Translations under genes and position numbers: made by a program | Assembly: GCA_011390885.1 (NCBI GenBank) | Contig: JAABRO010000003.1 | Span: 62,001-126,000 of the forward strand | Direction: 5' to 3' | Length of the DNA: 64,000 bases | DNA from: Gemmatimonas sp. | GTDB taxonomy: Bacteria; Gemmatimonadota; Gemmatimonadetes; Gemmatimonadales; Gemmatimonadaceae | The notes under the pieces: model-generated | Told to the model about the DNA's origin: nothing | The model's database searches: none | What the model saw: only the letters and a program-made list of their open reading frames with translations | Part shown: positions 1-64,000 of the stretch, piece after piece | How positions within the stretch are numbered: position 1 is the first letter of the stretch | Layout of the letters: each line of letters begins with the position of its first letter

Positions 1-1498
<1,498 letters not shown>

Positions 1499-1604
1499 GG
1501 ATGGGTCGGAGGGGGTCGGAACGGGCCCCGTCGGCGCCGCGTCGGCGCAGGGGGCAACCTGTGAAATTTAGTCGGTCGGCACCCCGACCTGTACCGCCGC
1601 CGGA

Positions 1605-2435
1605 CTACTGGGCCAGCGGCTCCGCGGGCGCGGTGGACACGCCCGACTCGGGGCGCGGGGCCTCGAACTCTTCCGTTTCCGGGAAATCCTCCGCCTCCTC
1701 CGCCGCCGCCTCACGCTCCACGGCTTCGCGCTCGGCGCGGTACCGGACGTACCAGGCCCGCGTGATCTCGCCGGCCAGCTCCCGGTTGCCCAGCCCGAAG
1801 GCCAGCCCGAGCGCCAGCGCCACCGCCCCGAAGAGGATCGCGAAGGCCGTCGTCACGATGTCGGTGGCCACCCCGATCTCCTGCAGCGCCATGAACACCG
1901 CCAGCACGATCACGCTCACCCGCCCCACCCGGGCGATCGCCGCCGCCCCGAGCACCGCCCCCGCCGCCGCGCGCAGCAGCCCCTCCACGAAGCCGCCCAG
2001 CACGATGCCCACGATCACGATCACCAGCGCGGCGATGATCCCCGGGATGTAGGAGAGCAGCTCGCTGAAGACGCCCGCCAGCGACTCGAGCCCGATCGCG
2101 TTGGCCGCGACCAGCAGCACCGAGAACATCACCCCCCAGAAGAGGAAGGCGGCCACGACGCGCGCCGGGTTGAACGGGGTGCCCGAGCGCGAGGCGGCCT
2201 CGAGCACGCCCCCGCGGTCGAGCAGGTCGTTGAAGCGGATGCGGCGCAGCACCCGATGCGCCCCCTTCTCCACCAGCTTGGCCAGCAGGTAGCCGGCGAA
2301 CAGGATGACGAGTGCGCCGAACAGCGCCGGCACGAACTCGGCGATCAGGGTGAAGCTGTACTCGAGGCGGCCGGTGAAGCTGTCGGGGAGCGGACCGGAA
2401 GCCTGCAACAACGCCGGAAAGGCGGGGATCGACAT
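1605..2435 (-). CDS. Mechanosensitive channel-like protein with conserved TM helices
   Basis: An inner-membrane protein of 276 aa resembling the small MscS-related group built on the 'conserved TM helix' repeat, presumed to form an ion channel or membrane scaffold. About five hydrophobic segments can be seen, beginning with FVPALFGALVILFAGYLLAK (about 34-53), followed by repeated Gly/Ala-rich helices such as IIAALVIVIVGIVLGGFVEG and AFAILFGAVALALGLAFGLG. The last 45 residues form an acidic Glu-rich tail. The soluble beta domain of true MscS is absent, so gating activity is uncertain. The ATG at 2435 precedes a hydrophilic stretch of normal length; reading further upstream would give an implausible Arg-rich extension. 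Confidence 0.75.
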   Translation of the reverse strand: MSIPAFPALLQASGPLPDSFTGRLEYSFTLIAEFVPALFGALVILFAGYLLAKLVEKGAHRVLRRIRFNDLLDRGGVLEAASRSGTPFNPARVVAAFLFWGVMFSVLLVAANAIGLESLAGVFSELLSYIPGIIAALVIVIVGIVLGGFVEGLLRAAAGAVLGAAAIARVGRVSVIVLAVFMALQEIGVATDIVTTAFAILFGAVALALGLAFGLGNRELAGEITRAWYVRYRAEREAVEREAAAEEAEDFPETEEFEAPRPESGVSTAPAEPLAQ

Positions 2436-2572
2436 GCGCGACAATCTAGTGGCCCTATGCCGATCCACGAGTCCGGACGGCGCGCGACCCGCGGGCCGCG
2501 GTGTCGTCGGGGATGAGCCCGATGAGGCCAGGCGTGGGTCGAGGCTGCGCAGGTGCGGGGCGCCGAGACGTG

Positions 2573-2797
2573 TCAGGTGCGCGTGCCGCGTCTCGCGTCG
2601 AACAGCACGCTGCGTCGGCACGTCGGGCACAGCAGCCACTCGCGCTTGCGCGAGTAGCCGAGTCCGAAGGACCCGCCGCCGATCGCGCGGTGCGTGAGCG
2701 GGACGGCGCAGCGCGGGCAGTCGGGCACCTGCCCCGCCGCCCAGCGCTCGCGGATGGCGCGGTCTTCGTCGACGGTGTACGTGGCGCGTTCGGACAT
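2573..2797 (-). CDS. Small zinc-ribbon protein
   Basis: A 74-aa soluble protein with two CxxC knuckles, CPRC at about residues 27-30 and CPTC at about 57-60, which is the spacing of a rubredoxin-like zinc ribbon. The intervening segment GGGSFGLGYSRKREWLLC is typical of a beta hairpin between the knuckles. No catalytic domain is attached, so a structural or nucleic-acid-binding role is likely but not shown. It lies between the membrane protein and the oxidoreductase on the same strand, with 48 bp to the latter and 137 bp to the former, so co-transcription is possible. Confidence 0.65.
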   Translation of the reverse strand: MSERATYTVDEDRAIRERWAAGQVPDCPRCAVPLTHRAIGGGSFGLGYSRKREWLLCPTCRRSVLFDARRGTRT

Positions 2798-2845
2798 GCT
2801 GCACGATGGTGGAGGTCGTGCGACTCACGCAACGGGCGGCGTGAC

Positions 2846-3892
2846 TTACGGGGCGAGGCGCACCACCACCTTGCCGAACTGCGCCCCGGACTCGAGCCGC
2901 GCGTACGCGTCGCGCGCCTCCTCGAGCGCATACACGCGGTCCACCGGTGGCCGCAGCCGGCCCGCGCGGAGCTCGTCGGCAATGGCCGCGAACTCGGCGT
3001 CGCTGCCCATGGTGGAGCCCATGAGGGTCCACTGGTTCCAGAACATGCGCCGCACATCGGTCTGCACCATCGGTCCCGAGGTGCCGCCGCATGTCACGAG
3101 CCGTCCGCGCTTGCCGAGCGCGATGAGCGACTGCGTCCAGGTGGCCTCGCCCACGCTGTCGATGACCACGTCCACGCCGCGCTTGCCGGTGGCCAGCCGC
3201 ACCTGCTTGCCGGCGTCGCCGCTGCGATGGTTGACGAGATGATCGGCACCGAGCGCTGCCGCGCGCGCGAGCTTGTCGTCGCTGCCGCTGGTGACCCACA
3301 CGGTCGCGCCGAGCTGCTTGCAGATCTGCAGCGCGGCCAGCGCCACGCCGCCGCCGATGCCCCAGATGAGCACGTCGTCGCCGGCGCGCACGCGGGCCCG
3401 CGACACGACCATGCGCCACGCGGTGAGCGTGGCCAGCGGAAAGGCGGCGGCGACGTCCCACGGCAGGTCGTCGGGGATGGTTTCGAGGTTGGCGTCGGGC
3501 ACCACCACGTAGTCGGCCAGCGTGCCCGGTCGGTGCTCGCCGAGCACGCCGTAGGTGAGGCAGAGCGGCTGGTCGCCGTCGCGGCAGTACTCGCAAGTGC
3601 AGCTGCGGTCCACGACGCCGGGGTTCAGGATCACGCGATCGCCCGGGCGCACGCGGGTGACCGCGTCGCCCACCGCGTCCACGATCCCGGCGCCGTCCGA
3701 TCCCACGATCCACGGCGGCGTGATGCGGACGCCGGGAATGCCGCCGAGCACCCAGAGGTCGAGGCGGTTGAGCGCCGCGGCGTGCAGGCGGACCCGGACG
3801 TCGGTGGGGGCGACGACGTCCGGGATCGGCAGGTCGGCGCGGACGATGAGCTGCGAGAGGTCGCCGTGGGCGTCGATGGTGAGGGCGCGCAT
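2846..3892 (-). CDS. Zinc-type alcohol dehydrogenase / quinone oxidoreductase family protein
   Basis: An NAD(P)H-dependent medium-chain dehydrogenase/reductase of 348 aa. The N-terminal GroES-like domain carries the four-cysteine structural zinc lobe (Cys pattern in SCTCEYCRDGDQPLC). The nucleotide-binding site is the glycine-rich WGIGGGVALAALQICKQLGA. The catalytic-zinc ligands of classical alcohol dehydrogenases look absent: the usual Cys position reads ALNRLDL and the usual GHE reads GSD. This combination suggests a reductase acting on quinones or enones, with the structural zinc retained, rather than a zinc-catalysed alcohol dehydrogenase. The substrate is unknown. The ATG at 3892 fits the family N-terminus (MRALTIDAHGD). 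It is divergent from the four-helix-bundle gene 45 bp away. Confidence 0.85.
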   Translation of the reverse strand: MRALTIDAHGDLSQLIVRADLPIPDVVAPTDVRVRLHAAALNRLDLWVLGGIPGVRITPPWIVGSDGAGIVDAVGDAVTRVRPGDRVILNPGVVDRSCTCEYCRDGDQPLCLTYGVLGEHRPGTLADYVVVPDANLETIPDDLPWDVAAAFPLATLTAWRMVVSRARVRAGDDVLIWGIGGGVALAALQICKQLGATVWVTSGSDDKLARAAALGADHLVNHRSGDAGKQVRLATGKRGVDVVIDSVGEATWTQSLIALGKRGRLVTCGGTSGPMVQTDVRRMFWNQWTLMGSTMGSDAEFAAIADELRAGRLRPPVDRVYALEEARDAYARLESGAQFGKVVVRLAP

Positions 3893-3937
3893 GGGAATGG
3901 TGATGGGTACGAGGCGAGCAGAACGTATCGTGGAGCG

Positions 3938-4303
3938 ATGCAAGACATTCGCAATCTGCGTGTGTGGCATGAAGCGCGCGCCTTGGCGCGTCTCGTCTAC
4001 GTCGTCACGGCCCCTGTTTCCGGTCGCGCCTTCCCCGGGCAGGTGAGCCAGATCCGACGTGCGTCCACCTCCGTAGGCGCCAACATCGCGGAGGGCGCGG
4101 CATTTCGGTCGCGCCGGGAGTTTGCGCGGTTCCTGCAGCAGGCAATCGCGTCGGCAGCTGAGGTGGAGCATCATGCCGTCGTCGCGATGGACCTCGCGAT
4201 GCTGGCCCCGGCGGATGGAGAACGCGTCGTGGCGGATGCGAAGCGCCTGCAACGGATGCTCGTGGTGCTGCATCGCCGGGTGAGCGATGCAGCGGGGCCG
4301 TGA
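3938..4303 (+). CDS. Four-helix-bundle protein (S23/TIGR02436-like)
   Basis: A 121-aa all-helical protein of the family first seen as proteins encoded in 23S rRNA intervening sequences and related in fold to the Avd accessory protein of diversity-generating retroelements. Supporting motifs are the N-terminal NLRVWHEARALARLVY, the central QIRRASTSVGANIAEGAA, and FLQQAIASAAEVEHH, which match the family pattern. Most standalone members have no known function. No reverse transcriptase, variable repeat or rRNA gene is nearby, so an Avd or intervening-sequence role is not supported here. The short divergent gap to the oxidoreductase (3893-3937) must hold both promoters. Confidence 0.8.
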   Translation: MQDIRNLRVWHEARALARLVYVVTAPVSGRAFPGQVSQIRRASTSVGANIAEGAAFRSRREFARFLQQAIASAAEVEHHAVVAMDLAMLAPADGERVVADAKRLQRMLVVLHRRVSDAAGP

Positions 4304-4321
4304 GTGGCGACGGCCGGCGAA

Positions 4322-4489
4322 CGGCTGGTACGTCGGCCACGGTCCGCGGTTCACGGTGAGTCGGTCTGGCCAGACCGCCGGCCACCGGCCAGACCCGACC
4401 AACCGATGACTGACCACCGGAGCCGACCGACTCGCCGAATCGCTGGTAGGTCGGCCACAGTCCACGGTCCACGGTGAGTCGGTCTGGCC
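4322..4489. repeat. GGCCAGACCG/CGGTCTGGCC inverted-repeat element, one full copy plus a half copy
   Basis: The full copy runs from GGCCAGACCG at 4368 to CGGTCTGGCC ending at 4489 (122 bp). It is preceded by a right-half copy (about 4322-4371) that shares with it the pattern CTGGTASGTCGGCCAC...ACGGTGAGTCGGTCTGGCC. Where the two abut, the ends form the perfect 16-bp palindrome CGGTCTGGCCAGACCG (4362-4377). The element lies between the four-helix-bundle gene and odhB. Related copies occur at 22151, 35303, 35446, 48997 and 49110. Confidence 0.8.
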
Positions 4490-4565
4490 ATGGGGCCGAG
4501 CCCCGGTCCCCGCCCTATATTCCCCCAGCATCTCCTCCCCTTCACTACACCGTCCCCGTCGTCCC

Positions 4566-5786
4566 ATGGCGTCCTTCACAGTCCCCCCGCTCGGCGAATC
4601 CATCGTCGAAGCGACCGTCTCCCGCTGGCTCAAGCAGGTCGGTGACACCGTCGCCGCCGGCGAGACCCTCGTCGAGCTCGAGACGGACAAGATCACCGTC
4701 GAGGTGCCCGCGCTCGCGGCCGGCACCCTCACGGCCCAGCTGCGCTCGGAAGGCGACGTGGTGAACGTCGGGGATGCGCTCGGCGAACTCGAGGCCGGCG
4801 CTGGGGCGCCCGCCCCGAGCGCGCCCGCCCCCAGCGCTCCGGCCGCGACGGCACCGGCCGCAGCGGCCACGACGGCCCCCGATGCCGACCCCAAGGCGTC
4901 GCCGGCCGCTCGGCGGCTCGCGGCCGAGCAGGGCACCAACCTCGCGGCCGTCGCCGGCACCGGCCGCGGCGGCGTGGTCAGCAAGGCCGACGTGATCGAG
5001 GCGGGCAAGGCACCAGCCGCGGCAGCGCCGGCGCCCAAGACGGCGCCCGCCCCCGCAGCCCCCGCCATGGCCCGCCCGCAGGCCGGCGGTCCGCGCGAAA
5101 CGCGCGAGAAGATGACGACGCGCCGCAAGCGCATCGCCGAGAACCTGCTCGCCTCGCAGCACAACACCGCGCACCTGACCACGTTCAACGAGATCGACAT
5201 GACCGCGGTCTCGGCGCTGCGCGACCGCATGCGCGACCGCGTCGAGAAGCAGCACGGGCTGCGCCTGTCGTACATGCCGTTCTTCGCCAAGGCCGCCTGC
5301 CTCGCGCTCGAGGCGTACCCCACGGTCAATGCGCAGATCGACGGCGAGTCGGTCGTGTACCATCACTACGTGAACATGGGCATCGCCGTCGCCAGCGACG
5401 CCGGGCTCGTGGTGCCGAACATCAAGGACACGCACGCCCGCTCGCTCATCGAGATCGGCCACGACATCAACGCCGTGGCCAAGAAGGCGCGCGACGGCAA
5501 GCTGGCCATGGACGACCTCACCGGCGGCACGTTCACCATCACGAACGGCGGCGTGTTCGGCTCGCTCATCTCCACGCCGATCATCAACTACCCGCAGGTC
5601 GCCATCCTGGGACTGCACAAGATCCAGGATCGCCCCATCGCGGTGGACGGTCAGGTCGCGATCCGGCCCATGATGTACGTCGCGCTGTCGTACGACCATC
5701 GGATCATCGACGGACAGCAGGCCGTGCTCTTCCTCGTGCGCCTCAAGGAGCTCATGGAAGACCCGGCCGCGATGCTCTTGTACTGA
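4566..5786 (+). CDS. odhB: Dihydrolipoyllysine-residue succinyltransferase (E2 of 2-oxoglutarate dehydrogenase)
   Basis: E2 transfers the succinyl group from lipoyl-lysine to CoA in the 2-oxoglutarate dehydrogenase complex of the TCA cycle. The 406-aa protein has the expected order. An N-terminal lipoyl domain carries ETDKITVEV (lipoylated Lys42). An Ala/Pro-rich linker follows (about 80-115). The peripheral-subunit-binding domain is [18 protein letters not shown]...[11 protein letters not shown] (about 118-150). The catalytic CAT domain ends in [11 protein letters not shown], with active-site His378 and Asp382. The lipoyl sequence and the [18 protein letters not shown] segment favour succinyl- over acetyltransferase. 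The E3 gene lies downstream on the same strand; the E1 gene (sucA) is not in the window. Confidence 0.93.
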
Positions 5787-5814
5787 GCGCCACCGTCGGC
5801 CGAAGGTCAGACCG

Positions 5815-5850
5815 ACGTACCGAACACCGTGCACCGTAGCCGACCGACAC
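5815..5850. repeat. Degenerate left-half copy of the GGCCAGACCG element
   Basis: GGTCAGACCGACGTACCGA followed by GTAGCCGACCGAC matches the left halves of the copies at 35303 and 35446, but no CGGTCTGGCC end follows. It therefore looks like a truncated or decayed copy, 29 bp after the odhB stop. Confidence 0.45.
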
Positions 5851-5914
5851 GATCCAGGCGCTGAGTCGTCGGCCGCGGTACTCGGTGACCGGTGATCCGT
5901 AGGACACAAAAAGA

Positions 5915-5948
5915 CGACGCCCCGTCCGGCGAACCGGGCGGGGCGTCG
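5915..5948 (-). terminator. Hairpin with minus-strand T-run
   Basis: Fifteen-base arms (CGACGCCCCGTCCGG and CCGGGCGGGGCGTCG, one G-U pair) enclose a CGAA loop. On the minus strand the stem is followed by TCTTTTT, as in an intrinsic terminator. No minus-strand gene ends here, so it may block antisense transcription or also act at the odhB 3' end. The rest of the 305-bp gap 5787-6091 shows no gene. Confidence 0.5.
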
Positions 5949-6091
5949 AAGCCGCATACTGGCGTACCGTTCGAAGACGGGCTTCGCGGTCTGCGGTGGG
6001 GTGCGGGCAGCTCGCGCCGCCCTGCGATGTACTGACGCTCGAACGTAATCGACGTCACGCGGCGCACCATACCCCGCGCTATTTTTCGCGC

Positions 6092-7498
6092 ATGACCACT
6101 CCCCAGACCTTCGATCTCATCGTGCTCGGCGGCGGCCCCGGCGGCTACGTCGCCAGCATCCGCGCCGCCCAGCTCGGCTTCACTGTGGCCTGCGTCGAGG
6201 CCGACGCCACGCTCGGCGGCACCTGCGTCAACGTGGGCTGCATTCCCAGCAAGGCGCTGCTCGCCTCGTCGGAGCACGTCGAATGGCTGCGGCTGCACGC
6301 CGCCGAACACGGCATCGCCGTGGACGGACTTCGCGTGGACCTCGGCGCGATGATGGCGCGCAAGACCGAGGTCGTGGCGCAGAACACCAAGGGCGTCGAG
6401 TTCCTCTTCCGCAAGAACAAGGTCACGTGGGCCAAGGGCTTCGGCACGCTCAAGGCCGGCAACGTGGTCGAGGTGCAGGCGGCCGACGGCAGCGTGAGCA
6501 CGCTGCAGGGCACGCATGTCATCATCGCCACCGGCTCGGTGCCGGTGCAGCTTCCGTTCCTGCCGTTCGACGAGACGCGCGTGCACTCCAACGTGGGCGC
6601 GCTCACGATCCCCGAGGTGCCGCGTCACCTGATCGTGGTGGGCGGCGGCGTGATCGGCCTCGAGCTGGGCTCCGTGTGGCGCCGCCTCGGCGCGAAGGTC
6701 ACGGTGGTGGAGTTCGCGCCCTCCATCCTCCCCGGCAACGACGACGACGTGATCCGCGAGGCGGACAAGATCTTCCGCAAGCAGGGGCTCGACATTCACG
6801 TGGGCACGAAGGTCGTGGGTGCCGACGTGCGCGCCGATGGCGTGACGCTGCACTGCAGCAAGGGCGAGGAGACGTTCTCCCTCGACGCCGACCACGTGCT
6901 CGTGTCGGTGGGACGCAAGCCGGCGCTGCGCGGTGTCGACGCCGCGGCGCTTGGCCTCACGCTCGGCGCGCGCGGTGAGGTGCTGGTCGACGATCAGCAG
7001 CGCACGAACCTGCCGAACGTGTACGCGATCGGCGACGTGACCGGCGGCAAGCTGCTCGCGCACAAGGCCGAGGAGGAGGGCGTGATCGCGGCCGAGGTGA
7101 TCGCCGGCAAGCCGGTGCACATGCACCAGCACACGGTGCCCGGCGTGGTGTATACCTGGCCCGAGATCGCCACGGTGGGGCACACCGAGGCCGAGGTGAA
7201 GGCGAGCGGACGCGCCTACCGCACGGGCAAGTTCCCGTTCAGCGCGAACGGGCGCGCGCGCACCATGGGCGAGACGAGCGGCTTCGTGAAGTTCGTGGTG
7301 GACGCGGAGACCGACGAGATCCTCGGCTGCCACATGATCGGCCCGAACGTCGGCGATCTCATGGCCGAAGTGGTGCTGGCCATGGAGTACCGCGGCAGCG
7401 CGGAGGACATCGCGATCACGGTGCACTCGCACCCGACGCTGTCCGAGGTCACCAAAGAGGCCGCGCTCGCAGCGATCGGGCGCGTGCTGCACATGTAA
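6092..7498 (+). CDS. lpdA: Dihydrolipoyl dehydrogenase (E3)
   Basis: E3 reoxidises dihydrolipoamide using FAD, a redox disulfide and NAD+, serving 2-oxoacid dehydrogenase complexes and possibly glycine cleavage. The 468-aa protein shows the FAD-binding GGGPGGYVASIRAAQLG (13-29), the redox pair in GGTCVNVGCIPSK (Cys45 and Cys50), the NAD-binding VVGGGVIGLELGSVW and YAIGDVTGGKLLAHKA. It also has the C-terminal VHSHPTLSE, whose His-Glu pair completes the partner subunit's active site. The ATG at 6092 is chosen because the Rossmann strand begins seven residues later; no clear Shine-Dalgarno is visible. It follows odhB by about 305 bp and may have its own promoter. Confidence 0.94.
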   Translation: MTTPQTFDLIVLGGGPGGYVASIRAAQLGFTVACVEADATLGGTCVNVGCIPSKALLASSEHVEWLRLHAAEHGIAVDGLRVDLGAMMARKTEVVAQNTKGVEFLFRKNKVTWAKGFGTLKAGNVVEVQAADGSVSTLQGTHVIIATGSVPVQLPFLPFDETRVHSNVGALTIPEVPRHLIVVGGGVIGLELGSVWRRLGAKVTVVEFAPSILPGNDDDVIREADKIFRKQGLDIHVGTKVVGADVRADGVTLHCSKGEETFSLDADHVLVSVGRKPALRGVDAAALGLTLGARGEVLVDDQQRTNLPNVYAIGDVTGGKLLAHKAEEEGVIAAEVIAGKPVHMHQHTVPGVVYTWPEIATVGHTEAEVKASGRAYRTGKFPFSANGRARTMGETSGFVKFVVDAETDEILGCHMIGPNVGDLMAEVVLAMEYRGSAEDIAITVHSHPTLSEVTKEAALAAIGRVLHM

Positions 7499-7513
7499 GT
7501 GTGGTGCGGGGTC

Positions 7514-7587
7514 GGCACCCGTGGGGTCGCCGGCCGCGTCAACTGCCGCTTCGCGACAGACACGCGGCCGGCGACCCCACGGGCGCC
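7514..7587 (+). repeat. Core-conserved long hairpin, copy H1
   Basis: Arms of 26 nt (7514-7539 and 7562-7587) pair with a single wobble and include a perfect 22-bp stem. They flank the 22-nt core 7540-7561 that begins CAACTGCCGC and ends GACAGAC. The core recurs almost unchanged at 29911 and, inverted, at 32828, whereas the arms do not. It starts 15 bp after the lpdA stop. Confidence 0.85.
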
Positions 7588-7649
7588 TCCCTCGGGGAAC
7601 GCGCGACGCCAGCACGCGCGTTCGCGCTCGCTGGTGACGGACGGAACGA

Positions 7650-7687
7650 ACGACGCCGGTCCCCGCACGTGCGGGGACCGGCGTCGT
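7650..7687. terminator. Perfect 38-bp palindrome between convergent genes
   Basis: Two 19-nt arms (ACGACGCCGGTCCCCGCAC and its exact complement) meet with no spacer between lpdA (plus) and the anti-sigma gene (minus). GC-rich symmetry at a convergent junction is typical of a bidirectional terminator, although there is no long T-run on either side. Confidence 0.6.
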
Positions 7688-7716
7688 CGTTCAGCGTGGC
7701 CGGCGTTACCGGTGTG

Positions 7717-8169
7717 TCAGCCGAGCGCGCGCGCGAGCAGGAAGCCGGCGGCCACGAGGCCGGCGGCGGCGAGCACGGCGGTCATCGGCGACAGCGCGAT
7801 CATGCCCGTGGCTGCGGCAGCGGGGGCGGCCACGGCCGACACCGACTTCGCGAGCGTGGGCGTCGCGGCGGGCAGCGCGTTCATGATGCTGGCCTGCACA
7901 TGCGCCGGCGTGACCATGCGGCGACGCGCGCTCGTCTCGTCGGCAATGCGGCTCCAGAGCGCGACCTGCTTGGCGTCGGCGAGGCGCGCCTCGGATTCGG
8001 TAGCCTCACCGTCGAGCCATGCATGCACCGCAGCAGGCGTGCTGCCGAGTTCAGCGCCCGGCAGCGGCACCTCGCGATCGGCGAGCGGCGCCACGTTGTC
8101 GGCACGACCGGCATCGCGGCCAAGGCTCGGACGGTCCGCGCCTTCCTGGGGATTCAGTGACTCGAGCAT
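7717..8169 (-). CDS. Putative membrane-anchored anti-sigma factor
   Basis: A 150-aa protein encoded directly after an ECF sigma factor. Its ATG shares a base with the sigma stop codon (TGATG at 8171-8167), which points to translational coupling and equal production. The middle region, VHAWLDGEATESEARLADA, resembles the helical sigma-binding domain of anti-sigma factors. One C-terminal hydrophobic segment (MTAVLAAAGLVAAGFLLARA, about 128-147) would anchor it in the inner membrane with the sigma-binding part in the cytoplasm. The zinc-binding HxxxCxxC motif of ZAS-type anti-sigmas is absent. The function is assigned from position and architecture, not from a confident family match. Confidence 0.7.
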   Translation of the reverse strand: MLESLNPQEGADRPSLGRDAGRADNVAPLADREVPLPGAELGSTPAAVHAWLDGEATESEARLADAKQVALWSRIADETSARRRMVTPAHVQASIMNALPAATPTLAKSVSAVAAPAAAATGMIALSPMTAVLAAAGLVAAGFLLARALG

Positions 8170-8753
8170 CAGGCGTATTTCTCCTCTAGGAGCGCCTGAA
8201 GCGCTTCGCGTGCCCTATGCACGCGCATCTTCAGGGCGCCCACGGTAGTGCCGAGTAGATCCGCCATCTCCTCGTATGACCGGCCTTCGACGTGCTTCAT
8301 GACGAAGGCCTCGCGGAGCGACGGGGCCAACTCCGCCAGTGCCCGGTCGAGATCCTGCCGCAGCTCCGTGCGGTCGAGGTCCTCGTCAGGCGTGGTGTAG
8401 TTGGACGGTTGATCGTCCTCGTCATAGCTGAGGTGCGTGCGCCGAATGTTCTTCAGCCAGTCCTTGCACCCGTTCGCCACGATCCGGAAGAGCCAGGCAT
8501 CGAATCGACCACGGACTTCACCGAGATGGTGGTAGGCCTTGATGAACGAAGTCTGGAGAATGTCCTCGGCCACGTCGGGCGAACCCGTCATGCCGAGGGC
8601 GTGACGATACAGCGGGTCGCTGTACCGACCGATCAAGAGGGCAAAGGCGTCGCGGTCGCCCGCGAGCACTCGCCCGATGATCTCCTGATCCGAATCGACT
8701 TCCGTCGATACCGCCGTTTCTGGATTGCTCACGGCGCTACGATAACCCCGCAT
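8169..8753 (-). CDS. ECF RNA polymerase sigma factor
   Basis: A group-4 sigma factor that redirects RNA polymerase to a stress or envelope regulon. Region 2 (DAFALLIGRYSDPLYRHALG...AEDILQTSFIKAYHHL...FDAWLFRIVANGCKDWL) and region 4 (LREAFVMKHVEGRSYEEMAD...LKMRVHRAREAL) are complete in about 194 aa. An acidic linker (YDEDDQPSNYTTPDEDLDRT) joins them. The ATG at 8753 is preferred; a GTG at 8732 is possible and no strong Shine-Dalgarno decides. The gene is coupled to the downstream anti-sigma, so activity is probably controlled by release from that partner. The signal is unknown. Confidence 0.9.
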   Translation of the reverse strand: MRGYRSAVSNPETAVSTEVDSDQEIIGRVLAGDRDAFALLIGRYSDPLYRHALGMTGSPDVAEDILQTSFIKAYHHLGEVRGRFDAWLFRIVANGCKDWLKNIRRTHLSYDEDDQPSNYTTPDEDLDRTELRQDLDRALAELAPSLREAFVMKHVEGRSYEEMADLLGTTVGALKMRVHRAREALQALLEEKYA

Positions 8754-8850
8754 GGAACCCCGGGACAATCCTCGGATGACAGGAATCGGTGCAGCCAGCA
8801 CTCCGATCGTCACATCCGGAAGACGAGTCTCGGCCGAAGAGGTAACAGCG

Positions 8851-8877
8851 CTAAGTCGTGTCACGACTGTGGCTTAG
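8851..8877. promoter_or_regulatory. Palindrome upstream of the sigma operon
   Basis: AGTCGTG-T-CACGACT (8854-8868) is a perfect 15-bp dyad sitting inside an outer CTAAG...CTTAG pair (8851-8855 and 8873-8877), about 100 bp upstream of the sigma start. It could be an operator or the 3' hairpin of something else. No other feature was seen in 8754-8986. Confidence 0.3.
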
Positions 8878-8986
8878 GTCACATCTGCACGCACCCGGCC
8901 CACTGGCCCGCGGTGTGATGGTGCACCACGCGTGCTCCCCGTATGATCGTGTTTCTGTCTGCTCACCGCGTGACGGTGCCCCCGAT

Positions 8987-10099
8987 TCAGCGCATCGCGG
9001 CCGTCACACCGAAGGCCGCCCAACCGCGCGCCCGCACCAGGGCGCCGTGCTCGTCGAGCCGCGGCGGGGCCCGTCGCACGGCACCTCCTGCGGCCGGCGC
9101 CACCCCCGTCACCGGGTCGGCGGCCACCTGCGAGAGCGCCTCGGAGACCGTGCGCACGAGCCCGCAGGGCACGCCCGCGGCCTCGAGCGCGACGATCCAG
9201 TCGGCCGCCGGGCGACGGCGCAGATGGTCGCGCAGCAGCGCGACCAGACGGTCCCGGTCCTCCACACGGCCGGCGTTGGTTCGCCACGTCGTGTCGACTT
9301 CGGAGGCCGAAAGGGCGAGCGCCCTGGCGCAGGCCAGCCACTGCGCGTCGTTGCCGACCGCGAGCACGAGCGGTCGGTCGGCGGCGTCGAAAAGCTGGTA
9401 CGGGACCAGGTTGGGGTGCGCGTTACCCCAACGCGCTGGCGTGCCGCCGGTCACGAGGGCGTTCTGCGCGACGTTCACCAGCGCCGCAACCGCCGATCCG
9501 AACAGGGAAAGCTGCAGCCGACGCTCGGCCGCGGAGAGCCGGTCGCGGCCCACGAGCGCGGCAAGGATCGCCGTGACCGCATCCTTGCCGGTGATGACGT
9601 CGACGAGCGCCACGCCCACCTTGGATGGTTCGCCCTCGACCGGCCCGGTGATCGACATCCACCCCGACTCCGCCTGCACCACGAAGTCGTAGCCGGGTCG
9701 CGAACTGGCGTCACCGAATCCGCTGATGGTGCACCAGATGAGCCGTGGACACTCTGCCAGCAGCGAATCAGCATCGATACCCTTTCGGAGCAGCGCACCC
9801 GGGAGATAGTTCTCGACGACCACGTCGGCCTGACGCAGGAGGTCGAGGAGCATGTCCCGGTCGGTGGGGTCGCCAAGGTCGAGCGCGACGCTGAGCTTGT
9901 TCCGGTTGACGCTGCGGTAATACGCGCTCTCGCCATCCTCGGCGAACGGCGGCCCCCACCCGCGCGTGTCGTCTCCGCTGCCCGGCCGTTCCACTTTCAG
10001 GACATCGGCACCCAGATCGCCGAGCGTCATCGTGCACAAGGGACCCGCCAATACACGCGACAGGTCGAGCACACGGACTCCCTTGAGCGGAAATGACAT
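8987..10099 (-). CDS. Class III CoA-transferase (CaiB/BaiF family)
   Basis: Family III CoA transferases move CoA between carboxylic acids through an aspartyl-CoA thioester and act as interlocked dimers. The 370-aa protein opens with LKGVRVLDLSRVLAGP and contains the nucleophile region RPGYDFVVQAESG, with Asp138 the likely catalytic residue. The substrate (formate/oxalate, carnitine, succinyl or other) cannot be read from sequence. The protein is slightly shorter than the usual 390-430 aa. It stands alone, with no CoA ligase or dehydrogenase partner beside it, and its upstream region is noticeably AT-richer than the surroundings. Confidence 0.88.
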   Translation of the reverse strand: MSFPLKGVRVLDLSRVLAGPLCTMTLGDLGADVLKVERPGSGDDTRGWGPPFAEDGESAYYRSVNRNKLSVALDLGDPTDRDMLLDLLRQADVVVENYLPGALLRKGIDADSLLAECPRLIWCTISGFGDASSRPGYDFVVQAESGWMSITGPVEGEPSKVGVALVDVITGKDAVTAILAALVGRDRLSAAERRLQLSLFGSAVAALVNVAQNALVTGGTPARWGNAHPNLVPYQLFDAADRPLVLAVGNDAQWLACARALALSASEVDTTWRTNAGRVEDRDRLVALLRDHLRRRPAADWIVALEAAGVPCGLVRTVSEALSQVAADPVTGVAPAAGGAVRRAPPRLDEHGALVRARGWAAFGVTAAMR

Positions 10100-10413
10100 T
10101 ATACTGTCTCTTGTGTGATTTGATTATGGCGCATACAGGCGTGCGATCGAATCGCCGCGTTCCTCGAGCCCTGCTCCGCGCGCCAGCGCAGGCACTCCCC
10201 CGCGCGCTTCCGAAACAAGGTCAGCGTACCTTGCGTAGATGTCCAGAAATCATATAGTTACAGCGTTCGCGAGCGCCACGCTCCGTCCCAGGTCGCTCCT
10301 CGTGCCTCGGAGCGACGTTCCTTAGTGCCTACGAGCGGGTCCGACCGGACCTGCAACAGCCACGGTCCGCCAGCAGCTGCGGCGCCGACGCGGTGGCGGG
10401 AGACCCTCAGTCC
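10100..10413. other. Divergent intergenic region between the CoA transferase and the H1-like gene
   Basis: About 310 bp with local AT-rich patches (near 10095-10135 and 10245-10260) that contrast with the rest of the window. No open frame here resembles a protein. The one promoter-like match is listed separately; nothing else was recognised. Confidence 0.5.
10231..10258 (+). promoter_or_regulatory. Candidate sigma-70 promoter for the H1-like protein gene
   Basis: TTGCGT (10231-10236) and TATAGT (10253-10258) are 16 bp apart, which would start transcription near 10265, about 150 bp before the ATG at 10414. The match is by eye only. Confidence 0.4.
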
Positions 10414-11172
10414 ATGGCCGATATGTCGCTGGATGGCGAGTCGTCAGCGGAAGTCGAAACTCCCGCACCCGCATCTCCCCCGCCCCGGCGTGGCCCTGGC
10501 CATCGCGGCGCCGACGCCAGCGACACGGCGGCCGAAATGGCGCGCCGCGCCCACGAAATCAGCCTGGAAGCCGGCAGCCGCATGTCCGGCGTCATGCGCG
10601 ATGTCATCCGCGCCGCCGCCGGCTTGAGTGCCTTCGCCATCGAGGCCGCTCGCGAGCTCATCCATTACATGGTGCGCCGCGGCCAGATGAACGCCGACGA
10701 GGCCGAGTTGCTCATCGCCGAGGCCGAGGCCGCGTACATCGAGAAGCACGGCGCGCTCCCGGAGCCCGAGCCGCCCAAGCCGGCGCCCAAGCCCCAGCCC
10801 CTCAACGTGCGCCCGCCCGCGGCCGCTGCGCCCAAGCCGGCCCCTGCGCCGGCGGCCAAGGCCGAACCGGTCGAGGAGGCCGCTGCGCAGCCGAGCCCCG
10901 CCGCCAAGCCGGCCAAGGCCGCGAAGGCCCCGGCCACCAAGGCGGAGCCGGCCAAGGCCGAACCGGCCGCCAAGGCGGCGCCCAAGGCCCCGGCGAAGGC
11001 CGCCGCCAAGGCGCCGGCAAAGTCGGCGGCCAAGGCTCCGGCCAAGGCTCCGGCGAAGACCGCCGCCAAGGCGCCCGCCAAGCCAGCGGCGAAGGCCCCC
11101 GCCAAGGCCCCCGCGAAGGCGGCCAAGGCCCCGGCCAAGGCTCCCGCCAAGAAGGCGGCAAAGAAGAAGTAG
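10414..11172 (+). CDS. Histone H1-like protein with long Lys/Ala/Pro tail
   Basis: The 252-aa product has a helical N-terminal half (about 38-112; SGVMRDVIRAAAGLSAFAIE, then ELLIAEAEAAYIEKHG). The C-terminal half is built almost wholly of Lys, Ala and Pro in AKAPAK-type repeats ending KKAAKKK. Such tails bind DNA non-specifically, as in bacterial H1-like nucleoid proteins and eukaryotic linker histones; binding here is inferred from composition. The N-terminal half has no recognised fold. ATG 10414 is preferred over a GTG at 10393. The repetitive tail is prone to length change by recombination. The GHMP kinase gene follows 21 bp later. Confidence 0.75.
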   Translation: MADMSLDGESSAEVETPAPASPPPRRGPGHRGADASDTAAEMARRAHEISLEAGSRMSGVMRDVIRAAAGLSAFAIEAARELIHYMVRRGQMNADEAELLIAEAEAAYIEKHGALPEPEPPKPAPKPQPLNVRPPAAAAPKPAPAPAAKAEPVEEAAAQPSPAAKPAKAAKAPATKAEPAKAEPAAKAAPKAPAKAAAKAPAKSAAKAPAKAPAKTAAKAPAKPAAKAPAKAPAKAAKAPAKAPAKKAAKKK

Positions 11173-11193
11173 CCCAGCGCGGGCCACTCGCGC

Positions 11194-12141
11194 GTGCCCA
11201 CGCCGCTTCGCATCCGCGCCTCGGCGCCGACCCGCCTCGATTTCGGGGGTGGCTGGACAGACGTCCCGCCCTACCCCGAGGATCGGGGCGGTTTCGTGTG
11301 CAACCTCGCCATCGAACGACGCGCCACCGTCACGCTCAGCGCGGCTTCCCCTCACGACGCCGCGCCCCTGCCGGCCATCGCGCGGGCGGCGCTCGAAGCG
11401 GCCGGACTGACCGGGGTGCACGCCACGCTCCACAGCGACTTCCCGGTCGGGGCCGGCCTGGGGGGCTCCTCTGCGGCGGGGGTCGCGCTCGCCGCCGCCA
11501 TCGCCGCCTGGCAGCACCTCGTGGCGTCGCCCGTGGAGCTCGCCGAGCAGAGCCGACGCACCGAGGTGGAGCAGCTGGGCATCGCCGGCGGGCGGCAGGA
11601 CCACTATGCGGCGGCGTTCGGCGGTGCACTCGCGCTCACCTTCGAACGCGAGGTGCGCGTGGACCCGATTCCGCTGGCACCCGAGACCATCGCCGCGCTC
11701 GAGGCGCGCTGTCTCGTGTACTACACCGGCGAATCGCGCATCTCCGGCGACACGATCCAGGCGGTGCTCGACGCCTACGCCGAGCGCCAGCCAGCGGTGG
11801 TGCTCGCGCTCGACCGCATGGCGGTGGCGGCCCGGCTCATGGCCGCCGCGCTCTCGGGCGGCGACCTCGATGCGCTCGGCGCACTCGTGGGCGAGCACTG
11901 GGTCGACCAGCGCGCGCTGCACCCCGGCATCACCACGCCACGCATTGACGCGCTCGTGGCCGCGACCCGCGAGGCCGGGGCCCTCGGTGCCAAGCCGCTT
12001 GGCGCGTCCGGCGGCGGCTGCGTGCTGGTGGTGGCGCCGGCGGACGCGATCGAGTCGGTGCATCGGGCGGCGATGCCCTTCGGCGAGCGGCTGCCGTTCC
12101 GCGTGGCCACCGAGGGCGTGCGCGTGGATCGCTTGGAGTGA
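11194..12141 (+). CDS. GHMP-family sugar kinase (heptose/fucose kinase-like)
   Basis: An ATP-dependent small-molecule kinase of 315 aa starting at GTG 11194. All three GHMP motifs are present: substrate-binding APTRLDFGGGWTD near the N-terminus, the ATP-binding PVGAGLGGSSAAG, and the C-terminal GASGGGCVLVVAP. The FGGGWTD form of motif 1 is shared with D-glycero-D-manno-heptose 7-phosphate kinase (HddA) and fucokinase-like enzymes, so a role in nucleotide-sugar supply for surface glycans is plausible. No other heptose-pathway gene lies nearby, so the exact sugar is unassigned. It is followed within 50 bp by a peptidase gene. Confidence 0.85.
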   Translation: MPTPLRIRASAPTRLDFGGGWTDVPPYPEDRGGFVCNLAIERRATVTLSAASPHDAAPLPAIARAALEAAGLTGVHATLHSDFPVGAGLGGSSAAGVALAAAIAAWQHLVASPVELAEQSRRTEVEQLGIAGGRQDHYAAAFGGALALTFEREVRVDPIPLAPETIAALEARCLVYYTGESRISGDTIQAVLDAYAERQPAVVLALDRMAVAARLMAAALSGGDLDALGALVGEHWVDQRALHPGITTPRIDALVAATREAGALGAKPLGASGGGCVLVVAPADAIESVHRAAMPFGERLPFRVATEGVRVDRLE

Positions 12142-12187
12142 ACGCGCGCAGTCGACCAAACCGGCGCGCCGGTGCTATCATGCGCGC

Positions 12188-13360
12188 GTGCCTTCCCGCT
12201 TCCCGCTCGACCCCATCGCCCTTACGGCGGAACTCGTCGCGATCGACTCGCGCAACCCGGACCTCGTGGCCGGTGCGCCGGGCGAGGCGGCGGTCGCGCA
12301 GCGCCTGGGAGAGATCCTCGCCGGCTGGGGCTTCGCCGTGTCGGTGCAGGAGGTGGCGCCGGGCCGTCCCAACCTGATCGCGCGTATCGGCCCGACCGGG
12401 CGATCGCCGCTCCTGTTCAATGGCCACCTCGACGTGGTGGGCACCGAGGACATGGTGCACGCGCCGTTCGAGCCGGTGCGTCGGGACGGGCGGCTGTACG
12501 GCCGCGGCTCGAACGACATGAAGGGGGGCGTGGCCGCGATGTGCGTGGCCGCGGCCCGCGCGGCGGCGCGTGGCGCGCTGGCGAGCGAGATCATCGTCAC
12601 CGCCGTGTGCGACGAGGAGTACCGCAGCATCGGCACGAGCGCGCTGATCGCGCAGGGGCTGCACGCCACCGCCGCCATCGTCACGGAGCCCACGCGACTC
12701 GCCGTCTGTCCGGCGCACAAGGGCTTCGTGTGGTTCGACGTCGCGCTGCACGGCCACGCGGCGCACGGCAGCCGTCCCGATGTGGGCGTGGACGCCATCG
12801 CGCACGCAGGGCTGCTGCTCGCGGCGCTCGTCTCGCACGAGGAAGGCGTGCTGCGCGAGCGCACGCATCCGCTGCTCGGACACCCGTCGGCGCACGCGGC
12901 CACGATCAGCGGTGGCACGGGCTGGTCCACCTATCCGGCGCACTGCCATCTCCAGGTGGAGCGGCGCACGATCCCGGGGGAATCGGGCGAGCAGGCGCAC
13001 GCCGAGCTGCAGGCGCTGTGCGACGACATCGCGCGCGCGCGTCCGTCGTTCCGCGCCGATATCGCGCGCCACACCGTGCAGCCCCCCAACGATGTGCCCG
13101 TGTCGTCCCCAGTCGTTCTGGCGCTGCAGTCGGCGCTCGCGGCGGCCGGCCTGCCGCCGTCGGTGGACGGCCTCTCGTGCTGGACCGACGCCGCACTGCT
13201 CACCGCCGCCGGCATCCCGGCCGTGTGCTTCGGCCCCGGCGACATCGCGCGCGCGCACGGCGCCGAGGAGTGGATCGACGAGCACGAGCTGCTCATCGCC
13301 GCCGACGTGCTCGAGCGCGTGTGCGGTGCGTGGGGACGCGACGAGCCGAGCGTCGGCTGA
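12188..13360 (+). CDS. M20-family metallopeptidase/deacylase (ArgE/DapE-like)
   Basis: A 390-aa di-zinc amidohydrolase-type enzyme starting at GTG 12188. Metal-binding motifs appear in order: LLFNGHLDVVGTED (His and Asp), RGSNDMKGGVAAM (bridging Asp), VCDEEYRSIGT (Glu-Glu base and ligand) and VTEPT. A dimerisation domain with HGHAAHGSRPDVGVDAI (about 190-300) follows. The family removes acyl groups from amino acids (acetylornithine, succinyl-diaminopimelate) or cleaves dipeptides; the sequence does not single out one substrate. The next gene starts inside its stop codon (TGATG at 13358-13362), so the two are translationally coupled. Confidence 0.87.
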   Translation: MPSRFPLDPIALTAELVAIDSRNPDLVAGAPGEAAVAQRLGEILAGWGFAVSVQEVAPGRPNLIARIGPTGRSPLLFNGHLDVVGTEDMVHAPFEPVRRDGRLYGRGSNDMKGGVAAMCVAAARAAARGALASEIIVTAVCDEEYRSIGTSALIAQGLHATAAIVTEPTRLAVCPAHKGFVWFDVALHGHAAHGSRPDVGVDAIAHAGLLLAALVSHEEGVLRERTHPLLGHPSAHAATISGGTGWSTYPAHCHLQVERRTIPGESGEQAHAELQALCDDIARARPSFRADIARHTVQPPNDVPVSSPVVLALQSALAAAGLPPSVDGLSCWTDAALLTAAGIPAVCFGPGDIARAHGAEEWIDEHELLIAADVLERVCGAWGRDEPSVG

Positions 13361-13578
13361 TGGCCGGACTCACCGTCGCGCAGTACGACGTGCTCGAGCG
13401 GGCGATCGACCGCGGCGACCGGCTGGTGCTGCGCCGCCGCCAGCACGAGTACGTGGTAGTCCCCGAACGCCTCGCGTTCGAGGGCGGCCGCGAGCAGCTC
13501 GTCACGCGCCATCCCACCACCGGCGATCGCATGGTGTTCCAGCTCGACGAACTCGAGTCGTTGCAGCGGGTGTCGTGA
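13360..13578 (+). CDS. Small uncharacterised protein coupled to the M20 peptidase
   Basis: A 72-aa soluble protein whose ATG overlaps the peptidase stop (TGATG). It begins MAGLTVAQYDVLERAIDRGD and looks like a compact alpha-plus-beta domain: a helix, then a beta hairpin around REQLVTRHPTTGDRMVFQL. No family is recognised. Its coupling to the peptidase and the RNase H-like gene 34 bp later suggest one operon, but the sequence reveals no function. Confidence 0.65.
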   Translation: MAGLTVAQYDVLERAIDRGDRLVLRRRQHEYVVVPERLAFEGGREQLVTRHPTTGDRMVFQLDELESLQRVS

Positions 13579-13612
13579 GCCAGCGACCCAACGCGCGGCG
13601 GCGAGGCGCGGC

Positions 13613-14215
13613 ATGAGCGCGCGCTTTCCGCTGGTGGCCGTCTACGCCGACGAGTCGTGCCTGGGCAACGGCAAGGCCGGCGCCACGCCGGGCGGTGCGG
13701 GTGCGCTCGTGGAGTACGCCGGCAAGGACGGCAGCGTGCGGCGCTTCGATCTCTGGCTCTCCGAGCCCGACACCACGAACAACCGCATGGCACTGCGCTC
13801 CGTGAGCGACACGCTCGACGCGATCTCGCGCAAGGGCAACACGCTCAGCATCCGCTTTACCACCGATTCGCGCTACATCGTGGACGGGATGACGCAGTGG
13901 GTGCACGGCTGGATCCAGCGCGGATGGCGCCGCAAGGAAGGCGCGGTGGAGAACGTGGAACTGTGGAAGGACGCGGTCGCGTCGCTGCGCGGCCACGAGC
14001 TCGAGTGGCGCTGGGTTCGCGGCCACGCCGGCCACGCGCAGAACGAGTATGCCAACCACCTCGCCACACGGGCGGCGGCGGCGCAAGACGCGTCCGGCGG
14101 CCTCGTGGCCTCCGGCTTCGACGAGTGGATCGCGAGCCGAAAGGCCGGGAGCACCGCCCCGCCCGACCCGTTTCCCGATCCGGCCGCCTTCCGGCCGGCG
14201 CGCCCGATCGGCTGA
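13613..14215 (+). CDS. RNase HI-fold protein with two substituted catalytic residues
   Basis: RNase HI hydrolyses RNA in RNA-DNA hybrids using four acidic residues. This 200-aa protein keeps the fold markers YADESCLGNG (Asp13), TTNNRM, TTDSRYIVDGMTQWVHGW (Asp85) and VRGHAGHAQNE (His138). The Glu expected after NNRM is Ala60 (NNRMALRS instead of NNRMEL), and the last Asp is Asn148 (NEYANHLA instead of NERADELA). Two of four metal ligands are therefore changed, so normal cleavage is doubtful; hybrid binding or a non-canonical activity is possible. A Pro-rich tail of about 45 residues follows the domain. Residues were read directly from the DNA. Confidence 0.85.
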   Translation: MSARFPLVAVYADESCLGNGKAGATPGGAGALVEYAGKDGSVRRFDLWLSEPDTTNNRMALRSVSDTLDAISRKGNTLSIRFTTDSRYIVDGMTQWVHGWIQRGWRRKEGAVENVELWKDAVASLRGHELEWRWVRGHAGHAQNEYANHLATRAAAAQDASGGLVASGFDEWIASRKAGSTAPPDPFPDPAAFRPARPIG

Positions 14216-14366
14216 GGGGCACGCGCCAGGCCGTCGTCCCGCATCGGTGCGCCGCATCACGCCCCCGCGGGACGGAGCGCCACCGCCGTGACGGGACGCC
14301 CCGGTGGGGCGTCGAAACGGGGACGCACCTCGGCGAAATCCGTCGCCGGCCTACCCCGTCACCGCC

Positions 14367-14549
14367 ATGTTCAAGTTTCTCCTCGCACTCACGATCGGCG
14401 TGGCCCTCGGATACAACTACGGCTGGAACGATGCGCAGCTGAACGAGAAGGCCGTCTACGAACGTGTCGTGGACCAGATCGGAGGCAGCAACCGGGATCT
14501 TGTCGAGAACGACATCGACACCCGGATGTCCAAGGCCGACGGCCGCTGA
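14367..14549 (+). CDS. Small membrane-anchored protein
   Basis: A 60-aa product starting MFKFLLALTIGVALGYNYGW with one N-terminal hydrophobic helix (residues 2-16), then a charged helix (DAQLNEKAVYERVVDQIGGS). The shape is that of a short type II membrane anchor with an acidic cytoplasmic or periplasmic tail. No family is recognised. The gene sits 30 bp before the zinc-ribbon gene on the same strand. Confidence 0.6.
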   Translation: MFKFLLALTIGVALGYNYGWNDAQLNEKAVYERVVDQIGGSNRDLVENDIDTRMSKADGR

Positions 14550-14579
14550 GCCCACTCTCCGCTCCCTGACGGCTCTCCC

Positions 14580-15284
14580 GTGGACGACCTCGACCGCCTG
14601 GCCTTCCGCGTCGCGCGCACCGTGCGCACGACGTATCCGCACCTCCTCGATCGCGGCTTCACACTCGCGGACCTCGAGGAGCGACTCGCGCCGTACGCAG
14701 AGACGCGACGAGAGCTGGCCGTGGGCGGCCCCAACGGCTACGAACTCACGGTGCTGCGCCTGCTGTCGGGGGAGCGCGGCTACCTGGGCGCCGAGCCGGA
14801 GCTGCAGGAGGCCTGTCGCCGCGCGCTGCAGATGCCCTCGCCCACCGTCGCGCTGGTGCGCGCGTGGGCCGGGAGCGCGCTGATGCTGCGCGGCAGTGCG
14901 TTCGAACTGGCCGGCGTGGCGACGACGGCCAGCACGCCGGCGGCGGCTCAGCACGCGCCGGCGGCGGCGCCCTCGGCGCCCTCGGCCCCCGTCGAGCACA
15001 GCGGCTGCGGCTGCCACTTTTGCGGCGGACGCTTGCCCGAGTCGCGCGCCGTGCGCTTCTGCCCGCACTGCGGCCTCGACCTCACCGTGCGGCAATGTCC
15101 CGCGTGCAGCACCGAACTCGAGCGCACCTGGCGCTACTGCGTGACCTGTGGCCGGCAGGCGGACGACGAGCGCGAGGCCGCCACGCCAGGGATCTCGGTC
15201 ACGCCGGTCACGCCGCAGGCCGTCGCCGCGGCGGTGCCGGCGCGCGCGGAACCGCCCCTCATGCCATCGGGTCTCTTCGCCTGA
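14580..15284 (+). CDS. Double zinc-ribbon protein
   Basis: A 234-aa protein starting at GTG 14580. The N-terminal 110 residues are helical (RLAFRVARTVRTTYPHLLDR, RELAVGGPNGYELTVLRLLS) without a known family. After an Ala/Pro linker come four CxxC-type knuckles, CHFC, CPHC, CPAC and CVTC, forming two zinc ribbons at about 140-190. Such tandem ribbons usually bind nucleic acid or protein partners; no enzyme domain is present. The Ala/Pro-rich C-terminal 40 residues are probably disordered. Confidence 0.7.
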   Translation: MDDLDRLAFRVARTVRTTYPHLLDRGFTLADLEERLAPYAETRRELAVGGPNGYELTVLRLLSGERGYLGAEPELQEACRRALQMPSPTVALVRAWAGSALMLRGSAFELAGVATTASTPAAAQHAPAAAPSAPSAPVEHSGCGCHFCGGRLPESRAVRFCPHCGLDLTVRQCPACSTELERTWRYCVTCGRQADDEREAATPGISVTPVTPQAVAAAVPARAEPPLMPSGLFA

Positions 15285-15312
15285 TGCGCTCCCCGTCGCG
15301 ACGGAGCGCGCC

Positions 15313-16404
15313 GTGAGTCCGCCGCCGCTCCGCATCGCGACCCTCGCGGGCGACGGGATCGGACCCGAAGTCACCCACGCCGCCGTCGCCGTGCTGCGCG
15401 CGGTGTGCGATCGCTACGACATCGCGCTCGAACTCGAGGCGCTGCCCTACGGCGCCACCTGGTACCTCGCCACCGGTGAGGGGCTGCCGTCGGGCGAGCC
15501 ACGCCGCCTCGCGCGTTCCTTCGACGCGATCCTGGCCGGCGCCCTCGGCGATCCGCGCGTGAAGGACCACGCGCATGTGCGCCTGATCCGGCATGCGCTG
15601 CTCAGCGAGCTCGACCTGTACGCCAACCTGCGTCCGGCCGAACTGCTGCTCCCCTCGCTGTCGCCGCTCGCGCGCGTGCAGGCAGGGCAGGCCCGCGTGC
15701 AGCTCATGGTGATCAGCGAGAACCTCGAGGGCTTTCACCCCGATCGCGATCGCCGCGTGCGCGTGACCGACGACGAGGACGCGCACGTGACCGAGGAGTG
15801 GCACACGCCGCACCTCGTGTCGCGGCTGCTGCGCTTCACCTTCGAGTGGGCGCGGCAGCGTGGCCGGCGACGCGTGACGCTCGTGGACAAGACGAACCTC
15901 GTGCCCGCCCACCGGCTCTGGCGCCACGCGTTCCAGATGGTAGCGTCGGAGTATCCCGAGCTCGCGCACGACGTGCGGCTGGTGGACACGGTCGCGCACG
16001 ACCTCGTGCGCGCGCCGGAGCGGCTCGACGTGCTGGTGTCCACGAACCTGTTCGGCGAGATCCTCAGCGATCTCACGGCCGGACTGGTGGGTGGTCTTGG
16101 CATTGCGCCGAGTGCCAACCTGCATCCGGGACGCTGCTCGCTCTTCGAGCCCGTGCACGGCAGCGCGCCCGACCTCGTGGGCACGGGGCGCGCCAATCCG
16201 CTCGCGGCGATCCGCACGGCCTCGCTGCTGCTCGACACGTGCGGGCACCGGAACGCGGCGGCCATGGTGGACGCGGCGGTGCTCGCGTCGCTCGAGGCGC
16301 ACGTGACCACGCCCGACCTCGGCGGGCGCGCCACGACCAGCGCGGTCACCGACTACGTGGTGCGCTACCTGCGCCACCGGGAGCTGGTTCGGCGGTACGC
16401 GTAG
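15313..16404 (+). CDS. Isocitrate/isopropylmalate dehydrogenase family enzyme
   Basis: A NAD(P)-dependent, metal-requiring beta-decarboxylating dehydrogenase of 363 aa, starting at GTG 15313. Recognisable parts are the N-terminal IATLAGDGIGPEVT, the YANLRP substrate-loop Arg, the catalytic VDKTNLV Lys, and TNLFGEILSDLTAGLVGGLG with the metal-binding Asp. The coenzyme loop FEPVHGSAPDLVGTGRANP also matches. The HGSAPD form fits NAD use. Isopropylmalate, isocitrate, homoisocitrate and tartrate enzymes share these features, and no leuCD or other pathway gene is adjacent, so the substrate is left open. It follows the zinc-ribbon gene by 28 bp. Confidence 0.85.
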   Translation: MSPPPLRIATLAGDGIGPEVTHAAVAVLRAVCDRYDIALELEALPYGATWYLATGEGLPSGEPRRLARSFDAILAGALGDPRVKDHAHVRLIRHALLSELDLYANLRPAELLLPSLSPLARVQAGQARVQLMVISENLEGFHPDRDRRVRVTDDEDAHVTEEWHTPHLVSRLLRFTFEWARQRGRRRVTLVDKTNLVPAHRLWRHAFQMVASEYPELAHDVRLVDTVAHDLVRAPERLDVLVSTNLFGEILSDLTAGLVGGLGIAPSANLHPGRCSLFEPVHGSAPDLVGTGRANPLAAIRTASLLLDTCGHRNAAAMVDAAVLASLEAHVTTPDLGGRATTSAVTDYVVRYLRHRELVRRYA

Positions 16405-16539
16405 CGAACCGTTCCCGATATGCCCGCCATGCTCGCGTAGCGCACCGTGCGCCCGCCGCCCGCGATCCACGCATCGCGCAGCACGATGGGACGGTGGCCG
16501 CATGTGCCCGACGCGTCCGGTCGGGTGTATTCTTTCCGA

Positions 16540-17649
16540 ATGATCGCGCCCCGATTCTCCCGACTCGCCCCGGTCGTCCTGCTGGCCGGTGCCCTGCTGG
16601 CCGGTTGCGTGCCATCGGCGAGCGTGCCCGACGCGCTCCCCTCCGCGCCCACGGCCGCGCGCTGGCCCATGAAGACGCTGCCGCATGTGGACCTGTGGCT
16701 GCACGGCTTCGGGCTGCTGACCGCCGACACCTCGCCCGTGCCGCTCTTCCGGCGCGGCTACCGTGACTCCATGGTGGTGCTGCGCAATCGCGCCAACGTG
16801 TACACGGCGCTCGATGCGAACCGCGACGAGCTCGCCGCGCGACTCAACAGTACGCCCGCGCTGCAGGGCGCGCAGTTCGCGGTGTTCAGCTTTCCCACGT
16901 GGGAGTCGCTGGCAAACGCCGTCGACCTGTTCATCAAGACCGAGGGCGACCCACGGCGCGCGAGCGACCAGACCACGGCCGCCGAGATCGCGTTCCTGGC
17001 CTCGCAGTTTCCGACCGCCGCCGATCGCACCTGGCTGCGACGCTTCTTCGAGGGGTTGGTGGACGAGCGCCAGGCGTTCTACCAGGCGTTCTGGACAGCC
17101 GCGCAGCGGGAGCGCGGCAGCGCGTTCGACGCGGCGTTCGTGAGCTGGGAGCAGACGTATCGCGCGAAGTTCCAGCGCTTCCTGTCCAACACGAAGCAGC
17201 GCAGCGGCGAGATCGTCGCGTCCCTGCCGCTCGGCCCGGAGGGGCGACTCTCCAGCGGGCGTGAGGGGCAGGTCGTGGTGGCCGTCCCGCTCGCCGGTCG
17301 CGTAGAGGACGCCCGTGAGACGATGCTCGTGTTCGCCCACGAAGTGGTAGGGTCCACGGTGGGCGCGGCCGTGGCCGACAACACCACGCCCGCGCAGCAG
17401 CGCAGCGGCGAGGCGTCCCGGTATGTCGCACTCGGGCAGGTGCGCGGCGGCCTGCAGCTGCTCGAACTGATCGCCCCCGAACTGGTGGCCCCGTACATCC
17501 GCTACTACCTCGCGCAGGGCGGCCACCGCGTCCCGACCGGCGCGTCGGAGGCCACGCTGCGCAGTGCGCTGGCCGCGGCGTATCCGCTCCCCACGCCGAT
17601 CTTCGACGCCATGAAGCGGCAGATCGAGATCGCACTCGGCGGGATCTGA
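16540..17649 (+). CDS. Uncharacterised lipoprotein
   Basis: The 369-aa product has a classic lipoprotein signal peptide, with a hydrophobic stretch from Val12 and lipobox LLAGC (Cys23), so it should be lipidated and face the periplasm. The mature part is mixed alpha/beta. A segment LVFAHEVVGSTVGAAVADN recalls a zinc-binding helix, but the second His of HExxH is missing (HEVVG). The centre is rich in Trp/Phe and charged residues (FYQAFWTAAQRERGSAFD). No family is recognised. The start ATG 16540 is set by the signal peptide. The following gene lies 50 bp downstream on the same strand. Confidence 0.7.
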   Translation: MIAPRFSRLAPVVLLAGALLAGCVPSASVPDALPSAPTAARWPMKTLPHVDLWLHGFGLLTADTSPVPLFRRGYRDSMVVLRNRANVYTALDANRDELAARLNSTPALQGAQFAVFSFPTWESLANAVDLFIKTEGDPRRASDQTTAAEIAFLASQFPTAADRTWLRRFFEGLVDERQAFYQAFWTAAQRERGSAFDAAFVSWEQTYRAKFQRFLSNTKQRSGEIVASLPLGPEGRLSSGREGQVVVAVPLAGRVEDARETMLVFAHEVVGSTVGAAVADNTTPAQQRSGEASRYVALGQVRGGLQLLELIAPELVAPYIRYYLAQGGHRVPTGASEATLRSALAAAYPLPTPIFDAMKRQIEIALGGI

Positions 17650-17699
17650 GCGCATGTCTTCCGATGACACGTCCGACCGCCGGAACGCGTAGTGCCGAC

Positions 17700-18575
17700 A
17701 TGACCGATCCCGGCCCGAAGCCTCCAGTCGCTCCCCCCGATGTCGCCGTGCCGCGCGCGGCGCTCGAACGCGTGCTCGCGCGCGCCGCCGAGCTGCAGGC
17801 GGTGGGCGCGGACGCCCCCGAAACGATCAGCGAGGCGCGCCTGCTCGAGATCGGCCGCGAAGTGGGCATCGACCCGGACGCGCTGCGGCTGGCGATCGCC
17901 GAAGAGCGCGGACGCTCCCCCATGCTCCCCGACACACCCGGGCGCATCGAGCAGGCGCTCGGCGAGGCGCACGTGGGCGCGCAGCGGGCGGTTCCCGGCA
18001 CCCCGGACAAGGTGCTGTCGGCGCTCGACCGCTGGCTGCAGCGGGAAGAGCAGCTCGTGGTGAAGCGGCGCTTCGGCCCTCGCATGTCGTGGGAGCCACA
18101 GCGGAACGCGTTCGCGTCGATCTCGCGCAGCCTGAGCGGCAAGCCAGCCGACCTCGCGCGCGCGGGCGAGGTGAGCGCCGTGGTCACGCCGGTGGACAGC
18201 ACGCGATCCCTCGTGCGGCTCGACGCCGACCTGCGCGTGCACCGCAAGGCGCAGAAGGACGGCACCGTCGTGCTGGCCGTGGTGAACGGGGTGCTGGCAG
18301 CGGCGTGGATCACGCCGGTGGCCGTGCTCACGGCCGTCTCGCAGACCACCCCCGACGCCGCGCCGCTCGCCGTACTGGCGGTGGGGCTGCTCGGCCTGCA
18401 GGCTGGCGTGAGCGCGCTCATCTGGCGCGGCATCAAGAGCAGCTTCCGGTCGGCGGTGGCGCGCACGCAGCTCCGGTTGGAGCAGCTGCTCGATGCGCTC
18501 GAACATGGCGACGCGGGCGCGCCGCCCTCGCTGCTGGAGCAGCTCAAACAGTCGCTGATCCCGCCTCGGTTCTAG
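17700..18575 (+). CDS. Uncharacterised membrane protein
   Basis: About 291 aa from ATG 17700 (an in-frame ATG at 17664 would add 12 residues). The first 170 residues are soluble, with helices such as LLEIGREVGIDPDALRLAIA that resemble a small SHOCT-like or helix-turn-helix-like module. Two hydrophobic segments follow (VLAVVNGVLAAAWITPVAVL and APLAVLAVGLLGLQAGVSAL), then an amphipathic C-terminal helix. The architecture suggests an inner-membrane protein with a large cytoplasmic N-terminal domain. No family is recognised. Confidence 0.6.
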   Translation: MTDPGPKPPVAPPDVAVPRAALERVLARAAELQAVGADAPETISEARLLEIGREVGIDPDALRLAIAEERGRSPMLPDTPGRIEQALGEAHVGAQRAVPGTPDKVLSALDRWLQREEQLVVKRRFGPRMSWEPQRNAFASISRSLSGKPADLARAGEVSAVVTPVDSTRSLVRLDADLRVHRKAQKDGTVVLAVVNGVLAAAWITPVAVLTAVSQTTPDAAPLAVLAVGLLGLQAGVSALIWRGIKSSFRSAVARTQLRLEQLLDALEHGDAGAPPSLLEQLKQSLIPPRF

Positions 18576-18620
18576 GGCACGGGGGCGTCGCAGGCTGCCC
18601 GCGCCGCACCGTTCGCGCTG

Positions 18621-19691
18621 CTACGCGAACGCCAGCTCGAACGCGCGGCGCCGCACGCGGTCCATGAGCTTCCGCACGCCGGCGTTGCTCATCACGAGCA
18701 TGGGACCGGCCATGAGCAGCGACTTCACCTCGCGCCGCGAGATCTTCACCGTGCCGCCGGGCACGAGCATGGCGCTGCTCTTCACCAGGTCGCGCATGGT
18801 CGCGTAGGCGAACAGCAGCGGCAGCAGGCAGAAGAGGCGGATGGAGATGGCACGCCGCGGAATGTCGAGCAGGTACGTGCGCGCCTCGTCGAGGTCGTGC
18901 CACGCCAGGTCGATGAGGCGGCCGAGCGCTTCGCGGTTGTGCGCGAGCAGGTCGGGGGCGAGGATGCGCCCCTGCGTGCTGCCGTGCGCGCGCAGCAGCT
19001 CCTCGGGCACGTAGATGGAGTTCTCCTTCTCCGCGTCCACGGCCACGTCCTTCAGGATGTTCACCGTCTGCAGCGCTTCGGCGAAGGCGCGGCACCGCTC
19101 GCGCAGCACCTCGTAGCGCTTGCGACCGATGCTCGGCGCATGCTCGAACCAGAGATCGGTGAGCATGTAGCCCACCGTGCCCGCCACGTAGTAGCAGTAC
19201 TCCTTGTACTCCTCGAGCGTCTGGATGCGGATGCCGTCGGGGTAGCGGTGCACGAACTTGTCCATGCCCACGACCATCTCGGTCACCCACGTGCGCACCA
19301 CGTCGCGCGTCTTCTGCGGCAGCACGGCGAAGTGCGCGTAGACGAGGTCGGCGTGGTGCACGAGCGCGAGGTGCGCCGGCTCGCCGGGGAGCTCCTGCAC
19401 GCCGGCCATGAAGCGCGCCACGGCGGCCGGATCGTCGAAGCCGGCGAGCATCTGGTTGAACAGCACGCCCTTGGCCGCGGGTTCGATGCCCGGCGCGTCT
19501 TCCACCGTGTCGGCGATGCGGCACAGCAGGTAGGCGTCGAGCACGGCCTGCCCGAGCGCGCCCGGCAGCACGCGGATGCCGAGCGCGAACGTGCGCGAGA
19601 CCGCCGGCAGGATCGCCTCGCAGAAACGCGCCGCGTCTCGACGGGCGACGGCAGCGGCGATGGCGGGGTCGAGGGACGGATCGATCGGCAT
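18621..19691 (-). CDS. Squalene/phytoene synthase family protein, squalene-synthase type
   Basis: These enzymes condense two prenyl diphosphates head-to-head; this one most resembles squalene synthase (two farnesyl diphosphates to squalene, NADPH-dependent). The 356-aa protein has the first Asp-rich motif as DTVED (61-65) and the second in NILKDVAVDAEKE (Asp215 and Asp219). It also has the squalene-synthase-like YCYYVAGTVGYMLTDLW (166-181). DTVED and CxYYVAG are nearer to eukaryotic-type squalene synthase than to HpnC/HpnD or CrtB. A hydrophobic C-terminal region (AISIRLFCLLPLLFAYATMR) may associate with membrane. No hopanoid or carotenoid gene flanks it, so the downstream product is unknown. 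Confidence 0.85.
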   Translation of the reverse strand: MPIDPSLDPAIAAAVARRDAARFCEAILPAVSRTFALGIRVLPGALGQAVLDAYLLCRIADTVEDAPGIEPAAKGVLFNQMLAGFDDPAAVARFMAGVQELPGEPAHLALVHHADLVYAHFAVLPQKTRDVVRTWVTEMVVGMDKFVHRYPDGIRIQTLEEYKEYCYYVAGTVGYMLTDLWFEHAPSIGRKRYEVLRERCRAFAEALQTVNILKDVAVDAEKENSIYVPEELLRAHGSTQGRILAPDLLAHNREALGRLIDLAWHDLDEARTYLLDIPRRAISIRLFCLLPLLFAYATMRDLVKSSAMLVPGGTVKISRREVKSLLMAGPMLVMSNAGVRKLMDRVRRRAFELAFA

Positions 19692-19814
19692 GGCGAGGAC
19701 GTGGAAGCTGGGGCCGCCGGTGTCGCCCGGCTGTCGCGAAAGCTACTGGGAAGATACGAGCACGCGTGACCGAGGTCACCCGTCGGACCGGCGCGAGAAC
19801 GGCCCCGTCTTGTC

Positions 19815-21548
19815 ATGGTCGCGTCCGGCACGCACACTGAGGGGATGGAGGCTCCCACGCTGCTCACCCCAGGCTCGGCGGTCCCCGTCCTCGGCCCCGA
19901 GCCGCCGACGGGGTTCCGCGGGCTGTGGCGCACCGACGATCTGGCGCGCGAGCTGTACGCGGAGGGCGCGGGGATCGCGCGCTGCCTGCCGGCCGCGGTT
20001 GCCGTGCCGGCCGACGCCGACGACGTGGCCACGCTGGTGGTGGCGGCGCGGCGCGATGGCTACTTCGTGATGCCGCGCGGCTCGGGGAGCGGCATGGCCG
20101 CCGGCGCCGTGGGCCCCGGCGTGGTCATGGACCTCTCGCGCTGGCGGGACATCGGGCCCGTGGACGCCGCCGCCCGCCGCGTGCGCGTGGGCCCCGGGGC
20201 GCTGCGCGGCGCGATCGACACCACGGCGCGCGCGCACGGCCTGCGCTTCCCGGTGGACCCGTCGAGCGGCGCGTTCTGCACGATTGGCGGCATGGTCGGG
20301 GCCAACGCGGCCGGCGCACGCACGCTGCGCTTCGGCGCCACGCGCGACTGGGTGCACGGGCTCGAGTGCGTGTTCGCGAACGGCGTGCGCGCCTGGGTGC
20401 GGCGCGGCGAACCGGCGCCCGAGGGCATCCCGCTCGTGCGCGCGATGCTCGACGCAGTGCGCTCGGCGGGGCGCGCCGTGCCGCCCGATGCGCTGGTGCA
20501 CGCCGGCGTACGCAAGGAGTCGTCGGGGTACGCCGTGGCCGCCGCGCTCGCGGTGCTGGCGCGCGATCCGTCAGCCACGGGAGACGCGCTGCTCACGCTG
20601 CTGGTGGGGAGCGAAGGCACGCTGGCCGTGTTCACGGCGGTGGAGCTGTCGCTCACTCCGGTGGCCGGTGCCACGGCCACGCTGCTCGCCACCTTCGGCT
20701 CGCTCGATGCCGCCACGCGCGCGGCCATCTCGGCGCGCGACGCCGGCGCATCGGCGTGCGAACTGCTCGACCGCACCTTCCTCGAGGTGGCCGCTCGCGA
20801 ACGCACGCCCGGCGTGCCGCAGAAGGCGGAGGCGGTGCTGCTCGCCGAGGTAGAGGGGGAACACGCCACGCACGCGCGCGACGCGGCCATCCTGCTGGGG
20901 CGCGCCTTCACGCGCGCCGGCGCACGCGAGGTCACCATGGCCACGCACCCGAGCGCCGAGCACAAGCTGTGGGCGCTGCGCCACGCGGCCAGCCCCATCC
21001 TCGCGCGGCTCGCGCCCCGCCTGCGGTCCATGCAGTTCATAGAGGACGGCTGCGTGCCGCCGGGCAACCTGCCGGCCTACGTGCGCGGTGTGCGCGACGC
21101 ACTCGAGCGTGCCGACACGTTGGGCGTGATCTTCGGCCACGCCGGCGATGCGCACGTGCACGTGAACCCGCTGCTCGACGTGACGCGCCACGACTGGCGC
21201 GACCGCGTGCATGGGCTGCTGCACGACGTGTGCGACCTCACCGCGAAGCTCGGCGGCACGCTGGCCGGCGAGCATGGCGACGGACGGCTGCGCGCCGCGT
21301 TGCTGCCGTCGGTGTGGTCCCCCGAGGCGATGACGGCGTTCCGCGTGCTCAAGCAGGCCGGCGATCCGCACGGGGTGCTGAATGTCGGGGTGAAGTTTGC
21401 CTCGGCCAGCGACGACGCGCTGGCCTCGCTGCGGCACGACCCCGATGCCGCGCCGCTCGGCGCCGTCGCGCGCAACACACTCGACGCGATCGAACGCGAC
21501 CGCGCCTGGCATCGCTTCCGGCTGCACGCGATCGACCCGACGGTGTAG
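19815..21548 (+). CDS. FAD-linked oxidase, glycolate oxidase/D-lactate dehydrogenase type
   Basis: A VAO-family flavoenzyme of up to 577 aa that probably oxidises a 2-hydroxy acid. The N-terminal FAD-binding domain has VVVAARRDGYFVMPRGSGSG and SGAFCTIGGMVGANAAGART (pyrophosphate and isoalloxazine contacts). The C-terminal cap domain has GVIFGHAGDAHVHVNPLLD and GEHGDGRLRAALLPSVW, the conserved His-rich active-site strands of GlcD-like enzymes. The protein is longer than GlcD (about 500 aa) but lacks an iron-sulfur extension. An ATG at 19845 is an alternative start. Its strand is opposite to the squalene synthase, with a divergent promoter region between them. hemJ follows after 9 bp. Confidence 0.85.
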   Translation: MVASGTHTEGMEAPTLLTPGSAVPVLGPEPPTGFRGLWRTDDLARELYAEGAGIARCLPAAVAVPADADDVATLVVAARRDGYFVMPRGSGSGMAAGAVGPGVVMDLSRWRDIGPVDAAARRVRVGPGALRGAIDTTARAHGLRFPVDPSSGAFCTIGGMVGANAAGARTLRFGATRDWVHGLECVFANGVRAWVRRGEPAPEGIPLVRAMLDAVRSAGRAVPPDALVHAGVRKESSGYAVAAALAVLARDPSATGDALLTLLVGSEGTLAVFTAVELSLTPVAGATATLLATFGSLDAATRAAISARDAGASACELLDRTFLEVAARERTPGVPQKAEAVLLAEVEGEHATHARDAAILLGRAFTRAGAREVTMATHPSAEHKLWALRHAASPILARLAPRLRSMQFIEDGCVPPGNLPAYVRGVRDALERADTLGVIFGHAGDAHVHVNPLLDVTRHDWRDRVHGLLHDVCDLTAKLGGTLAGEHGDGRLRAALLPSVWSPEAMTAFRVLKQAGDPHGVLNVGVKFASASDDALASLRHDPDAAPLGAVARNTLDAIERDRAWHRFRLHAIDPTV

Positions 21549-21557
21549 CGTTCCGGC

Positions 21558-22103
21558 ATGTACCTCTACGCCAAGATCTTTCACCTGGTGGGCATGGTCA
21601 CGTGGATGGCCGGCCTGTTCTACCTGCCGCGGCTGTTCGTGTACCACGCCGAAGCGCAGGCGCGCACCGACGCCACGCGCGACGTGCTCACGGCGCAGTT
21701 CACGCTCATGGAGCAGCGGCTGCTCGGCATCATCACGACGCCGGCCATGGTCGCCACCTGGCTGGGCGGGCTCACGATGCTCGGGCACAACGGTGCGCTG
21801 CTGAGCCAACGGTGGATGGTGGTGAAGCTGGTGCTGCTACTGCTGCTGAGCGGGTACCACGGGTGGATGTCGGGCGTGGTGAAGCGGCTCGCGCGCGGCG
21901 AGCACGTGATGACGAGCGAGCGGTTCCGCGTGATGAACGAGGTGCCGACGGTGGCGCTGGTGCTGATCGTGACGTACGCCGTGCTGCGCGACTCGGTGGG
22001 GCTGATGGCCGGGCTGGGGGTGGCGGCCGCGGTGACGGTGCTGCTGGGGGTGGGGATCCAGGTGTATGCCGGGGTGAGGAAGCGGAAGGCGGCGCGGGCG
22101 TGA
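21558..22103 (+). CDS. hemJ: Protoporphyrinogen IX oxidase, HemJ type
   Basis: HemJ oxidises protoporphyrinogen IX to protoporphyrin IX, the penultimate step of haem synthesis, in the inner membrane. The 181-aa protein opens with the family signature KIFHLVGMVTWMAGLFYLPR and FVYHAEA, including the conserved His9. About four to five membrane helices follow (for example WMVVKLVLLLLLSGYHGWM and VALVLIVTYAVLRDSVGLM). Length and topology match the family. It begins 9 bp after the flavoenzyme gene and is likely co-transcribed with it; there is no evident functional link other than redox. Confidence 0.88.
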   Translation: MYLYAKIFHLVGMVTWMAGLFYLPRLFVYHAEAQARTDATRDVLTAQFTLMEQRLLGIITTPAMVATWLGGLTMLGHNGALLSQRWMVVKLVLLLLLSGYHGWMSGVVKRLARGEHVMTSERFRVMNEVPTVALVLIVTYAVLRDSVGLMAGLGVAAAVTVLLGVGIQVYAGVRKRKAARA

Positions 22104-22150
22104 TCGACTGAGCGAGGCAAACTCTGCCCGACACGGCGATCTCGAGTCCC

Positions 22151-22244
22151 GGCCAGACCGACTCACTGAGTACCGTGCACCGGGGCTGAAGCACCAGCAG
22201 GTCGATCGGCTGCGGTAAAGGGTCGTCGGTCCGTCGGTCTGGCC
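22151..22244. repeat. GGCCAGACCG/CGGTCTGGCC element, 94 bp
   Basis: It begins GGCCAGACCGACT and ends GTCGGTCTGGCC, so the terminal 11 bases are inverted repeats. The interior shares only short words (CACCG, CGATCGGCTGC) with other copies. It lies 47 bp after hemJ in a 299-bp gap in which no gene is seen. Confidence 0.75.
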
Positions 22245-22402
22245 TTCGGCGGCGGTCCGGCTCCTCACCGACATCCCATCTCCGGACATCCGTGTTGAGG
22301 CCGATGGCCGTGCGGGCTTGGCTCCGCGCCCTCCCCACCGCACCTTTCGACCCGGTGCCTCGTCGTCCGCGGCACGTCTCCCCCGCTCTCTCCACGATCC
22401 CG

Positions 22403-23170
22403 ATGCCCCTCGCCGAGTCCGCCATCCTGCGCGCCCCGCGCGTGACCGTGCTGTCGCGTCCCGCGTTCACCGAGCCCGCGCACCTGCCGGTGCAGTGGAT
22501 GGGCGAGAGCACCGATGGCGAGCAGCTGGCCGAGTTCGCCGGCCGGCTCTGCTACATGTCGCAGCGCAACCCGGCCAACCGCAGCACGCGTGAGTACCTC
22601 GGCAACATCAAGAAGCAGGGGCACGGCAGCGTGCTGGAGCACGCGAACTACTCGCTGCTGTTCGAGGGAATCAGCCGTTCGCTGACGCACGAGCTCGTGC
22701 GGCACCGCGCGGGCTTCGCGTACTCGCAGCTGTCGCAGCGCTACGTGGACGAGAGCGACGCGTGCTTCGTGATGCCGCCGGCGATCATGGGCGACGCGGC
22801 GCTCGAAGCGGCGTGGACGACGCAGGTCGGTGCGGCGCTCGACAGCTACGTGGCGCTCGTGGACCAGCTCATGGACCGCTACGGCTGGGTGGACGACAAG
22901 GTGCACCGCCGGAAGATGGCGCGTGAGGCGGCGCGCGGCGTGCTCCCCAACAGCACCGAGACCAAGATCGTGGTCACGGGCAACGCGCGCGCCTGGCGCA
23001 CGATGCTGGAGCTGCGTTCGAGCGAGGGCGCCGAGTTCGAGATCCGTCGGCTCGCCATCGCGGTGCTTCGCGTGATGCAGGCCGAGGCGCCCGCCTTCTT
23101 CGACGACTTCTCCGTCTACATGGCCGCGGATCGGGCCGAGGCGGCGCGCGTGGAGTTTCACAAGGTCTGA
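22403..23170 (+). CDS. thyX: Flavin-dependent thymidylate synthase
   Basis: ThyX makes dTMP from dUMP using methylenetetrahydrofolate, FAD and NADPH, replacing ThyA. The 255-aa protein shows GHGSVLEHANYSLLFEGISR, the signature region LVRHRAGFAYSQLSQRYVDE (99-118) and ARGVLPNSTETKIVVTGNAR. The classical motif is RHR, seven residues, then Ser; here eight residues (103-110) separate RHR from Ser111, a one-residue insertion relative to M. tuberculosis ThyX. The downstream S-QRY residues are kept, so activity is expected. ATG 22403 is chosen over upstream frames because the alignment to the family begins soon after it. Confidence 0.9.
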   Translation: MPLAESAILRAPRVTVLSRPAFTEPAHLPVQWMGESTDGEQLAEFAGRLCYMSQRNPANRSTREYLGNIKKQGHGSVLEHANYSLLFEGISRSLTHELVRHRAGFAYSQLSQRYVDESDACFVMPPAIMGDAALEAAWTTQVGAALDSYVALVDQLMDRYGWVDDKVHRRKMAREAARGVLPNSTETKIVVTGNARAWRTMLELRSSEGAEFEIRRLAIAVLRVMQAEAPAFFDDFSVYMAADRAEAARVEFHKV

Positions 23171-23181
23171 TTGCGGTGTGG

Positions 23182-23302
23182 GGCCCCGGGTCGGTCCCGC
23201 CCCGTCGCGCCCAACTGCCGGCTCGGGCGCGCCGGGAGCGGGCGGGGGCCCGCCCGGCGCTGGCCGGCAGACGGCGCGGTGGGGCAGGACCGACCCGGGG
23301 CC
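23182..23302 (+). repeat. Core-conserved long hairpin, copy H4 (large-loop subtype)
   Basis: Thirty-nt arms (23182-23211 and 23273-23302; about 3 mismatches) flank a 61-nt core that starts CAACTGCCGG and ends CCGGCAGAC. The core itself folds into nested stems (CTGCCGG with CCGGCAG, then an inner GC-rich stem). It begins 11 bp after the thyX stop. Confidence 0.8.
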
Positions 23303-23491
23303 TCAGCCGGGGGGGGGACGTTGCGAGGAGGTCGCGCGCCTACACGGAGCTGGTCTCGCGCACTGGGCTCGGCGCCGAGGGGCAGTTCAGTGCGCGAGGC
23401 GAGAGGAGGCTGACGGCCCGGGGTTCGGTTGCCCCGGGCCGTTGCTGTCGGTGCGCCGGCAGGCGCGCCAGCGCCGCCTCCGGCCGAGTCT

Positions 23492-23617
23492 GGAGGGCCC
23501 GCGCGACGGGGTGGGAGCGCCGCGCCGTCTGCCGGCCAGCGCCGGGCGGGCCCGGCCCGCTCCCGGCGCGCCCGGGCCGGCAGTGGGCGCGAAGCCCCAC
23601 CCCGTCGCGCGGGCTCC
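23492..23617 (-). repeat. Core-conserved long hairpin, copy H5 (inverted relative to H4)
   Basis: On the minus strand the core reads CACTGCCGGCC...GGCCGGCAGAC, like H4 with one base missing. The arms (23492-23526 and 23586-23617) share an 18-bp perfect stem, CCCGCGCGACGGGGTGGG, unrelated to the H4 arms. It ends 10 bp before the first BlaI-type operator. Confidence 0.75.
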
Positions 23618-23626
23618 AACCGCGAT

Positions 23627-23687
23627 CTACGGAAAACCCAGTTGACAGGACAGTCGGCCGACCGTACACTACGGAAGATTCAGTAGA
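23627..23687 (+). promoter_or_regulatory. Promoter and paired operators of the blaI operon
   Basis: TTGACA (23642-23647) and TACACT (23665-23670) are exactly 17 bp apart, the best sigma-70-type promoter seen in the window. Two direct copies of an 18-19 bp box overlap it: CTACGGAAAACCCAGTTG at 23627 and CTACGGAAGATTCAGTAG at 23669, 42 bp apart. The second is a dyad of form CTACnGAAnnTTCnGTAG, while the first is imperfect. Covering the -35 and the start region, they are the expected sites for autorepression by the BlaI-family product. Confidence 0.7.
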
Positions 23688-23707
23688 ACCCCGTGCCGGA
23701 GGAGTCC

Positions 23708-24094
23708 ATGGAGTCCGAGGTGTACTTCACGCCGAGAGAGCTGGACGTCATGAGCGTGCTCTGGCGCTGCGAGTCGGGAACCGTCGCGGAGGTGCGCGAG
23801 GCGCTCGACGAGCCCCTGGCGTACACGTCCGTGCTCTCCGCGCTGCAGACGCTCGAGGAGAAGGGGTTCGTGCGCCACGAGCCCGAGGGGCGCGCCTACC
23901 GCTACTTCCCCACCGTGGCCTCGGACATCGCCGGCTCGAGCGCGATCGCGCGCATTCGCGAGGCGATCTTCCAGGGCTCGGCCGAACGCCTGCTTGCGCA
24001 GCTCGTGAGTGACCGAGACGTACCGCGCGAGGAGCTCGAACGCATGCGTCGCCTGCTCGACGAGCGGCTGGGCGAGGGAGGGACGGCGCGATGA
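23708..24094 (+). CDS. BlaI/MecI-family transcriptional repressor
   Basis: A 128-aa dimeric winged-helix repressor. ATG 23708 is supported by the Shine-Dalgarno GGAGGAG just upstream. The winged helix is clear in FTPRELDVMSVLWRCESGTV, AYTSVLSALQTLEEKGFVRH and GRAYRYFPTVA; the C-terminal helical part (AERLLAQLVSDRDVPREELE) would dimerise and carry the proteolysis-sensitive site. The next gene encodes an M56 sensor protease and overlaps by 4 bp (ATGA), the standard BlaI-BlaR1 arrangement in which the protease inactivates the repressor. No beta-lactamase is adjacent, so the regulon is probably different. Confidence 0.88.
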   Translation: MESEVYFTPRELDVMSVLWRCESGTVAEVREALDEPLAYTSVLSALQTLEEKGFVRHEPEGRAYRYFPTVASDIAGSSAIARIREAIFQGSAERLLAQLVSDRDVPREELERMRRLLDERLGEGGTAR

Positions 24095-25674
24095 TCACCA
24101 CGCTCATGCTGTACGCGCTCGCGATCGGCGTGCTCGTGGCCGCCGGCGCGCTGGTGCTCGACCGGGCCGCACGCGCCGCGCGGATGCCGCAGCGCTTCAC
24201 CTGGATCGGGGCGCTCGCGCTGCTCGTCGCGCTCACCGTGGCCGCGCCGTGGCGCATGGCGCCTGCGCCTGCATCGCTCGCGAGTGACGCGCCGTCTGTC
24301 GCCATGCCTTCGTCCGCGATCGTGCTTCCCGACCTGCCGTGGCATCAGCAGCTGCTGTCGAAGACGCAGACGATGGTGCGGCAGGTCATCGGTGCCGTCG
24401 CCGAGCGTGTGCCGGCCCCGCTCGACCGCGCGATCGGAGTCGCTTGGGCCGGCGCGGCGCTCCTGCTGCTCGTCCTGCTCGCGCTCACGCTGCGCCGTCT
24501 CGATGCGCAGCGCCGTCGCTGGCCGCGAGCGCGCCTGCTCGACACGCCGGTGCGCGTGGGCGATCGCGAAGGGCCGGCCGTGTACGGTCTCTTCACGCCC
24601 GACATCGTGATTCCGCGCCGCCTGCTCGCCTGCAGCACGACCGAACAGGCGCTGGTGCTCGCGCACGAGGACGAACATCGTCGCGCGCACGATCCCGTGC
24701 TGCTCGCCGCGGCCGCCGCGCTCGTCGCGCTCGTGCCCTGGCATCCCGTGGCGTGGTGGTGCCTGTCGCGCCTTCGCCTCGCCACCGAGCTCGACTGTGA
24801 CGCACGTGTGCTGCGTCGTGGCGTGAGCACGCGCCGGTACGGCGAAGTGCTGCTCACGCTCGCCGCTTCGCTCCCCCCCGCCCCGCGCGCCGCCCATGCG
24901 CTCGCGCTGTTCGATTCCCGCCGCCACCTCGAACGGAGACTGCTCGCCATGACCACGCCCTTCACCCGTCGCTCCCCGTTCGCCGTCGGCAGCTTCGCCC
25001 TGGCCGGCGCGGTGCTGATCGCCGCCGCCTGCAACACCGACGTGCCCACGGCCGCCGAAGTGCGTGATGCCGACGTCGCCGCGGTCACGCAGACGCTCGG
25101 ATTGCCGACGGCGCCGGGGTCGGTCACGTACATCGTGGACGGCGCGCCGCTGTCGGAATCGCAGGCGCGCGCGATCGGCGCCGAGCGCATCGCGTCGATC
25201 GAAGTCGTCCGGGCGAGCGGCGCGGCGAAGGCGAACGAAGTGCGCATCACCACGCGAGAGGCCGCGGCGGCCCGGGGCACCGTCGAGGTGGTCGAGTTCG
25301 AGGGAGCCGCCGAGCCGAAGAAGGTGGCGTACACGGCGGCCCGTGCAGACTCGAACCGCGCACGCGTGCTGCTCCGCGCCGACGGCACGGCGGGCGACTC
25401 GGTGATCGAGGTGCCGGGCCGCATGGCCTACACCGTGGCGGACGCCACGGCCGAACGGGCCGGCGTCGTCGTGCTTCGCCCCTCGCGGGACAGCGCCGGA
25501 AGCCCCCAGCCGCTCGTGATCGTCGACGGCGTGATCTCGACCGCCCCGAACCCGCTGCAGAACATCAAGCCCGACCAGATCGAGAGCATCGAAGTCATCA
25601 AGGGGCCGGCCGCGCAGCGGCTCTACGGTGAGCGGGGCGCGAACGGCGTGATCAAGGTGACCACCAAGCCGTGA
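24091..25674 (+). CDS. M56 (BlaR1-type) sensor metallopeptidase fused to two TonB-plug-like segments
   Basis: A 527-aa membrane protease likely to signal to the BlaI repressor. N-terminal membrane helices and the M56 zinc site AHEDEHRRAHD (His192, Glu193, His196) with ATELDCDARVL downstream form the protease. After a further hydrophobic segment (about 297-313) the periplasmic part is not a penicillin-binding domain. It holds two copies of an IVDG...IxSIEV module: TYIVDGAPLSESQARAIGAE and IASIEVVRASG (about 346-380), then LVIVDGVIS and QIESIEVIKGPAAQRLYGE, followed by GANGVIKVTTK (to the end). These resemble the plug domain of SusC-type TonB receptors. The sensed ligand is unknown. Confidence 0.85.
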   Translation: MITTLMLYALAIGVLVAAGALVLDRAARAARMPQRFTWIGALALLVALTVAAPWRMAPAPASLASDAPSVAMPSSAIVLPDLPWHQQLLSKTQTMVRQVIGAVAERVPAPLDRAIGVAWAGAALLLLVLLALTLRRLDAQRRRWPRARLLDTPVRVGDREGPAVYGLFTPDIVIPRRLLACSTTEQALVLAHEDEHRRAHDPVLLAAAAALVALVPWHPVAWWCLSRLRLATELDCDARVLRRGVSTRRYGEVLLTLAASLPPAPRAAHALALFDSRRHLERRLLAMTTPFTRRSPFAVGSFALAGAVLIAAACNTDVPTAAEVRDADVAAVTQTLGLPTAPGSVTYIVDGAPLSESQARAIGAERIASIEVVRASGAAKANEVRITTREAAAARGTVEVVEFEGAAEPKKVAYTAARADSNRARVLLRADGTAGDSVIEVPGRMAYTVADATAERAGVVVLRPSRDSAGSPQPLVIVDGVISTAPNPLQNIKPDQIESIEVIKGPAAQRLYGERGANGVIKVTTKP

Positions 25675-26825
25675 TTCGTGCGCGGCGCGTGGCGGCCGGT
25701 GTGCTGGGCTGGTGCATCGTTGGCACCGCGGTCGCACCAACAACGGACGCGCAGCCGGCCACGACGCAGCCCGCCACCTGGACGTTGAGCGCGCGTCCGG
25801 TGCGCGTGATCGGTGAAGCCGCCACGTCGAGCGAGTGGTACTCGCGAATCGTGAGCGTGGCGGTCGGCGGAAGCGGCGAGATCATCCTGTGGGACCCGAC
25901 CGTGCCAGGCGTTCGGGTCCATCCCGCAGGCAGCGGCGCACCACGGCTACTCGCGCGCTCGGGCGCTGGTCCCGGCGAAATCCGCGCCGCCACGTGGATC
26001 GGTGTGTCGCACGACACGATCCTCATCGTCGACGTCACGCTGCGTCGCCTCACGCGGCGCTCGCTCGACGGACGCGTCGTTTCGACCTCGGCGCTCCCTC
26101 CCGGAGGTGACCTCCGCAATCCTCGTCCGGTCGGCCGCCTCGCCGACGGCCGCATGGTGTGGCGAGGCACCGACCCCGCCTTCGAAGGGGCGCGCGACGG
26201 CGTACGGCGCGACACGGTGTCCATTGCGATCTCGGCGGCCGACGGCGCCGGACTGCGCACGATCGCACGCGCACCCGGCGCGACGTCCTTCACCGCACGC
26301 ACCGCGAGCGGAGGCGTGTACCTTGGCCCGCTGCCCTTCGGCCCGACCACGCACGTCGAGGCGGCAGGCACGCTGGTCTGGACGATCGACAGCGACACCC
26401 CCGTCCTTCGCGCGTTGACCGCAAGCGGCCAGGTGGCGCGCAGCGTGCGCGTGCCCTTCGAGCGCGTGCCGGTCACGGCCGCAACTCGAGCGGCGGCCGT
26501 GCGCCGCGAACTCGAGGCCACACCCAATGCGGCCGTGCGCGCACTGGTGCAGCGCAAGTACGACGCGGCGCCCACGGAAAGCCCGTATGTGGCCGGCCTG
26601 GTCGTCGCGCCGAACGGGGACGTCTGGCTGACCGCGTTCGTGCCGCGGCCCGACCAGCCCGCGCGCGTTGCCGTGTTCACCGAGTCCGGCGCCCTCAAGG
26701 CAACCCTGACCCTGCCCCCGCGGCTGCGCATCGTGGCGCTCATGAACGACACCCTCGTGGCCGTCCACCGCGACGAGGACGACGTGGAGACCGTGCACGT
26801 ATACGCCGTTCAGCGCACGCCGTAG
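25671..26825 (+). CDS. Exported protein, probable beta-propeller
   Basis: A 384-aa protein starting at GTG 25671 inside the M56 stop codon (GTGA), hence the third gene of the BlaI operon. An N-terminal hydrophobic stretch ending near AVAPTTDAQP looks like a signal peptide. The mature part has repeating strand patterns with Gly-Asp turns (GGSGEIILWDP, GRLADGRMVWRG, VVAPNGDVWLTAFVPR) like the six-bladed propellers common in exported proteins of this type of bacterium. No catalytic residues are recognised. Its coupling suggests it is produced with, and may act on or report to, the sensor protease; this is an inference from position only. Confidence 0.7.
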   Translation: MIRARRVAAGVLGWCIVGTAVAPTTDAQPATTQPATWTLSARPVRVIGEAATSSEWYSRIVSVAVGGSGEIILWDPTVPGVRVHPAGSGAPRLLARSGAGPGEIRAATWIGVSHDTILIVDVTLRRLTRRSLDGRVVSTSALPPGGDLRNPRPVGRLADGRMVWRGTDPAFEGARDGVRRDTVSIAISAADGAGLRTIARAPGATSFTARTASGGVYLGPLPFGPTTHVEAAGTLVWTIDSDTPVLRALTASGQVARSVRVPFERVPVTAATRAAAVRRELEATPNAAVRALVQRKYDAAPTESPYVAGLVVAPNGDVWLTAFVPRPDQPARVAVFTESGALKATLTLPPRLRIVALMNDTLVAVHRDEDDVETVHVYAVQRTP

Positions 26826-26963
26826 CGCCCGCCACTCGCCCCCAGCCTTCGACTCCCCGCCCCGGGCCCCCGCGCCGAGCGACGAAGGGTTGCAGAACAG
26901 CGACGCCGGGTACTGCGTAGTGGGAGTGATGCAGGTCATTCCCCACCAACACGCAGGCATCCT

Positions 26964-29858
26964 GTGATCCGACCCCGCCCCACCCTCGCGCGGTCCGCGC
27001 GCCGCACCCTCGCCGCGCTCGCGTTCGCACCGCTCGCGGTCAGCGCACTCGCCGCGCAGCAGCTGTCCCTCGAAACGCGCGACCCCGCCCAGAAGCAGGA
27101 CGAGAGCTTCGAGAAGGCGTACAAGGAGTGGATCGTCGATCCACGCTTCGGCAGTCCGCTGGTGGACCACCTGCCCGTCGTCCCAGGCATTCCCATGCCA
27201 AAGGACATCCTCGGCTACCACATCGGCGCGCCGCGCACGCTCACCTACTACGCCGACCAGCTCAAGTACTACCGCGCCCTGGCCGCCGCGTCGCCGCGCG
27301 TGTCCATCGAGACCATCGGCACGAGCGATGAAGGGCGCGAGCTCGTGGTCATCTGGATCTCGAGCGAAGCCAACATGGCCAAGGTCGAGCAGAACAAGGC
27401 CAACCTCAAGAAGATCGCCGACCCGCGCGGCATGACCGAAGCGCAGGTCAAGGCGCTCATCGGGCAGACCAAGCCGCACTATCACTTCATGGGCGGCCTG
27501 CACAGCGGCGAGACCGGTCCGTCGGAAATGCTCATGGAGCTCGCGTACCGGCTCGCCACCGAGACGTCGCCGATCATCAACCAGATCCGCGAGCAGCTGT
27601 ACGTGTCGATCACCCCCGTGGCCGACGCCGACGGCCGTGACCGCAACGTGGACTGGTTCTTCCGCGGACTCGAGGTCGCCGACGCGGCGCGCGCACGCGG
27701 TGACAGCGCGACGCCGGCCGCGGGGCGCGGCATCGGCGCGGTGCCGTACTGGGGCAAGTACGCGTACCACGACAACAATCGCGACATCAACGTGGCGCTC
27801 GACCAGATGCGCGCGATCGTGGACTGGTACTTCACCGCGCATCCGCCGATCATGCACGACCTTCACGAGTCGCTGTCGCTGCTCTACACGTACAGCGGCG
27901 CGGCGCCGCAGAACCCCAACCTCGACCCCATCCTCTTCGCCGAACTGCCGTGGTTCGCGAACTGGGAGATGGCGCAGATGACCAAGTACGGCATGCCGGG
28001 CGTCTACACGCACGCCTTCATGGACGGCTGGTCGCCGGGCTACCTCGGCTCCGTGGCGTACAACCACAACGGCCTCATGAAGATGTACGAGACGCAGTCG
28101 GGGCGTGACCTCGACAGCGCGGCCGTGGCGCGGGCGCGCGCCGCGCTCGCAGGCGGCCCCACGCGGGCCAACGCGGCGGCGCAGGGTGCGGCGCGCGGTG
28201 GACAGGGTGGCGGCGGCTTCGGTGGTGGCGCGGGTGGTGTGCCCACGGGACGCGGCGGCGGACAGGATCGCGAGTGGTATCGCGGCATCCAGGTGGGCTT
28301 CAACGACGTGGCCAACTTCACGCGTCGTGCCAACACCAACTACATGCAGACCGGCGTGCTGTCGGCGCTGCAGCTCGCGTCGATGTTCCCGGCCACGATT
28401 CTCGAGAACTTCTACATCAAGACGCGCAACAGCATGGAAGCCGGCGCGAAGCAGGCGCCGTACGCGTACGTGATTCCCGTGCAGCCCGACATGACCAAGC
28501 CCGCCGAGCTCGTGCGCATTCTGCGCGTGCAGCGCATTGAAGTGGGCGTGGCGCGTGATGCGGTGAAGGTGGGTGATGTGACGTATCCAGCGGGCTCGTA
28601 TGTCATCAAGCTCAACCAGCCGTACGGCCGTCTGGCCAAGAACCTGCTCGAGAAGCAGAACTACCCCGATCCGCGGCTGCGCACCTACGACGACAGCGGC
28701 TGGAGCATGGGCTACGCGTTCGGCGTGGACGTGGTGCAGGTGGACTCGGCGTCGATCCTCAACGCGCCCGTCACGCCGGTCACCGAGGTGCGCCTCGCCG
28801 GCAGCACCAAGGGCAGCGGCACCGCGGCGCTCGCCGTGGCGCACTACGGCTCGAACAACATGATCTCGCTGCGCTACAAGCTGAAGGACGTGGCCATGCG
28901 CGTGGCCGAGAAGAGCTTCACCGCCGACGGCGTGGAGTTCCCGGCCGGCTCGTTCATCATCACCGACATGGCGGCGGCCGATCGCGTGAAGGCCGCGGTG
29001 GCGGAGCTCGGTCTCACGGCCGCGGCACTCGGCGCGGCACCCGTGGTGGCCACGCACGACGCCGTCGTTCCGCGCGTGGCGATCTACACGCAGTGGAGCG
29101 GCACGCAGAGTCTCGGCTGGTATCGCCTCACGTTCGACAAGTTCGGCGTGCCGTTCGAGCTGATCTACAAGGAACGCGTCATGCAGGGCAACCTGAAGAA
29201 CGACTACGACGTGATCCTCATGGCGGAGCAGAACCTGAGCCGGCAGACGGTCATGCAGCCCAAGGCCGCCACGCCGCTGCCGTACAAGAAGGACCCCAAG
29301 TACAAGTTCCTCGGCTGGTACGGCGAGACCGACGACATGTCGGGCGGCTTCGGCCAGCAGGGCGTGGACGCGTTCGCCGCCTTCCTCGAGGCGGGCGGCA
29401 CGCTGATCGCCGTGGGGGAGAGCGCGCGGCTCCCGATCGAGTTCGGCTGGGCGGGCACGGTGGACAAGACGCCGGTGCCGGGGCTCAACGCGCAGCGTCC
29501 GCTCGTTGAGGCCGAGGTGGTGAAGACCGACCATCCGGTGTTCTACGGCTACAACAAGAAGACGATCCCGGTGAAATACGTGGGCGGCACGCCGTTCAGC
29601 GTGGGCATCGCGAACCAGGGGAACGTGCTCGCGCGCTACGTGGGCGGTGACAAGTCGGTGCTGTCGGGGCTCATGCAGGGCGCCGACTCGATCAAGGCGC
29701 GTCCGTTCGCGGTGGACATCCCGAACGCGTACCGCGGCAAGGGGCGCGTGATCATGTTCGCGAACAACCCGATCTACCGGTGGCAGAACCACGGCGAGTT
29801 CAACATGATCTTCAACGCCGTGATCAACTGGAACGCGACGCCTGCGATGGTGCAGTAG
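26964..29858 (+). CDS. Secreted M14-family zinc carboxypeptidase, large form
   Basis: A 964-aa exported peptidase starting at GTG 26964. The signal peptide is RRTLAALAFAPLAVSALAAQ (about 13-32). The M14 zinc site is visible as GGLHSGETGPSE (His180, Glu183), with a later His in IMHDLHESLSLLY and a substrate-binding region around EGRELVVIWISSEAN. A Gly-rich insertion (GGQGGGGFGGGAGG, about 412-425) interrupts the catalytic region. The last 450 residues look like an extra alpha/beta domain of glutamine-amidotransferase-like shape (VLMAEQNLSRQ and AFLEAGGTLIAVGESARLP types of strands). Peptide scavenging in the periplasm or outside is likely. Confidence 0.85.
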   Translation: MIRPRPTLARSARRTLAALAFAPLAVSALAAQQLSLETRDPAQKQDESFEKAYKEWIVDPRFGSPLVDHLPVVPGIPMPKDILGYHIGAPRTLTYYADQLKYYRALAAASPRVSIETIGTSDEGRELVVIWISSEANMAKVEQNKANLKKIADPRGMTEAQVKALIGQTKPHYHFMGGLHSGETGPSEMLMELAYRLATETSPIINQIREQLYVSITPVADADGRDRNVDWFFRGLEVADAARARGDSATPAAGRGIGAVPYWGKYAYHDNNRDINVALDQMRAIVDWYFTAHPPIMHDLHESLSLLYTYSGAAPQNPNLDPILFAELPWFANWEMAQMTKYGMPGVYTHAFMDGWSPGYLGSVAYNHNGLMKMYETQSGRDLDSAAVARARAALAGGPTRANAAAQGAARGGQGGGGFGGGAGGVPTGRGGGQDREWYRGIQVGFNDVANFTRRANTNYMQTGVLSALQLASMFPATILENFYIKTRNSMEAGAKQAPYAYVIPVQPDMTKPAELVRILRVQRIEVGVARDAVKVGDVTYPAGSYVIKLNQPYGRLAKNLLEKQNYPDPRLRTYDDSGWSMGYAFGVDVVQVDSASILNAPVTPVTEVRLAGSTKGSGTAALAVAHYGSNNMISLRYKLKDVAMRVAEKSFTADGVEFPAGSFIITDMAAADRVKAAVAELGLTAAALGAAPVVATHDAVVPRVAIYTQWSGTQSLGWYRLTFDKFGVPFELIYKERVMQGNLKNDYDVILMAEQNLSRQTVMQPKAATPLPYKKDPKYKFLGWYGETDDMSGGFGQQGVDAFAAFLEAGGTLIAVGESARLPIEFGWAGTVDKTPVPGLNAQRPLVEAEVVKTDHPVFYGYNKKTIPVKYVGGTPFSVGIANQGNVLARYVGGDKSVLSGLMQGADSIKARPFAVDIPNAYRGKGRVIMFANNPIYRWQNHGEFNMIFNAVINWNATPAMVQ

Positions 29859-29880
29859 GCGGCGCTGCTCGTTGCTCGGG

Positions 29881-29962
29881 GGGCCGGCGCGACATCCGCC
29901 CCCGGCGCGTCAACTGCCGCTGCGCGGCAGACACGCGCCGGGGGCGGACGTCGGTCCGGCCC
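29881..29962 (+). repeat. Core-conserved long hairpin, copy H2
   Basis: Thirty-nt arms (29881-29910 and 29933-29962; 3 mismatches) enclose the 22-nt core 29911-29932, CAACTGCCGC-TGC-GCGGCAG-AC, which folds on itself as a 7-bp stem with a TGC loop. It starts 22 bp after the M14 peptidase stop. The remaining gap to 30068 shows no gene. Confidence 0.85.
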
Positions 29963-30068
29963 TTCGGCGTTCGGGGAGGGTGCCGGATGCGCGGGGGCGG
30001 GCGTCGCGTGACAGGATCAGGCTCCCTTCGGGAAGCACTGGCGTCAGCCGATAGGCGCCGTCACCGCG

Positions 30069-30551
30069 TCACCCTCGCCGTCCACAGGACGCCGAGTCTC
30101 CCGCTGTGACGGAGCGCACCACACCGATGCCCGAGGTCACGTAGGCCTTGACTACGAAGTGCTGGAACCCGCAGCCGCCCAGCATGGACTGTGAAATCAC
30201 GATCCGCCAGTCGCCGCCGGTCTTCTCAATCGACTTGACGGAGGACTGCACACAGCCCCCGGCGCGGACGTCACAGTACTGCTTCGCCTGCTCGAGCGTT
30301 TCGAACCAGCGGAGATCGCCAAGGCGCCGCTCCAACGCCTCCAGCGCAGTACCGTCGAGTCCGGCATCACGCCGAAGTTCGTCCCGCACCAGCACTCGTT
30401 GATTGACCTCGCTCACGGGCATGACGGCAATCGCAGCCGCTAGCGCCACCACCGGTTCGACTGACGGTGCGATCCCGCGCGCTGCAGGTCTTGCGCAGGC
30501 AGCGAACAGTACACTCACGCCGAGCGACGCGATCAGGAGCTGAGAACGCAT
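30069..30551 (-). CDS. Small uncharacterised lipoprotein
   Basis: A 160-aa product with signal peptide MRSQLLIASLGVSVLFAAC, lipobox FAAC at Cys19. The mature part has a helical region (LERRLGDLRWFETLEQAKQY) and five Cys residues (CDVRAGGC, GGCGF and a C-terminal Cys), which could form periplasmic disulfides. No family is recognised. Its start overlaps the 3' end of the upstream lipoprotein gene by 19 bp, so the two form an operon. Confidence 0.65.
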   Translation of the reverse strand: MRSQLLIASLGVSVLFAACARPAARGIAPSVEPVVALAAAIAVMPVSEVNQRVLVRDELRRDAGLDGTALEALERRLGDLRWFETLEQAKQYCDVRAGGCVQSSVKSIEKTGGDWRIVISQSMLGGCGFQHFVVKAYVTSGIGVVRSVTAGDSASCGRRG

Positions 30552-31819
30552 TGATCTGCCTTGCTGTATGGAAACGGATACGGCGGTGCGTTCACAAGCG
30601 GGTGGCCGGGATATTCCGGGTGCGCGTGCCACCCTTCATGCATCAACAGCCGCGCGACATTCGCAACTGGCTCCGTGAGGAAATCGGAGTCGATGTGAAT
30701 GATCCGTTTGTCACTCGACGTCTGTGCGTCATACACATCCTTGGGATCATCCGCGATACCTGAACTTCCCTTGTAGAGCCTCCGAGGACTTGCGAGCAGC
30801 CGCTGCAGGACCATCTGACTCGAAGCGAAGCAATCAGCATCGCTCGTGTTCACGAGCGCCATCCCAGCCATGATCTTGGTGACATCCGCCGACGTGAGGG
30901 TGTCCAGACACTTGGGGTGGCTGGTTGGGCAGTACAGACGCTCGTCTTCCGTCTGGAACGCAATCGTGTCCGCACACGCCGCCCCCCACCACGAATAGTC
31001 ATTCCCGCCGCTGCCCGGCGGCGTCACCGTCCCGTCGCCCAACGAATCGCCGGGCGTCGCCCCGCCGCACCCGTCGCCGGTCCCGCCGTCGCCGTCACCG
31101 TCGCCACTACCTGGCGGGTGATACGTGAGCGTCCCATTGCCGTTCAGCGAGAGCCAGCCGCCCCCCGAGCACTCCCACCCGCCCACGAGGCCCGCGGGCG
31201 TCGCCCCCACCGGGGTCGCGCGGGTGACCGACGCCGCGACGCCGTGGCGCGCACGGGTCGGCACGCGCGAGGCGAACATCGGGAAGCACGTCTGGTTGCC
31301 GCACGTCATCTCCAAGGTCACGACATCCAGCAGGCAGGTGGTGCCCGCCGTGATGGTCGCGAGCGGTGGGCGCACGGGAACCGTGGAGATCACCGCCGCC
31401 GTCGCGCCGGCGGTCGGCCGCGCGAAGAACGCGAGCGCGAATGCGCGCGCCGCCGCACCACGCCGCCGCACGCACTGCGCCTCGGCCGTCTGGTCGCCCG
31501 TGGCGCTGAACGTGTAGAGCTCGTAGCGGGTCAGCACCGTGTCGGCGGGACCGCGTGCGACGCTTACGCGCTCGGTCTGCGTCGGGCGCCAGCGCACGAA
31601 TGCGCCACGCGTGTCGCGTTCGACCGTGCGAAATGTGCAGGTGTTCTCGTTCGCCGGGATGGGCGCGAGGCGCTGCTCGAGCGCCAGCCCCGGCGCGAGA
31701 CTGTCCCGCATCAGCGACGGGTAGGCCACCCCAGGCGAGGTGACGGGCACGTCACCACTGCAGGCGGTGAGCAGGGCGAGGGTGAGCGCCCCCCCCGAGT
31801 CGTGCAAGAACGGACCCAC
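30533..31819 (-). CDS. Lipoprotein with HEGWH zinc-site motif; 5' end apparently out of frame
   Basis: The open frame from GTG 31819 gives 428 aa. The start region ALTLALLTACSGD contains a lipobox but lacks a proper basic n-region. The mature protein has a Gly/Asp-rich linker (GDGDGDGGTGDGCGG, about 250-264) and a C-terminal RLLMHEGWHAHPEYPGHP, an HExxH motif at 394-398 that suggests a metalloprotease-like domain, though the third ligand is unproven. A better start, ATG 31832 with Shine-Dalgarno GGAGGAG 5 bp upstream, lies in another frame and would rejoin this one if the G8 tract at 31789-31796 had seven bases. The protein would then begin MSARRGSVLARLGGALTLAL. See the separate tract entry. 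Confidence 0.65.
   Translation of the reverse strand: MGPFLHDSGGALTLALLTACSGDVPVTSPGVAYPSLMRDSLAPGLALEQRLAPIPANENTCTFRTVERDTRGAFVRWRPTQTERVSVARGPADTVLTRYELYTFSATGDQTAEAQCVRRRGAAARAFALAFFARPTAGATAAVISTVPVRPPLATITAGTTCLLDVVTLEMTCGNQTCFPMFASRVPTRARHGVAASVTRATPVGATPAGLVGGWECSGGGWLSLNGNGTLTYHPPGSGDGDGDGGTGDGCGGATPGDSLGDGTVTPPGSGGNDYSWWGAACADTIAFQTEDERLYCPTSHPKCLDTLTSADVTKIMAGMALVNTSDADCFASSQMVLQRLLASPRRLYKGSSGIADDPKDVYDAQTSSDKRIIHIDSDFLTEPVANVARLLMHEGWHAHPEYPGHPLVNAPPYPFPYSKADQCVLSS
31789..31796 (-). other. G8 homopolymer at the frame break of the lipoprotein gene
   Basis: Eight G on the minus strand lie within the signal-peptide codons. With eight, the well-positioned ATG at 31832 runs into a TGA after 25 residues; with seven, it continues into the 428-aa lipoprotein. 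Such tracts at signal-peptide positions are classic sites of slipped-strand phase variation, but a sequencing or assembly length error gives the same picture. Confidence 0.6.
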
Positions 31820-31832
31820 GTCGTGCGGACAT

Positions 31833-32221
31833 GCGTACTCCTCCCGATCGGTCCGTCAGTCCCCAAGCACTCGGTGCGGCAGGCCGGAACGTGAGGCGAC
31901 CGTGCAATCGTGCGCGCCGACGGCGCGGCACGATCGACGACCTGCCCACGGTACGACGCGGTGCTGTGAAGCGCAATTTCAAACGTCGCAAGCGAGCGCG
32001 ACCGTACGCATCCACTGACCATCCGGCAGTGCCATGCCCCGAAGCGCGCGGGCACCTATCCGACGCGTTGGCGTTCATGAGGGTGGCGGACTGCGCGTGC
32101 GCCGCCGTCGAGTCCCCGAGGCCGGTCCCGTTCGCCGCGCGACGGTCGCGCGCCGAAGCAGCGAGGGCACACCGGCAGTCGTCGAATGTCGACGCCTCGA
32201 TCCCCACCGCTTGAGCACCGC
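31833..32221. other. Divergent intergenic region without a supported gene
   Basis: Apart from the Shine-Dalgarno at 31838-31844 (minus), the only structure noticed is an imperfect hairpin, ATCGTGCGCGCCG (31907-31919) with CGGCGCGGCACGAT (31921-31934). Open frames here are Arg-rich and do not look like proteins. Promoters for both flanking genes must lie here but were not recognised. Confidence 0.4.
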
Positions 32222-32731
32222 ATGGCGTACTTCACGCATCGCTTCGACACGACGATCACCCGACACGCAGTCGGTTCGTACTACTACACCGTGGTCTACC
32301 TGCCTGACGCGATCGCCTGCACGCTCCCGTTCGCGCAGCACCCGCGATTGCGCATCGAAGCCGACGTGGGTGGCGTTCCGGTTACGGGAGCATGGCAGCC
32401 GGCGAAGGGCCTGTGGTACCTGATGCTCCCCAAGGCGGGGCTGAAGCACGCGGGGCTCACCATCGGCGATCACGTGGAGGTCGCGTTCCGGGTGATCGCG
32501 CAGGACGACGTGGACGTGCCCGCTGAGCTCGCGGACGCATTGGCACGTTCTGCGAAGCGGCGCAAGGCATGGACCTCGCACACCGCCGGCACGCAGCGCG
32601 GCCTCGCGCACTTCGTGGAATCGGCCAAGCGGGCCGAGACCCGGCAGAAGCGCCTCGACGCCGTGCTTGCCGCACTGGACGGCGCCGCCGACCTGCCGTG
32701 GGCACGGCGGGAGACTCACGGCCGACGCTGA
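32222..32731 (+). CDS. YdeI/OmpD-associated family protein with DUF1905-type N-terminus
   Basis: A 169-aa soluble protein from ATG 32222 (an in-frame ATG at 32186 is possible). The first 95 residues form a beta-rich DUF1905-like domain (VVYLPDAIACTLPFAQHPRL, GVPVTGAWQPAKGLWYLMLP). The C-terminal helices contain the YdeI-type segment RRKAWTSHTAGTQRGLAHFV and ESAKRAETRQKRLDAVLAAL. Members of this family have been linked to resistance to antimicrobial peptides in enterobacteria, but the mechanism is unclear and the role here is unproven. Confidence 0.75.
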   Translation: MAYFTHRFDTTITRHAVGSYYYTVVYLPDAIACTLPFAQHPRLRIEADVGGVPVTGAWQPAKGLWYLMLPKAGLKHAGLTIGDHVEVAFRVIAQDDVDVPAELADALARSAKRRKAWTSHTAGTQRGLAHFVESAKRAETRQKRLDAVLAALDGAADLPWARRETHGRR

Positions 32732-32796
32732 GCACCCACCCCGTCCTTAAGTCCGCGCGCGGCCCCCAGGCCCGCGCTTCACCCCCGCCGCCCGCA

Positions 32797-32880
32797 GGGC
32801 CGGCGCCGGGGTGCGCGGTCAGCGCGTGTCTGCCGCGCAGCGGCAGTTGACGCGCCGGCCGCGTACCCCGGTGCAGGCCC
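32797..32880 (-). repeat. Core-conserved long hairpin, copy H3 (minus orientation)
   Basis: The core 32828-32849, read on the minus strand, is identical to that of H2 (CAACTGCCGC-TGC-GCGGCAG-AC). The 31-nt arms (32797-32827 and 32850-32880) pair with about five mismatches and differ from those of the other copies. It lies between convergent genes, 12 bp beyond the stop of the EF-G-like gene on the same strand sense. Confidence 0.85.
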
Positions 32881-32892
32881 CGAGCACCGCAC

Positions 32893-34995
32893 CTACACCC
32901 CCGCGTCCTCGAGCTCGCGCGCGTGCTCCGCGATGATCTTCGACGCCGCATCGGGCGGCACCTGGTCGTACCCCGCGAACCGCCGCGTGTACGTGCCGCG
33001 CCCGTGCGTCATGCTGTGCAGCGGCGTCGCGTACAGGTGCAGCTCCGCCTGCGGCACCATGGCGCGCACCACCGTGTGCCGGCCGTCCCCCGCCGGCTCG
33101 GTGCCATGAATGTGCCCGCGCCGCGCGCTCACATCGCCGAGCACGTCGCCGAGGAACTCGTCGGGCACGCGAATCTCCAGCAGGTCGAGCGGTTCGAGCA
33201 GAATGGGCCGGCACTTGGGCGCCACCGCCTTGAACGCCAGGATGCCGGCCATCTTGAACGCCATTTCGTTCGAGTCCACCGAGTGCGTGCTGCCGTCGTA
33301 GCACTCCACGCGGAAGTCCACGAGCGGGAACCCGCCCAGCACGCCGCGCGCCGCCGCCTCCTGCACGCCACGGTCCACCGCAGGCACGTAGCGCGACGGA
33401 ATCACGCCGCCCACGATCCTGTTCTCGAACAGGTAGCCCTCGCCGCGCGGCAGCGGGGCCATGCGGATCCAGCAGTCGCCGAACTGCCCGCGTCCGCCCG
33501 TCTGCTTCTTGTGCTTGCCCTGCCCCGAATCGCTCGCCGTGATCGTCTCGCGATACGCGATCTTCGGACGCGTGAGCTCGGCCTTCACGCCGTACTTGCG
33601 CTGCAGCGTGGCCATCGCGATGTCGAGGTGCCGCTCCCCCATGCCGCTCACGATCGTCTCGTGCGTCTCGGGCTCGTAGTGCACCGAGAGCGTGGGGTCC
33701 TCCTCGTGCAGCCGGTGCAGCCCCTGCTGCAGCTTCTCCTCCTCGTTGCGCGACTCGGCGTGCACCGCGAAGTGCACCAGCGGCTCGGGAAACTGCAGCT
33801 CCGGCAGGCGAATCGGGTGCTCGCGCGTAGACAGCGTGTCGTTGGTGTGCGTGTTGCGCAGCTTGGCCACGCAGGCGATGTCGCCGGCGTGCACGTGTGG
33901 CACCTCCACGCGCTCGCGCCCCAGCGGCAGCGACACGTGGTTGAGCTTCTCCGTCGTGTCGCGCGTCGCGTTGTACACCTCGGCGCCGTTCGACACCAGG
34001 CCGCTCAGCACGCGGAAGAAGCTCACCTCGCCCACGTGCTGCTCGTTCATGGTCTTGAACACGATCGCCGCGAAGGGCGCGTCGTCGCGCGCGTGGATCT
34101 CCACCGTGTCGTTCCCTTCGGCACCGCGGAACGCGTGGATCTCCTCCATCTCGAATGCGTTGGGCATGAGCTGCACGATCTCGGTGAGCAGCGCGCGCAC
34201 GCCGATCATGCTCTCCGCGCTCACGCAGAAGAGCGGGAACAGGTCACCGCGCTTCATCGCCTCCTTCATCCCCTCGATGGCCTCGTCACGCCCGATCTCG
34301 GCGCCCTCGAGGTAGCGCTCGAGCAGCGTGTCGTCGGTGGCCGAGATGGCCTCGATGAGCTCCTGGCGATAGCGCGTGAAGCGCTCCATGTCGGCGCCGG
34401 GAATGTCCCGCTCCTCGTACTCGCCGTGCGCGCCCGCGGCGTACATGTACGCCTTCTGCGTGAACAGGTTGATCACGCCGCGAAAGTCGGCGCCGCTGCC
34501 GATGGGAATCTCCACCGGGACGACCTTGGCCGTGAGCTGGTCCTTCACCTGCGCGTACACCGCATCGAAGTCGGCCGACTCCTTGTCCATCATGGACACC
34601 GCGAAGAGCACCGGGTCCTGGCGCTCCACCGCGAGCCGGAACATGCGATCGGTGCCCACCTCCACGCCGCTCACGGCGCTGATCACGCACAGCGCGCCGT
34701 CTGCCGCGCTCAGGCCAGCCAGCGCCTCGCCCTGGAAGTCGAGCGCGCCCGGCGTGTCGATGAAGTTGATCTTGCTGTCCATCCACTCGGCGTGGGCGCA
34801 GGCGAGCGAGATGGAGAAGCCCCGTTCGATCTCCTCGGGCGTGTGATCGGTGAGGGCCGTGCCGTCCTTCACCTGGCCGTGGCGCTTGCCGTTGCCGGCG
34901 GCGAAGCAGAGCGCGTCGACGAGACTCGTCTTGCCGCTGCCGCCGTGGCCCACCACGGCCACGTTCCTGATGCCTTTGCTGTCGTATTCCCGCAT
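32893..34995 (-). CDS. EF-G-like translational GTPase (EF-G2 type) with altered G motifs
   Basis: A 700-aa paralogue of elongation factor G. ATG 34995 is supported by GGAGGG just upstream. The P-loop is GHGGSGKTS (16-24). Switch II reads DTPGALDF, so the catalytic His of EF-G (DTPGHVDF) is Ala84. The guanine-specificity motif NKxD reads SMMD (134-137). Domain II, the split domains (HTNDTLSTREHPIRLPELQF), domain IV (TGGRGQFGDCWIRMAP, SVDSNEMAFKMAGILAFKAV) and domain V are complete. This looks like a ribosome-binding EF-G homologue with weak or unusual GTPase behaviour, not the housekeeping translocase. The 650 bp upstream hold its promoter and two repeat elements. Confidence 0.85.
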   Translation of the reverse strand: MREYDSKGIRNVAVVGHGGSGKTSLVDALCFAAGNGKRHGQVKDGTALTDHTPEEIERGFSISLACAHAEWMDSKINFIDTPGALDFQGEALAGLSAADGALCVISAVSGVEVGTDRMFRLAVERQDPVLFAVSMMDKESADFDAVYAQVKDQLTAKVVPVEIPIGSGADFRGVINLFTQKAYMYAAGAHGEYEERDIPGADMERFTRYRQELIEAISATDDTLLERYLEGAEIGRDEAIEGMKEAMKRGDLFPLFCVSAESMIGVRALLTEIVQLMPNAFEMEEIHAFRGAEGNDTVEIHARDDAPFAAIVFKTMNEQHVGEVSFFRVLSGLVSNGAEVYNATRDTTEKLNHVSLPLGRERVEVPHVHAGDIACVAKLRNTHTNDTLSTREHPIRLPELQFPEPLVHFAVHAESRNEEEKLQQGLHRLHEEDPTLSVHYEPETHETIVSGMGERHLDIAMATLQRKYGVKAELTRPKIAYRETITASDSGQGKHKKQTGGRGQFGDCWIRMAPLPRGEGYLFENRIVGGVIPSRYVPAVDRGVQEAAARGVLGGFPLVDFRVECYDGSTHSVDSNEMAFKMAGILAFKAVAPKCRPILLEPLDLLEIRVPDEFLGDVLGDVSARRGHIHGTEPAGDGRHTVVRAMVPQAELHLYATPLHSMTHGRGTYTRRFAGYDQVPPDAASKIIAEHARELEDAGV

Positions 34996-35302
34996 CGTCC
35001 CTCCGGGCGCGATGCGAGGCACCGCGCGATGGTGTCGCGCGGGACGCGAGGGCGTCCTCCGTGGGGAGCGGACACGCGGCGAGCGCGCGCGGGCTTCCGT
35101 CGGGCGTCCCCCGCGCCGCCGCGAGACGGTGGGGGTGAGGACACGCGTCGGCCAATGCCGACGTGGGGCGGGCGCGTTGGCCCGTCAGGAGCGAACGTGG
35201 GGTCGGGGGCGCGGGGGCGCAAGCGTGGGGGAGCCGCGCAGGGTCGTCAGGATTTCCCCTACTGAGTCCAGAAGGAGGCCACGAGCGCACGACCTGGTCA
35301 CT

Positions 35303-35396
35303 GGCCAGACCGACATACCGACGACCGGCGACTGCAGCCGACCGACCCGCGGGTATTTCGGCAACGGTAGGCGGTACCCGGTCGGTCGGTCTGGCC
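35303..35396. repeat. GGCCAGACCG/CGGTCTGGCC element, first of a tandem pair (94 bp)
   Basis: It begins GGCCAGACCGAC and ends TCGGTCTGGCC. It belongs to a longer near-identical direct duplication: 35277-35410 and 35420-35553 (each 134 bp) match except for scattered substitutions. The interior includes GCGACTGCAGCCGACCGAC and CCCGCGGGTAT. The whole gap 34996-35653 has no supported gene. Confidence 0.85.
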
Positions 35397-35445
35397 TTCG
35401 CAACCTTCGGGGCAGCGGCGGCCACGAGCGCATGATCTGACCACT

Positions 35446-35539
35446 GGCCAGACCGACGTACCGACGACCGGCGACTGCAGCCGACCGACCCGCGGGTATC
35501 TCGGCCACGGTACACGGTACCCGGTCGATCGGTCTGGCC
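35446..35539. repeat. GGCCAGACCG/CGGTCTGGCC element, second of a tandem pair (94 bp)
   Basis: Same length and ends as the copy at 35303, 143 bp downstream. The shared GGCCACGAGCGC on the left and TTCGCRACCTTCGG on the right show that flanking sequence was duplicated with the element. Confidence 0.85.
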
Positions 35540-35598
35540 TTCGCGACCTTCGGAACGTGGAGCGGCCTTCTCGACGGTTCGCCCGCCCCCCCAAACAC

Positions 35599-35628
35599 CA
35601 CGGGCCGCCCCAAGCGGAGCGGCCCGTG
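35599..35628 (-). terminator. Terminator hairpin of the 35654 gene
   Basis: Perfect 10-bp arms CACGGGCCGC and GCGGCCCGTG with a 10-nt loop lie 26 bp past the minus-strand stop at 35654, followed on that strand by GTGTTTG. Confidence 0.55.
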
Positions 35629-35653
35629 TCCAACCATGAACGTCACGGACAAG

Positions 35654-36223
35654 TCAGGTTCCGATACCGTCGCCCTCCTCGTCGAACGCGAAGCCGTCGG
35701 CCACGCGCATCGTATCCAGCCAGTGTTCCGCCCCGGCGTCATCGAGCACGGCGGCAAAACTGCCCGACGACCTCGCGAGACGGCCGTGCACCAGCGTGAA
35801 GCTGATGGCGCGCTCCGCGCCCTCGGGCCAGTCGGGCATCGAGAGCCCGGCCGCGACGCGGCGCAGGGTCGCGCCGTTCTCGCCGAGCAGCTCGGCGGCG
35901 CGCAGTTCGAGCGTGGTGAGCGGAATGTCGAGGTCGCGCGTGACCAGCTTGCCGGCATCGTCGCGCCAGGCGGAGTCGCCGTGCGCACCACGATCGGGCC
36001 ACACGCCGAGTTGACGCACGACACCGCGATCGGTGTTCTCGAGACGACCGCTCTCGACCGTGGCGGCGAGCGCCAGGGCCAGCGCCTGCGCGTCGGCGGC
36101 GCCGTACAGCGTGACCACTTCGCGACGCGAGCGCGTGCCGAAGGGCAGCACCGGCAGCGAGTTCACGTGCGCGAGCACCGTCGAATCGGTCCGACCGTCC
36201 TCGAGTCGGACGAGCACATCCAT
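35654..36223 (-). CDS. Uncharacterised soluble protein
   Basis: A 189-aa protein. ATG 36223 is set by Shine-Dalgarno GGAGG with 5-bp spacing. It begins MDVLVRLEDGRTDSTVLAHV and has no signal peptide or membrane segment. The composition is acidic; one Trp-rich stretch (VVRQLGVWPDRGAHGDSAWR) and the C-terminal ADGFAFDEEGDGIGT stand out. No family is recognised. It is preceded by a membrane protein gene on the same strand 140 bp upstream. Confidence 0.6.
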   Translation of the reverse strand: MDVLVRLEDGRTDSTVLAHVNSLPVLPFGTRSRREVVTLYGAADAQALALALAATVESGRLENTDRGVVRQLGVWPDRGAHGDSAWRDDAGKLVTRDLDIPLTTLELRAAELLGENGATLRRVAAGLSMPDWPEGAERAISFTLVHGRLARSSGSFAAVLDDAGAEHWLDTMRVADGFAFDEEGDGIGT

Positions 36224-36363
36224 GGGAACCTCCGGTGTGGGAGAAGGGCGAGCGTCCGGCCGCATGACGTCCACGGGCACCCTGTTGACGGCGCCACGGG
36301 ACGGAAGGCAACGGCAGACCGTGCAAGCTCGATGCCACCGAGCAGCGGTCGAACGCAAACCGC

Positions 36364-36834
36364 CTACTCCCCTACCCCCGACGCCCACGGGGTGACCAGC
36401 AGCGCGACCGTAAGCGCCAGTGCGAACGGCACGGCACGCGCCACGCTCGTCAGCACGGAGAAGCCTACCCCGAACAACGGCGGAATCGTCCAGAGATTCA
36501 GCAACGAGAACGTCACGGAGAGCACGAGCGCCGCCAGCAGGTACCGCACGCCGCGAAACGGGCGCGAGGCGAGCCCGAGCATCGCACCCCAGAGAAACGC
36601 GACCACCACGTGGTGCACCACCCCCAGCAGGGTCGCCGTGAGCGGCAGCGCGACGGCCGGCAGCTCGGCGCTGCCAAGCAACATGCGACCCGCGTTGCGA
36701 AATGCCTTGGCGGGGTCGCCCTCCTTCCAGCCGAAAGCGAGCAGGACGCCGGCCGAGGCGGTGAGCACGAGCAGGGCGGCCGTGCCGGGACGCGCACGCG
36801 GAGTGGGTTGCATGCGGGTAAGCAATCGGGTCAC
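36364..36834 (-). CDS. Uncharacterised inner-membrane protein
   Basis: About 156 aa with four hydrophobic helices: TAALLVLTASAGVLLAFGW, LPLTATLLGVVHHVVVAFLW, RYLLAALVLSVTFSLLNLW and VPFALALTVALLVTPWASG. The GTG at 36834 has GAGG 8 bp upstream and is preferred; GTG 36843 and ATG 36813 are alternatives. A paired His (VVHHVVV) lies in the second helix. No family is recognised. It is divergent from the DUF1800 gene. Confidence 0.6.
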   Translation of the reverse strand: MTRLLTRMQPTPRARPGTAALLVLTASAGVLLAFGWKEGDPAKAFRNAGRMLLGSAELPAVALPLTATLLGVVHHVVVAFLWGAMLGLASRPFRGVRYLLAALVLSVTFSLLNLWTIPPLFGVGFSVLTSVARAVPFALALTVALLVTPWASGVGE

Positions 36835-36981
36835 GCGAGTCACCTCAAGGGTTGCGCAGCGATCCGATCGGGTCGTGCGTTAACGCGGCCGCCACACGGA
36901 GCGTCCACTGCGAGCGAGGGGCGGCGATCGCCGCGATCGTCCGTCACGCCCCACACGACCGAACCTCCCGCCGAGCAGCCC

Positions 36982-38925
36982 ATGCCTCGCTCACACCCGC
37001 CGCGTCGTCACCTGCTGCACGCTATCGTGGGCAGCCTCGTGACCCTGACTGCCGTCCTACCGCTCGGCGCCCAGTCGGGCCCGGCCGGCCGCGAACAGAC
37101 CGCCGACCAGCAGGTGCACCACGTGCTCGGACGCCTCGCCTTCGGTCCACGCCCGGGTGACGTGGAGCGCGTGCGCGCCATGGGCGTGGATGCGTGGATC
37201 GACGCACAGCTCCACCCGGAGCGCATCGACGACGGCGCGCTCGAGCGCTGGCTCACGCGCTTCCCCACGCTGGCCATGTCGGGAGAGGAACTGATTGCCA
37301 AGTACCCGCCCCCCGGACAGCAGCTGGCGCGCATCACCGCGCGGCAGCAGCGCGCGGGGCAAGGCACACCGTCGGGTGCGGCAAACCCGCCTGCAGCACC
37401 CGGCCGCGCCGGCAACATGCCGCAGCTGTCCCCCGAAGACTCCACCGCGCTCGCCCAATCCGCGCGCGATGCCGCCCGCGTGACCGCCGAGCTCAGCATC
37501 TCGCGCGTAGCGCGCGCCGTCGCCAGCGAACGGCAGCTACTGGAAGTGATGACCGACTTCTGGGCCAATCACTTCAGCGTGTTCACCGGCAAGCAGCAGA
37601 CGCGCTACTACATCCCCGAGTACGACGGCCTCATCCGCGCGCACGCGCTCGGCCGCTTCCGCGACCTGCTCGGCGCCGTCGCGCACAGCGGCGCGATGCT
37701 GTACTACCTCGACCAGTGGCAGAGCGTGGCCGACAGCGGGCGCCGCACGCTCGAGCAGCCGCGCGGCGCCCAGCTGCGCCCCGCGCAGCGTGCGGCCATG
37801 CGCCGTCGCCTCACACCGGAGCAGCAGCAGCGCCTGCAGAACGCGGCCGCGCGCCGCCCACGCGGCATCAACGAGAACTACGCGCGTGAGCTCATGGAGC
37901 TGCACACGCTCGGCGTGGACGGCGGCTACACGCAGCAGGACGTGATGGAAGTGGCGCGCGCGCTCACCGGCTGGACGCTCACGCGCGGACCGCAGGGCGG
38001 CGCGTTCCAGTTCCGCCCCGAGGTGCATGACGCGGAAGCCAAGACCATTCTCGGCCAGGCGTTCCCCGCCGGCCGCGGACAGGACGAGGGCGAGCGCGTG
38101 CTCGACCTGCTTGCGTCACACCCGAGCACGGCGCGCTTCATCGCCACCAAGCTGGTGCGCCGACTCGTGAACGACGAGCCGCCGGCTGCACTGGTGGAAC
38201 GCGCAGCCGCCACGTTCACGCGCACCGACGGTGACATGCGCGAAGTGGTGCGCACGATCGTGACGAGCGACGAGTTCTTCGCCGACGCGGCGTTCCGCGC
38301 CAAGGTGAAGACGCCGTTCGAGCTCGTGGCGAGTGCGTCGCGCGCGCTCGGCGGGCAGCCCGACGGCACGCCCCTCAGCGCGCAGCTCGTGGCGCGGCTC
38401 GGCCAGCCGATCTACGGCCGCCAGACGCCCGACGGCTGGCCCGACACCGCCGACGAGTGGATCAACACCGGCGCCATCCTGAACCGCATGAACTTCGGCC
38501 TCGCCGTGGGCGCGAACCGCCTGCCGGGCGCGCGCCTGCCGCAGTGGCCACTGGCGCGTGAGCTTGCGAACGCACCGCTCGAGCAGCAGGTGGACGGACT
38601 CACACGTGCGCTCTTCGGCGGCATCGTGTCCCCCGACACGCGCGACGTGCTGCTGAGCGGCGACAACCCGCTGCTCACGCGGGCCGGCGGTGCATCCGAC
38701 TCGCTCTTCGCGTCCGACGACGACGCGATGACGACGCCGCCGACCACGGCCGCACGCCGTCGTGCCGCGAACCCCGACGCACCCGGCATGACGATCGCTG
38801 AGATGCGACAGGCCGGCGTCGGCCGCGGTGCGCGCGGCAACGCCATGGCTTCGCTGCCCGCGCTCACCGGATTCCCCAAGCTCGTGGGGCTCGCCATCGG
38901 CGCGCCCGAGTTCCAGCGCCGCTGA
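36982..38925 (+). CDS. DUF1800-domain exported protein
   Basis: A 647-aa exported member of the DUF1800 family. N-terminal signal: basic PPRRHLLHAIVG then hydrophobic SLVTLTAVLPLGAQ. The family core is seen in VHHVLGRLAFGPRPGDVERV, EVMTDFWANHFSVFTGKQQT, GINENYARELMELHTLGVDG and VMEVARALTGWTL, and in the C-terminal TPFELVASASRALGG and GWPDTADEWINTGAILNRMN. The function is not established. DUF1800 genes regularly precede DUF1501 genes, as here (15 bp gap), so the two products probably work together at the cell surface or in the periplasm. Confidence 0.88.
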   Translation: MPRSHPPRRHLLHAIVGSLVTLTAVLPLGAQSGPAGREQTADQQVHHVLGRLAFGPRPGDVERVRAMGVDAWIDAQLHPERIDDGALERWLTRFPTLAMSGEELIAKYPPPGQQLARITARQQRAGQGTPSGAANPPAAPGRAGNMPQLSPEDSTALAQSARDAARVTAELSISRVARAVASERQLLEVMTDFWANHFSVFTGKQQTRYYIPEYDGLIRAHALGRFRDLLGAVAHSGAMLYYLDQWQSVADSGRRTLEQPRGAQLRPAQRAAMRRRLTPEQQQRLQNAAARRPRGINENYARELMELHTLGVDGGYTQQDVMEVARALTGWTLTRGPQGGAFQFRPEVHDAEAKTILGQAFPAGRGQDEGERVLDLLASHPSTARFIATKLVRRLVNDEPPAALVERAAATFTRTDGDMREVVRTIVTSDEFFADAAFRAKVKTPFELVASASRALGGQPDGTPLSAQLVARLGQPIYGRQTPDGWPDTADEWINTGAILNRMNFGLAVGANRLPGARLPQWPLARELANAPLEQQVDGLTRALFGGIVSPDTRDVLLSGDNPLLTRAGGASDSLFASDDDAMTTPPTTAARRRAANPDAPGMTIAEMRQAGVGRGARGNAMASLPALTGFPKLVGLAIGAPEFQRR

Positions 38926-38940
38926 CCAGGAGCCCAGTCC

Positions 38941-40236
38941 ATGCAACGCCGAGTCTTTCTCAAGTCGGGCGCGCTCGCGCTGGTCACGATGGGGCTGTCG
39001 CCCTCGTTCCTGCAGCGCACCGTGATGGGCATGACGCTGCCGAAGGCGGCACGCGGCAAGACGCTCATCTGCCTCTTCCAGCGCGGTGCGGCCGACGCGC
39101 TCAATGTCGTCGTGCCGTTCGGCGAGCAGGCGTACTACGCCGCGCGTCCGCAGCTCGCCGTACCCACGCCCGCGCGCACGGCCGGTGCGCTCGGCGCGAT
39201 CGACCTCGACGGCTTTTTCGGGCTGCATCCATCGCTCGCCCCGTTCAAGCCGCTGTACGATCGTGGCATGCTCGTGCCCGTTCACGCGGTGGGGAGCCCG
39301 AGCGCCTCGCGTTCGCACTTCGACGCGCAGGACTACATGGAAACGGCCACGCCCGACAACAAGGGCACGCGCGACGGCTGGCTCAACCGTCTGCTCGCCG
39401 TGCAGGGCACGTGCGAGGCAGGGTGTGCGCCCGCGTCGTCGCACGAGGGACACAGGCCGTCGCCATTCCGCGCCGTGTCCATGACGCAGCAGACGCCGCG
39501 CATGCTCGATGGCAAGGCGCCCGTGGTGGCCATGAACTCGCTCGAGGAGTTCAGCATTCGCGGCGGTGGTGGTGACGCAGCCGCACGTCTCGAAGCACTC
39601 TACCGCACCGGCAAGGCCGACCTCGTGCACGGCTCGGCGTCGGAGATGTTCGACGCCGTGAAGCTGCTGCGCGCCGCGAATCCGCTGCAGTACCGGCCGG
39701 CCAACGGCGCGCAGTATCCGCGTTCGCAGTTCGGGCAGCGGCTGCAGCAGATCGCGCAGCTCATCAAGTCCGACGTGGGACTCGAAGTGGCCTTCGCCGA
39801 CGTGGGCGGCTGGGACACGCACGTGAATCAGGGCGGCGCGCAGGGGCAGCTGGCCAATCGTCTCGGCGACTTCGCGCAGTCGGTGGCCGCGCTCGTGCAC
39901 GACCTTGGCGACCGCATGGACGACGTGGTCATCCTCACCATGTCCGAGTTCGGGCGCACCGTGCGGCAGAACGGCACGGGCGGCACCGACCACGGTCATG
40001 CGGGCGCCATGTTCGTGCTCGGCGGCAACCTTGCGACATCGCGTCGCGTGCTCGGCACGTGGCCCGGACTCGAGCGCGAGCAGCTGTTCGAAGGGCGCGA
40101 TCTCGCGCTCACCACCGACTTCCGTGCCGTGTTCAGCGAAGTGGCGGCGCGACACCTCGGCGGCTCGGCGCTCGACCGCGTGTTCCCGGGGTACGGCGCG
40201 CGTGAAGGCGAGTGGCTGGGGCTGCTGCGTGCGTGA
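38941..40236 (+). CDS. DUF1501-domain Tat-exported protein
   Basis: A 431-aa protein of the DUF1501 family, which has the alkaline-phosphatase/sulfatase fold. The N-terminus MQRRVFLKSGALALVTMGLS has a twin-arginine RRVFLK signal, implying folded export through Tat. Family motifs are LFQRGAADALNVVVPFGE, VGGWDTHVNQGGAQGQLANR and LTMSEFGRTVRQNGTGGTDH, which contain the His and Asp residues expected to bind metal. The role is unproven; an uncharacterised hydrolase is likely. The next gene begins 8 bp before its stop codon. Confidence 0.88.
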   Translation: MQRRVFLKSGALALVTMGLSPSFLQRTVMGMTLPKAARGKTLICLFQRGAADALNVVVPFGEQAYYAARPQLAVPTPARTAGALGAIDLDGFFGLHPSLAPFKPLYDRGMLVPVHAVGSPSASRSHFDAQDYMETATPDNKGTRDGWLNRLLAVQGTCEAGCAPASSHEGHRPSPFRAVSMTQQTPRMLDGKAPVVAMNSLEEFSIRGGGGDAAARLEALYRTGKADLVHGSASEMFDAVKLLRAANPLQYRPANGAQYPRSQFGQRLQQIAQLIKSDVGLEVAFADVGGWDTHVNQGGAQGQLANRLGDFAQSVAALVHDLGDRMDDVVILTMSEFGRTVRQNGTGGTDHGHAGAMFVLGGNLATSRRVLGTWPGLEREQLFEGRDLALTTDFRAVFSEVAARHLGGSALDRVFPGYGAREGEWLGLLRA

Positions 40237-41314
40237 ACGACGCGTGCGCACCGCGCTCGCCGGCGCAGCACTGCTGCTGACGGCGGCGTGCAGCGCCGAC
40301 CGTCCGTCGCCCGTCGAGCCGCCTGCGCTCGATCGCTGGGCGGCGGTGGACAGCGTGACACAGGCCATGATCGCCGCCAATCCGTCGTACTCGCGGCTCA
40401 CCGTGAGCGTGTATGACACACGTGACGTGCGGGTATACGAGCGCAGCTACGGCGGCTTCTCGCCCACGGCGAACATCGCCGTGGCATCGGCCTCGAAGCT
40501 CGTGGCGGCGACGCTGCTGCTCGACCTCGTGGCGCGCGGCGAGCTGTCGCTCGAGCGCACCACGGCGCAGGTGCTGGGATGGACCGGCACGCGCGGCACG
40601 ATCACGCTGCGGCAGCTGCTGTCCTTCACCTCCGGACTCGCGCCCGAAGCCACGTGCACCTTCAACGCGCTCGCCACGCTCGAGAGCTGCGTCGCGTCGA
40701 TCGCCCAGCAGCCCATGGTGGCCGCACCGGGCACGCGCTACGACTACGGCAGCACGCACCTGCACGTGGCCGCGCGCATGGCCGAAGTGACGACGGGGCG
40801 CACGTGGCGGCAGCTCTTCCGGGAACGCCTGGCCGATCCGCTCGGACTCCCGGGCAGCGTGGAGTTCTACACCTTCCCGAACACGGCCCTCGGTCTCGCC
40901 AACCCGCTCGTGGCCGGCGGCCTGCGCGCCTCGGCGCGCGACTACGCGCGGCTGCTCGGTCTGGTGTTCCACAAGGGACGGCTCGGCAACGTGACCGTGG
41001 GGACGCCGGCGCTCTTCGACGAGCAGGCGCGCGAGCCCTTTCCCGACGTGATCGTGGGCAGTTCGCCGTCGCTGCGCGCAGGGTGGGGGTTCCGCTACGG
41101 ACTGGGGGCCTGGCTGCAGTGCGCCACGCCGGCCACCGGCTGCGCCGTGATTTCGTCGCCGGGAGCGTTCGGCTTCACACCATGGCTCGACCGGGGGACG
41201 GGCTACTACGCCACGATCGCCATGGAAGAAGGCATCGGGAGCGGTGCCGCGTTCGGCACGGCCCTCGCGCTCCTGCTCGAGCCGCACATTCGGGTGGCGC
41301 TCGCGGCCCGCTGA
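40229..41314 (+). CDS. Serine beta-lactamase-like hydrolase, lipoprotein
   Basis: A 361-aa periplasmic lipoprotein (signal RTALAGAALLLTAAC, Cys21) of the class C beta-lactamase/esterase superfamily. The nucleophile motif is ASASK (Ser87, Lys90). The second motif reads YDYGSTH, where class C enzymes have YSN. Other markers are LLSFTSGLAPE (the typical LLxHTSG position, with Phe for His) and ASARDYARLLGLVFHKG. The likely activity is esterase or peptidase rather than antibiotic hydrolysis. The GTG start at 40229 overlaps the DUF1501 stop, so it is the third gene of that operon. Confidence 0.82.
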   Translation: MRERRVRTALAGAALLLTAACSADRPSPVEPPALDRWAAVDSVTQAMIAANPSYSRLTVSVYDTRDVRVYERSYGGFSPTANIAVASASKLVAATLLLDLVARGELSLERTTAQVLGWTGTRGTITLRQLLSFTSGLAPEATCTFNALATLESCVASIAQQPMVAAPGTRYDYGSTHLHVAARMAEVTTGRTWRQLFRERLADPLGLPGSVEFYTFPNTALGLANPLVAGGLRASARDYARLLGLVFHKGRLGNVTVGTPALFDEQAREPFPDVIVGSSPSLRAGWGFRYGLGAWLQCATPATGCAVISSPGAFGFTPWLDRGTGYYATIAMEEGIGSGAAFGTALALLLEPHIRVALAAR

Positions 41315-41378
41315 TCGGCCCGCCGGCGGTGCCCCCCTGCCCCGGCACCTCACGCGTCCCCGGGGTTAGAATGTTCGC

Positions 41379-42137
41379 ATGACACCCTGGGTCAAGCGAC
41401 TGGTCTTCGCCAACATCGCCGTCTACCTGCTGCAGATGTCCCTGCCGGGCATCACGCGCGCCTTCGCGCTGGTGCCCGCCCTGCTGCTCGTGCGGCCGTG
41501 GACGATCATCACGTACATGTTCGCGCACAGCACGTTCGGGCTGACGCACATCCTGTTCAACATGTTCGCGCTGTACATCTTCGGGCCGCGCGTCGAGATG
41601 CGGCTCGGGGAGAAGCACTTCATCCGCATGTACCTGATCGCGGGCGTGACGGGCGGGCTGCTCTCGCTCTTCTTCACGCCGTTCGCGTCGATCGTGGGCG
41701 CGTCGGGAGCGGTGTTCGGCGTGCAGCTCGCCTTCGCCATGTACTACCCGCGCGAGCGCATCTACATCTGGGGCGTGATTCCCGTGGAGGCGCGGCTGCT
41801 CGTGATCCTCATGACCGCGATGACGCTGTACGGCGGCTTCAAGGGCGGCGGTGGCGTGGCGCACTTCGCGCACCTCGGCGGCTACATCGGCGCCTTCCTC
41901 TACCTCAAGTGGGCCGAAAAGCGCTCACCGAGCAAGCAGTGGGAGGCCAAACTCGCGGGTCCGCCCCCCAGCAAGATTCCGCTCGGCGACTGGCGCAGCG
42001 TGGACCTCGCGCGCGTGCATGAAGTGAATCGCGACGAGGTCCAGCGCATTCTGCAGAAGATCGAGCAGCAGGGCGAAGGGAGCCTCAGCGCTCAGGAGCG
42101 GGTCTTCCTGGGCCACTTCGTTCCGACGCGTTCCTAG
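41379..42137 (+). CDS. Rhomboid-family intramembrane serine protease
   Basis: A 252-aa polytopic protease that cleaves transmembrane substrates inside the bilayer. The catalytic Ser lies in IVGASGAVFG (Ser109) and the catalytic His in VAHFAHLGGY (His165). The loop region FGLTHILFNMFALYIFGPRV carries the conserved HxxxN pattern. Six hydrophobic helices span about 8-180. A soluble C-terminal tail of about 70 residues (VHEVNRDEVQRILQKIEQQG) follows. The 3' end overlaps the convergent PBP gene by 53 bp. Confidence 0.9.
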   Translation: MTPWVKRLVFANIAVYLLQMSLPGITRAFALVPALLLVRPWTIITYMFAHSTFGLTHILFNMFALYIFGPRVEMRLGEKHFIRMYLIAGVTGGLLSLFFTPFASIVGASGAVFGVQLAFAMYYPRERIYIWGVIPVEARLLVILMTAMTLYGGFKGGGGVAHFAHLGGYIGAFLYLKWAEKRSPSKQWEAKLAGPPPSKIPLGDWRSVDLARVHEVNRDEVQRILQKIEQQGEGSLSAQERVFLGHFVPTRS

Positions 42138-44406
42138 ACGACGAACGACGGAACTCGTCGGCGAGGCGGCGCAGCAGCGACTGCCGCACGCGTCCCTCGC
42201 CGATCGCTTCGCCGATCACGTCCACGGCGTCGTCGATCGCCTCGTCCGGCAGCCCGCCGCCCCGCGCCCAGCGGAACCAGCCGCCGTCGCAGCTCTCGCT
42301 CGGCTCGGTGCCGGGCTTGAACCACTCGAGCTGCGGCACGCCCTCGCACCAGTCGCCGAAGAGGCGGCCGCTGGTCGCGTCGATCGTGCGCGGCACGAGT
42401 GACGGAGGCGCCACCCACTCGCGATCGCGCTCCGGCGAATGCCAGCCGCTGCGCATGAACTGCGCCCACACCGGCGCGGCATAGCGACCGCCCGACGCGG
42501 CTGCGCCAAGCGAGCGCGGCGTGTCGGTACCCAGCCACACGCCGGTCACGAGCGACGGCGAGTAGCCCACGAACCACGCATCGGCGCCATCGTTGGTGGT
42601 GCCCGTCTTGCCGGCCACGGGGCCCCACACGCCGAGCTCACGCACGGCGCGCCCCGTGCCGCGGTCCACCGCCGACTGCAGCATGGACGTGACGAGGAAC
42701 GCGTCTTCGACGCTCAGCGCGCGCTCGCGCGTGCTCGGTGCGCGCTCCCAGAGCAGGCGCCCGTCCGACGTCTCCACGCGCGTGACCACGTGCGGCTCAA
42801 CGCGCCAACCACCGTTCGCGAAGGGGGCGTACGCCGAGGTGAGCTCGAGCGGCGTGAGCGAGGCGCTGCCCAGCGAGAGCGACGGCACGTCGGGGAGGGT
42901 CGACGTGATGCCGGCAGCGCGCGCGGTCTCCATGATGCGCTCGTTGCCGATGTCCTGCGCGAGCCGCACGGTGGCCGTGTTGTTCGAGCGCACGAGCGCC
43001 GTGCGCAGCGTCATGCGCCCGTGGTGTTCGTCGCCGAAGTTGGTGGGCGTCCAGATGGTGCGGCCGGCGCGAATCGACACCGGCTCGTCGCTGAGCATGC
43101 GGTTGCCGCTGTAGCCGCTGCCGATCGCGGCCGCGTACACGAACGGCTTGAAGGTGGACCCGACCTGGCGGCTCGCCTGCAGCGCGCGGTTGAAGCCGCG
43201 CGCATCCACGGCACGACCACCGACGACGGCACGCACGGCGCCGGTGCCCGGGTCGATCGCCACGAGCGCGCCCTGCGTGGGGTGCTGCTTCGCGTCGCGC
43301 CGCGCCCGATCCACGCGCGCGGCACCGACGGCGAGCGTACGCTCGGCAGCGCGCTGCGCCTTCGCGTCGACGGTGGTGTACACGACGAGGTCGCGCGCGC
43401 GCACTTCGCGACTCAGCACGCCGGCCTGCTGCAGCGAATCGAGCGTACCGCGCACCACATCGACCGCCCACGTGTGCGCGGGCCAGTCAGGCCGCCACGC
43501 GCGTGAGGGCACGCGCACGGGGCGCGCGCGCACGCGCTCCGCCTCGTCGGCTTCGATGAGTCCGGCATCCACGAGCACGCCGAGCACCACGTCGCGCCGC
43601 GCGCGCGCCTTCTCCGCGTTGCGGCGCGGGTTGTACGTGCTCGGTGCCTTGGGCAGTCCGGCGAGCAGCGCCGCGTCGGCCACGGTGGCCTTGCCGATGC
43701 CCTTGCCGAGCAGGTCGCGCGATGCGGCCTCCACACCCCAGGTGCCGTTGCCGAAGTAGATCGTGTTCAGGTAGCGCTCGAGGATCTCGTCCTTGCTCAG
43801 CGACGCTTCGAGCAGACGCGCGTAGCGCACTTCGAGCGCCTTGCGCTTCCAGCCGCGCACCTCGTCGGTGAGGAACGCATTCCGCGCGAGCTGCATGGTG
43901 ATCGTGCTCGCACCCTCGCGCACGCCGCCAGCACGCACGTTCTGCACCGCGGCGCGCAGCACGCCACGCACGTCGACGCCGCCGTGCTCGCGAAAGCGCC
44001 GGTCTTCCACGGCCACGAACGCCTCGCGCACGTGCACCGGAATGTCCTCCATGTCCACCGGCAGGCGCCGCACGGGATCGAGCATGCCGAGCAGCTCGCC
44101 GTCGTGCGTGAACAGCCGGTCGCCGGCACGCGGACGCCATTCGCGCAACGCTTCCACGCTGGGGCAGCCGTCGAAGCCGCACGTCTGCCACCAGCTGGCG
44201 CCCGTCACGATGCCGCCGATCACGAACACGGCCGCGGCCGCGAGCACGCGGCGGTCGCGGCGCGTCCGGTGCGCGAGCACGAGCGCGCGCCGGCCGGCAT
44301 GGCGCAGCCGGCGGCGCCACGACGAGGCGGGGCGCGACGGCGCCGAACCCATGACGGCGTCTGCCTCGCCCTTGGGCGTCCCGCTATCGTTCATGTTCGT
44401 GTCCAT
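42085..44406 (-). CDS. Bifunctional class A penicillin-binding protein (PBP1A-like)
   Basis: This enzyme polymerises and cross-links peptidoglycan. The 773-aa protein has a basic cytoplasmic N-terminus, one membrane helix (VLAAAAVFVIGGIVTGAS, about 54-71), and a GT51 glycosyltransferase domain with EDRRFREHGGVDVRG, GASTITMQLARNAFL and KRKALEVRYARLLE. The transpeptidase domain has GSTFKPF (nucleophile Ser), RSNNTATVRL and GKTGTTNDG. A short C-terminal extension contains two Cys (GDWCEGVP and ESCDGGW) and a charged tail. It is divergent from the deacetylase gene, with fewer than 25 bp between starts, so both may be expressed from one short region for wall maintenance. Confidence 0.92.
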   Translation of the reverse strand: MDTNMNDSGTPKGEADAVMGSAPSRPASSWRRRLRHAGRRALVLAHRTRRDRRVLAAAAVFVIGGIVTGASWWQTCGFDGCPSVEALREWRPRAGDRLFTHDGELLGMLDPVRRLPVDMEDIPVHVREAFVAVEDRRFREHGGVDVRGVLRAAVQNVRAGGVREGASTITMQLARNAFLTDEVRGWKRKALEVRYARLLEASLSKDEILERYLNTIYFGNGTWGVEAASRDLLGKGIGKATVADAALLAGLPKAPSTYNPRRNAEKARARRDVVLGVLVDAGLIEADEAERVRARPVRVPSRAWRPDWPAHTWAVDVVRGTLDSLQQAGVLSREVRARDLVVYTTVDAKAQRAAERTLAVGAARVDRARRDAKQHPTQGALVAIDPGTGAVRAVVGGRAVDARGFNRALQASRQVGSTFKPFVYAAAIGSGYSGNRMLSDEPVSIRAGRTIWTPTNFGDEHHGRMTLRTALVRSNNTATVRLAQDIGNERIMETARAAGITSTLPDVPSLSLGSASLTPLELTSAYAPFANGGWRVEPHVVTRVETSDGRLLWERAPSTRERALSVEDAFLVTSMLQSAVDRGTGRAVRELGVWGPVAGKTGTTNDGADAWFVGYSPSLVTGVWLGTDTPRSLGAAASGGRYAAPVWAQFMRSGWHSPERDREWVAPPSLVPRTIDATSGRLFGDWCEGVPQLEWFKPGTEPSESCDGGWFRWARGGGLPDEAIDDAVDVIGEAIGEGRVRQSLLRRLADEFRRSSSRNASERSGPGRPAPER

Positions 44407-44429
44407 TCGTGTATTCGACCCCGTTGCAG

Positions 44430-45542
44430 ATGCCGAGTTTCGCCAGATCCCGCGCCCGCGTCACGCTGTCTGCCCTCGCCGCGCTCCTCGGTACGGCCTG
44501 CGGTGGCACCCAGGGGAGCGACGCGGCCGCCGCGGAGCGTCCGCTGGCCGCGACTGCTGCCGACGCCGCGGCTGAGTTCACGGACTCCGTACGATTGGAC
44601 GGCGCCGGTGGTGACACGGTTCGTCCCACGTCCGTGGCGCCTGCGGCCACTGGCCCGGTGACGACGCTGCCGCCCAACGAGTACGGCCGCATCCCGATCG
44701 TGGAGTACCACCTCGTGGTGGACGCGGACGCGAGCTACGCGGTGAGCCGCGAGCGCTTCCGGGCCGAGCTCGACACGATGTACGCGCGCGGCTATCGCCC
44801 GATCGGGCTCGGCGAGCTGCTCGACAAGCGCATCGACCTGCCGGCCGGCACGTCACCGGTGCTGTTCGTGTTCGACGATGCGTCGCCCAGCCAGTTCCGC
44901 TACGTGGACGAGGGCGGGCAGCTCGTGGTGGACCCGTCGAGCGCGCTCGGCATCTGGCTGGACTTCGCGAAGGACAAGCCCGAGTGGCGGCACCGCGGTG
45001 CGTTCTGCCTGCTGAGCGGCGCCGAGGCGGGGCGCAGTTTCTTCGGCAACAAGGGAATCGAGGGACAGGAAACGGCGTGGCGCTTCCGCAAGCTCGCGCA
45101 CCTCGACTCGCTGGGCTTCGAGCTGTGCAATCACACGCTGTGGCACGCGCGGCTCGACAAGTACGATGACGCGTTCGTGCAGGAGCAGATCGCGCGCGGC
45201 GAGCTGGCCATCGACTCGGCCATGCCGGGCTACCGCGTGCGCGGCTTCGCGCTGCCGCTCGGCATGTGGCCGAAGAACCGGCCGCTGGCGTGGGCGGGCT
45301 CGTGGACCGACGCGAAGACGAAGCGCATGACGCGCTACGCGTATGACGCCGTGTTCGAGGTGGCCGGCGGACCGGCGCGCAGCCCGCACGATCCGCAGTT
45401 CAACCCGCGCTCGCTGCCGCGCATTCCGCTGGGCAAGGGGATGCCGCTGTTCCCCACGCTGCGCACGCTCGAGAAGGAAGGCGCGGGTGGGCGGTATGTG
45501 AGCGACGGCGATCCGGCGACGGTGGCGGGGACGAAGCAGTAA
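44430..45542 (+). CDS. Polysaccharide deacetylase (NodB-fold) lipoprotein
   Basis: A 370-aa envelope protein with lipobox LLGTAC (Cys24), so probably anchored facing the periplasm. The NodB catalytic pattern is seen as VLFVFDDASPSQF (metal and base Asp pair) and LCNHTLWHARLDKY (HxxxxH metal ligands), with RVRGFALPLGMWPKN near the last motif. The family removes acetyl groups from peptidoglycan or other glycans; the substrate here is unassigned. A low-complexity Ala/Asp linker of about 60 residues separates the lipid anchor from the enzyme. A GTG at 44409 is an alternative start. Confidence 0.83.
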   Translation: MPSFARSRARVTLSALAALLGTACGGTQGSDAAAAERPLAATAADAAAEFTDSVRLDGAGGDTVRPTSVAPAATGPVTTLPPNEYGRIPIVEYHLVVDADASYAVSRERFRAELDTMYARGYRPIGLGELLDKRIDLPAGTSPVLFVFDDASPSQFRYVDEGGQLVVDPSSALGIWLDFAKDKPEWRHRGAFCLLSGAEAGRSFFGNKGIEGQETAWRFRKLAHLDSLGFELCNHTLWHARLDKYDDAFVQEQIARGELAIDSAMPGYRVRGFALPLGMWPKNRPLAWAGSWTDAKTKRMTRYAYDAVFEVAGGPARSPHDPQFNPRSLPRIPLGKGMPLFPTLRTLEKEGAGGRYVSDGDPATVAGTKQ

Positions 45543-45649
45543 GGCGGGCGCGGCGGTCACGCAGCGCGAACGGTCGACACGAACGGACCGTCGCCGCACG
45601 ATCGCCCGCCGGGTACCGAGTACCGACGACCGTTGCCGGCGCACCCCGC

Positions 45650-45704
45650 CGAGCCCGTGTAATGGGTCGGCAGCGGTGAGCGGTCCACGGTGATCGGTCT
45701 GGCC
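45650..45704. repeat. Right-half copy of the CGGTCTGGCC element
   Basis: GTCGGCAGCGGTGAGCGGT...GTGATCGGTCTGGCC matches the right ends of other copies. The 14 bases after it, GAGTGCGAGACCGC, also follow the copy ending at 49200 (GAGTGCGAGATCGC). No left end is recognisable. It lies between the convergent 3' ends of the deacetylase and AhpD-like genes. Confidence 0.55.
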
Positions 45705-45777
45705 GAGTGCGAGACCGCGCTGCAGCGCGGACTCACGGCACGGAGGTTCTTCCTGCTCTCCGCGCGCGATCGGTCCT

Positions 45778-46179
45778 CTACTTCCCCGTCAGCTCGTCCC
45801 AGCGATCGACGGCGCGGCGGAGGTGCGGGATCACGATGCTGCCGCCCACGATCAGGCCGATGCTCAGCGTCTCGAAGGCTTCCTCGCGGGTGACGCCTTC
45901 TTCGGCGCAGCGCACGATGTGGTAGGTGATGCAGTCGTCGCAGCGCAGCACGAGCGACGCGACGAGGCCGAGCAGCTCCTTCGTCTTCACGTCGAGCGCG
46001 CCGGCTTCGTACGCGCGGCCGTCGAGGTTGAAGAAGCGATTGATGACGAGGTTGTTCTCGCCGAGGATGCGCGTGTTCATGCGCTCGCGGAACGCGCGGA
46101 ACTCGGCCAGCGAACCGGCGGCCTCAGCGGCCGGCTCTGCCGCCGTCGGCGGCGCGTGGGTGTCGTGATCGGGGCTCAC
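45778..46179 (-). CDS. Carboxymuconolactone decarboxylase / AhpD-like protein
   Basis: A 133-aa all-helical protein with the AhpD-type redox motif CDDCITYHIVRCAEEG (CxxC followed by His), usually associated with peroxidase or alkylhydroperoxidase activity. The preceding TKELLGLVASLVL and following VTREEAFETLSIGLIVGG are the family framework. The GTG start at 46179 overlaps the stop of the upstream TPR gene (GTGA), so the two are translationally coupled. The first 30 residues are Ala/Pro-rich and likely flexible. Substrate unknown. Confidence 0.85.
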   Translation of the reverse strand: MSPDHDTHAPPTAAEPAAEAAGSLAEFRAFRERMNTRILGENNLVINRFFNLDGRAYEAGALDVKTKELLGLVASLVLRCDDCITYHIVRCAEEGVTREEAFETLSIGLIVGGSIVIPHLRRAVDRWDELTGK

Positions 46180-46769
46180 AGCGTCCACTTGCGCAGGGTG
46201 GCGAGGGCGGTCTCGAGCGCCGCCTTCTGCTGCTCGGACGTGGCCGCCGCGAGCAGCTGCTCGTAGGTGCGGATGGCGAGCTGCATGGCTTCCTTGTCGT
46301 GCTCGGCGCTGGCGAGCGATGCCGCGTTGTCGGCGAGCGCCGCCTTGGCGAGCTGGTCTTCGGGGAAGCGCTCCACCACCTGGATCCAGCGAATGGTGCG
46401 ATCGCGCTGGTTCGCCTCGGTGAGCGCCCACATGTGCCACGCGCCGCGATTGTTCGGATCGGCCGCGAGCGCGCGATCGGCGAGCGCGCCGACCACGTCG
46501 GGACCGCGGCCACTGAGCCAGTAGGCGTTGGCAAGGATCACGAGCGCGCGCGCGTTGCTCGGCTGCTCGGCCACGACACGTTCGTAGATGGGGCCCGCGA
46601 CTTCGGGCACGTCGCGCCACGGTTCGACGGCGGCGACGAGCGCGTCAGCGGTGGCGGAGTCGCGCAGGGTGTGCAGGCGCTCCATGAGGACGCCCACATT
46701 GCCGGAGGCTTCATACTCCGCCACGGCGCGCTCGAGCGCGGAGCGAAGGTCGGATTTCGGTGCAATCAT
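46176..46769 (-). CDS. TPR-repeat protein
   Basis: A 197-aa soluble helical protein starting MIAPKSDLRSALERAVAEYE. Helix-turn-helix repeats are visible: AGPIYERVVAEQPSNARALV, ILANAYWLSGRG, LADRALAADPNNRGAWHMWA and AIRTYEQLLAAATSEQQKAA. These fit tetratricopeptide-type scaffolding. It is coupled to the AhpD-like gene downstream by a 4-bp overlap. No signal peptide. The partner is unknown. Confidence 0.75.
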   Translation of the reverse strand: MIAPKSDLRSALERAVAEYEASGNVGVLMERLHTLRDSATADALVAAVEPWRDVPEVAGPIYERVVAEQPSNARALVILANAYWLSGRGPDVVGALADRALAADPNNRGAWHMWALTEANQRDRTIRWIQVVERFPEDQLAKAALADNAASLASAEHDKEAMQLAIRTYEQLLAAATSEQQKAALETALATLRKWTL

Positions 46770-47292
46770 GTTCGGAAATCTAGTGACGCGATGGGTGCGG
46801 CTGGCGGTCGGCGTGGTGTCGACCGGGTGATGGCGTGGTGACGGGCGCACCGCTGTGTCGTCCGTTCCGTGACGGGCGACAGCTTGCGCGAACCGGGGCC
46901 GGCTGCAACATTTGCGGGGTCAGCGGCGTACAAGCACCAACGCCTGCAGCGACCCCAGCAGGTCCCCCGCCAGTCGGCTGAACACACCTTCCGGCCAGAG
47001 TGCTTCGGCCTCTGCCCGTGGTCCTCCGCCTGCTGGCCCCGAGACGAAAGGCGCGCAGCGCCCCGGGCCATCGAGTTCGATGCCCACGTCCCACTGCGAT
47101 ACCGGAGGGCCACCGCCCTCCGAAGCACGACGGCCCGACATCCATCCGTCCAGCCCCGATTCACCGCACGATGGCCATGCGAGCACGTTGCACGTGCCCG
47201 CTCGCTGATCGGGTGCGGTATGCACGACCCGGCGCCTTCGCGCCGACCGCCGGACCGGCCAACCCGGTCCTCCACGCCACACGCAGTACAGC
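46770..47292. other. Long leader and divergent region upstream of rho
   Basis: About 520 bp between the TPR gene and rho. It contains a small hairpin, GGAGGGC-CACC-GCCCTCC (47104-47121), and the palindrome CATCGAGTTCGATG (47069-47082). rho genes are commonly autoregulated in long leaders; these elements are candidates but unproven. A weak minus-strand open frame is listed separately. Confidence 0.4.
46920..47141 (-). CDS. Possible small protein, weakly supported
   Basis: An open frame of 73 codons from ATG 47141, starting MSGRRASEGGGPPVSQWDVG and ending in hydrophobic VFSRLAGDLLGSLQALVLVR. The composition is more protein-like than other frames in this gap, but there is no Shine-Dalgarno and no family match. 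It may be spurious. Confidence 0.25.
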   Translation of the reverse strand: MSGRRASEGGGPPVSQWDVGIELDGPGRCAPFVSGPAGGGPRAEAEALWPEGVFSRLAGDLLGSLQALVLVRR

Positions 47293-48909
47293 ATGAGCGA
47301 ACCGAAGCGCCCCAATCGCCGAGGCCGTCGGCCCCGGTCCCGTGATCCACAGGCCACGGACGTCGGCGGCGAGCCGAATCCGTACCGCGACGCCCCCGAC
47401 GAGAGTGCGGTGAGCGCCGCCGACGCGCCGGCCGCGCGTCCGAAGCGCCCCGCGCGCCGCCGTCGCACCGACGCCGTCGAGGCCGGCACCGACGGCCCCT
47501 CGGCACCCGCCGAGTCTCCCGCGCCCGCTGCGGCGCCCGCCCCACCCGCCGCACCCGCACCGCAGGCCTCGTCGCATCACGCGCCGTCGCATCAGGCGTC
47601 CGGCGGTGGCGAGCAGGGGGCGGACTTCCGGCAGAACGGCCAGCGTCGCAACTCGCGCCGCGGTCGCGGCCGCTTCCGCAAGGAGCGCGGCGGTCGTGGG
47701 CCTCGCGATCCGCGGGAAGGGCGCGAACAGCGCGAGCCGCGGGAGCCGAGGGAACCGCGCGACAACCGTGACTTCAGCGCACCGGCCACCGTCGAGGGCA
47801 CCATCACGGGCTGGTTCGACGCCCAGCGCGACGCCGGCTTCGTGCGCCGCGCCCAGCACAGCTATCTGCCCGAGCCAACCGATCCATTCGTCCAGCCGCA
47901 CATGGTGCGGCAGCATGCCCTGCGCCGCGGCGACAAGATCGAGGGCACCTGGGGCCGCGACCATCGCGGTCGCGCCGTGGTCATCGAGATCACCGCGCTC
48001 AACGACGGGCCGCCCATCATCGAAGGCAAGCGCCCCGACTTCAACACCCTCGTGGCGAGCTATCCCGACCGGAAGCTCACCCTCGAGACCGGCCAGCCGG
48101 CCAAGACCGGCCCCGAACTCACGCGCCGCGCCATCGACCTCATCGCCCCCATCGGCTACGGACAGCGCGCGCTCATCGTGGCACCGGCCCGCGCCGGCAA
48201 GACCACGCTGCTGCAGGCGATCGTGCAGGGTGTCGCCACCAACCACCCCGAGGCCGCGCTCTTCATTCTCCTGGTCGACGAACGGCCGGAAGAAGTGAGC
48301 GAGATGATCACCTGGGGCTACGGCGAAGTCGTCGCGTCGAGCTTCGACATGCCCGCCAAGCGGCACGTCGAAGTGGCCGACATGGTGCTCGAGCGCTCGC
48401 GCCGTCTCGTGGAGCAGGGCAAGGACGTGGTGATCGTGCTCGACTCGATCACGCGCCTCGCGCGCGCCCACAACACGGTGGAGCGCGGCACCGGACGCAC
48501 GCTCTCCGGCGGCCTCGACTCCTCGGCCATGCAGAAGCCCAAGGCCTTCTTCGGCTCGGCACGCATGATCGCCTCCGAGAACGGAGGCGGCTCGCTCACG
48601 ATCATCGCCACCGCGCTCGTGGAAACCGGGTCGCGCATGGACGACGTGATCTTCGAGGAGTTCAAGGGCACGGGCAACTGCGAGATCAAGCTCGACCGCA
48701 GCCTCGCCGATCGCCGCATCTATCCCGCGTTCGACATCGCCGTCAGCGGCACCCGGCGCGAGGAGAAGCTGTATCGCCCCGACCAGCTCCAGAAGGTGCA
48801 CCTGCTGCGGCGCGGCCTCGCGCAGATGCCGCCGCAGGCCGGCATGGAGTGGCTGATCAAGCGCATCAGCGGCACCCCGAACAACGATTCGCTACTCGAC
48901 GGGCTCTGA
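47293..48909 (+). CDS. rho: Transcription termination factor Rho with long N-terminal extension
   Basis: Rho is a hexameric RNA-dependent ATPase that ends transcription. The 538-aa protein is about 120 residues longer than E. coli Rho. Residues 1-160 are low-complexity, basic and Arg/Gly/Pro-rich (NSRRGRGRFRKERGGRGPRD, then repeated REPREP). The RNA-binding domain is seen in DAGFVRRAQHSYLP and VRQHALRRGDKIEGTWGRD. The motor has Walker A APARAGKTTL (297-306), Walker B ILLVDERPEEVSEM, the Q-loop KPKAFFGSARMIASENGGG and the arginine-finger region VETGSRMDDVIFEEFKGTGN. It is likely essential here. Confidence 0.95.
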   Translation: MSEPKRPNRRGRRPRSRDPQATDVGGEPNPYRDAPDESAVSAADAPAARPKRPARRRRTDAVEAGTDGPSAPAESPAPAAAPAPPAAPAPQASSHHAPSHQASGGGEQGADFRQNGQRRNSRRGRGRFRKERGGRGPRDPREGREQREPREPREPRDNRDFSAPATVEGTITGWFDAQRDAGFVRRAQHSYLPEPTDPFVQPHMVRQHALRRGDKIEGTWGRDHRGRAVVIEITALNDGPPIIEGKRPDFNTLVASYPDRKLTLETGQPAKTGPELTRRAIDLIAPIGYGQRALIVAPARAGKTTLLQAIVQGVATNHPEAALFILLVDERPEEVSEMITWGYGEVVASSFDMPAKRHVEVADMVLERSRRLVEQGKDVVIVLDSITRLARAHNTVERGTGRTLSGGLDSSAMQKPKAFFGSARMIASENGGGSLTIIATALVETGSRMDDVIFEEFKGTGNCEIKLDRSLADRRIYPAFDIAVSGTRREEKLYRPDQLQKVHLLRRGLAQMPPQAGMEWLIKRISGTPNNDSLLDGL

Positions 48910-48936
48910 GCCGACAGCAGGTCCGGCAACAGTCGA

Positions 48937-48963
48937 ACGCCCCCGCGACTCGCGGGGGCGTTT
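48937..48963 (+). terminator. Intrinsic terminator after rho
   Basis: Perfect arms ACGCCCCCGCG and CGCGGGGGCGT with an ACT loop, continuing into TTGGCGTTT. It lies 27 bp after the rho stop. Confidence 0.75.
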
Positions 48964-48996
48964 GGCGTTTGGGGGGCTGGCTCCGAAGCCCGCGCT

Positions 48997-49087
48997 GGCC
49001 AGACCGTGTACGGATCACGGTCTACCGGAACCGACTGACCCGCGGGTAGATGGCAGCAGTGCACGGTAGCCGGTGAACGGTCTGACC
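48997..49087. repeat. GGCCAGACCG/CGGTCTGACC element, first of a tandem pair (91 bp)
   Basis: It begins GGCCAGACCGTGTACGGAT and ends ACGGTCTGACC (one change in the right end). The interior GGAACCGACTGACCCGCGGG plus TAGATGGCAGCAGTGCACGG is nearly identical to the second copy 113 bp later. It lies just after the rho terminator. Confidence 0.85.
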
Positions 49088-49109
49088 AAGTGCACCGACG
49101 GGTCGCTTC

Positions 49110-49200
49110 GGCCAGACCGTGTACGGATGACCGTCGACCGGAACCGACTGACCCGCGGGTAGATGGCAGCAGTGCACGGTACCCGGTGAACGGTCTGGCC
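49110..49200. repeat. GGCCAGACCG/CGGTCTGGCC element, second of a tandem pair (91 bp)
   Basis: Same length and interior as the copy at 48997, with an intact right end CGGTCTGGCC. The rest of the gap to 49324 shows no gene. Confidence 0.85.
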
Positions 49201-49324
49201 GAGTGCGAGATCGCGTTCGCCGGCCAGCACCGCGTGCTGCGCTACGCCCCCATCACTCAAGACCTGACGCCGGCGTCCGATACCCTGAGGGGAAGCGGTC
49301 CGGTCTGCCCGGGCCGGCCTGCTC

Positions 49325-51475
49325 ATGTTCACTCCGTCCTCGACCGGCATGCTGCGAAACCTGACCCTCCGCGCCAAGATCCTGGCGCTCCCTGCCGTCG
49401 CCGCCATCGGCTTCCTGACGACGCTCGCCGTGGTCGTCAGCCTCGGCCTCTCCGCCCAGGCCGAACAGCGCCGCATCGAAGAGGGGCACTCCCCCGCGCT
49501 CCAGCTCAGCCTGCGCCTCGAGCGCACGCTCGAGGACTACCAGCGTGCCCAGCGCGACGCCGTGGGGGCGAGCGACGAGGCCGGCATCACCGCGTCCGAC
49601 ACGATCGCCGCGCACTTCGCCGCGCTCGCCGATTCGCTCGGTGCCAACCCGGAAGTCGTGGCGTCGGAGATCGACAGCGTCGCGGCCGCCTTCTCGGCTT
49701 ACGCACAGATCGCGCGCTCCACCAGCATCGCGATGATCACCGGCGACGTCGCCCTCGACCTCATGGACGCCCGCCAGAAGATGCGCACCCAGTACGCCGA
49801 GCTCGCGACCTCGCTGGCCGAGCGTCGCGAGGCGCGCGAGGCCGCGATCAGCGCGGCGTTCGAGAGCGCGCGCAGCATGCAGCGCACCGCGCTCGTGGGC
49901 TCCACCGCCGTGCTCGTGGTGGCGCTCACCGTGCTCGGCATCCTCGCGGTGGGCACGCTCCGCAGCATCATGGGCGCGCTCGGCGAACTCTCGTCGGCCG
50001 CGTCGGAGATCGCGCGCGGCCGCATCGAGCAGAAGATCGACAACGACAGCAAGGACGAGATCGGCGCCCTCGCGGACGCCTTCCGCGGCATGGTGTCGTA
50101 CGTGAGCGACATCGCGCACGCTGCCGATCGGCTCGCCGTGGGTGACCTCGACGCCGCGGCCGTCGCGCCGCGATCGGAGCACGACGTGCTCTCGCGCAAC
50201 GTGAACCGCGTGTCCGACGCGCTCCGCACCGTGATCGGCGAAGTGGGCGGCACGATCGGTGCCGTGCAGCAGGGCAACCTCACGCACCGCGGCTCGGCCG
50301 CCGGCGTGGAGGGTGCCTACGCGGATGTCATCAATGGCACCAACGGCATGCTCGACGCAGTGAACGCACCGGTCGACGAAGCGCGCGCCGTGCTGGCCCG
50401 CGTGGCGCAGCGCGACCTCGCAGTGCGCATGACCGGCGACTACCAGGGCGATCACGCCGCGATCAAGGCGTCGCTCAACACGGCGCTCACGAACATCGGC
50501 GCGGCTTTCGCCTCGCTCACCGGCGCGGTCGCGCAGGTGAACTCGGCGGCCACCGAGATCGGTGCCGGCAGCCAGGAGCTCGCCTCGGGCTCGTCCGATC
50601 AGGCGGGCGCCATCGACCAGGTCTCGCACCGCCTCGCCGTCGTGGGTGAACGCACCAAGGCCAGCGCGGCCGATGCGCACGAAGCGCGCGCCGCGATGGA
50701 GCGCGCGCGCACCGATACCGTGCAGGGCGTGGAGCGCATGCAGGCGCTCGCCGAGGCCGTCGCCGACATCAAGCGCTCGGCCGATTCCACGGCGAAGATC
50801 GTGAAGACGATCGACGAGATCGCCTTCCAGACCAACCTGCTCGCGCTCAACGCGGCGGTGGAAGCCGCACGCGCCGGTGATGCGGGCAAGGGCTTCGCGG
50901 TCGTGGCCGACGAAGTGCGCAGTCTCGCCATCCGCGCGGCGGACGCGGCGCGCAACACGGCGGCACTCATCGAGGAGTCGGTGCAGAAGACCGAGGCCGG
51001 CGTCAAGCTCAACGACGGCGTGCGTCGCCGCCTCGAGGAGATCCGCACCGGCGTGGAGCGCGCCAGCACGATGATGGCCAACATTGCCGATGGCGCGCGC
51101 GAGCAGGAGCAGGAGCTGGGTGAAGTCACCACCGCGATCTCGCAGATCGCGCAGCTCACGCAGCGCGTGGCCGCCAACGCCGAGGAGTCGGCGAGCGCCG
51201 CCGCCGAACTGCAGGCGCAGGCCGGCGAGATGCACGAGATGGCCTCGCAGTTCGTGGTGGAGGGGGCGCCGTCGCGCAGCAGCGGTTCGCGCGAGACGGT
51301 GCGCGCGCCGGGGCGCGTGAGCAGCACCGCCCCTGCCCGCTCGGCACGTCCGGCGTCGACCGCGCGGCGCGCGGCCGCGACCGTGGCCGCACCCGTCACG
51401 GCCTCCGGTGGCCCTGACGACGCCGAGTCGCTCATCCCGTTCGACGACGACACGGACATCTTCGCCGAGTTCTGA
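49325..51475 (+). CDS. Methyl-accepting chemotaxis protein
   Basis: A transmembrane chemoreceptor of 716 aa. TM1 (about 20-42; [20 protein letters not shown]) and TM2 (about 192-213; [20 protein letters not shown]) bracket a helical periplasmic ligand domain. Two or three HAMP-like segments follow ([53 protein letters not shown]). The signalling tip is the standard [20 protein letters not shown] followed by [14 protein letters not shown] long Ser/Ala/Arg-rich tail ends in an acidic segment (about 625-716) without a CheR pentapeptide. No other chemotaxis genes are in the window, so its pathway partners lie elsewhere. Confidence 0.92.
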
Positions 51476-51487
51476 TCGCAACACGAC

Positions 51488-51531
51488 ACGGCGCCCCGCA
51501 TCGTGCCTGACGGCATGGTGCGGGGCGCCGT
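51488..51531 (+). terminator. Hairpin after the chemoreceptor gene
   Basis: Twenty-nt arms ACGGCGCCCCGCATCGTGCC and GGCATGGTGCGGGGCGCCGT (two mismatches) around TGAC, 12 bp after the stop and between convergent genes. No T-run follows; it may work in both directions. Confidence 0.6.
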
Positions 51532-51570
51532 GCGTTCGCGCGACGCGCGACGCGCCAAGCGCTGCGTGTG

Positions 51571-52956
51571 CTACCCGCGCGCGTACGCGTCGAACAGCGT
51601 GGCCGCGGCGCGCATCCCCTGTCGGAAGTTCTCCACCGCAATCCACTCGTCGGGCGCGTGCGCGTTCTCGCCGGGCAGGCCGAATCCCATGAGCAGCACC
51701 GGCGCGCCGAGGATGCGCTCGAAGTCGCCCACCACGGGAATCGAGCCGCCTTCACCGGTGATCACCGGCGTGGTGCCGAACGCCGCCTCCAGCGCGACCA
51801 CACCCGCATCGTGCAGCGGACCGCCCAGCTCCGCGCGCCACGGCCGTCCACCATGCAGCGCGGTGACCGTGGCCGTGACGCCCGGCGGCGTCACACGCGC
51901 GACATGCTCGGCGATGAGGCGCTCCACCGCCTTGGGATCCTGGTCGGGTACGAGCCGGCAGCTCACCTTCGCCATCGCCACCGCGGGGAGCACGGTCTTC
52001 GCCCCTTCGCCCGTGTAGCCGCTGAGCAGGCCATTCACTTCGCACGTTGGGCGCGTCCACAGCCGCTCGAGCACGGTGTAGCCCGTCTCGCCGCCAAGCG
52101 CTGGCGCACCGGTCTCGGCGCGGAAGTGTTCCTCGTCGAAGGGCAGCGTGCGCATCTGCGCGCGCACCGCGTCGGGCCACGCCTGCACCGCATCGTAGAA
52201 GCCCGCGATCGCCACGCGTCCATGTTCGTCGTGCAGCGTGGAGAGAATGCGCGCCAGCGCCATGGCCGGGTTCACCACCGCACCGCCGTACATGCCCGAG
52301 TGCAGGTCGCTCGACGCGCCGCGCACGTCGATCTGCACGTACGCAAGGCCGCGCAGCGACGACAGGATGCTCGGCACACCGGGTGCGAACATGGTGGAGT
52401 CGGAGATCACGACGCCGTCGCAGCGCAGCCGCTCGCGATGTTCCTCGAGGAACGCCTCGAGGTGCTCGCTCCCCACCTCCTCCTCGCCTTCGGCCAGCAC
52501 GATCACGTTCACGGGCAGCGTGCCGCGCACGGCGAGGTGCGCCTCGAGCGCCTTCACGTGCAGATAGAGCTGTCCCTTGTCGTCCACGCTGCCGCGCGCG
52601 TAGATGCGCCCATCGCGGATCTCCGGCGCGAACGCCGGCGACGTCCACAGCTCGAGCGGCTCGGCGGGCTGTACATCGTAATGGCCGTACACGAGCAGCG
52701 TGGGCGCATCCGGTCCGGCGCCGCGCCATTCACCGAGCACCACGGGATGCCCCGGCGTGTCCATGATGGACGCCGTGAAGCCGGCGTGCGTGAGACGATC
52801 CGCGAGCCACTGTGCGGCCGCGCGGCAGTCCCCCGCGTGTTCGGAGCGCGCGCTCACGCTCGGAATGCGGAGGAACGCGAAGAGCTCGTCGAGCGCGTCC
52901 TGCTGGTGCGCAGCGAGCCACTGGTCGAGATCGGCGGGAACGAAAGGCGTGGTCAT
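51571..52956 (-). CDS. M20-family dipeptidase
   Basis: A 461-aa di-zinc peptidase of the CNDP/PepV-like branch. The start MTTPFVPADLDQWLAAH at 52956 is well placed. Metal ligands appear in order: LLVYGHYDVQPAEPLELW (His and Asp), RGSVDDKGQLYLH (bridging Asp), EGEEEVGSEHLEAFL (catalytic Glu and ligand), VISDSTMF and the C-terminal ENAHAPDEW His. The lid/dimer domain has DLHSGMYGGAVVNPAMALAR. It probably hydrolyses small peptides in the cytoplasm. Divergent and convergent neighbours leave it as a single gene or the last of the crcB strand group. Confidence 0.88.
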   Translation of the reverse strand: MTTPFVPADLDQWLAAHQQDALDELFAFLRIPSVSARSEHAGDCRAAAQWLADRLTHAGFTASIMDTPGHPVVLGEWRGAGPDAPTLLVYGHYDVQPAEPLELWTSPAFAPEIRDGRIYARGSVDDKGQLYLHVKALEAHLAVRGTLPVNVIVLAEGEEEVGSEHLEAFLEEHRERLRCDGVVISDSTMFAPGVPSILSSLRGLAYVQIDVRGASSDLHSGMYGGAVVNPAMALARILSTLHDEHGRVAIAGFYDAVQAWPDAVRAQMRTLPFDEEHFRAETGAPALGGETGYTVLERLWTRPTCEVNGLLSGYTGEGAKTVLPAVAMAKVSCRLVPDQDPKAVERLIAEHVARVTPPGVTATVTALHGGRPWRAELGGPLHDAGVVALEAAFGTTPVITGEGGSIPVVGDFERILGAPVLLMGFGLPGENAHAPDEWIAVENFRQGMRAAATLFDAYARG

Positions 52957-53020
52957 GGATCGACGGAGCGGAAGGGTCGGACGGGAGCGGACGCACAAAG
53001 TCCGGCAGCACACAGGAACG

Positions 53021-53404
53021 TCAGGAGCGCACCACGCCAAGCAGGCGGTCGCCGGCGGCGAGGCCGAGCAGCGTGGCCGCGACGCCAAGCGCCACGCTGG
53101 CAATCACGTACACCGCCGCGCGCAGCAGCCGACCCTCGTGCGCCATCGCCACGAGTTCGGCGGAGAAGGTGCTGAAGGTGGTGAAACCACCGCAAAAGCC
53201 CACGGTGAGCGCCACGCGCCAGATGGCATCGAGGTCGGGCGTGCTCAGCCACCGCGCGAAGAGGCCGATGAGGAACGAGCCGACCACGTTCACCACGAGC
53301 GTGCCCACCGGAAACGCGAGCGTGGTGCGCGCGAGCAGCAGTCCCACGGCGTAGCGCAGCACGGAGCCGCCCGCGCCGCCGATCGCCACGGCGAGCCACG
53401 TCAT
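53021..53404 (-). CDS. crcB: Fluoride channel FluC/CrcB
   Basis: FluC exports fluoride as a dual-topology dimer and protects the cell from fluoride. The 127-aa protein has four helices and family motifs GGAGGSVLRYAVGLLL, FPVGTLVVNVVGSFLIGLF (conserved Asn) and GFCGGFTTFSTFSAE (the Phe-box and the TTFST sodium-site region). ATG 53404 overlaps the stop of the upstream GT39 gene by 4 bp (ATGA), so they are coupled. No fluoride riboswitch was recognised upstream, as expected if it depends on the GT39 promoter. Confidence 0.9.
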   Translation of the reverse strand: MTWLAVAIGGAGGSVLRYAVGLLLARTTLAFPVGTLVVNVVGSFLIGLFARWLSTPDLDAIWRVALTVGFCGGFTTFSTFSAELVAMAHEGRLLRAAVYVIASVALGVAATLLGLAAGDRLLGVVRS

Positions 53405-54993
53405 CGCGGCTCCGACCAGAGCGCCTGACCGAGTGGGGGAATGTCCACGGCCATACGATACAGCCACACGCGACGCGTGGCGACCACGCCGCCCTCGCGC
53501 GTGAGCGACACGCTGTCGGCGAGCCGGAAGTCGCGGAACCAGGTGCCCACCACGCCCGCGAGCGAGTCGCCCTTGGCATCGGCGTCGAAGGCCACCACCA
53601 GTCCGTCACCGGGGCGCACGCGGTCGTGCGCGGTGTCCCACAGGTCGTACTGGTTGCGCCGCGACGCGAGGTTGAGCGCGAACACGGTGGGCTGGTCGGG
53701 GAGGTGGAACGCGAGCTGCGCCGCGTCCTGGTAGCGATTCGCGGCCACCCACACGTCCACGCTGCCGTCGAGGAATGGATCTCGTCGCGCTGCGTGCACC
53801 GTGGCGCCGAGCGCGTCCCAGCCGTGGGCGCGCGCGATCGGATCGCGGCGCGGCGCGAGCGGCAGCACCGGCTTCCACGCCTGCACGCCCACGATCAGCA
53901 GCAGTACGCCCGCGAACACCACCCCGGCGCGGTACCATCGCCCGAACGCCCAGCGCGCCGACGTCGCGGCCAGAAGCGCAACCGCCGCCGGGTAGATCGG
54001 CGCGGGCCAGTTCGCTTCCACGCTGCGTCGCCACGCGCTCACCGCGAACAGCGCGAGCGGCACCAGCGACACGATGCCGAGCGCGAACCTTCGCGCGAGC
54101 ACATCGGTGGGCGCGAGGCGCTTGCGCACCTCCCACCCCTCGCGCAGCGCGAGCAGCACGGCCGCCATGAGCAGCACGAAAAGGATCGGTGAGGCGAGGC
54201 CGAGCTGTCCGCCGAGCAGTTCGAGCTCGCGCGTGAGCGGCGACCCGCGCGCCGGCGAGAAGCCGTGCGAGAGCTGGAAGCGGAACGACACCCACTCGTA
54301 GAACCAGTTCCAGATCACGACAGGCGCGAAGAGCACCGCCGCGACGATCGTGGCCACCCACGGGCCCGGCTCCAGAAACCGCTTGCGCAGCGCCGGGTGC
54401 AGCAGGCAGGCGATCGTGACCGCCACCGGGAAGAGCACACCCGAGTACTTGGCCAGCATGGCCCCGCCCGCGGCCACGCCCGTGAGCACCCACCACACCA
54501 GCGACGAGAGAGAGCGCACGGGCGAGGACAGCGCCTTGGCCAGGAAGAGCGCCCCGAGGGCGAGCGCGGCCAGCATGGGCGCGTCGGGGGTGGCGAGCAC
54601 CAGCCCGAGCGTGGCCAGGGGCAGCACGAACACGAGCAGGGCGGCGCGCGCGCCGGCGCGGGGGCCGCCGAGGTGTGCCGCGAGGGCAATCAGCGCGGCG
54701 TGGGCGATCCCGCCAGCCACCCACGGCCCCAACCGCACGGCCAGCACCGTGTCACCGGCCACGCGCACCCCCGCCGCGATGAGCAGCGCGATGCCGGGCG
54801 GGTGGTCGAAGTAGCCGCCTTCCAGTCGGCGCGTCCACTCCCAGTAGTAGGCCTCGTCCGCCAGCAGCGGCACGAGCCAGGAGAGCAGGGCGCGCACGGC
54901 GGCGCCGACCAGCCACCAGGCCGCGGCCTGGCGCCAGAAGCGGCGGCTCGCGGATGGGGACGGGGGCGTCAGCGGATCATCGAGGACGGGCAC
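53401..54993 (-). CDS. GT39-family membrane glycosyltransferase (ArnT/PMT-like)
   Basis: A polytopic inner-membrane glycosyltransferase of about 530 aa that would use a polyprenyl-phosphate sugar donor. The first periplasmic loop has the acidic LADEAYYWEWTRRLEGGYFD followed by HPPG, the catalytic signature of the family. About eleven to thirteen helices follow (for example LVFVLPLATLGLVLATPDAP). The C-terminal 120 residues form a soluble domain. The acceptor (lipid A, protein or other glycan) is unknown. The GTG at 54993 is preferred because the first helix begins some 25 residues later; ATG 55074 is possible. Confidence 0.82.
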   Translation of the reverse strand: MPVLDDPLTPPSPSASRRFWRQAAAWWLVGAAVRALLSWLVPLLADEAYYWEWTRRLEGGYFDHPPGIALLIAAGVRVAGDTVLAVRLGPWVAGGIAHAALIALAAHLGGPRAGARAALLVFVLPLATLGLVLATPDAPMLAALALGALFLAKALSSPVRSLSSLVWWVLTGVAAGGAMLAKYSGVLFPVAVTIACLLHPALRKRFLEPGPWVATIVAAVLFAPVVIWNWFYEWVSFRFQLSHGFSPARGSPLTRELELLGGQLGLASPILFVLLMAAVLLALREGWEVRKRLAPTDVLARRFALGIVSLVPLALFAVSAWRRSVEANWPAPIYPAAVALLAATSARWAFGRWYRAGVVFAGVLLLIVGVQAWKPVLPLAPRRDPIARAHGWDALGATVHAARRDPFLDGSVDVWVAANRYQDAAQLAFHLPDQPTVFALNLASRRNQYDLWDTAHDRVRPGDGLVVAFDADAKGDSLAGVVGTWFRDFRLADSVSLTREGGVVATRRVWLYRMAVDIPPLGQALWSEPR

Positions 54994-55228
54994 GATCCGA
55001 AAGGTGCCACGTTGGTCGGCTGCGTCACAGTCCTGCCGTGACGTCGCGCCTGTATCGAGATGAACTCGCCGCATGCCGATGGGTAGACAGAAGGGACGGT
55101 GTGCGCACAGGTTGTTCCCGTGGCGTGACGGTTACGGTCCTCCGGGGCCGCGCGTCCCTGAAGGTGCCCCTCGGTCACGAGGGCTCCCCCTCGATTCTCT
55201 TCTCTCCAGCTGCCCAGGACGGACCTGC

Positions 55229-56959
55229 ATGCGGGTCATCCCTTTCGCTCCGCGCCGCATCCATCGGTCGCGCGCCGCGTGGCTCGCTCTCGCCGCCAGT
55301 GCGCTGCTGCTCTCGGCGTGCCGCGATCTCGTGCGCCGAAGCCCGGAGGCCGAGTCCATTACGCTGACCCCGAACGCCTTCGACGTGCCGGTGAACGGCA
55401 GCGTGCGCGTCACCGGTACGGCGTTCGATCGCAACAACAACACGATCGCCGGACGGACCATCCGGTTCTCGTCGGAGACCCCGGCCGTCGCCACGGTCAC
55501 GGCCGACGGCCTCGTGATCGGCGTCGCCCCGGGCCAGGCGATCATTGCCGCGACGCTCGATGACGCGCGCGGTCAGGCGATCGCCACGGTGATTCCCGAG
55601 GTGCCGGCCAGCGTGCAGGTGTCGCCGTCCACCGTGACGCTGCGTCGCACGAACGTGCGGCAGTTCACGGCGACGCCGCGCAACGCATCCGGGGCCCCGA
55701 TCACGGGCCAGACCATCACCTGGCAGTCGAGCAATTCCGCTGTCGCCAGTGTGTCCCCGACCGGCGAGGTCACGGCGGTGGCGCCCGGCGCGGCCACCAT
55801 CACCGCGACTTCGGCGAGCATCAGCGGCACGGCGGCCGTCACGGTCACGGAGATCCCGATCGGGTCGGTCACGCTCGCGCCGGAGACGCGCAGCCTGCAG
55901 GTCAACGAGTCCTTCATTCCCACGGTGACGCTCCGTGACACCGCGTCGAACGTGCTGTCCACCCTCGGGCGAACGCTGACGTGGACCAGCAGCAACGAAA
56001 TCGCGGCGACGGTTTCCACGACAGGCGTCGTCACCGGCCGACGCGCCGGCAGCGCACGCATCACCGCCGCGTCGCCGGACAACCCGGCGATCAGCGGGTC
56101 GACCGACGTCTCCGTGACGGAGCGGACCGTGACGACGGTCGTGATCACGCCACGATCCGGCTCGCTGCGCCTCGGCGTGCCGCGACAGCTCGCCGTGGCG
56201 CTGCTGGACGCTGCCAACGAGCCGGTGACTGGGCGCGCCGTGACGTGGGTGAGCCTGACCCCGACGATCGCGACGATCACGGCGACTGGTATCGTGACGG
56301 GCAATGAGTTGGGCACCGCGCGGATCGTGGCGCGCATCGATCAGGCCGCGGACACCGTGCAGTTCACGGTGACGCGAATCCCCATCACGTCCGTCACGAT
56401 CAGTCCGACGCAGGCCAGCGTCCTCCAGGGGCAGACCGTGACGCTCACCGCGGTCGTGCGCGACTCGGCGGGGACGGAGGTGACCGATCGTCCGGTCTCC
56501 TGGTCGACCGGCAATCCGCTTGTCGCGACCGTCAACAATGGCGTGGTCAGCGGCGTCAGCACCGGCACCGCATCGATTTCCGCCACCGTTGAGGAGCGCA
56601 CCGGTACGGCCAGCGTGACCGTGCTGCGGATCCCGGTGGACTCGATCCGGCTCATCAATCCTGCCGACTCGGTGGTCACCGTCAGCGACACGCTGCCGAA
56701 TCAGGTGCGGCAGGTGCAGCTCGAGTTGCTGGACACCGATGGCAACACGTTGTCCAATCGCGATCTCATCATCACGTCCTCCAACCCGACCGCTGCCGAA
56801 GTCACGTGGAGTCCGGTCACGCGCATCCTCACGGTGCGGGGCCTGCGCTCCGGCACGACGCAGCTTTCCCTGCGCGCACTGGGGAGCAACAGCCTGCCCG
56901 AAGGCAAGACGACACGGCTCACCATCGTCGTGACGAGGCAAACCGGCGCGTCGCCGTGA
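55229..56959 (+). CDS. Lipoprotein made of bacterial Ig-like (Big2-type) repeats
   Basis: A 576-aa surface or periplasmic lipoprotein: signal peptide AAWLALAASALLLSAC (Cys31), then about five to six Ig-like domains of about 85-90 residues. Each repeats a pattern like VTISPTQASVLQGQTVTLTA and WTSSNEIAATVSTTGVVTG or WSTGNPLVATVNNGVVSGVS, followed by a GTASISATV-type strand. Such repeats serve in adhesion or as spacers. No terminal enzyme or anchor domain is seen. The acyl-CoA dehydrogenase gene begins within its stop codon (GTGA). Confidence 0.85.
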   Translation: MRVIPFAPRRIHRSRAAWLALAASALLLSACRDLVRRSPEAESITLTPNAFDVPVNGSVRVTGTAFDRNNNTIAGRTIRFSSETPAVATVTADGLVIGVAPGQAIIAATLDDARGQAIATVIPEVPASVQVSPSTVTLRRTNVRQFTATPRNASGAPITGQTITWQSSNSAVASVSPTGEVTAVAPGAATITATSASISGTAAVTVTEIPIGSVTLAPETRSLQVNESFIPTVTLRDTASNVLSTLGRTLTWTSSNEIAATVSTTGVVTGRRAGSARITAASPDNPAISGSTDVSVTERTVTTVVITPRSGSLRLGVPRQLAVALLDAANEPVTGRAVTWVSLTPTIATITATGIVTGNELGTARIVARIDQAADTVQFTVTRIPITSVTISPTQASVLQGQTVTLTAVVRDSAGTEVTDRPVSWSTGNPLVATVNNGVVSGVSTGTASISATVEERTGTASVTVLRIPVDSIRLINPADSVVTVSDTLPNQVRQVQLELLDTDGNTLSNRDLIITSSNPTAAEVTWSPVTRILTVRGLRSGTTQLSLRALGSNSLPEGKTTRLTIVVTRQTGASP

Positions 56960-58797
56960 CGGGTCCGCAGTCATTCGTTCGCGGGCTGTTCGAAGGGGAG
57001 CTGCATGAGCAGCTCCTCTTCCCGTACCCGGCCCCGCTGACCGAACGGGCGCCGGAGGACGCGGCCACCGCGCAGCGGCTCGTGGCCGAGCTGCACCGCC
57101 TGGTGGACACGGGCGTGATCGACCCGGCACGCATGGACGAGGAGGAGCGCATTCCCGAGGCCGTGATCGAGGCCTTCGCGGCGTGCGGCCTGCTCAGCCT
57201 CTCCATTCCGAAGGCGTACGGCGGGCTCGGCCTTTCGGCCTCCGGCTACGCCGTGGTGGCCGGCGCCGTCGCGGCTGTGGACGCGTCGCTCGCGGTGCTC
57301 ATCGGCGTGCACTGCGGCCTCTCGTCGAAGGCGATCGTGCTCTTCGGCAACGAGGCGCAGAAGGCGCGCTACTTGCCCATGCTCGCGCGCGGCGAGACGC
57401 TCGGCGCGTACGCGCTCACCGAACCCGAGACCGGCTCCGACGCGCAGAACATCGTGACGCGCGCCGAGCGCGCGCCCGACGGGCAGGGGTGGCTGCTCTA
57501 CGGCCGCAAGCACTGGATCGGCAACGGCCAGCGCGCGGGCGTGATCGTGACGTTCGCGCAGACGCTCGTGGAGCGAAACGGCCAGATGGTGCGGCGCCCC
57601 ACGGCGTTCATCATCCGCCCCGACATGCACGGGTTCTCCGTGCACGGCACGGTGCGCAAGCTCGGCATTCGCGCGAGCACGCAGGCCGAGCTCGTGTTCG
57701 ACGGGCTGTACGTGCCCGACGACCATGTGCTCGGCGAGGTGGGCAAGGGCTTTGCGGTGGCGGTGAACGCGCTCAACGCCGGTCGCCTCTCGCTCGCGGC
57801 CGGCTGCACCGCCGCGTCGCGGCTGCTGGTGGACGAGTTCGTGCAGTATGGCGAGCTGCGGCAGCAGTTCGGCGCGACGCTCGTGTCGTTCGAGGTGACG
57901 CAGCGCAAGCTGGCCACGATCGCCGCCAACACGTACGCGGCGGACGCGATGGTGGGCACGCTCGCCGCCGCGCTCGACGGCACCGATGTGGACGCGTCGC
58001 TCGAGGCGGCGATCGTGAAGGTGTTCGCCAGCGAGCTCATCTGGCGCGCCACCGACGAGCTCGTGCAGCTCGCCGGCGGACGTGGCTTCGTGAAGCCGTG
58101 GCCGTACGAGCGCTACCTGCGCGACGCGCGCATCAACCGCATCTTCGAGGGCGCGAACGAGATCCTGCGCCTGTACGTGGGGCTGAATGGCGTGCAGGGC
58201 ACGGCGGCGGAGCTGCAGGAGCTGGCCGAGGCGTTCAAGCGCCCGCTGCAGCACTGGGAGCGCGTGGCCGAGTTCGCCACGTCGCGCGTGAAGTCGGCGC
58301 TTGGGCGGCGCGACACCTTCGCCGTGCCGTTGCACGCGCGCCTGCAGCCGCACGCGCGCTACATCGAGAAGCACACCGCCGAGCTGGCGCAGGCCACGCA
58401 GCGCGCGGTCATGCGTCACAAGAAGCGCATCATCGAGCGGCAGATGGTGGTGGAGCGGCTGGCCGACATGGCCGGCGAACTGTACGCGCGCACGGCCACG
58501 CTGGCGCGCACGCAGCGCCTGCTCGAGGAGCGCGGCGCCGAGGCGTGCGCGCGCGAGCTCGACCTGTGCGACCTGTTCTGCGTGACATCGGGGCGACGCT
58601 TCCGCAACGCGCGCATCGCACTGCAGGACGGCGGCGAAACGATCGACGACCGGCGTCGCGCGATCGCGGCGCGGTTGCGCAGCGAGGGCGGATACCAGTC
58701 GCCGGCCACGGTGCTCGACGTGCCGGCGCCGACGCGGCCGAAGCCGACGCTGACGCCGCCGGCTGATCCGCGTGCCGTGCGGCCGGCCGAGGACTGA
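56956..58797 (+). CDS. Acyl-CoA dehydrogenase family protein with C-terminal extension
   Basis: A flavoprotein of 613 aa starting at GTG 56956, longer than the usual 380-400 aa and similar in length to VLCAD/ACAD9-type enzymes. FAD and substrate motifs are YALTEPETGSDAQNI, KHWIGNGQRAGVIV and GGRGFVKPWPYERYLRDARI. The catalytic base is expected in the NRIFEGANEILRL region. After about residue 420 a helical extension follows (HARYIEKHTAELAQATQRAV, RHKKRIIERQMVVERLADMA), ending in a Pro-rich tail. The physiological substrate is unknown. It overlaps the Ig-repeat lipoprotein gene by 4 bp, an odd pairing of functions. Confidence 0.88.
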   Translation: MTGPQSFVRGLFEGELHEQLLFPYPAPLTERAPEDAATAQRLVAELHRLVDTGVIDPARMDEEERIPEAVIEAFAACGLLSLSIPKAYGGLGLSASGYAVVAGAVAAVDASLAVLIGVHCGLSSKAIVLFGNEAQKARYLPMLARGETLGAYALTEPETGSDAQNIVTRAERAPDGQGWLLYGRKHWIGNGQRAGVIVTFAQTLVERNGQMVRRPTAFIIRPDMHGFSVHGTVRKLGIRASTQAELVFDGLYVPDDHVLGEVGKGFAVAVNALNAGRLSLAAGCTAASRLLVDEFVQYGELRQQFGATLVSFEVTQRKLATIAANTYAADAMVGTLAAALDGTDVDASLEAAIVKVFASELIWRATDELVQLAGGRGFVKPWPYERYLRDARINRIFEGANEILRLYVGLNGVQGTAAELQELAEAFKRPLQHWERVAEFATSRVKSALGRRDTFAVPLHARLQPHARYIEKHTAELAQATQRAVMRHKKRIIERQMVVERLADMAGELYARTATLARTQRLLEERGAEACARELDLCDLFCVTSGRRFRNARIALQDGGETIDDRRRAIAARLRSEGGYQSPATVLDVPAPTRPKPTLTPPADPRAVRPAED

Positions 58798-58812
58798 TAC
58801 CCCCAGGGGGTA
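58798..58812 (+). promoter_or_regulatory. CsoR/RcnR-type operator palindrome
   Basis: TACCCCC-A-GGGGGTA is a perfect 15-bp dyad starting one base after the acyl-CoA dehydrogenase stop and 34 bp before the next ATG. It matches the A/T-TACCC...GGGTA plan of copper- or nickel-responsive CsoR/RcnR-family sites. No CsoR gene is in the window. Confidence 0.65.
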
Positions 58813-58845
58813 CAAACCCTGCGCCGGCCGCCTTACCTTCCGGTC

Positions 58846-59262
58846 ATGAATTTCGCGCTCCGCCGACTCGTCGCGTTGCTGCTGGCCGTGGGGTTGCTCC
58901 CCGCGGCGAGCGGCGGCTCCGTGTGCCTCGCGCACTGGGGGCTCGACGCGTCGGCGGCGAAGCATGAGCACGGCGGCTCGGTGCCCGAGGTCCAGCACGT
59001 CGGCCACGACGCCGAGTCGCAAGCCCACGCCCACCACGGCGTGACGCCGCCTTCGTCCGGCACGCCAGACGGCGGGAGTGCGCCAACCAACGACCAGCCC
59101 GCGCCCTGCACCGCGCTCTCGGCCTGTGGCGTGCTCGTCACGGTCGACGCAACGCGCCCCGCGGCCACGCCGGCCGCCACCCCGCGCGCCGTCGCGCAGC
59201 GCGCGCACACGATCCCGCCGGGGCCGGCCTCCGCCCCCGAGGTCCCCCCTCCGCGAGCCTGA
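58846..59262 (+). CDS. His/Cys-rich exported protein, candidate metal-binding
   Basis: A 138-aa exported protein with signal peptide LRRLVALLLAVGLLPAASGG. The mature part is rich in potential metal ligands: Cys27, His30, His40, His42, His51, His54, then HAHHG (61-65), and Cys88 and Cys94. The C-terminal 40 residues are Ala/Pro-rich. No family is confidently recognised. With a CsoR-type box directly upstream and a His-rich protein two genes later, a role in periplasmic copper or related metal handling is inferred. Confidence 0.7.
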   Translation: MNFALRRLVALLLAVGLLPAASGGSVCLAHWGLDASAAKHEHGGSVPEVQHVGHDAESQAHAHHGVTPPSSGTPDGGSAPTNDQPAPCTALSACGVLVTVDATRPAATPAATPRAVAQRAHTIPPGPASAPEVPPPRA

Positions 59263-59348
59263 GCACCCATCCGGCCGGCCCCGCCGGTCGATGTCGTGCT
59301 CGTCGCCCCGGACGTTCCGGGGCGCTTCTTCCCGCTCTCGGAGTCTTC

Positions 59349-60230
59349 ATGTTTCGTATGTCCCGCGTGCGCGCGTTGCGCACGCGCCTTCGGGCGCCCG
59401 CCCTCGCCTTCGGCGTGGCCGCGTCCCTCCTGCTCGTCCCGTCGGGCGCTTCGGCGCAGACCGACTACTTCAACACCGACGGCGGTCGCCCGCTGCGCAT
59501 CCAGGACGCCACCGCCGTCGAGTGGCGTGCCATCGAGCTGCAGTTCGCGCCGCTCAAGCTCGACCGCAGCCGCGACGGCCGCTGGCATCCGGAGGTCGAG
59601 CCCGAACTCGCGCTCGGCATCCTGCCGCGCACCGTGCTGTCGTTCGGGTTCCCCATGGTCTCAGTCGACCGGCCGACGATCGCGTCGAGCACGAGCAGCG
59701 CCGGCCGCGTGAACGGCCTGGCCAGCATGCACGTCTCGGTCTTCCACCAGCTCAACATGGAGACGCGGCTGCCGGCCTTCGCCGTGAAGGCCGACGCGCT
59801 GCTGCCCGTGGGGCCGTTCTCGGCCGACAACCCGTACTACACGGTCACCGGCATCGTCACGCGCACGCTCTCGGCGCTCGGCCCTGTGCGTGTACACGGC
59901 AACGCGTCGTACACCATGGGCGATGCGCTGCGCGCCGACACGGCATCCCGCGCGATCGTGCCGCCCGCGCCCCGCTGGCGGGCCGGCGTGTCGATGGACC
60001 GCGCCTTCCCGCTGCAGTCCACGCTCGTTGCCGTGGAAGCGCTGGCGCAGCGCTCGCTGCTCGACGGCGACGAGGTCACGTGGAGCACCGGCGCCGGCGT
60101 GCGCCACCAGTTCTCGCCGCGCATCGTGGTGGACTTCGGTGTGCTGCGCGACCTCACCGGCCCCGACCGCGCGTGGTCCTTCACCGTAGGAAGCGCCGTG
60201 GCGCTCAGCCTCGGCCGTCGCCTCTTCTAA
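59349..60230 (+). CDS. Outer-membrane beta-barrel protein
   Basis: A 293-aa exported protein: signal peptide PALAFGVAASLLLVPSGASA, then amphipathic strands ending in VGSAVALSLGRRLF, whose final Phe is the Bam recognition signature. Strands such as LPAFAVKADALLPVGPFSAD and ALGPVRVHGNASYTMG alternate with polar turns; about 10-12 strands fit the length. It resembles the 'transporter'-type barrels found beside metal-efflux genes. Position two in the CsoR-box operon suggests metal or solute export, which is inference. Confidence 0.75.
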   Translation: MFRMSRVRALRTRLRAPALAFGVAASLLLVPSGASAQTDYFNTDGGRPLRIQDATAVEWRAIELQFAPLKLDRSRDGRWHPEVEPELALGILPRTVLSFGFPMVSVDRPTIASSTSSAGRVNGLASMHVSVFHQLNMETRLPAFAVKADALLPVGPFSADNPYYTVTGIVTRTLSALGPVRVHGNASYTMGDALRADTASRAIVPPAPRWRAGVSMDRAFPLQSTLVAVEALAQRSLLDGDEVTWSTGAGVRHQFSPRIVVDFGVLRDLTGPDRAWSFTVGSAVALSLGRRLF

Positions 60231-60247
60231 GCCACCGGAGCCATCTC

Positions 60248-61429
60248 ATGACCCGATTCCCGATGCGCCGACTGGCCCTTGGCCTTGCGTTCGGCGCGCT
60301 CGCCGCCGGCGCGGCCACGCCGCTCCAGGCCCAGTGGGTGACCACCACCGAGCAGTTCTACCCCGGCGGACGCTGGAACTGGCGCTTCCTCACCGTCTAT
60401 CCCGACGCCGCGAAGATGTTCAACGCGTTCGACTACGGGCACGCCATCCTGTACGAAGTGCTCTGGAAGCACCGGGCCGACAAGGCCGTGCCGCGGCTCG
60501 AGTCGCGCGAGTTCGACTTCCTCACGCAGAAGCTGCTGGTGAACCCGCCGCGCCTGCCGCTCGCCGAGGAGGCGATCATGCCCGCGTACGCGCGCGTGGC
60601 GCCCGAGGCGAAGATGATGTTCGAGTGGGCGCACATCCTGCACCGCCAGATCTACGACATCTGGTCGGATGTGCGGCTCGACGAGGCGACAAAGGATCGC
60701 GAGACGCAGCGCATCATCGACACGTACCTGTCGCGTCCGGACCTCGCGTTCAGCACGAAGCCCAAGAGCATGAAGCTCATGCAGGAGATGCCCTACTCGC
60801 TGGCCTTCCGGAAGGGGTATCCCAGGTTCAACGGACTGATCTGGGCGTACCACTGGCTCCAGGTGGGGCTGTACGAGCCGCTGCTCGTGGCCAAGACGCC
60901 GGAGGAGCGCGATCGCATGGTGCGCGCCACCACCGACCGCTTCCGTGCCATGATCGACAACGCACCCGAGCACATGCCGCGCGTGATGCCGATGACGGCG
61001 GCGATCTCGCCCACGTTCGCGGCGCGCTATCCCACCGCCGCGATCATCTTCGACAACCTGCACTCCATGCACGATGTGATCAGCGACATCCTCGCCAACG
61101 ACAGCGTGCCGCGTGACCGCAAGCGCGCGGAGATCATGCTGGCGGCGCGGCGCTATCGCGATGACACGTCGTACGTGATGCCCGACTCGGCGTGGCGCAC
61201 GATGTCGATCGAGATGGGCGTCGAGAACCAGGGCGGTCCGGCAGTGGGCTTCACCGCGGCGTTCCCCACGCCCACGGTGTCGCGCGGCGCGGTGATGCAG
61301 CACGACGACCTCACCGGCAAGCACATCGGTATGGGGTGGGGCGAGATGCTCGGCGGCGGACACGAGCACCATCAGCACATGCCGGCGAAGCCGGACACGA
61401 TGGCGGCACGGCGAGCGCCCGCGCGCTGA
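60248..61429 (+). CDS. Uncharacterised exported protein with His-rich C-terminus
   Basis: A 393-aa exported protein: signal peptide RRLALGLAFGALAAGAATPL followed by QAQW. The mature part is helical and rich in His, Trp, Tyr and Met: NAFDYGHAILYEVLWKHRAD, EWAHILHRQIYDIWSDVRLD, GLIWAYHWLQVGLYEPLLVA and NLHSMHDVISDILAND. The C-terminus ends GGGHEHHQHMP, a likely metal-binding tail. No family is recognised. It is the last gene before a strong terminator, closing the three-gene CsoR-box unit. Confidence 0.7.
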   Translation: MTRFPMRRLALGLAFGALAAGAATPLQAQWVTTTEQFYPGGRWNWRFLTVYPDAAKMFNAFDYGHAILYEVLWKHRADKAVPRLESREFDFLTQKLLVNPPRLPLAEEAIMPAYARVAPEAKMMFEWAHILHRQIYDIWSDVRLDEATKDRETQRIIDTYLSRPDLAFSTKPKSMKLMQEMPYSLAFRKGYPRFNGLIWAYHWLQVGLYEPLLVAKTPEERDRMVRATTDRFRAMIDNAPEHMPRVMPMTAAISPTFAARYPTAAIIFDNLHSMHDVISDILANDSVPRDRKRAEIMLAARRYRDDTSYVMPDSAWRTMSIEMGVENQGGPAVGFTAAFPTPTVSRGAVMQHDDLTGKHIGMGWGEMLGGGHEHHQHMPAKPDTMAARRAPAR

Positions 61430-61438
61430 ATGCCGAAA

Positions 61439-61469
61439 GCGCCCCCGTGCCGGACCGGCACGGGGGCGC
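61439..61469. terminator. Strong hairpin between convergent genes
   Basis: Perfect 15-bp arms GCGCCCCCGTGCCGG and CCGGCACGGGGGCGC with one central base, flanked by AAA on the left and CTTC on the right. It lies 9 bp after the His-rich protein stop and before the NarL-type gene on the other strand; probably bidirectional. Confidence 0.75.
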
Positions 61470-61505
61470 CTTCACATCAGACGACGACGTCGAGCACCGC
61501 GCGCA

Positions 61506-62201
61506 TCACGCGTCGTTCGCCAGCAGCCCCAATCGCAGCGCCAGCTTCACGTAGTCCGTGCGGTGCGTGATGTGCAGCTTCTCGTTGATGCGCTGCTTGT
61601 AGGTGTCCACCGTCTTCGGGCTGATGGCGAGCTGGTCGCCGATCTCGGGGGCGGTGTACCCCTCGGCGAAGAGCTTGAGCACCACCTGCTCGCGATCGGT
61701 GAGCCGCTCGAAGCGGGCCCGGTCGTCGGCGTGCTCCTCCTTGCGCGCGAGGCCGCGGGCCAGCGCGCGCGCCGCCGAGGGCTGCACGTAGATGTCGCCG
61801 GCCGCCACGGTGCGCACCGCGTCCACCAGTTCGCGCTCGGCCACCGTCTTGAGCAGGTAGCCGGCGGCGCCGGCCTCGAGCAGCCCCACCAGGTGCTCGT
61901 CCTCGCTGTGCATGGTGAGCATGAGCACGCGCCGCGTCTGCGGGGTGCCGGCCTCGACCTGCCGCTCGGAGGCCTGCTTCACGAGCGCCTTGGTGGCGGC
62001 CAGCCCGTCCATTTCGGGCATGGACAGGTCCATGACCACCACGTGCGGGTCGAGCCGCTCGGCGAGGGCGAGGGCCTCCTTGCCGTTGTTCCCCTCGCCC
62101 ACGACCATGATGTCCTTGGCGGAGGCGAGGATGGCCTTGAGACCGGCGCGGACGATGGCGTGGTCGTCTACGAGGATGACGCGGATCAGGTCGGGGCGCA
62201 T
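61506..62201 (-). CDS. NarL/FixJ-type response regulator
   Basis: A 231-aa two-component regulator. The receiver domain has Asp12 and Asp13 (VILVDDHAIVRAG), the phospho-acceptor Asp58 in VVVMDLSMPEMDG, Thr in VLMLTMHSEDEH and Lys in GYLLKTVAE. The C-terminal LuxR-type helix-turn-helix is LTDREQVVLKLFAEGYTAPE followed by IGDQLAISPKTVDTYKQRIN. A short insertion (KQASERQVEAGTPQTRR, about 75-91) enlarges the receiver. The partner histidine kinase is not in the window. cydB lies 73 bp away on the same strand. Confidence 0.92.
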   Translation of the reverse strand: MRPDLIRVILVDDHAIVRAGLKAILASAKDIMVVGEGNNGKEALALAERLDPHVVVMDLSMPEMDGLAATKALVKQASERQVEAGTPQTRRVLMLTMHSEDEHLVGLLEAGAAGYLLKTVAERELVDAVRTVAAGDIYVQPSAARALARGLARKEEHADDRARFERLTDREQVVLKLFAEGYTAPEIGDQLAISPKTVDTYKQRINEKLHITHRTDYVKLALRLGLLANDA

Positions 62202-62274
62202 GGGGACAATGTTGCCCGCGCCGGGGAGGTCAGCAAGGGCGGACCCGCCCCGCGACCCGCCTCGCCGGCCCCCC

Positions 62275-63327
62275 TCAGCGGTCCATCTGCTCGAACACCG
62301 TCTCGCGCCGCTTGAAGATGCGGAACAGGTACACGAAGGACGGCAGCAGGATCACCGTGCCCACGCCCAGCACCGTGAGCACCAGCTGCTGCGTGATGCG
62401 CGGGGCGGAGAGCTCGGTGATGGTGTGCGAGGGCGGAATGAGCCACGGGAACTGCGACCAGGCCCACCCCCACAGCAGGAACGACGCCTGCGCGGCGGCC
62501 GCCAGCACCGCCAGCAGCCAGTGGCGCCGCCAGAGCGCCCAGAGCCCCGTCAGGCCGGCCGCGGCGGTGACGGCGTGCATGCCGAGCGCCACACGGCCGC
62601 GCGTGAGCCCCTCGAACACGAGCGGCGCATGCTCGCGGGCCAGCGCGATCGTGAGCACGCCGGCCGCGAACACGGCGAGCGCGGAGAGCATGGCGCGATG
62701 TCGGAAGTCTTCCTCGAGCCCGGGGTCGACGCTCTCCCACGCGAGGTACACGGCGGCGAGATGCGCGAACAGCGCCAGCGCGAGCACCCCCACGGCCAGC
62801 GTGAAGGGCGTGATCCACGGCCCGAGATACACCTGCGCGAAGGTGCGCGTGGCATCGGGGGGCGCGAGCGGAATGGCCCCGCTCGCCACCGCGCCCACGC
62901 AGATGCCGAGCAGCACCGGCGTGACCACGCTCGCGATCGCGAAAATGCGCCCCCAGCGACGCTGCACCGTGTCGGCCTTGCTGTCGTAGCTGCGGAAGGT
63001 GAACGCCGAGCCGCGCAGCACGATGCCCACGAGCATGAGCGTGATCGGCACGTGCAGCGCCGTGGACAGGTGCGCGAACGCGCGCGGGAAGCAGGAGAAG
63101 AGCAGCACCACCACGAGAATGAGCCACACGTGGTTGGCTTCCCAGATCGGGCCGATCGCCTCGGCGACCGCGGCGCGCTGCTCTTCACGGCGCGGTCCGC
63201 GCGCGAAGAGGTCCCACACGCCGCCGCCGAAGTCCGCGCCGGCGAGCAGCACGTACGCATTGAGCGAGAGCACCATCACGCCGGCCACGGCGTGTGGCAG
63301 GGTGAAGATCGCCTCGTCGGCACCCAT
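62275..63327 (-). CDS. cydB: Cytochrome bd oxidase subunit II
   Basis: CydB is the smaller core subunit of the quinol-oxidising cytochrome bd terminal oxidase, which works at low oxygen. The 350-aa protein has eight to nine membrane helices and typical features: NAYVLLAGADFGGGVWDLFA near the N-terminus, AVAEAIGPIWEANHVWLILV with the conserved Trp-Glu-Ala-Asn-His-Val-Trp element, GIVLRGSAFTFRSYD, and WAWSQFPWLIPPSHTI near the C-terminus. It lies 28 bp after cydA and forms the usual cydAB operon on the minus strand. Confidence 0.93.
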   Translation of the reverse strand: MGADEAIFTLPHAVAGVMVLSLNAYVLLAGADFGGGVWDLFARGPRREEQRAAVAEAIGPIWEANHVWLILVVVLLFSCFPRAFAHLSTALHVPITLMLVGIVLRGSAFTFRSYDSKADTVQRRWGRIFAIASVVTPVLLGICVGAVASGAIPLAPPDATRTFAQVYLGPWITPFTLAVGVLALALFAHLAAVYLAWESVDPGLEEDFRHRAMLSALAVFAAGVLTIALAREHAPLVFEGLTRGRVALGMHAVTAAAGLTGLWALWRRHWLLAVLAAAAQASFLLWGWAWSQFPWLIPPSHTITELSAPRITQQLVLTVLGVGTVILLPSFVYLFRIFKRRETVFEQMDR

Positions 63328-63355
63328 CAGGCGTGCTCCATCGCGTGCCGGGACA

Positions 63356-64000
63356 TCAGGCGCGCCCCGGGAGCGGCAGCTCCTGCGTGATGCCGGGGCG
63401 CAGCGTGGTGTCCACGGCGGTCTTGAGGATCTGCCGATAGAGCAGCCACACCACGGCCACCGAGAGTCCGAGGTACAGCAGCGTGAAGCCGAGGAACGGC
63501 ACCACCAGCCCCGGCATGGGGGTGACCGCGTCGGCGGTGCGCATGATCCCCTGCACGATCCACGGCTGGCGCCCCACCTCGGTGACCGTCCACCCCGCCT
63601 CGACCGCGATGAAGCCGAGTGGCGCGCTGACCGCGAGTGCGCGCAGGTACCAGGTGTCGTTCGGGAGCGGCGTGCCCTTGCCGTGACGGCGGCGCTGCGC
63701 GCGCACGATGGTGTACAGCCCCACGAGCATCATGACCACGCCGCACCCCACCATGATCTGGAAGGCGAGGTGCACGATGCCCACCGGCGGCCGGTCCTCG
63801 GGGGGCACGCTGTCGAGCCCGGGAATGCTCGTGTTCGCGTCGCCCGTCATGAGCAGCGAGATCGCGCCCGGCACCTCGATGGCGAAGCGGTTCTCGCCGG
63901 TGGTGGCATCGGGCCAGCCGCCGATCACGAAGGGCGCTGGTCCGCTGTGATGGTGCGCTTCCATGGCCGCGAACTTCACCGGCTGGTACTCGGCCGCATG
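63356..64000 (-). CDS. cydA: Cytochrome bd oxidase subunit I, C-terminal part (runs off the window)
   Basis: CydA carries haems b558, b595 and d and the quinol site. Only the last 214 codons are visible; the N-terminal part lies beyond 64000. The region shows QPVKFAAMEAHHHSGPAPF (the conserved KxAAxE segment), PVGIVHLAFQIMVGCGVVMM, and WTVTEVGRQPWIVQGIMRTA, a highly conserved CydA signature. The last helix, LYLGLSVAVVWLLYRQILKT, precedes a short polar tail. Whether the Q-loop is of the long or short type cannot be judged from this portion. Confidence 0.93.
   Translation of the reverse strand, partial: HAAEYQPVKFAAMEAHHHSGPAPFVIGGWPDATTGENRFAIEVPGAISLLMTGDANTSIPGLDSVPPEDRPPVGIVHLAFQIMVGCGVVMMLVGLYTIVRAQRRRHGKGTPLPNDTWYLRALAVSAPLGFIAVEAGWTVTEVGRQPWIVQGIMRTADAVTPMPGLVVPFLGFTLLYLGLSVAVVWLLYRQILKTAVDTTLRPGITQELPLPGRA

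Follow-up and report, generated by a model that had tools for sequence, protein, structure and literature searches.

The window, a stretch of 64,000 nucleotides on the 128-kb contig C3 of the source Gemmatimonas genome (G000; 95% complete; 4.07 Mb), contains five long hairpins (H1-H5) with a common apical module, (C)CA(A)-CTGCCG...CGGCAG-A(C/A). H1 (7507-7594, plus strand) has a short apex and lies 9 bp past the stop codon of lpd, which encodes dihydrolipoyl dehydrogenase (6092-7498). H2 (23175-23308, plus strand) has a long apex and lies 5 bp past the stop codon of thyX (22403-23170). H3 (23494-23617, minus strand), also with a long apex, is inverted relative to H2 and is antisense to blaI (23693), 76 bp upstream of this gene. 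The BlaI-type repressor gene is adjoined by a gene for an M56 peptidase of the BlaR1 type, the C-terminus of which carries a TonB plug/SusC-signature domain (24091-25674). Upstream of the M14 peptidase gene (26964-29858) is a hairpin remnant on the minus strand (26855-26876) that consists of an outer half-arm only, the rest being deleted in G000. H4 (29876-29967, plus strand; short apex) is located 18 bp past the stop codon of the same gene and is faced by H5 (32795-32882, minus strand; short apex), which is 11 bp past the stop codon of the EF-G gene (32893-34995, minus strand).

An earlier sequence-only reading of this DNA had described five long hairpins with a common core, and all five were confirmed. 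The core is CAACTGCCG...CGGCAGAC, with variants CGACAGAC in H1 and CCACTGCCG in H3. Two subtypes among the hairpins had been left unseparated. In H1, H4, and H5, the apex is a hairpin of 17 nt, CTGCCG-CTGCG-CGGCAG (with variant bases in H1), flanked by the internal loop CAA/AC, whereas that of H2 and H3 is a conserved stem of about 55 nt behind the same CTGCCG/CGGCAG closing pairs. Elements with the short apex are about 90-110 bp in size and those with the long apex 120-150 bp. From the base upward, the family has a conserved end (approximately TTGGTGCnCGGGGCC / GGCCCTGCGGGC), a variable stem of 25-35 bp, and a conserved apex in which the internal loop is fixed, 5'-CA(A) / A(C,A)-3', and borders CTGCCG/CGGCAG. 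The stems of H1-H5 measure 30-40 bp, and their arms vary by site, yet each arm pairs with its own partner. Predicted folding energies range from -65 to -135 kcal/mol.

Copies, Relatives, and the Palindrome-Rich Region

The source genome carries at least eight copies of the family (about eight in 4.07 Mb), all on C3, rather than the many genome hits that the sequence-only reading had named as support for a structured element. A covariance model built from H1, H4, and H5 matched only these three in G000. BLAST with H2 recovered H2, H3, and a second inverted pair beside leuS (C3:37974, plus strand; C3:38199, minus strand), and the eighth member, which has a different variant of the apex, came from a scan for hairpins (C3:4304-4412; counterpart in G004 at C45:194325). 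Four relatives of the same genus carry copies as well, at orthologous sites. Altogether, 36 copies were tabulated in these five species of one Gemmatimonas genus, and among those of the relatives is a third type of core, subtype B (GGGCTTGCCACTGCCG...CGGCAGAAGCCGCCC). An assembly artifact was rejected because independent assemblies carry hairpins at identical sites. Two outcomes had been named that would count against a structured element whose core is constant and whose arms covary, namely a search returning these copies alone and arms that fail to covary among orthologues. Neither occurred, as further copies were found and the arms of orthologues do covary. The description as a structured element proved right.

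The family is restricted to one genus. A second covariance model, based on 17 short copies, was run against 298 genomes of the phylum representing 119 genera and matched this genus alone, with no family member found in the 118 other genera sampled. A search for the core pattern covered 84,980 genomes and a viral collection; among the 112 matches examined, complementary arms forming a hairpin were present only in this genus. The hairpins have no match above the gathering score in Rfam, and no prior description of the family was found in the open-access literature.

The whole C3/C45 region is a palindrome hotspot. Fifteen long hairpins (score of at least 18) are located on the 128-kb C3, compared with five in 536 kb of other G000 contigs, a roughly 12-fold excess; therefore, the family is not background. 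The G004 counterpart, C45, is similarly rich, and several unrelated palindrome families are present. One of these (GGCCAGACCGAC...GTCGGTCTGGCC) occurs at 22151-22244, 35303-35396, 35446-35539, and 49108-49202 of the window, partly in tandem, and has a related copy on another contig (L289:6131-6273), so that it is not confined to the C3 region. Further long inverted-repeat families with loops of 60-100 nt (CAGCTCCGCAGCTGG...; GGCTCGCTGGGCTGGGCGAAGGGGTCAG...CTCACCCCTCA) differ between G000 (C3:6303-16590 and 34049-34256; L216, L217) and G004 (C45:67205-197437; L221-L224, L028, L243). In addition, G042, from another genus of the family-level lineage, has its own dispersed palindromes of the type AGCGGGGGGAACACAGA.../...TCTGTGTTCCCCCCGCT (L251-L270). 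The regional excess and the coexistence of unrelated families would fit a neutral hotspot, in which local replication or repair makes this neighborhood gather palindromes and the hairpins have no function of their own. However, a neutral hotspot alone would not be expected to yield a conserved module at the apex or, across five species, an oriented position at the edges of genes, and we consider this explanation very unlikely. A location at the replication terminus was also rejected, as the region has no dif-like site and no consistent GC-skew switch, the skew being inconsistent between G000 C3 and G004 C45. The lack of these two marks likewise speaks against the neutral hotspot.

Placement at Gene Edges and Gain or Loss of Copies

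The copies share common descent, are retained at orthologous positions, and have an oriented placement at gene edges. Orthologous hairpins follow lpd in G000, G002, and G004, and they follow both the M14 peptidase gene and the EF-G gene in G000, G001, G003, and G004. The thyX-blaI interval is flanked by hairpins on both sides in G000 and G004, where the H2 orthologue is at G004:C45:102842-102972. Other sites are upstream of genes, namely blaI, leuS, and the M14 peptidase gene. Among the seven G000 copies with mapped flanks, five begin in sense orientation 5-22 bp past a stop codon, and the remaining two, namely H3 and the copy at leuS, lie in antisense orientation 50-80 bp ahead of a start codon. 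Additional antisense copies upstream of genes occur in the relatives, including those upstream of the M14 peptidase gene. The sequence-only reading had placed the starts of four hairpins 11-22 bp from a stop codon, which is roughly correct for H1, H2, H4, and H5 (5-18 bp as recomputed), with H3 being the antisense copy upstream of blaI. Such strict gene-edge placement and orientation at orthologous positions suggest selection for function.

In the other species, too, the counterpart of the C3 region contains most of the copies. Within several intergenic regions of G000, G002, G003, and G004, copies form facing (inverted) pairs, and single copies occur too. The spacers inside these pairs are alike only among orthologues; a larger mobile unit with a conserved spacer was accordingly rejected. 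Copies have been both gained and lost. The hairpin upstream of the M14 peptidase gene, of which G000 retains the half-arm described above, is complete in G003 and G004. Neither a target-site duplication nor a clean empty site was found; at icd, the empty-site analysis found the other species unalignable downstream, and the G000 contig match stops within icd.

The M14-EF-G interval between H4 and H5 (window 29968-32794; L030:8866-13420; L037:3131-4031) is an insertion hotspot. Its gene content varies, and its length ranges from 0.37 kb in G004 and 2.8 kb in G000 to about 4.5 kb with a third hairpin in G003. In G001 and G003, it contains a DJ-1/PfpI-like gene that has a hairpin of its own behind it. 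Variable gene content between two hairpins is what would be expected if the family were a folded single-strand recombination site resembling integron attC and swapping genes between hairpins. Consistent with this, the fold is conserved while the stem sequence varies, extrahelical bases are present, the sites follow coding sequences, and G000 encodes an integron integrase (C18:22493-23095; L237, L249; TIGR02249, 382 bits against a cut-off of 265). However, paired R boxes (RYYYAAC/GTTRRRY) at both ends are found in none of 31 copies, no family hairpins are present within 20 kb around the integrase, and copies face each other in inverted pairs instead of forming a directional array. Furthermore, the flanked genes are syntenic housekeeping genes, and the apex is conserved, whereas the terminal structure of attC sites is variable. 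Identity with attC was rejected on the lack of R boxes, although IntI is encoded in the genome, and a recombination site of attC-like nature has, in our judgment, only a small probability.

Arm Pairing at the DNA or RNA Level

That each left arm pairs with its own right arm, as had been claimed, was borne out by stem scores in 23 copies, which averaged 22.7 for own arms (a mean lowered by one mis-anchored copy, H3 of G000) and 8.1 +/- 4.2 for swapped arms. In a gap-free alignment, the covariation score was 0.514 compared with 0.137 +/- 0.019 after shuffling, and it reached just 0.07-0.20 when registers were slid. Two-sided arm changes numbered 89, compared with 30.4 in shuffles. Individual sites illustrate these changes. 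The variable tract of H3 exists in three versions, GCGCGACGGGG / GCGTGGTGGGG / GCGCGGCGGGG in G000 / G004 / G002, each of which is matched by an exact complement in the right arm, and half-way states are absent. At H4, G000 and G004 have different arms, with length changes that correspond between left and right, while the surrounding 3.2 kb are 91% identical, and the H4 orthologues of G001, G003, and G004 also have different arms. Copies on G004:C22 resemble H5 of G004, and one G004 copy is a chimera, with its left arm from one copy and its right arm from another. These near-identical copies and the chimera show that the hairpin element gets copied. Covariation beyond chance does not by itself separate selection on RNA from copying of one arm onto the other.

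The nature of stem mismatches bears on this distinction. If the fold of the sense RNA were under selection, isolated mismatches in the stems should be G.U more often than A.C. The family has eight such mismatches of the G.U type and 21 of the A.C type (8 and 20 with related copies collapsed), an A.C excess that could partly reflect one conserved mid-stem mismatch. Ordinary hairpins at gene 3' ends of G000 have 30 G.U and 13 A.C, and the two spectra differ (Fisher p = 0.0007), but this contrast is indicative and not final because the stems of the control set were shorter and had been located with a simpler finder. Folding energies are the same on both strands (-101.5 and -101.8; Wilcoxon p 0.76), and a T-run of four or more follows the stem in only one of 36 copies. 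Given the lack of a G.U preference, unlike in ordinary 3'-end hairpins, the arm complementarity looks to be a DNA-level and not a sense-RNA-level property.

These observations weigh on the possibility that the family is a structured RNA of mRNA 3' ends, either an unusually long intrinsic terminator or an RNase barrier, with a protein-binding apical bulge and kept by selection on the RNA fold. The sense copies just past stop codons agree with this, as do the presence of hairpins at identical genes in several species, the very stable folds, and the strong covariation. The EF-G 3' ends of other genera also often have long hairpins, although these are unrelated and the family core is absent from them. 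Examples from other Gemmatimonadota genera are L183, L181, L176, and L174, some of which are composed of short tandem words such as GCGGATGAGCGGAT... The family resembles intrinsic terminators and 3'-end stabilizing hairpins in being GC-rich and located just past stop codons, but it differs from them in having a 30-40 bp stem, a conserved apex, no T-tract, and no tolerance of G.U pairs. In addition, H3, the leuS copy, the copies upstream of the M14 peptidase gene, and others are antisense and upstream of genes, and the carrier genes are few and clustered on one contig. We therefore regard an RNA element of mRNA 3' ends as unlikely. The sequence-only reading had proposed such a role from the proximity to stop codons, which stands for five of the seven mapped G000 copies; the two antisense copies, the missing T-tract, and the missing G.U preference speak against it. 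The data agree better with the other possibility raised in that reading, namely that the two arms are kept alike by a copying mechanism.

A Proposed Dispersed Palindromic Element and Its Possible Mechanism

The explanation that we favor, while giving it slightly less than an even chance, is a dispersed palindromic DNA element that is REPIN-like, RAYT-less, and specific to the genus, the arms of which regain their match through template switching or are replaced wholesale. REP, BIME, and REPIN elements are mobilized by RAYT (TnpA-REP) transposases (PMC3116915, PMC8266576). The family shares with them extragenic GC-rich palindromes, often near gene ends, that form a hairpin with a bulge, and it is likewise found as inverted pairs (doublets), non-autonomous, and lineage-specific. 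However, it has about eight copies and not hundreds, these are confined to one region, the stems are longer, and it is the apex that is conserved and the stem that varies. The RAYT/Y1 transposase domain (PF01797) also has no match in the 95%-complete G000, while 5 of 14 control genomes were positive, and identity with RAYT-mobilized REP elements was rejected on this absence. No conserved gene linked to the copies was found that might encode another mobilizing protein. These absences count against the favored explanation, as do the low copy number, the missing target-site duplication or clean empty site, and the strict placement and orientation at gene edges. Mitochondrial repetitive and double hairpin elements (RHE/DHE; PMC2800124) are similar in being dispersed intergenic hairpins that are thought to be mobile and have no known transposase. 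The present family differs in being bacterial, very GC-rich, and retained at orthologous sites, with much longer stems, and the likeness is a resemblance only.

Under the favored explanation of a REPIN-like element, the family would have spread as a non-autonomous element, mostly locally or regionally, probably through a single-stranded hairpin with an apical bulge recognized by some protein. Its arms would be kept complementary at the DNA level and not through selection on the mRNA fold. One route would be template switching between the arms at the short inverted repeat of the core, that is, quasi-palindrome correction; mutation by template switching at quasi-palindromes is an established process (PMC3820800). 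Alternatively, whole arms may be replaced. An incidental role of the hairpins as mRNA 3' blocks is possible, as a hairpin that borders a stop codon probably also acts as a barrier to read-through or 3' exonucleases, and this side effect may account for its retention. A bolder version, which we consider doubtful, is that the family represents an undescribed class of bacterial palindromes, in which the constant apical hairpin serves for snap-back priming or recognition and each arm is rewritten time and again as the exact complement of the other, such that pairing would result from copying and not from RNA selection.

Covariation is routinely taken as proof of a selected RNA structure. This family combines very strong covariation with a mismatch spectrum unlike that of sense-RNA selection, and it can therefore tell a selected fold apart from mutual copying of the arms. 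It provides a natural test case of how genomes keep palindromes self-complementary, in the form of a compact, genus-restricted palindromic element without a recognizable transposase that is found largely in one chromosomal neighborhood across five species.

Follow-up and report, generated by a model that had tools for sequence, protein, structure and literature searches.

A CsoR-type operator precedes a probable copper-detoxification operon pairing an outer-membrane channel with a candidate metalloprotein in Gemmatimonas

A stretch of 64,000 nucleotides from Gemmatimonas sp. (hereafter the window) carries an operator of the CsoR type before three genes, P2, P1 and P3, whose relatives in other genomes are found beside copper genes. 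We consider it probable that the three form a copper-induced detoxification operon of the periplasm and outer membrane, in which P3 would handle copper at the periplasmic opening of P1. Such a module would be an analogue of PcoAB without being its homologue. The preliminary description of this DNA, that of a compact periplasm-to-outer-membrane metal-handling system, thus appears mostly to hold, as other genera carry these genes next to copZ, copA and csoR.

Results

The operon is read from the plus strand in the order P2-P1-P3, between the operator and a closing hairpin, and the loci closest to it are those of Gemmatimonas sp. MAGs. The palindrome described earlier as preceding three consecutive genes was located at 58798-58812 (TACCCCCAGGGGGTA, not assigned to a strand), with these genes downstream. 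P2 (58846-59262, plus strand) encodes the small Cys/His-rich exported protein that had been noted as the first product; it has 138 amino acids, a signal peptide, 3 Cys and 9 His, with an early Cys, a C-x5-C motif and a Pro-rich PEVPPPR tail. A PHROGs search made for the operon gave no match. Genes likened to P2 by their features (small, exported, His-rich, with Cys) precede P1 in the Manganitrophus loci and occur near the P1-P3 pair in locus L102. The strong terminator reported for the unit corresponds to a strong hairpin at 61439-61469 (plus strand; 14-bp stem, -37.4 kcal/mol, z -6.0), but a run of T does not follow it. Further downstream on the minus strand are a LuxR/NarL-type response regulator gene (61506-62201) and, beyond it and facing the copper operon, genes for cytochrome bd oxidase subunits II and I (62275-63979; PF02322, PF01654). 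Oxidases of the bd type need no copper, and the proximity of these genes to the operon may or may not be meaningful.

The operator begins directly past the stop codon of an acyl-CoA dehydrogenase gene that lies upstream, and 33 bases separate its end from the first ATG, which starts P2. With its C and G tracts, it fits the published consensus of type 2 CsoR operators, TAC-X9-GTA around G/C tracts, a Streptomyces example of which is ATATACCCCTNAGGGGTATAT (PMC3902906), and its sequence has no second match in either the window or the whole 4.07-Mb genome (62 contigs). All exact TACCCC-N1-5-GGGGTA sites were collected from 99 Gemmatimonadaceae genomes, and their distances to csoR and P3 genes were computed. 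Among the 42 sites found, 29 had the 15-bp spacing and 13 had other spacings; 24 of the former lay within 6 kb of csoR or the P3 set, compared with none of the latter (Fisher p = 3e-7), and nine sites were observed near P3 where 0.06 were expected. Only five sites of the 15-bp form were left unexplained in the 99 genomes (roughly 400 Mb), so that about 0.001 or fewer would be expected by chance in 64 kb. The single occurrence of the palindrome, together with the linkage of such sites to csoR and P3 across the 99 genomes, ruled out a chance palindrome. A terminator of the upstream gene was also ruled out, because four species keep the site at a distance of 21 nt from a -10-like hexamer downstream, and elsewhere it precedes copZ or csoR.

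The palindrome is conserved upstream of orthologues in the window's genus: each of four genomes has exactly one site, always upstream of the P2-P1-P3 operon, with csoR elsewhere, while a fifth genome (64% complete) has P3 and no exact site. More widely, a box with at most one mismatch stands directly upstream of P1 in only 5 of 54 loci, which ruled out such a box before every P1 gene, and a recognisable box directly upstream is absent at many P3 loci. It is in some Gemmatimonadaceae that the box is tightly linked to the operon. In the window, the -10-like hexamer, TACCTT (58834-58839, plus strand), lies 21 nt past the operator, with the ATG 6 nt further on; the 21-nt spacing recurs in L033, L034 and L036, and in these four loci the ATG follows the hexamer by 2-6 nt. 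A generic sigma-70 promoter scan gave no match. The fixed spacing and the nearby ATG suggest that the -35 region would lie under bound CsoR and that the mRNA may be leaderless.

The genome has a single CsoR-family gene, which lies on contig C20 and does not adjoin the operon; its product would act in trans on the operator. This protein carries the Cys-His-Cys residues for Cu(I), its site ending in Cys (HLKHC), as do the CsoR proteins encoded next to P3 in relatives. The residue set of RcnR is His-Cys-His-His, and this set is absent from the genome's single CsoR-family protein. The co-occurrence of CsoR and P3 across genomes is uninformative, as 90 of the 99 genomes have CsoR.

No known copper gene had been noted in the unit, and this is correct for the cluster in the window, but relatives carry copper genes beside their copies of it. 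Among 45 P3 loci, 13 have csoR at most 2 kb away. In Roseisolibacter sp. H3M3-2 (L038), box, copZ, copA, csoR, P2, P1 and P3 follow one another on one strand; L008 has two boxes followed by copZ, P1 and P3, and L120 has copA, csoR, a P2-like gene and P1. P-type ATPases scoring above the copper-type cut-off (TIGR01511) occur near P1-P3 in L038, L053, L063, L077, L084 and L092, and the copper subfamily model scores far above the cadmium/zinc models for the neighbouring ATPases. CusA-type pumps (TIGR00914) are found in L042 and L101, and CopZ-like proteins with a GMTCxHC motif share operons with the P1-P3 set in relatives. With copper genes as neighbours of the same set, no unrelated pathway emerged to which the three proteins could be assigned. 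The metal of the window operon is almost certainly copper, judging from these sequences. The earlier reading of the palindrome as a copper- or nickel-responsive CsoR/RcnR plan can accordingly be narrowed to the copper CsoR type, nickel or zinc being unlikely because the regulator has Cys-His-Cys and the neighbouring ATPases pass the copper-type cut-off.

The arrangement of the relatives linked to copZ-copA-csoR is likely to be ancestral. The window's genus branches from among csoR-linked lineages in the P3 tree, which suggests that the window's module left the copZ-copA-csoR run and retained its own operator. Two further observations were made at the relatives' loci. A pair of genes for a BlaI-type repressor and an M56 peptidase is close to P1-P3 in L037, L041, L042, L053 and L100, and is possibly an alternative copper-responsive switch that replaces CsoR. 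Mutually related small exported Cys/His proteins are encoded near P3 at L101:5039-5425 (VDLACYMAHEGKGAKHQKCAKAC) and L102:4872-5372; the former adjoins CusA and had no match in a Pfam search, and the two may represent another undescribed copper-linked family.

P1 (59349-60230, plus strand) encodes a protein of 293 amino acids, and its description as an outer-membrane barrel was confirmed. PF13557 was the sole family matched (27.1 bits, cut-off 22), a match also found at E 0.01 in 30 of 67 P1 homologues. The predicted model (pLDDT 89) shows about twelve long strands arranged as a barrel, and its best matches among solved structures were the COG4313 channel Pput2725 (4rl8, E 1.2e-8) and then FapF. 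The strongly conserved segment 36-54 (QTDYFNTDGGRP...EDA) stands before the first strand, where COG4313 channels have a lumen-blocking segment (PMC4493636). On the strength of this model, P1 belongs with the known COG4313 channel fold. The members studied so far have been proposed to import hydrophobic molecules (PMC4493636), and P1 therefore need not carry metal.

P3 (60248-61429, plus strand) encodes an exported helical protein with a His/Met-rich C-terminal tail. Its length of 393 amino acids is as first described, but the C terminus lies 15 residues past the HEHHQHM sequence that had been given as its end. Six His residues (65, 129, 132, 202, 272 and 275) are invariant in 77 P3 proteins, and they lie on helices 52-74, 119-140, 192-207 and 262-283; other invariant polar residues include D62, E107, D137, Q205, D269, N270, D276 and D280. 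An MxxM motif (175/178) is near-invariant, as is M249 of an MxM motif (247/249) in which M247 is invariant. A Methylobacterium homologue with 25% identity retains all six His in the alignment but has lost D62, D276 and D280, suggesting that the core consists of the six His. As for the invariant Asp/Glu residues, they would equally suit iron, manganese or zinc. In the tail, His and Met account for 6.9% and 7.5% of residues, compared with 2.9% and 4.6% in the domain. About ten homologues (e.g., L012, L014 and L016) have an appended C-terminal domain of the SnoaL/DUF4440 type, and others have Lys/Ala/Pro-rich His/Met tails; these varied additions indicate that the C terminus of P3 evolves quickly.

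A Pfam/NCBIfam scan of the 77 P3 proteins found no family on the core, the only matches being weak or to the appended SnoaL/DUF4440 domains; no cupredoxin family was matched by P3 or its 76 relatives, and a PDB sequence search with P3 gave no match. The AlphaFold model of P3 is confident (pLDDT 91.4, pTM 0.86). Compared with the PDB, it gave a best Foldseek E of 0.47 and VIA Z scores of at most 3.9, which does not in itself prove a new fold; the matches obtained were receptor-type helical noise and were rejected. P3 most likely represents an undescribed metalloprotein family, with a confidently predicted fold for which the PDB comparison gave no convincing match. The earlier statement that the system has no described counterpart thus stands for the P3 family, but not for P1, with its COG4313-type fold.

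P1 adjoins P3 in 84 unfused loci (some genomes having been fetched twice), often with a 4-bp overlap, and in eight loci, L058 and L029 among them, the two are fused into one polypeptide. Five changes between the fused and unfused states were counted on the tree. Adjacency was found in nearly every locus, across Gemmatimonadota, Nitrospirota, Verrucomicrobia and Methylobacterium plasmids, and the order of the two genes is reversed in Methylomirabilota, Elusimicrobia and Verrucomicrobiia. The Methylobacterium plasmid pair matches both the P1 and the P3 profiles (99.8% and 99.5% probability), and plasmid searches returned only Gemmatirosa and two Methylobacterium. In the fusions, P3 comes after the last barrel strand, which, with an ordinary barrel topology, would place P3 in the periplasm at the mouth of the channel.

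Two of these settings deserve separate mention. On a Methylobacterium fujisawaense plasmid (L126:8746-11101), a divergent P3-P1 pair lies beside NADH-quinone-oxidoreductase (complex-I)-like genes, with no obvious copper context. Candidatus Manganitrophus and relatives, which belong to a manganese-oxidising group of Nitrospirota, have P1-P3 sets (L094, L096 and L097) preceded by a well conserved gene for a small His-rich exported protein, and one genome of the group carries two sets (L094 and L097).

Discussion

We propose the following mechanism. The CsoR encoded on contig C20 would sit on the palindrome over the -35 region and repress P2-P1-P3. When cytoplasmic Cu(I) rises, CsoR would bind it and leave the operator, and P2, P1 and P3 would be made and exported to the envelope. 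There, P3 may bind copper at a buried site formed by the six His and several Asp/Glu residues on four helices, with the Met motifs and the His/Met tail as a possible entry route, and may store, oxidise or pass on the metal while docked at the periplasmic mouth of P1. Copper would then leave through P1 or be held at the outer membrane, and P2 would serve as a small His/Cys-rich periplasmic copper buffer. A more specific suggestion, which we regard as tentative and rather doubtful, is that P3, in an unsolved fold, has a four-helix core whose six invariant His form a copper centre, dinuclear (type-3-like) or larger, and that it oxidises or stores copper while tethered to the outer-membrane channel. 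If true, this would represent bacterial periplasmic copper clearance without a multicopper oxidase.

The direction of flow through P1 could also be the reverse. Under the same regulation, P1 would admit copper to the periplasm, and P3 and P2 would sequester it there as a sink, as proposed for E. coli PcoB. The direction of PcoB is itself disputed: its structure has been taken to argue for import and periplasmic accumulation (PMC9210255), whereas the Caulobacter PcoB works in efflux (PMC12509749). P2 and the P3 tail resemble sequestration devices, and COG4313 channels have been described as uptake channels (PMC4493636); CsoR-type control and the CopA and CusA neighbours, however, suit export better, and we consider a sink unlikely. 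Somewhat less likely again is that P3 is an enzyme, be it an oxidase (copper or di-metal) or a metallo-hydrolase, which repairs or protects the envelope in copper stress, P1 carrying the substrate of P3 rather than copper. The invariant His/Asp set on the helices looks catalytic, and COG4313 channels do bind hydrophobic molecules (PMC4493636), but P3 matched no enzyme family or fold in the comparisons made, and its Met motifs and His/Met-rich tail point to bound copper. That a regulator resembling RcnR or InrS makes the operon respond to nickel, cobalt or zinc is highly improbable, for although the operators of RcnR and InrS have G/C tracts similar to those of CsoR, the only CsoR-family protein is Cys-His-Cys and lacks the RcnR His set, the neighbouring ATPases fit the copper model far better than the cadmium/zinc models, and CopZ-like proteins are encoded in the same operons.

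The detoxification operon that we favour combines known and seemingly new elements. CsoR control of copper genes and the channel fold of P1 are already known; no description of the three-gene set, of the P3 family or of fusions between barrel and P3 came up in the libraries and literature searched, both of which were partial. The window operon agrees with CsoR regulons such as copZA of Streptomyces and Bacillus and the mycobacterial RicR regulon in operator class, in the Cys-His-Cys residues of the regulator and in the linkage of sites to copper genes across genomes, and copZ, copA and csoR share a run with the P1-P3 set in some relatives. The targets of CsoR regulons include CopZ/CopA, metallothionein and a multicopper oxidase. 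An outer-membrane channel with a P3-type partner was not found among them in the part of the literature searched. Like P1, the COG4313 channels Pput2725, SphA and TcpY (PF13557) are 12-stranded barrels in which a conserved segment precedes the first strand; P1 differs from these proposed importers of hydrophobic molecules in its CsoR operator and in being paired or fused with P3.

The closest functional model, by analogy, is PcoA-PcoB (CopA-CopB), known from Caulobacter and from E. coli Pco, a copper module in which two genes likewise encode a metalloprotein of the periplasm and a barrel of the outer membrane. The PcoA and PcoB genes overlap by 4 bp, an overlap also frequent in P1-P3, and the metalloprotein has been proposed to hand copper to the barrel from the periplasmic side (PMC12509749). 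In contrast, P1 lies outside the PF05275 barrels and P3 outside the multicopper oxidases, and the operator of P1-P3 is of the CsoR type. The window's genome has no PF05275 (PcoB) protein; P1-P3 as a strict replacement for PcoB was nevertheless not supported, as P3 was found in seven of the nine relatives that carry PcoB. Little is understood of how copper crosses the outer membrane or is neutralised there. The P1-P3 pair occurs in several phyla and is sometimes fused, so that hand-over between metalloprotein and barrel can be approached on a single chain. P1-P3 would thus stand beside PcoA-PcoB as a second, unrelated protein pair for seemingly the same job.
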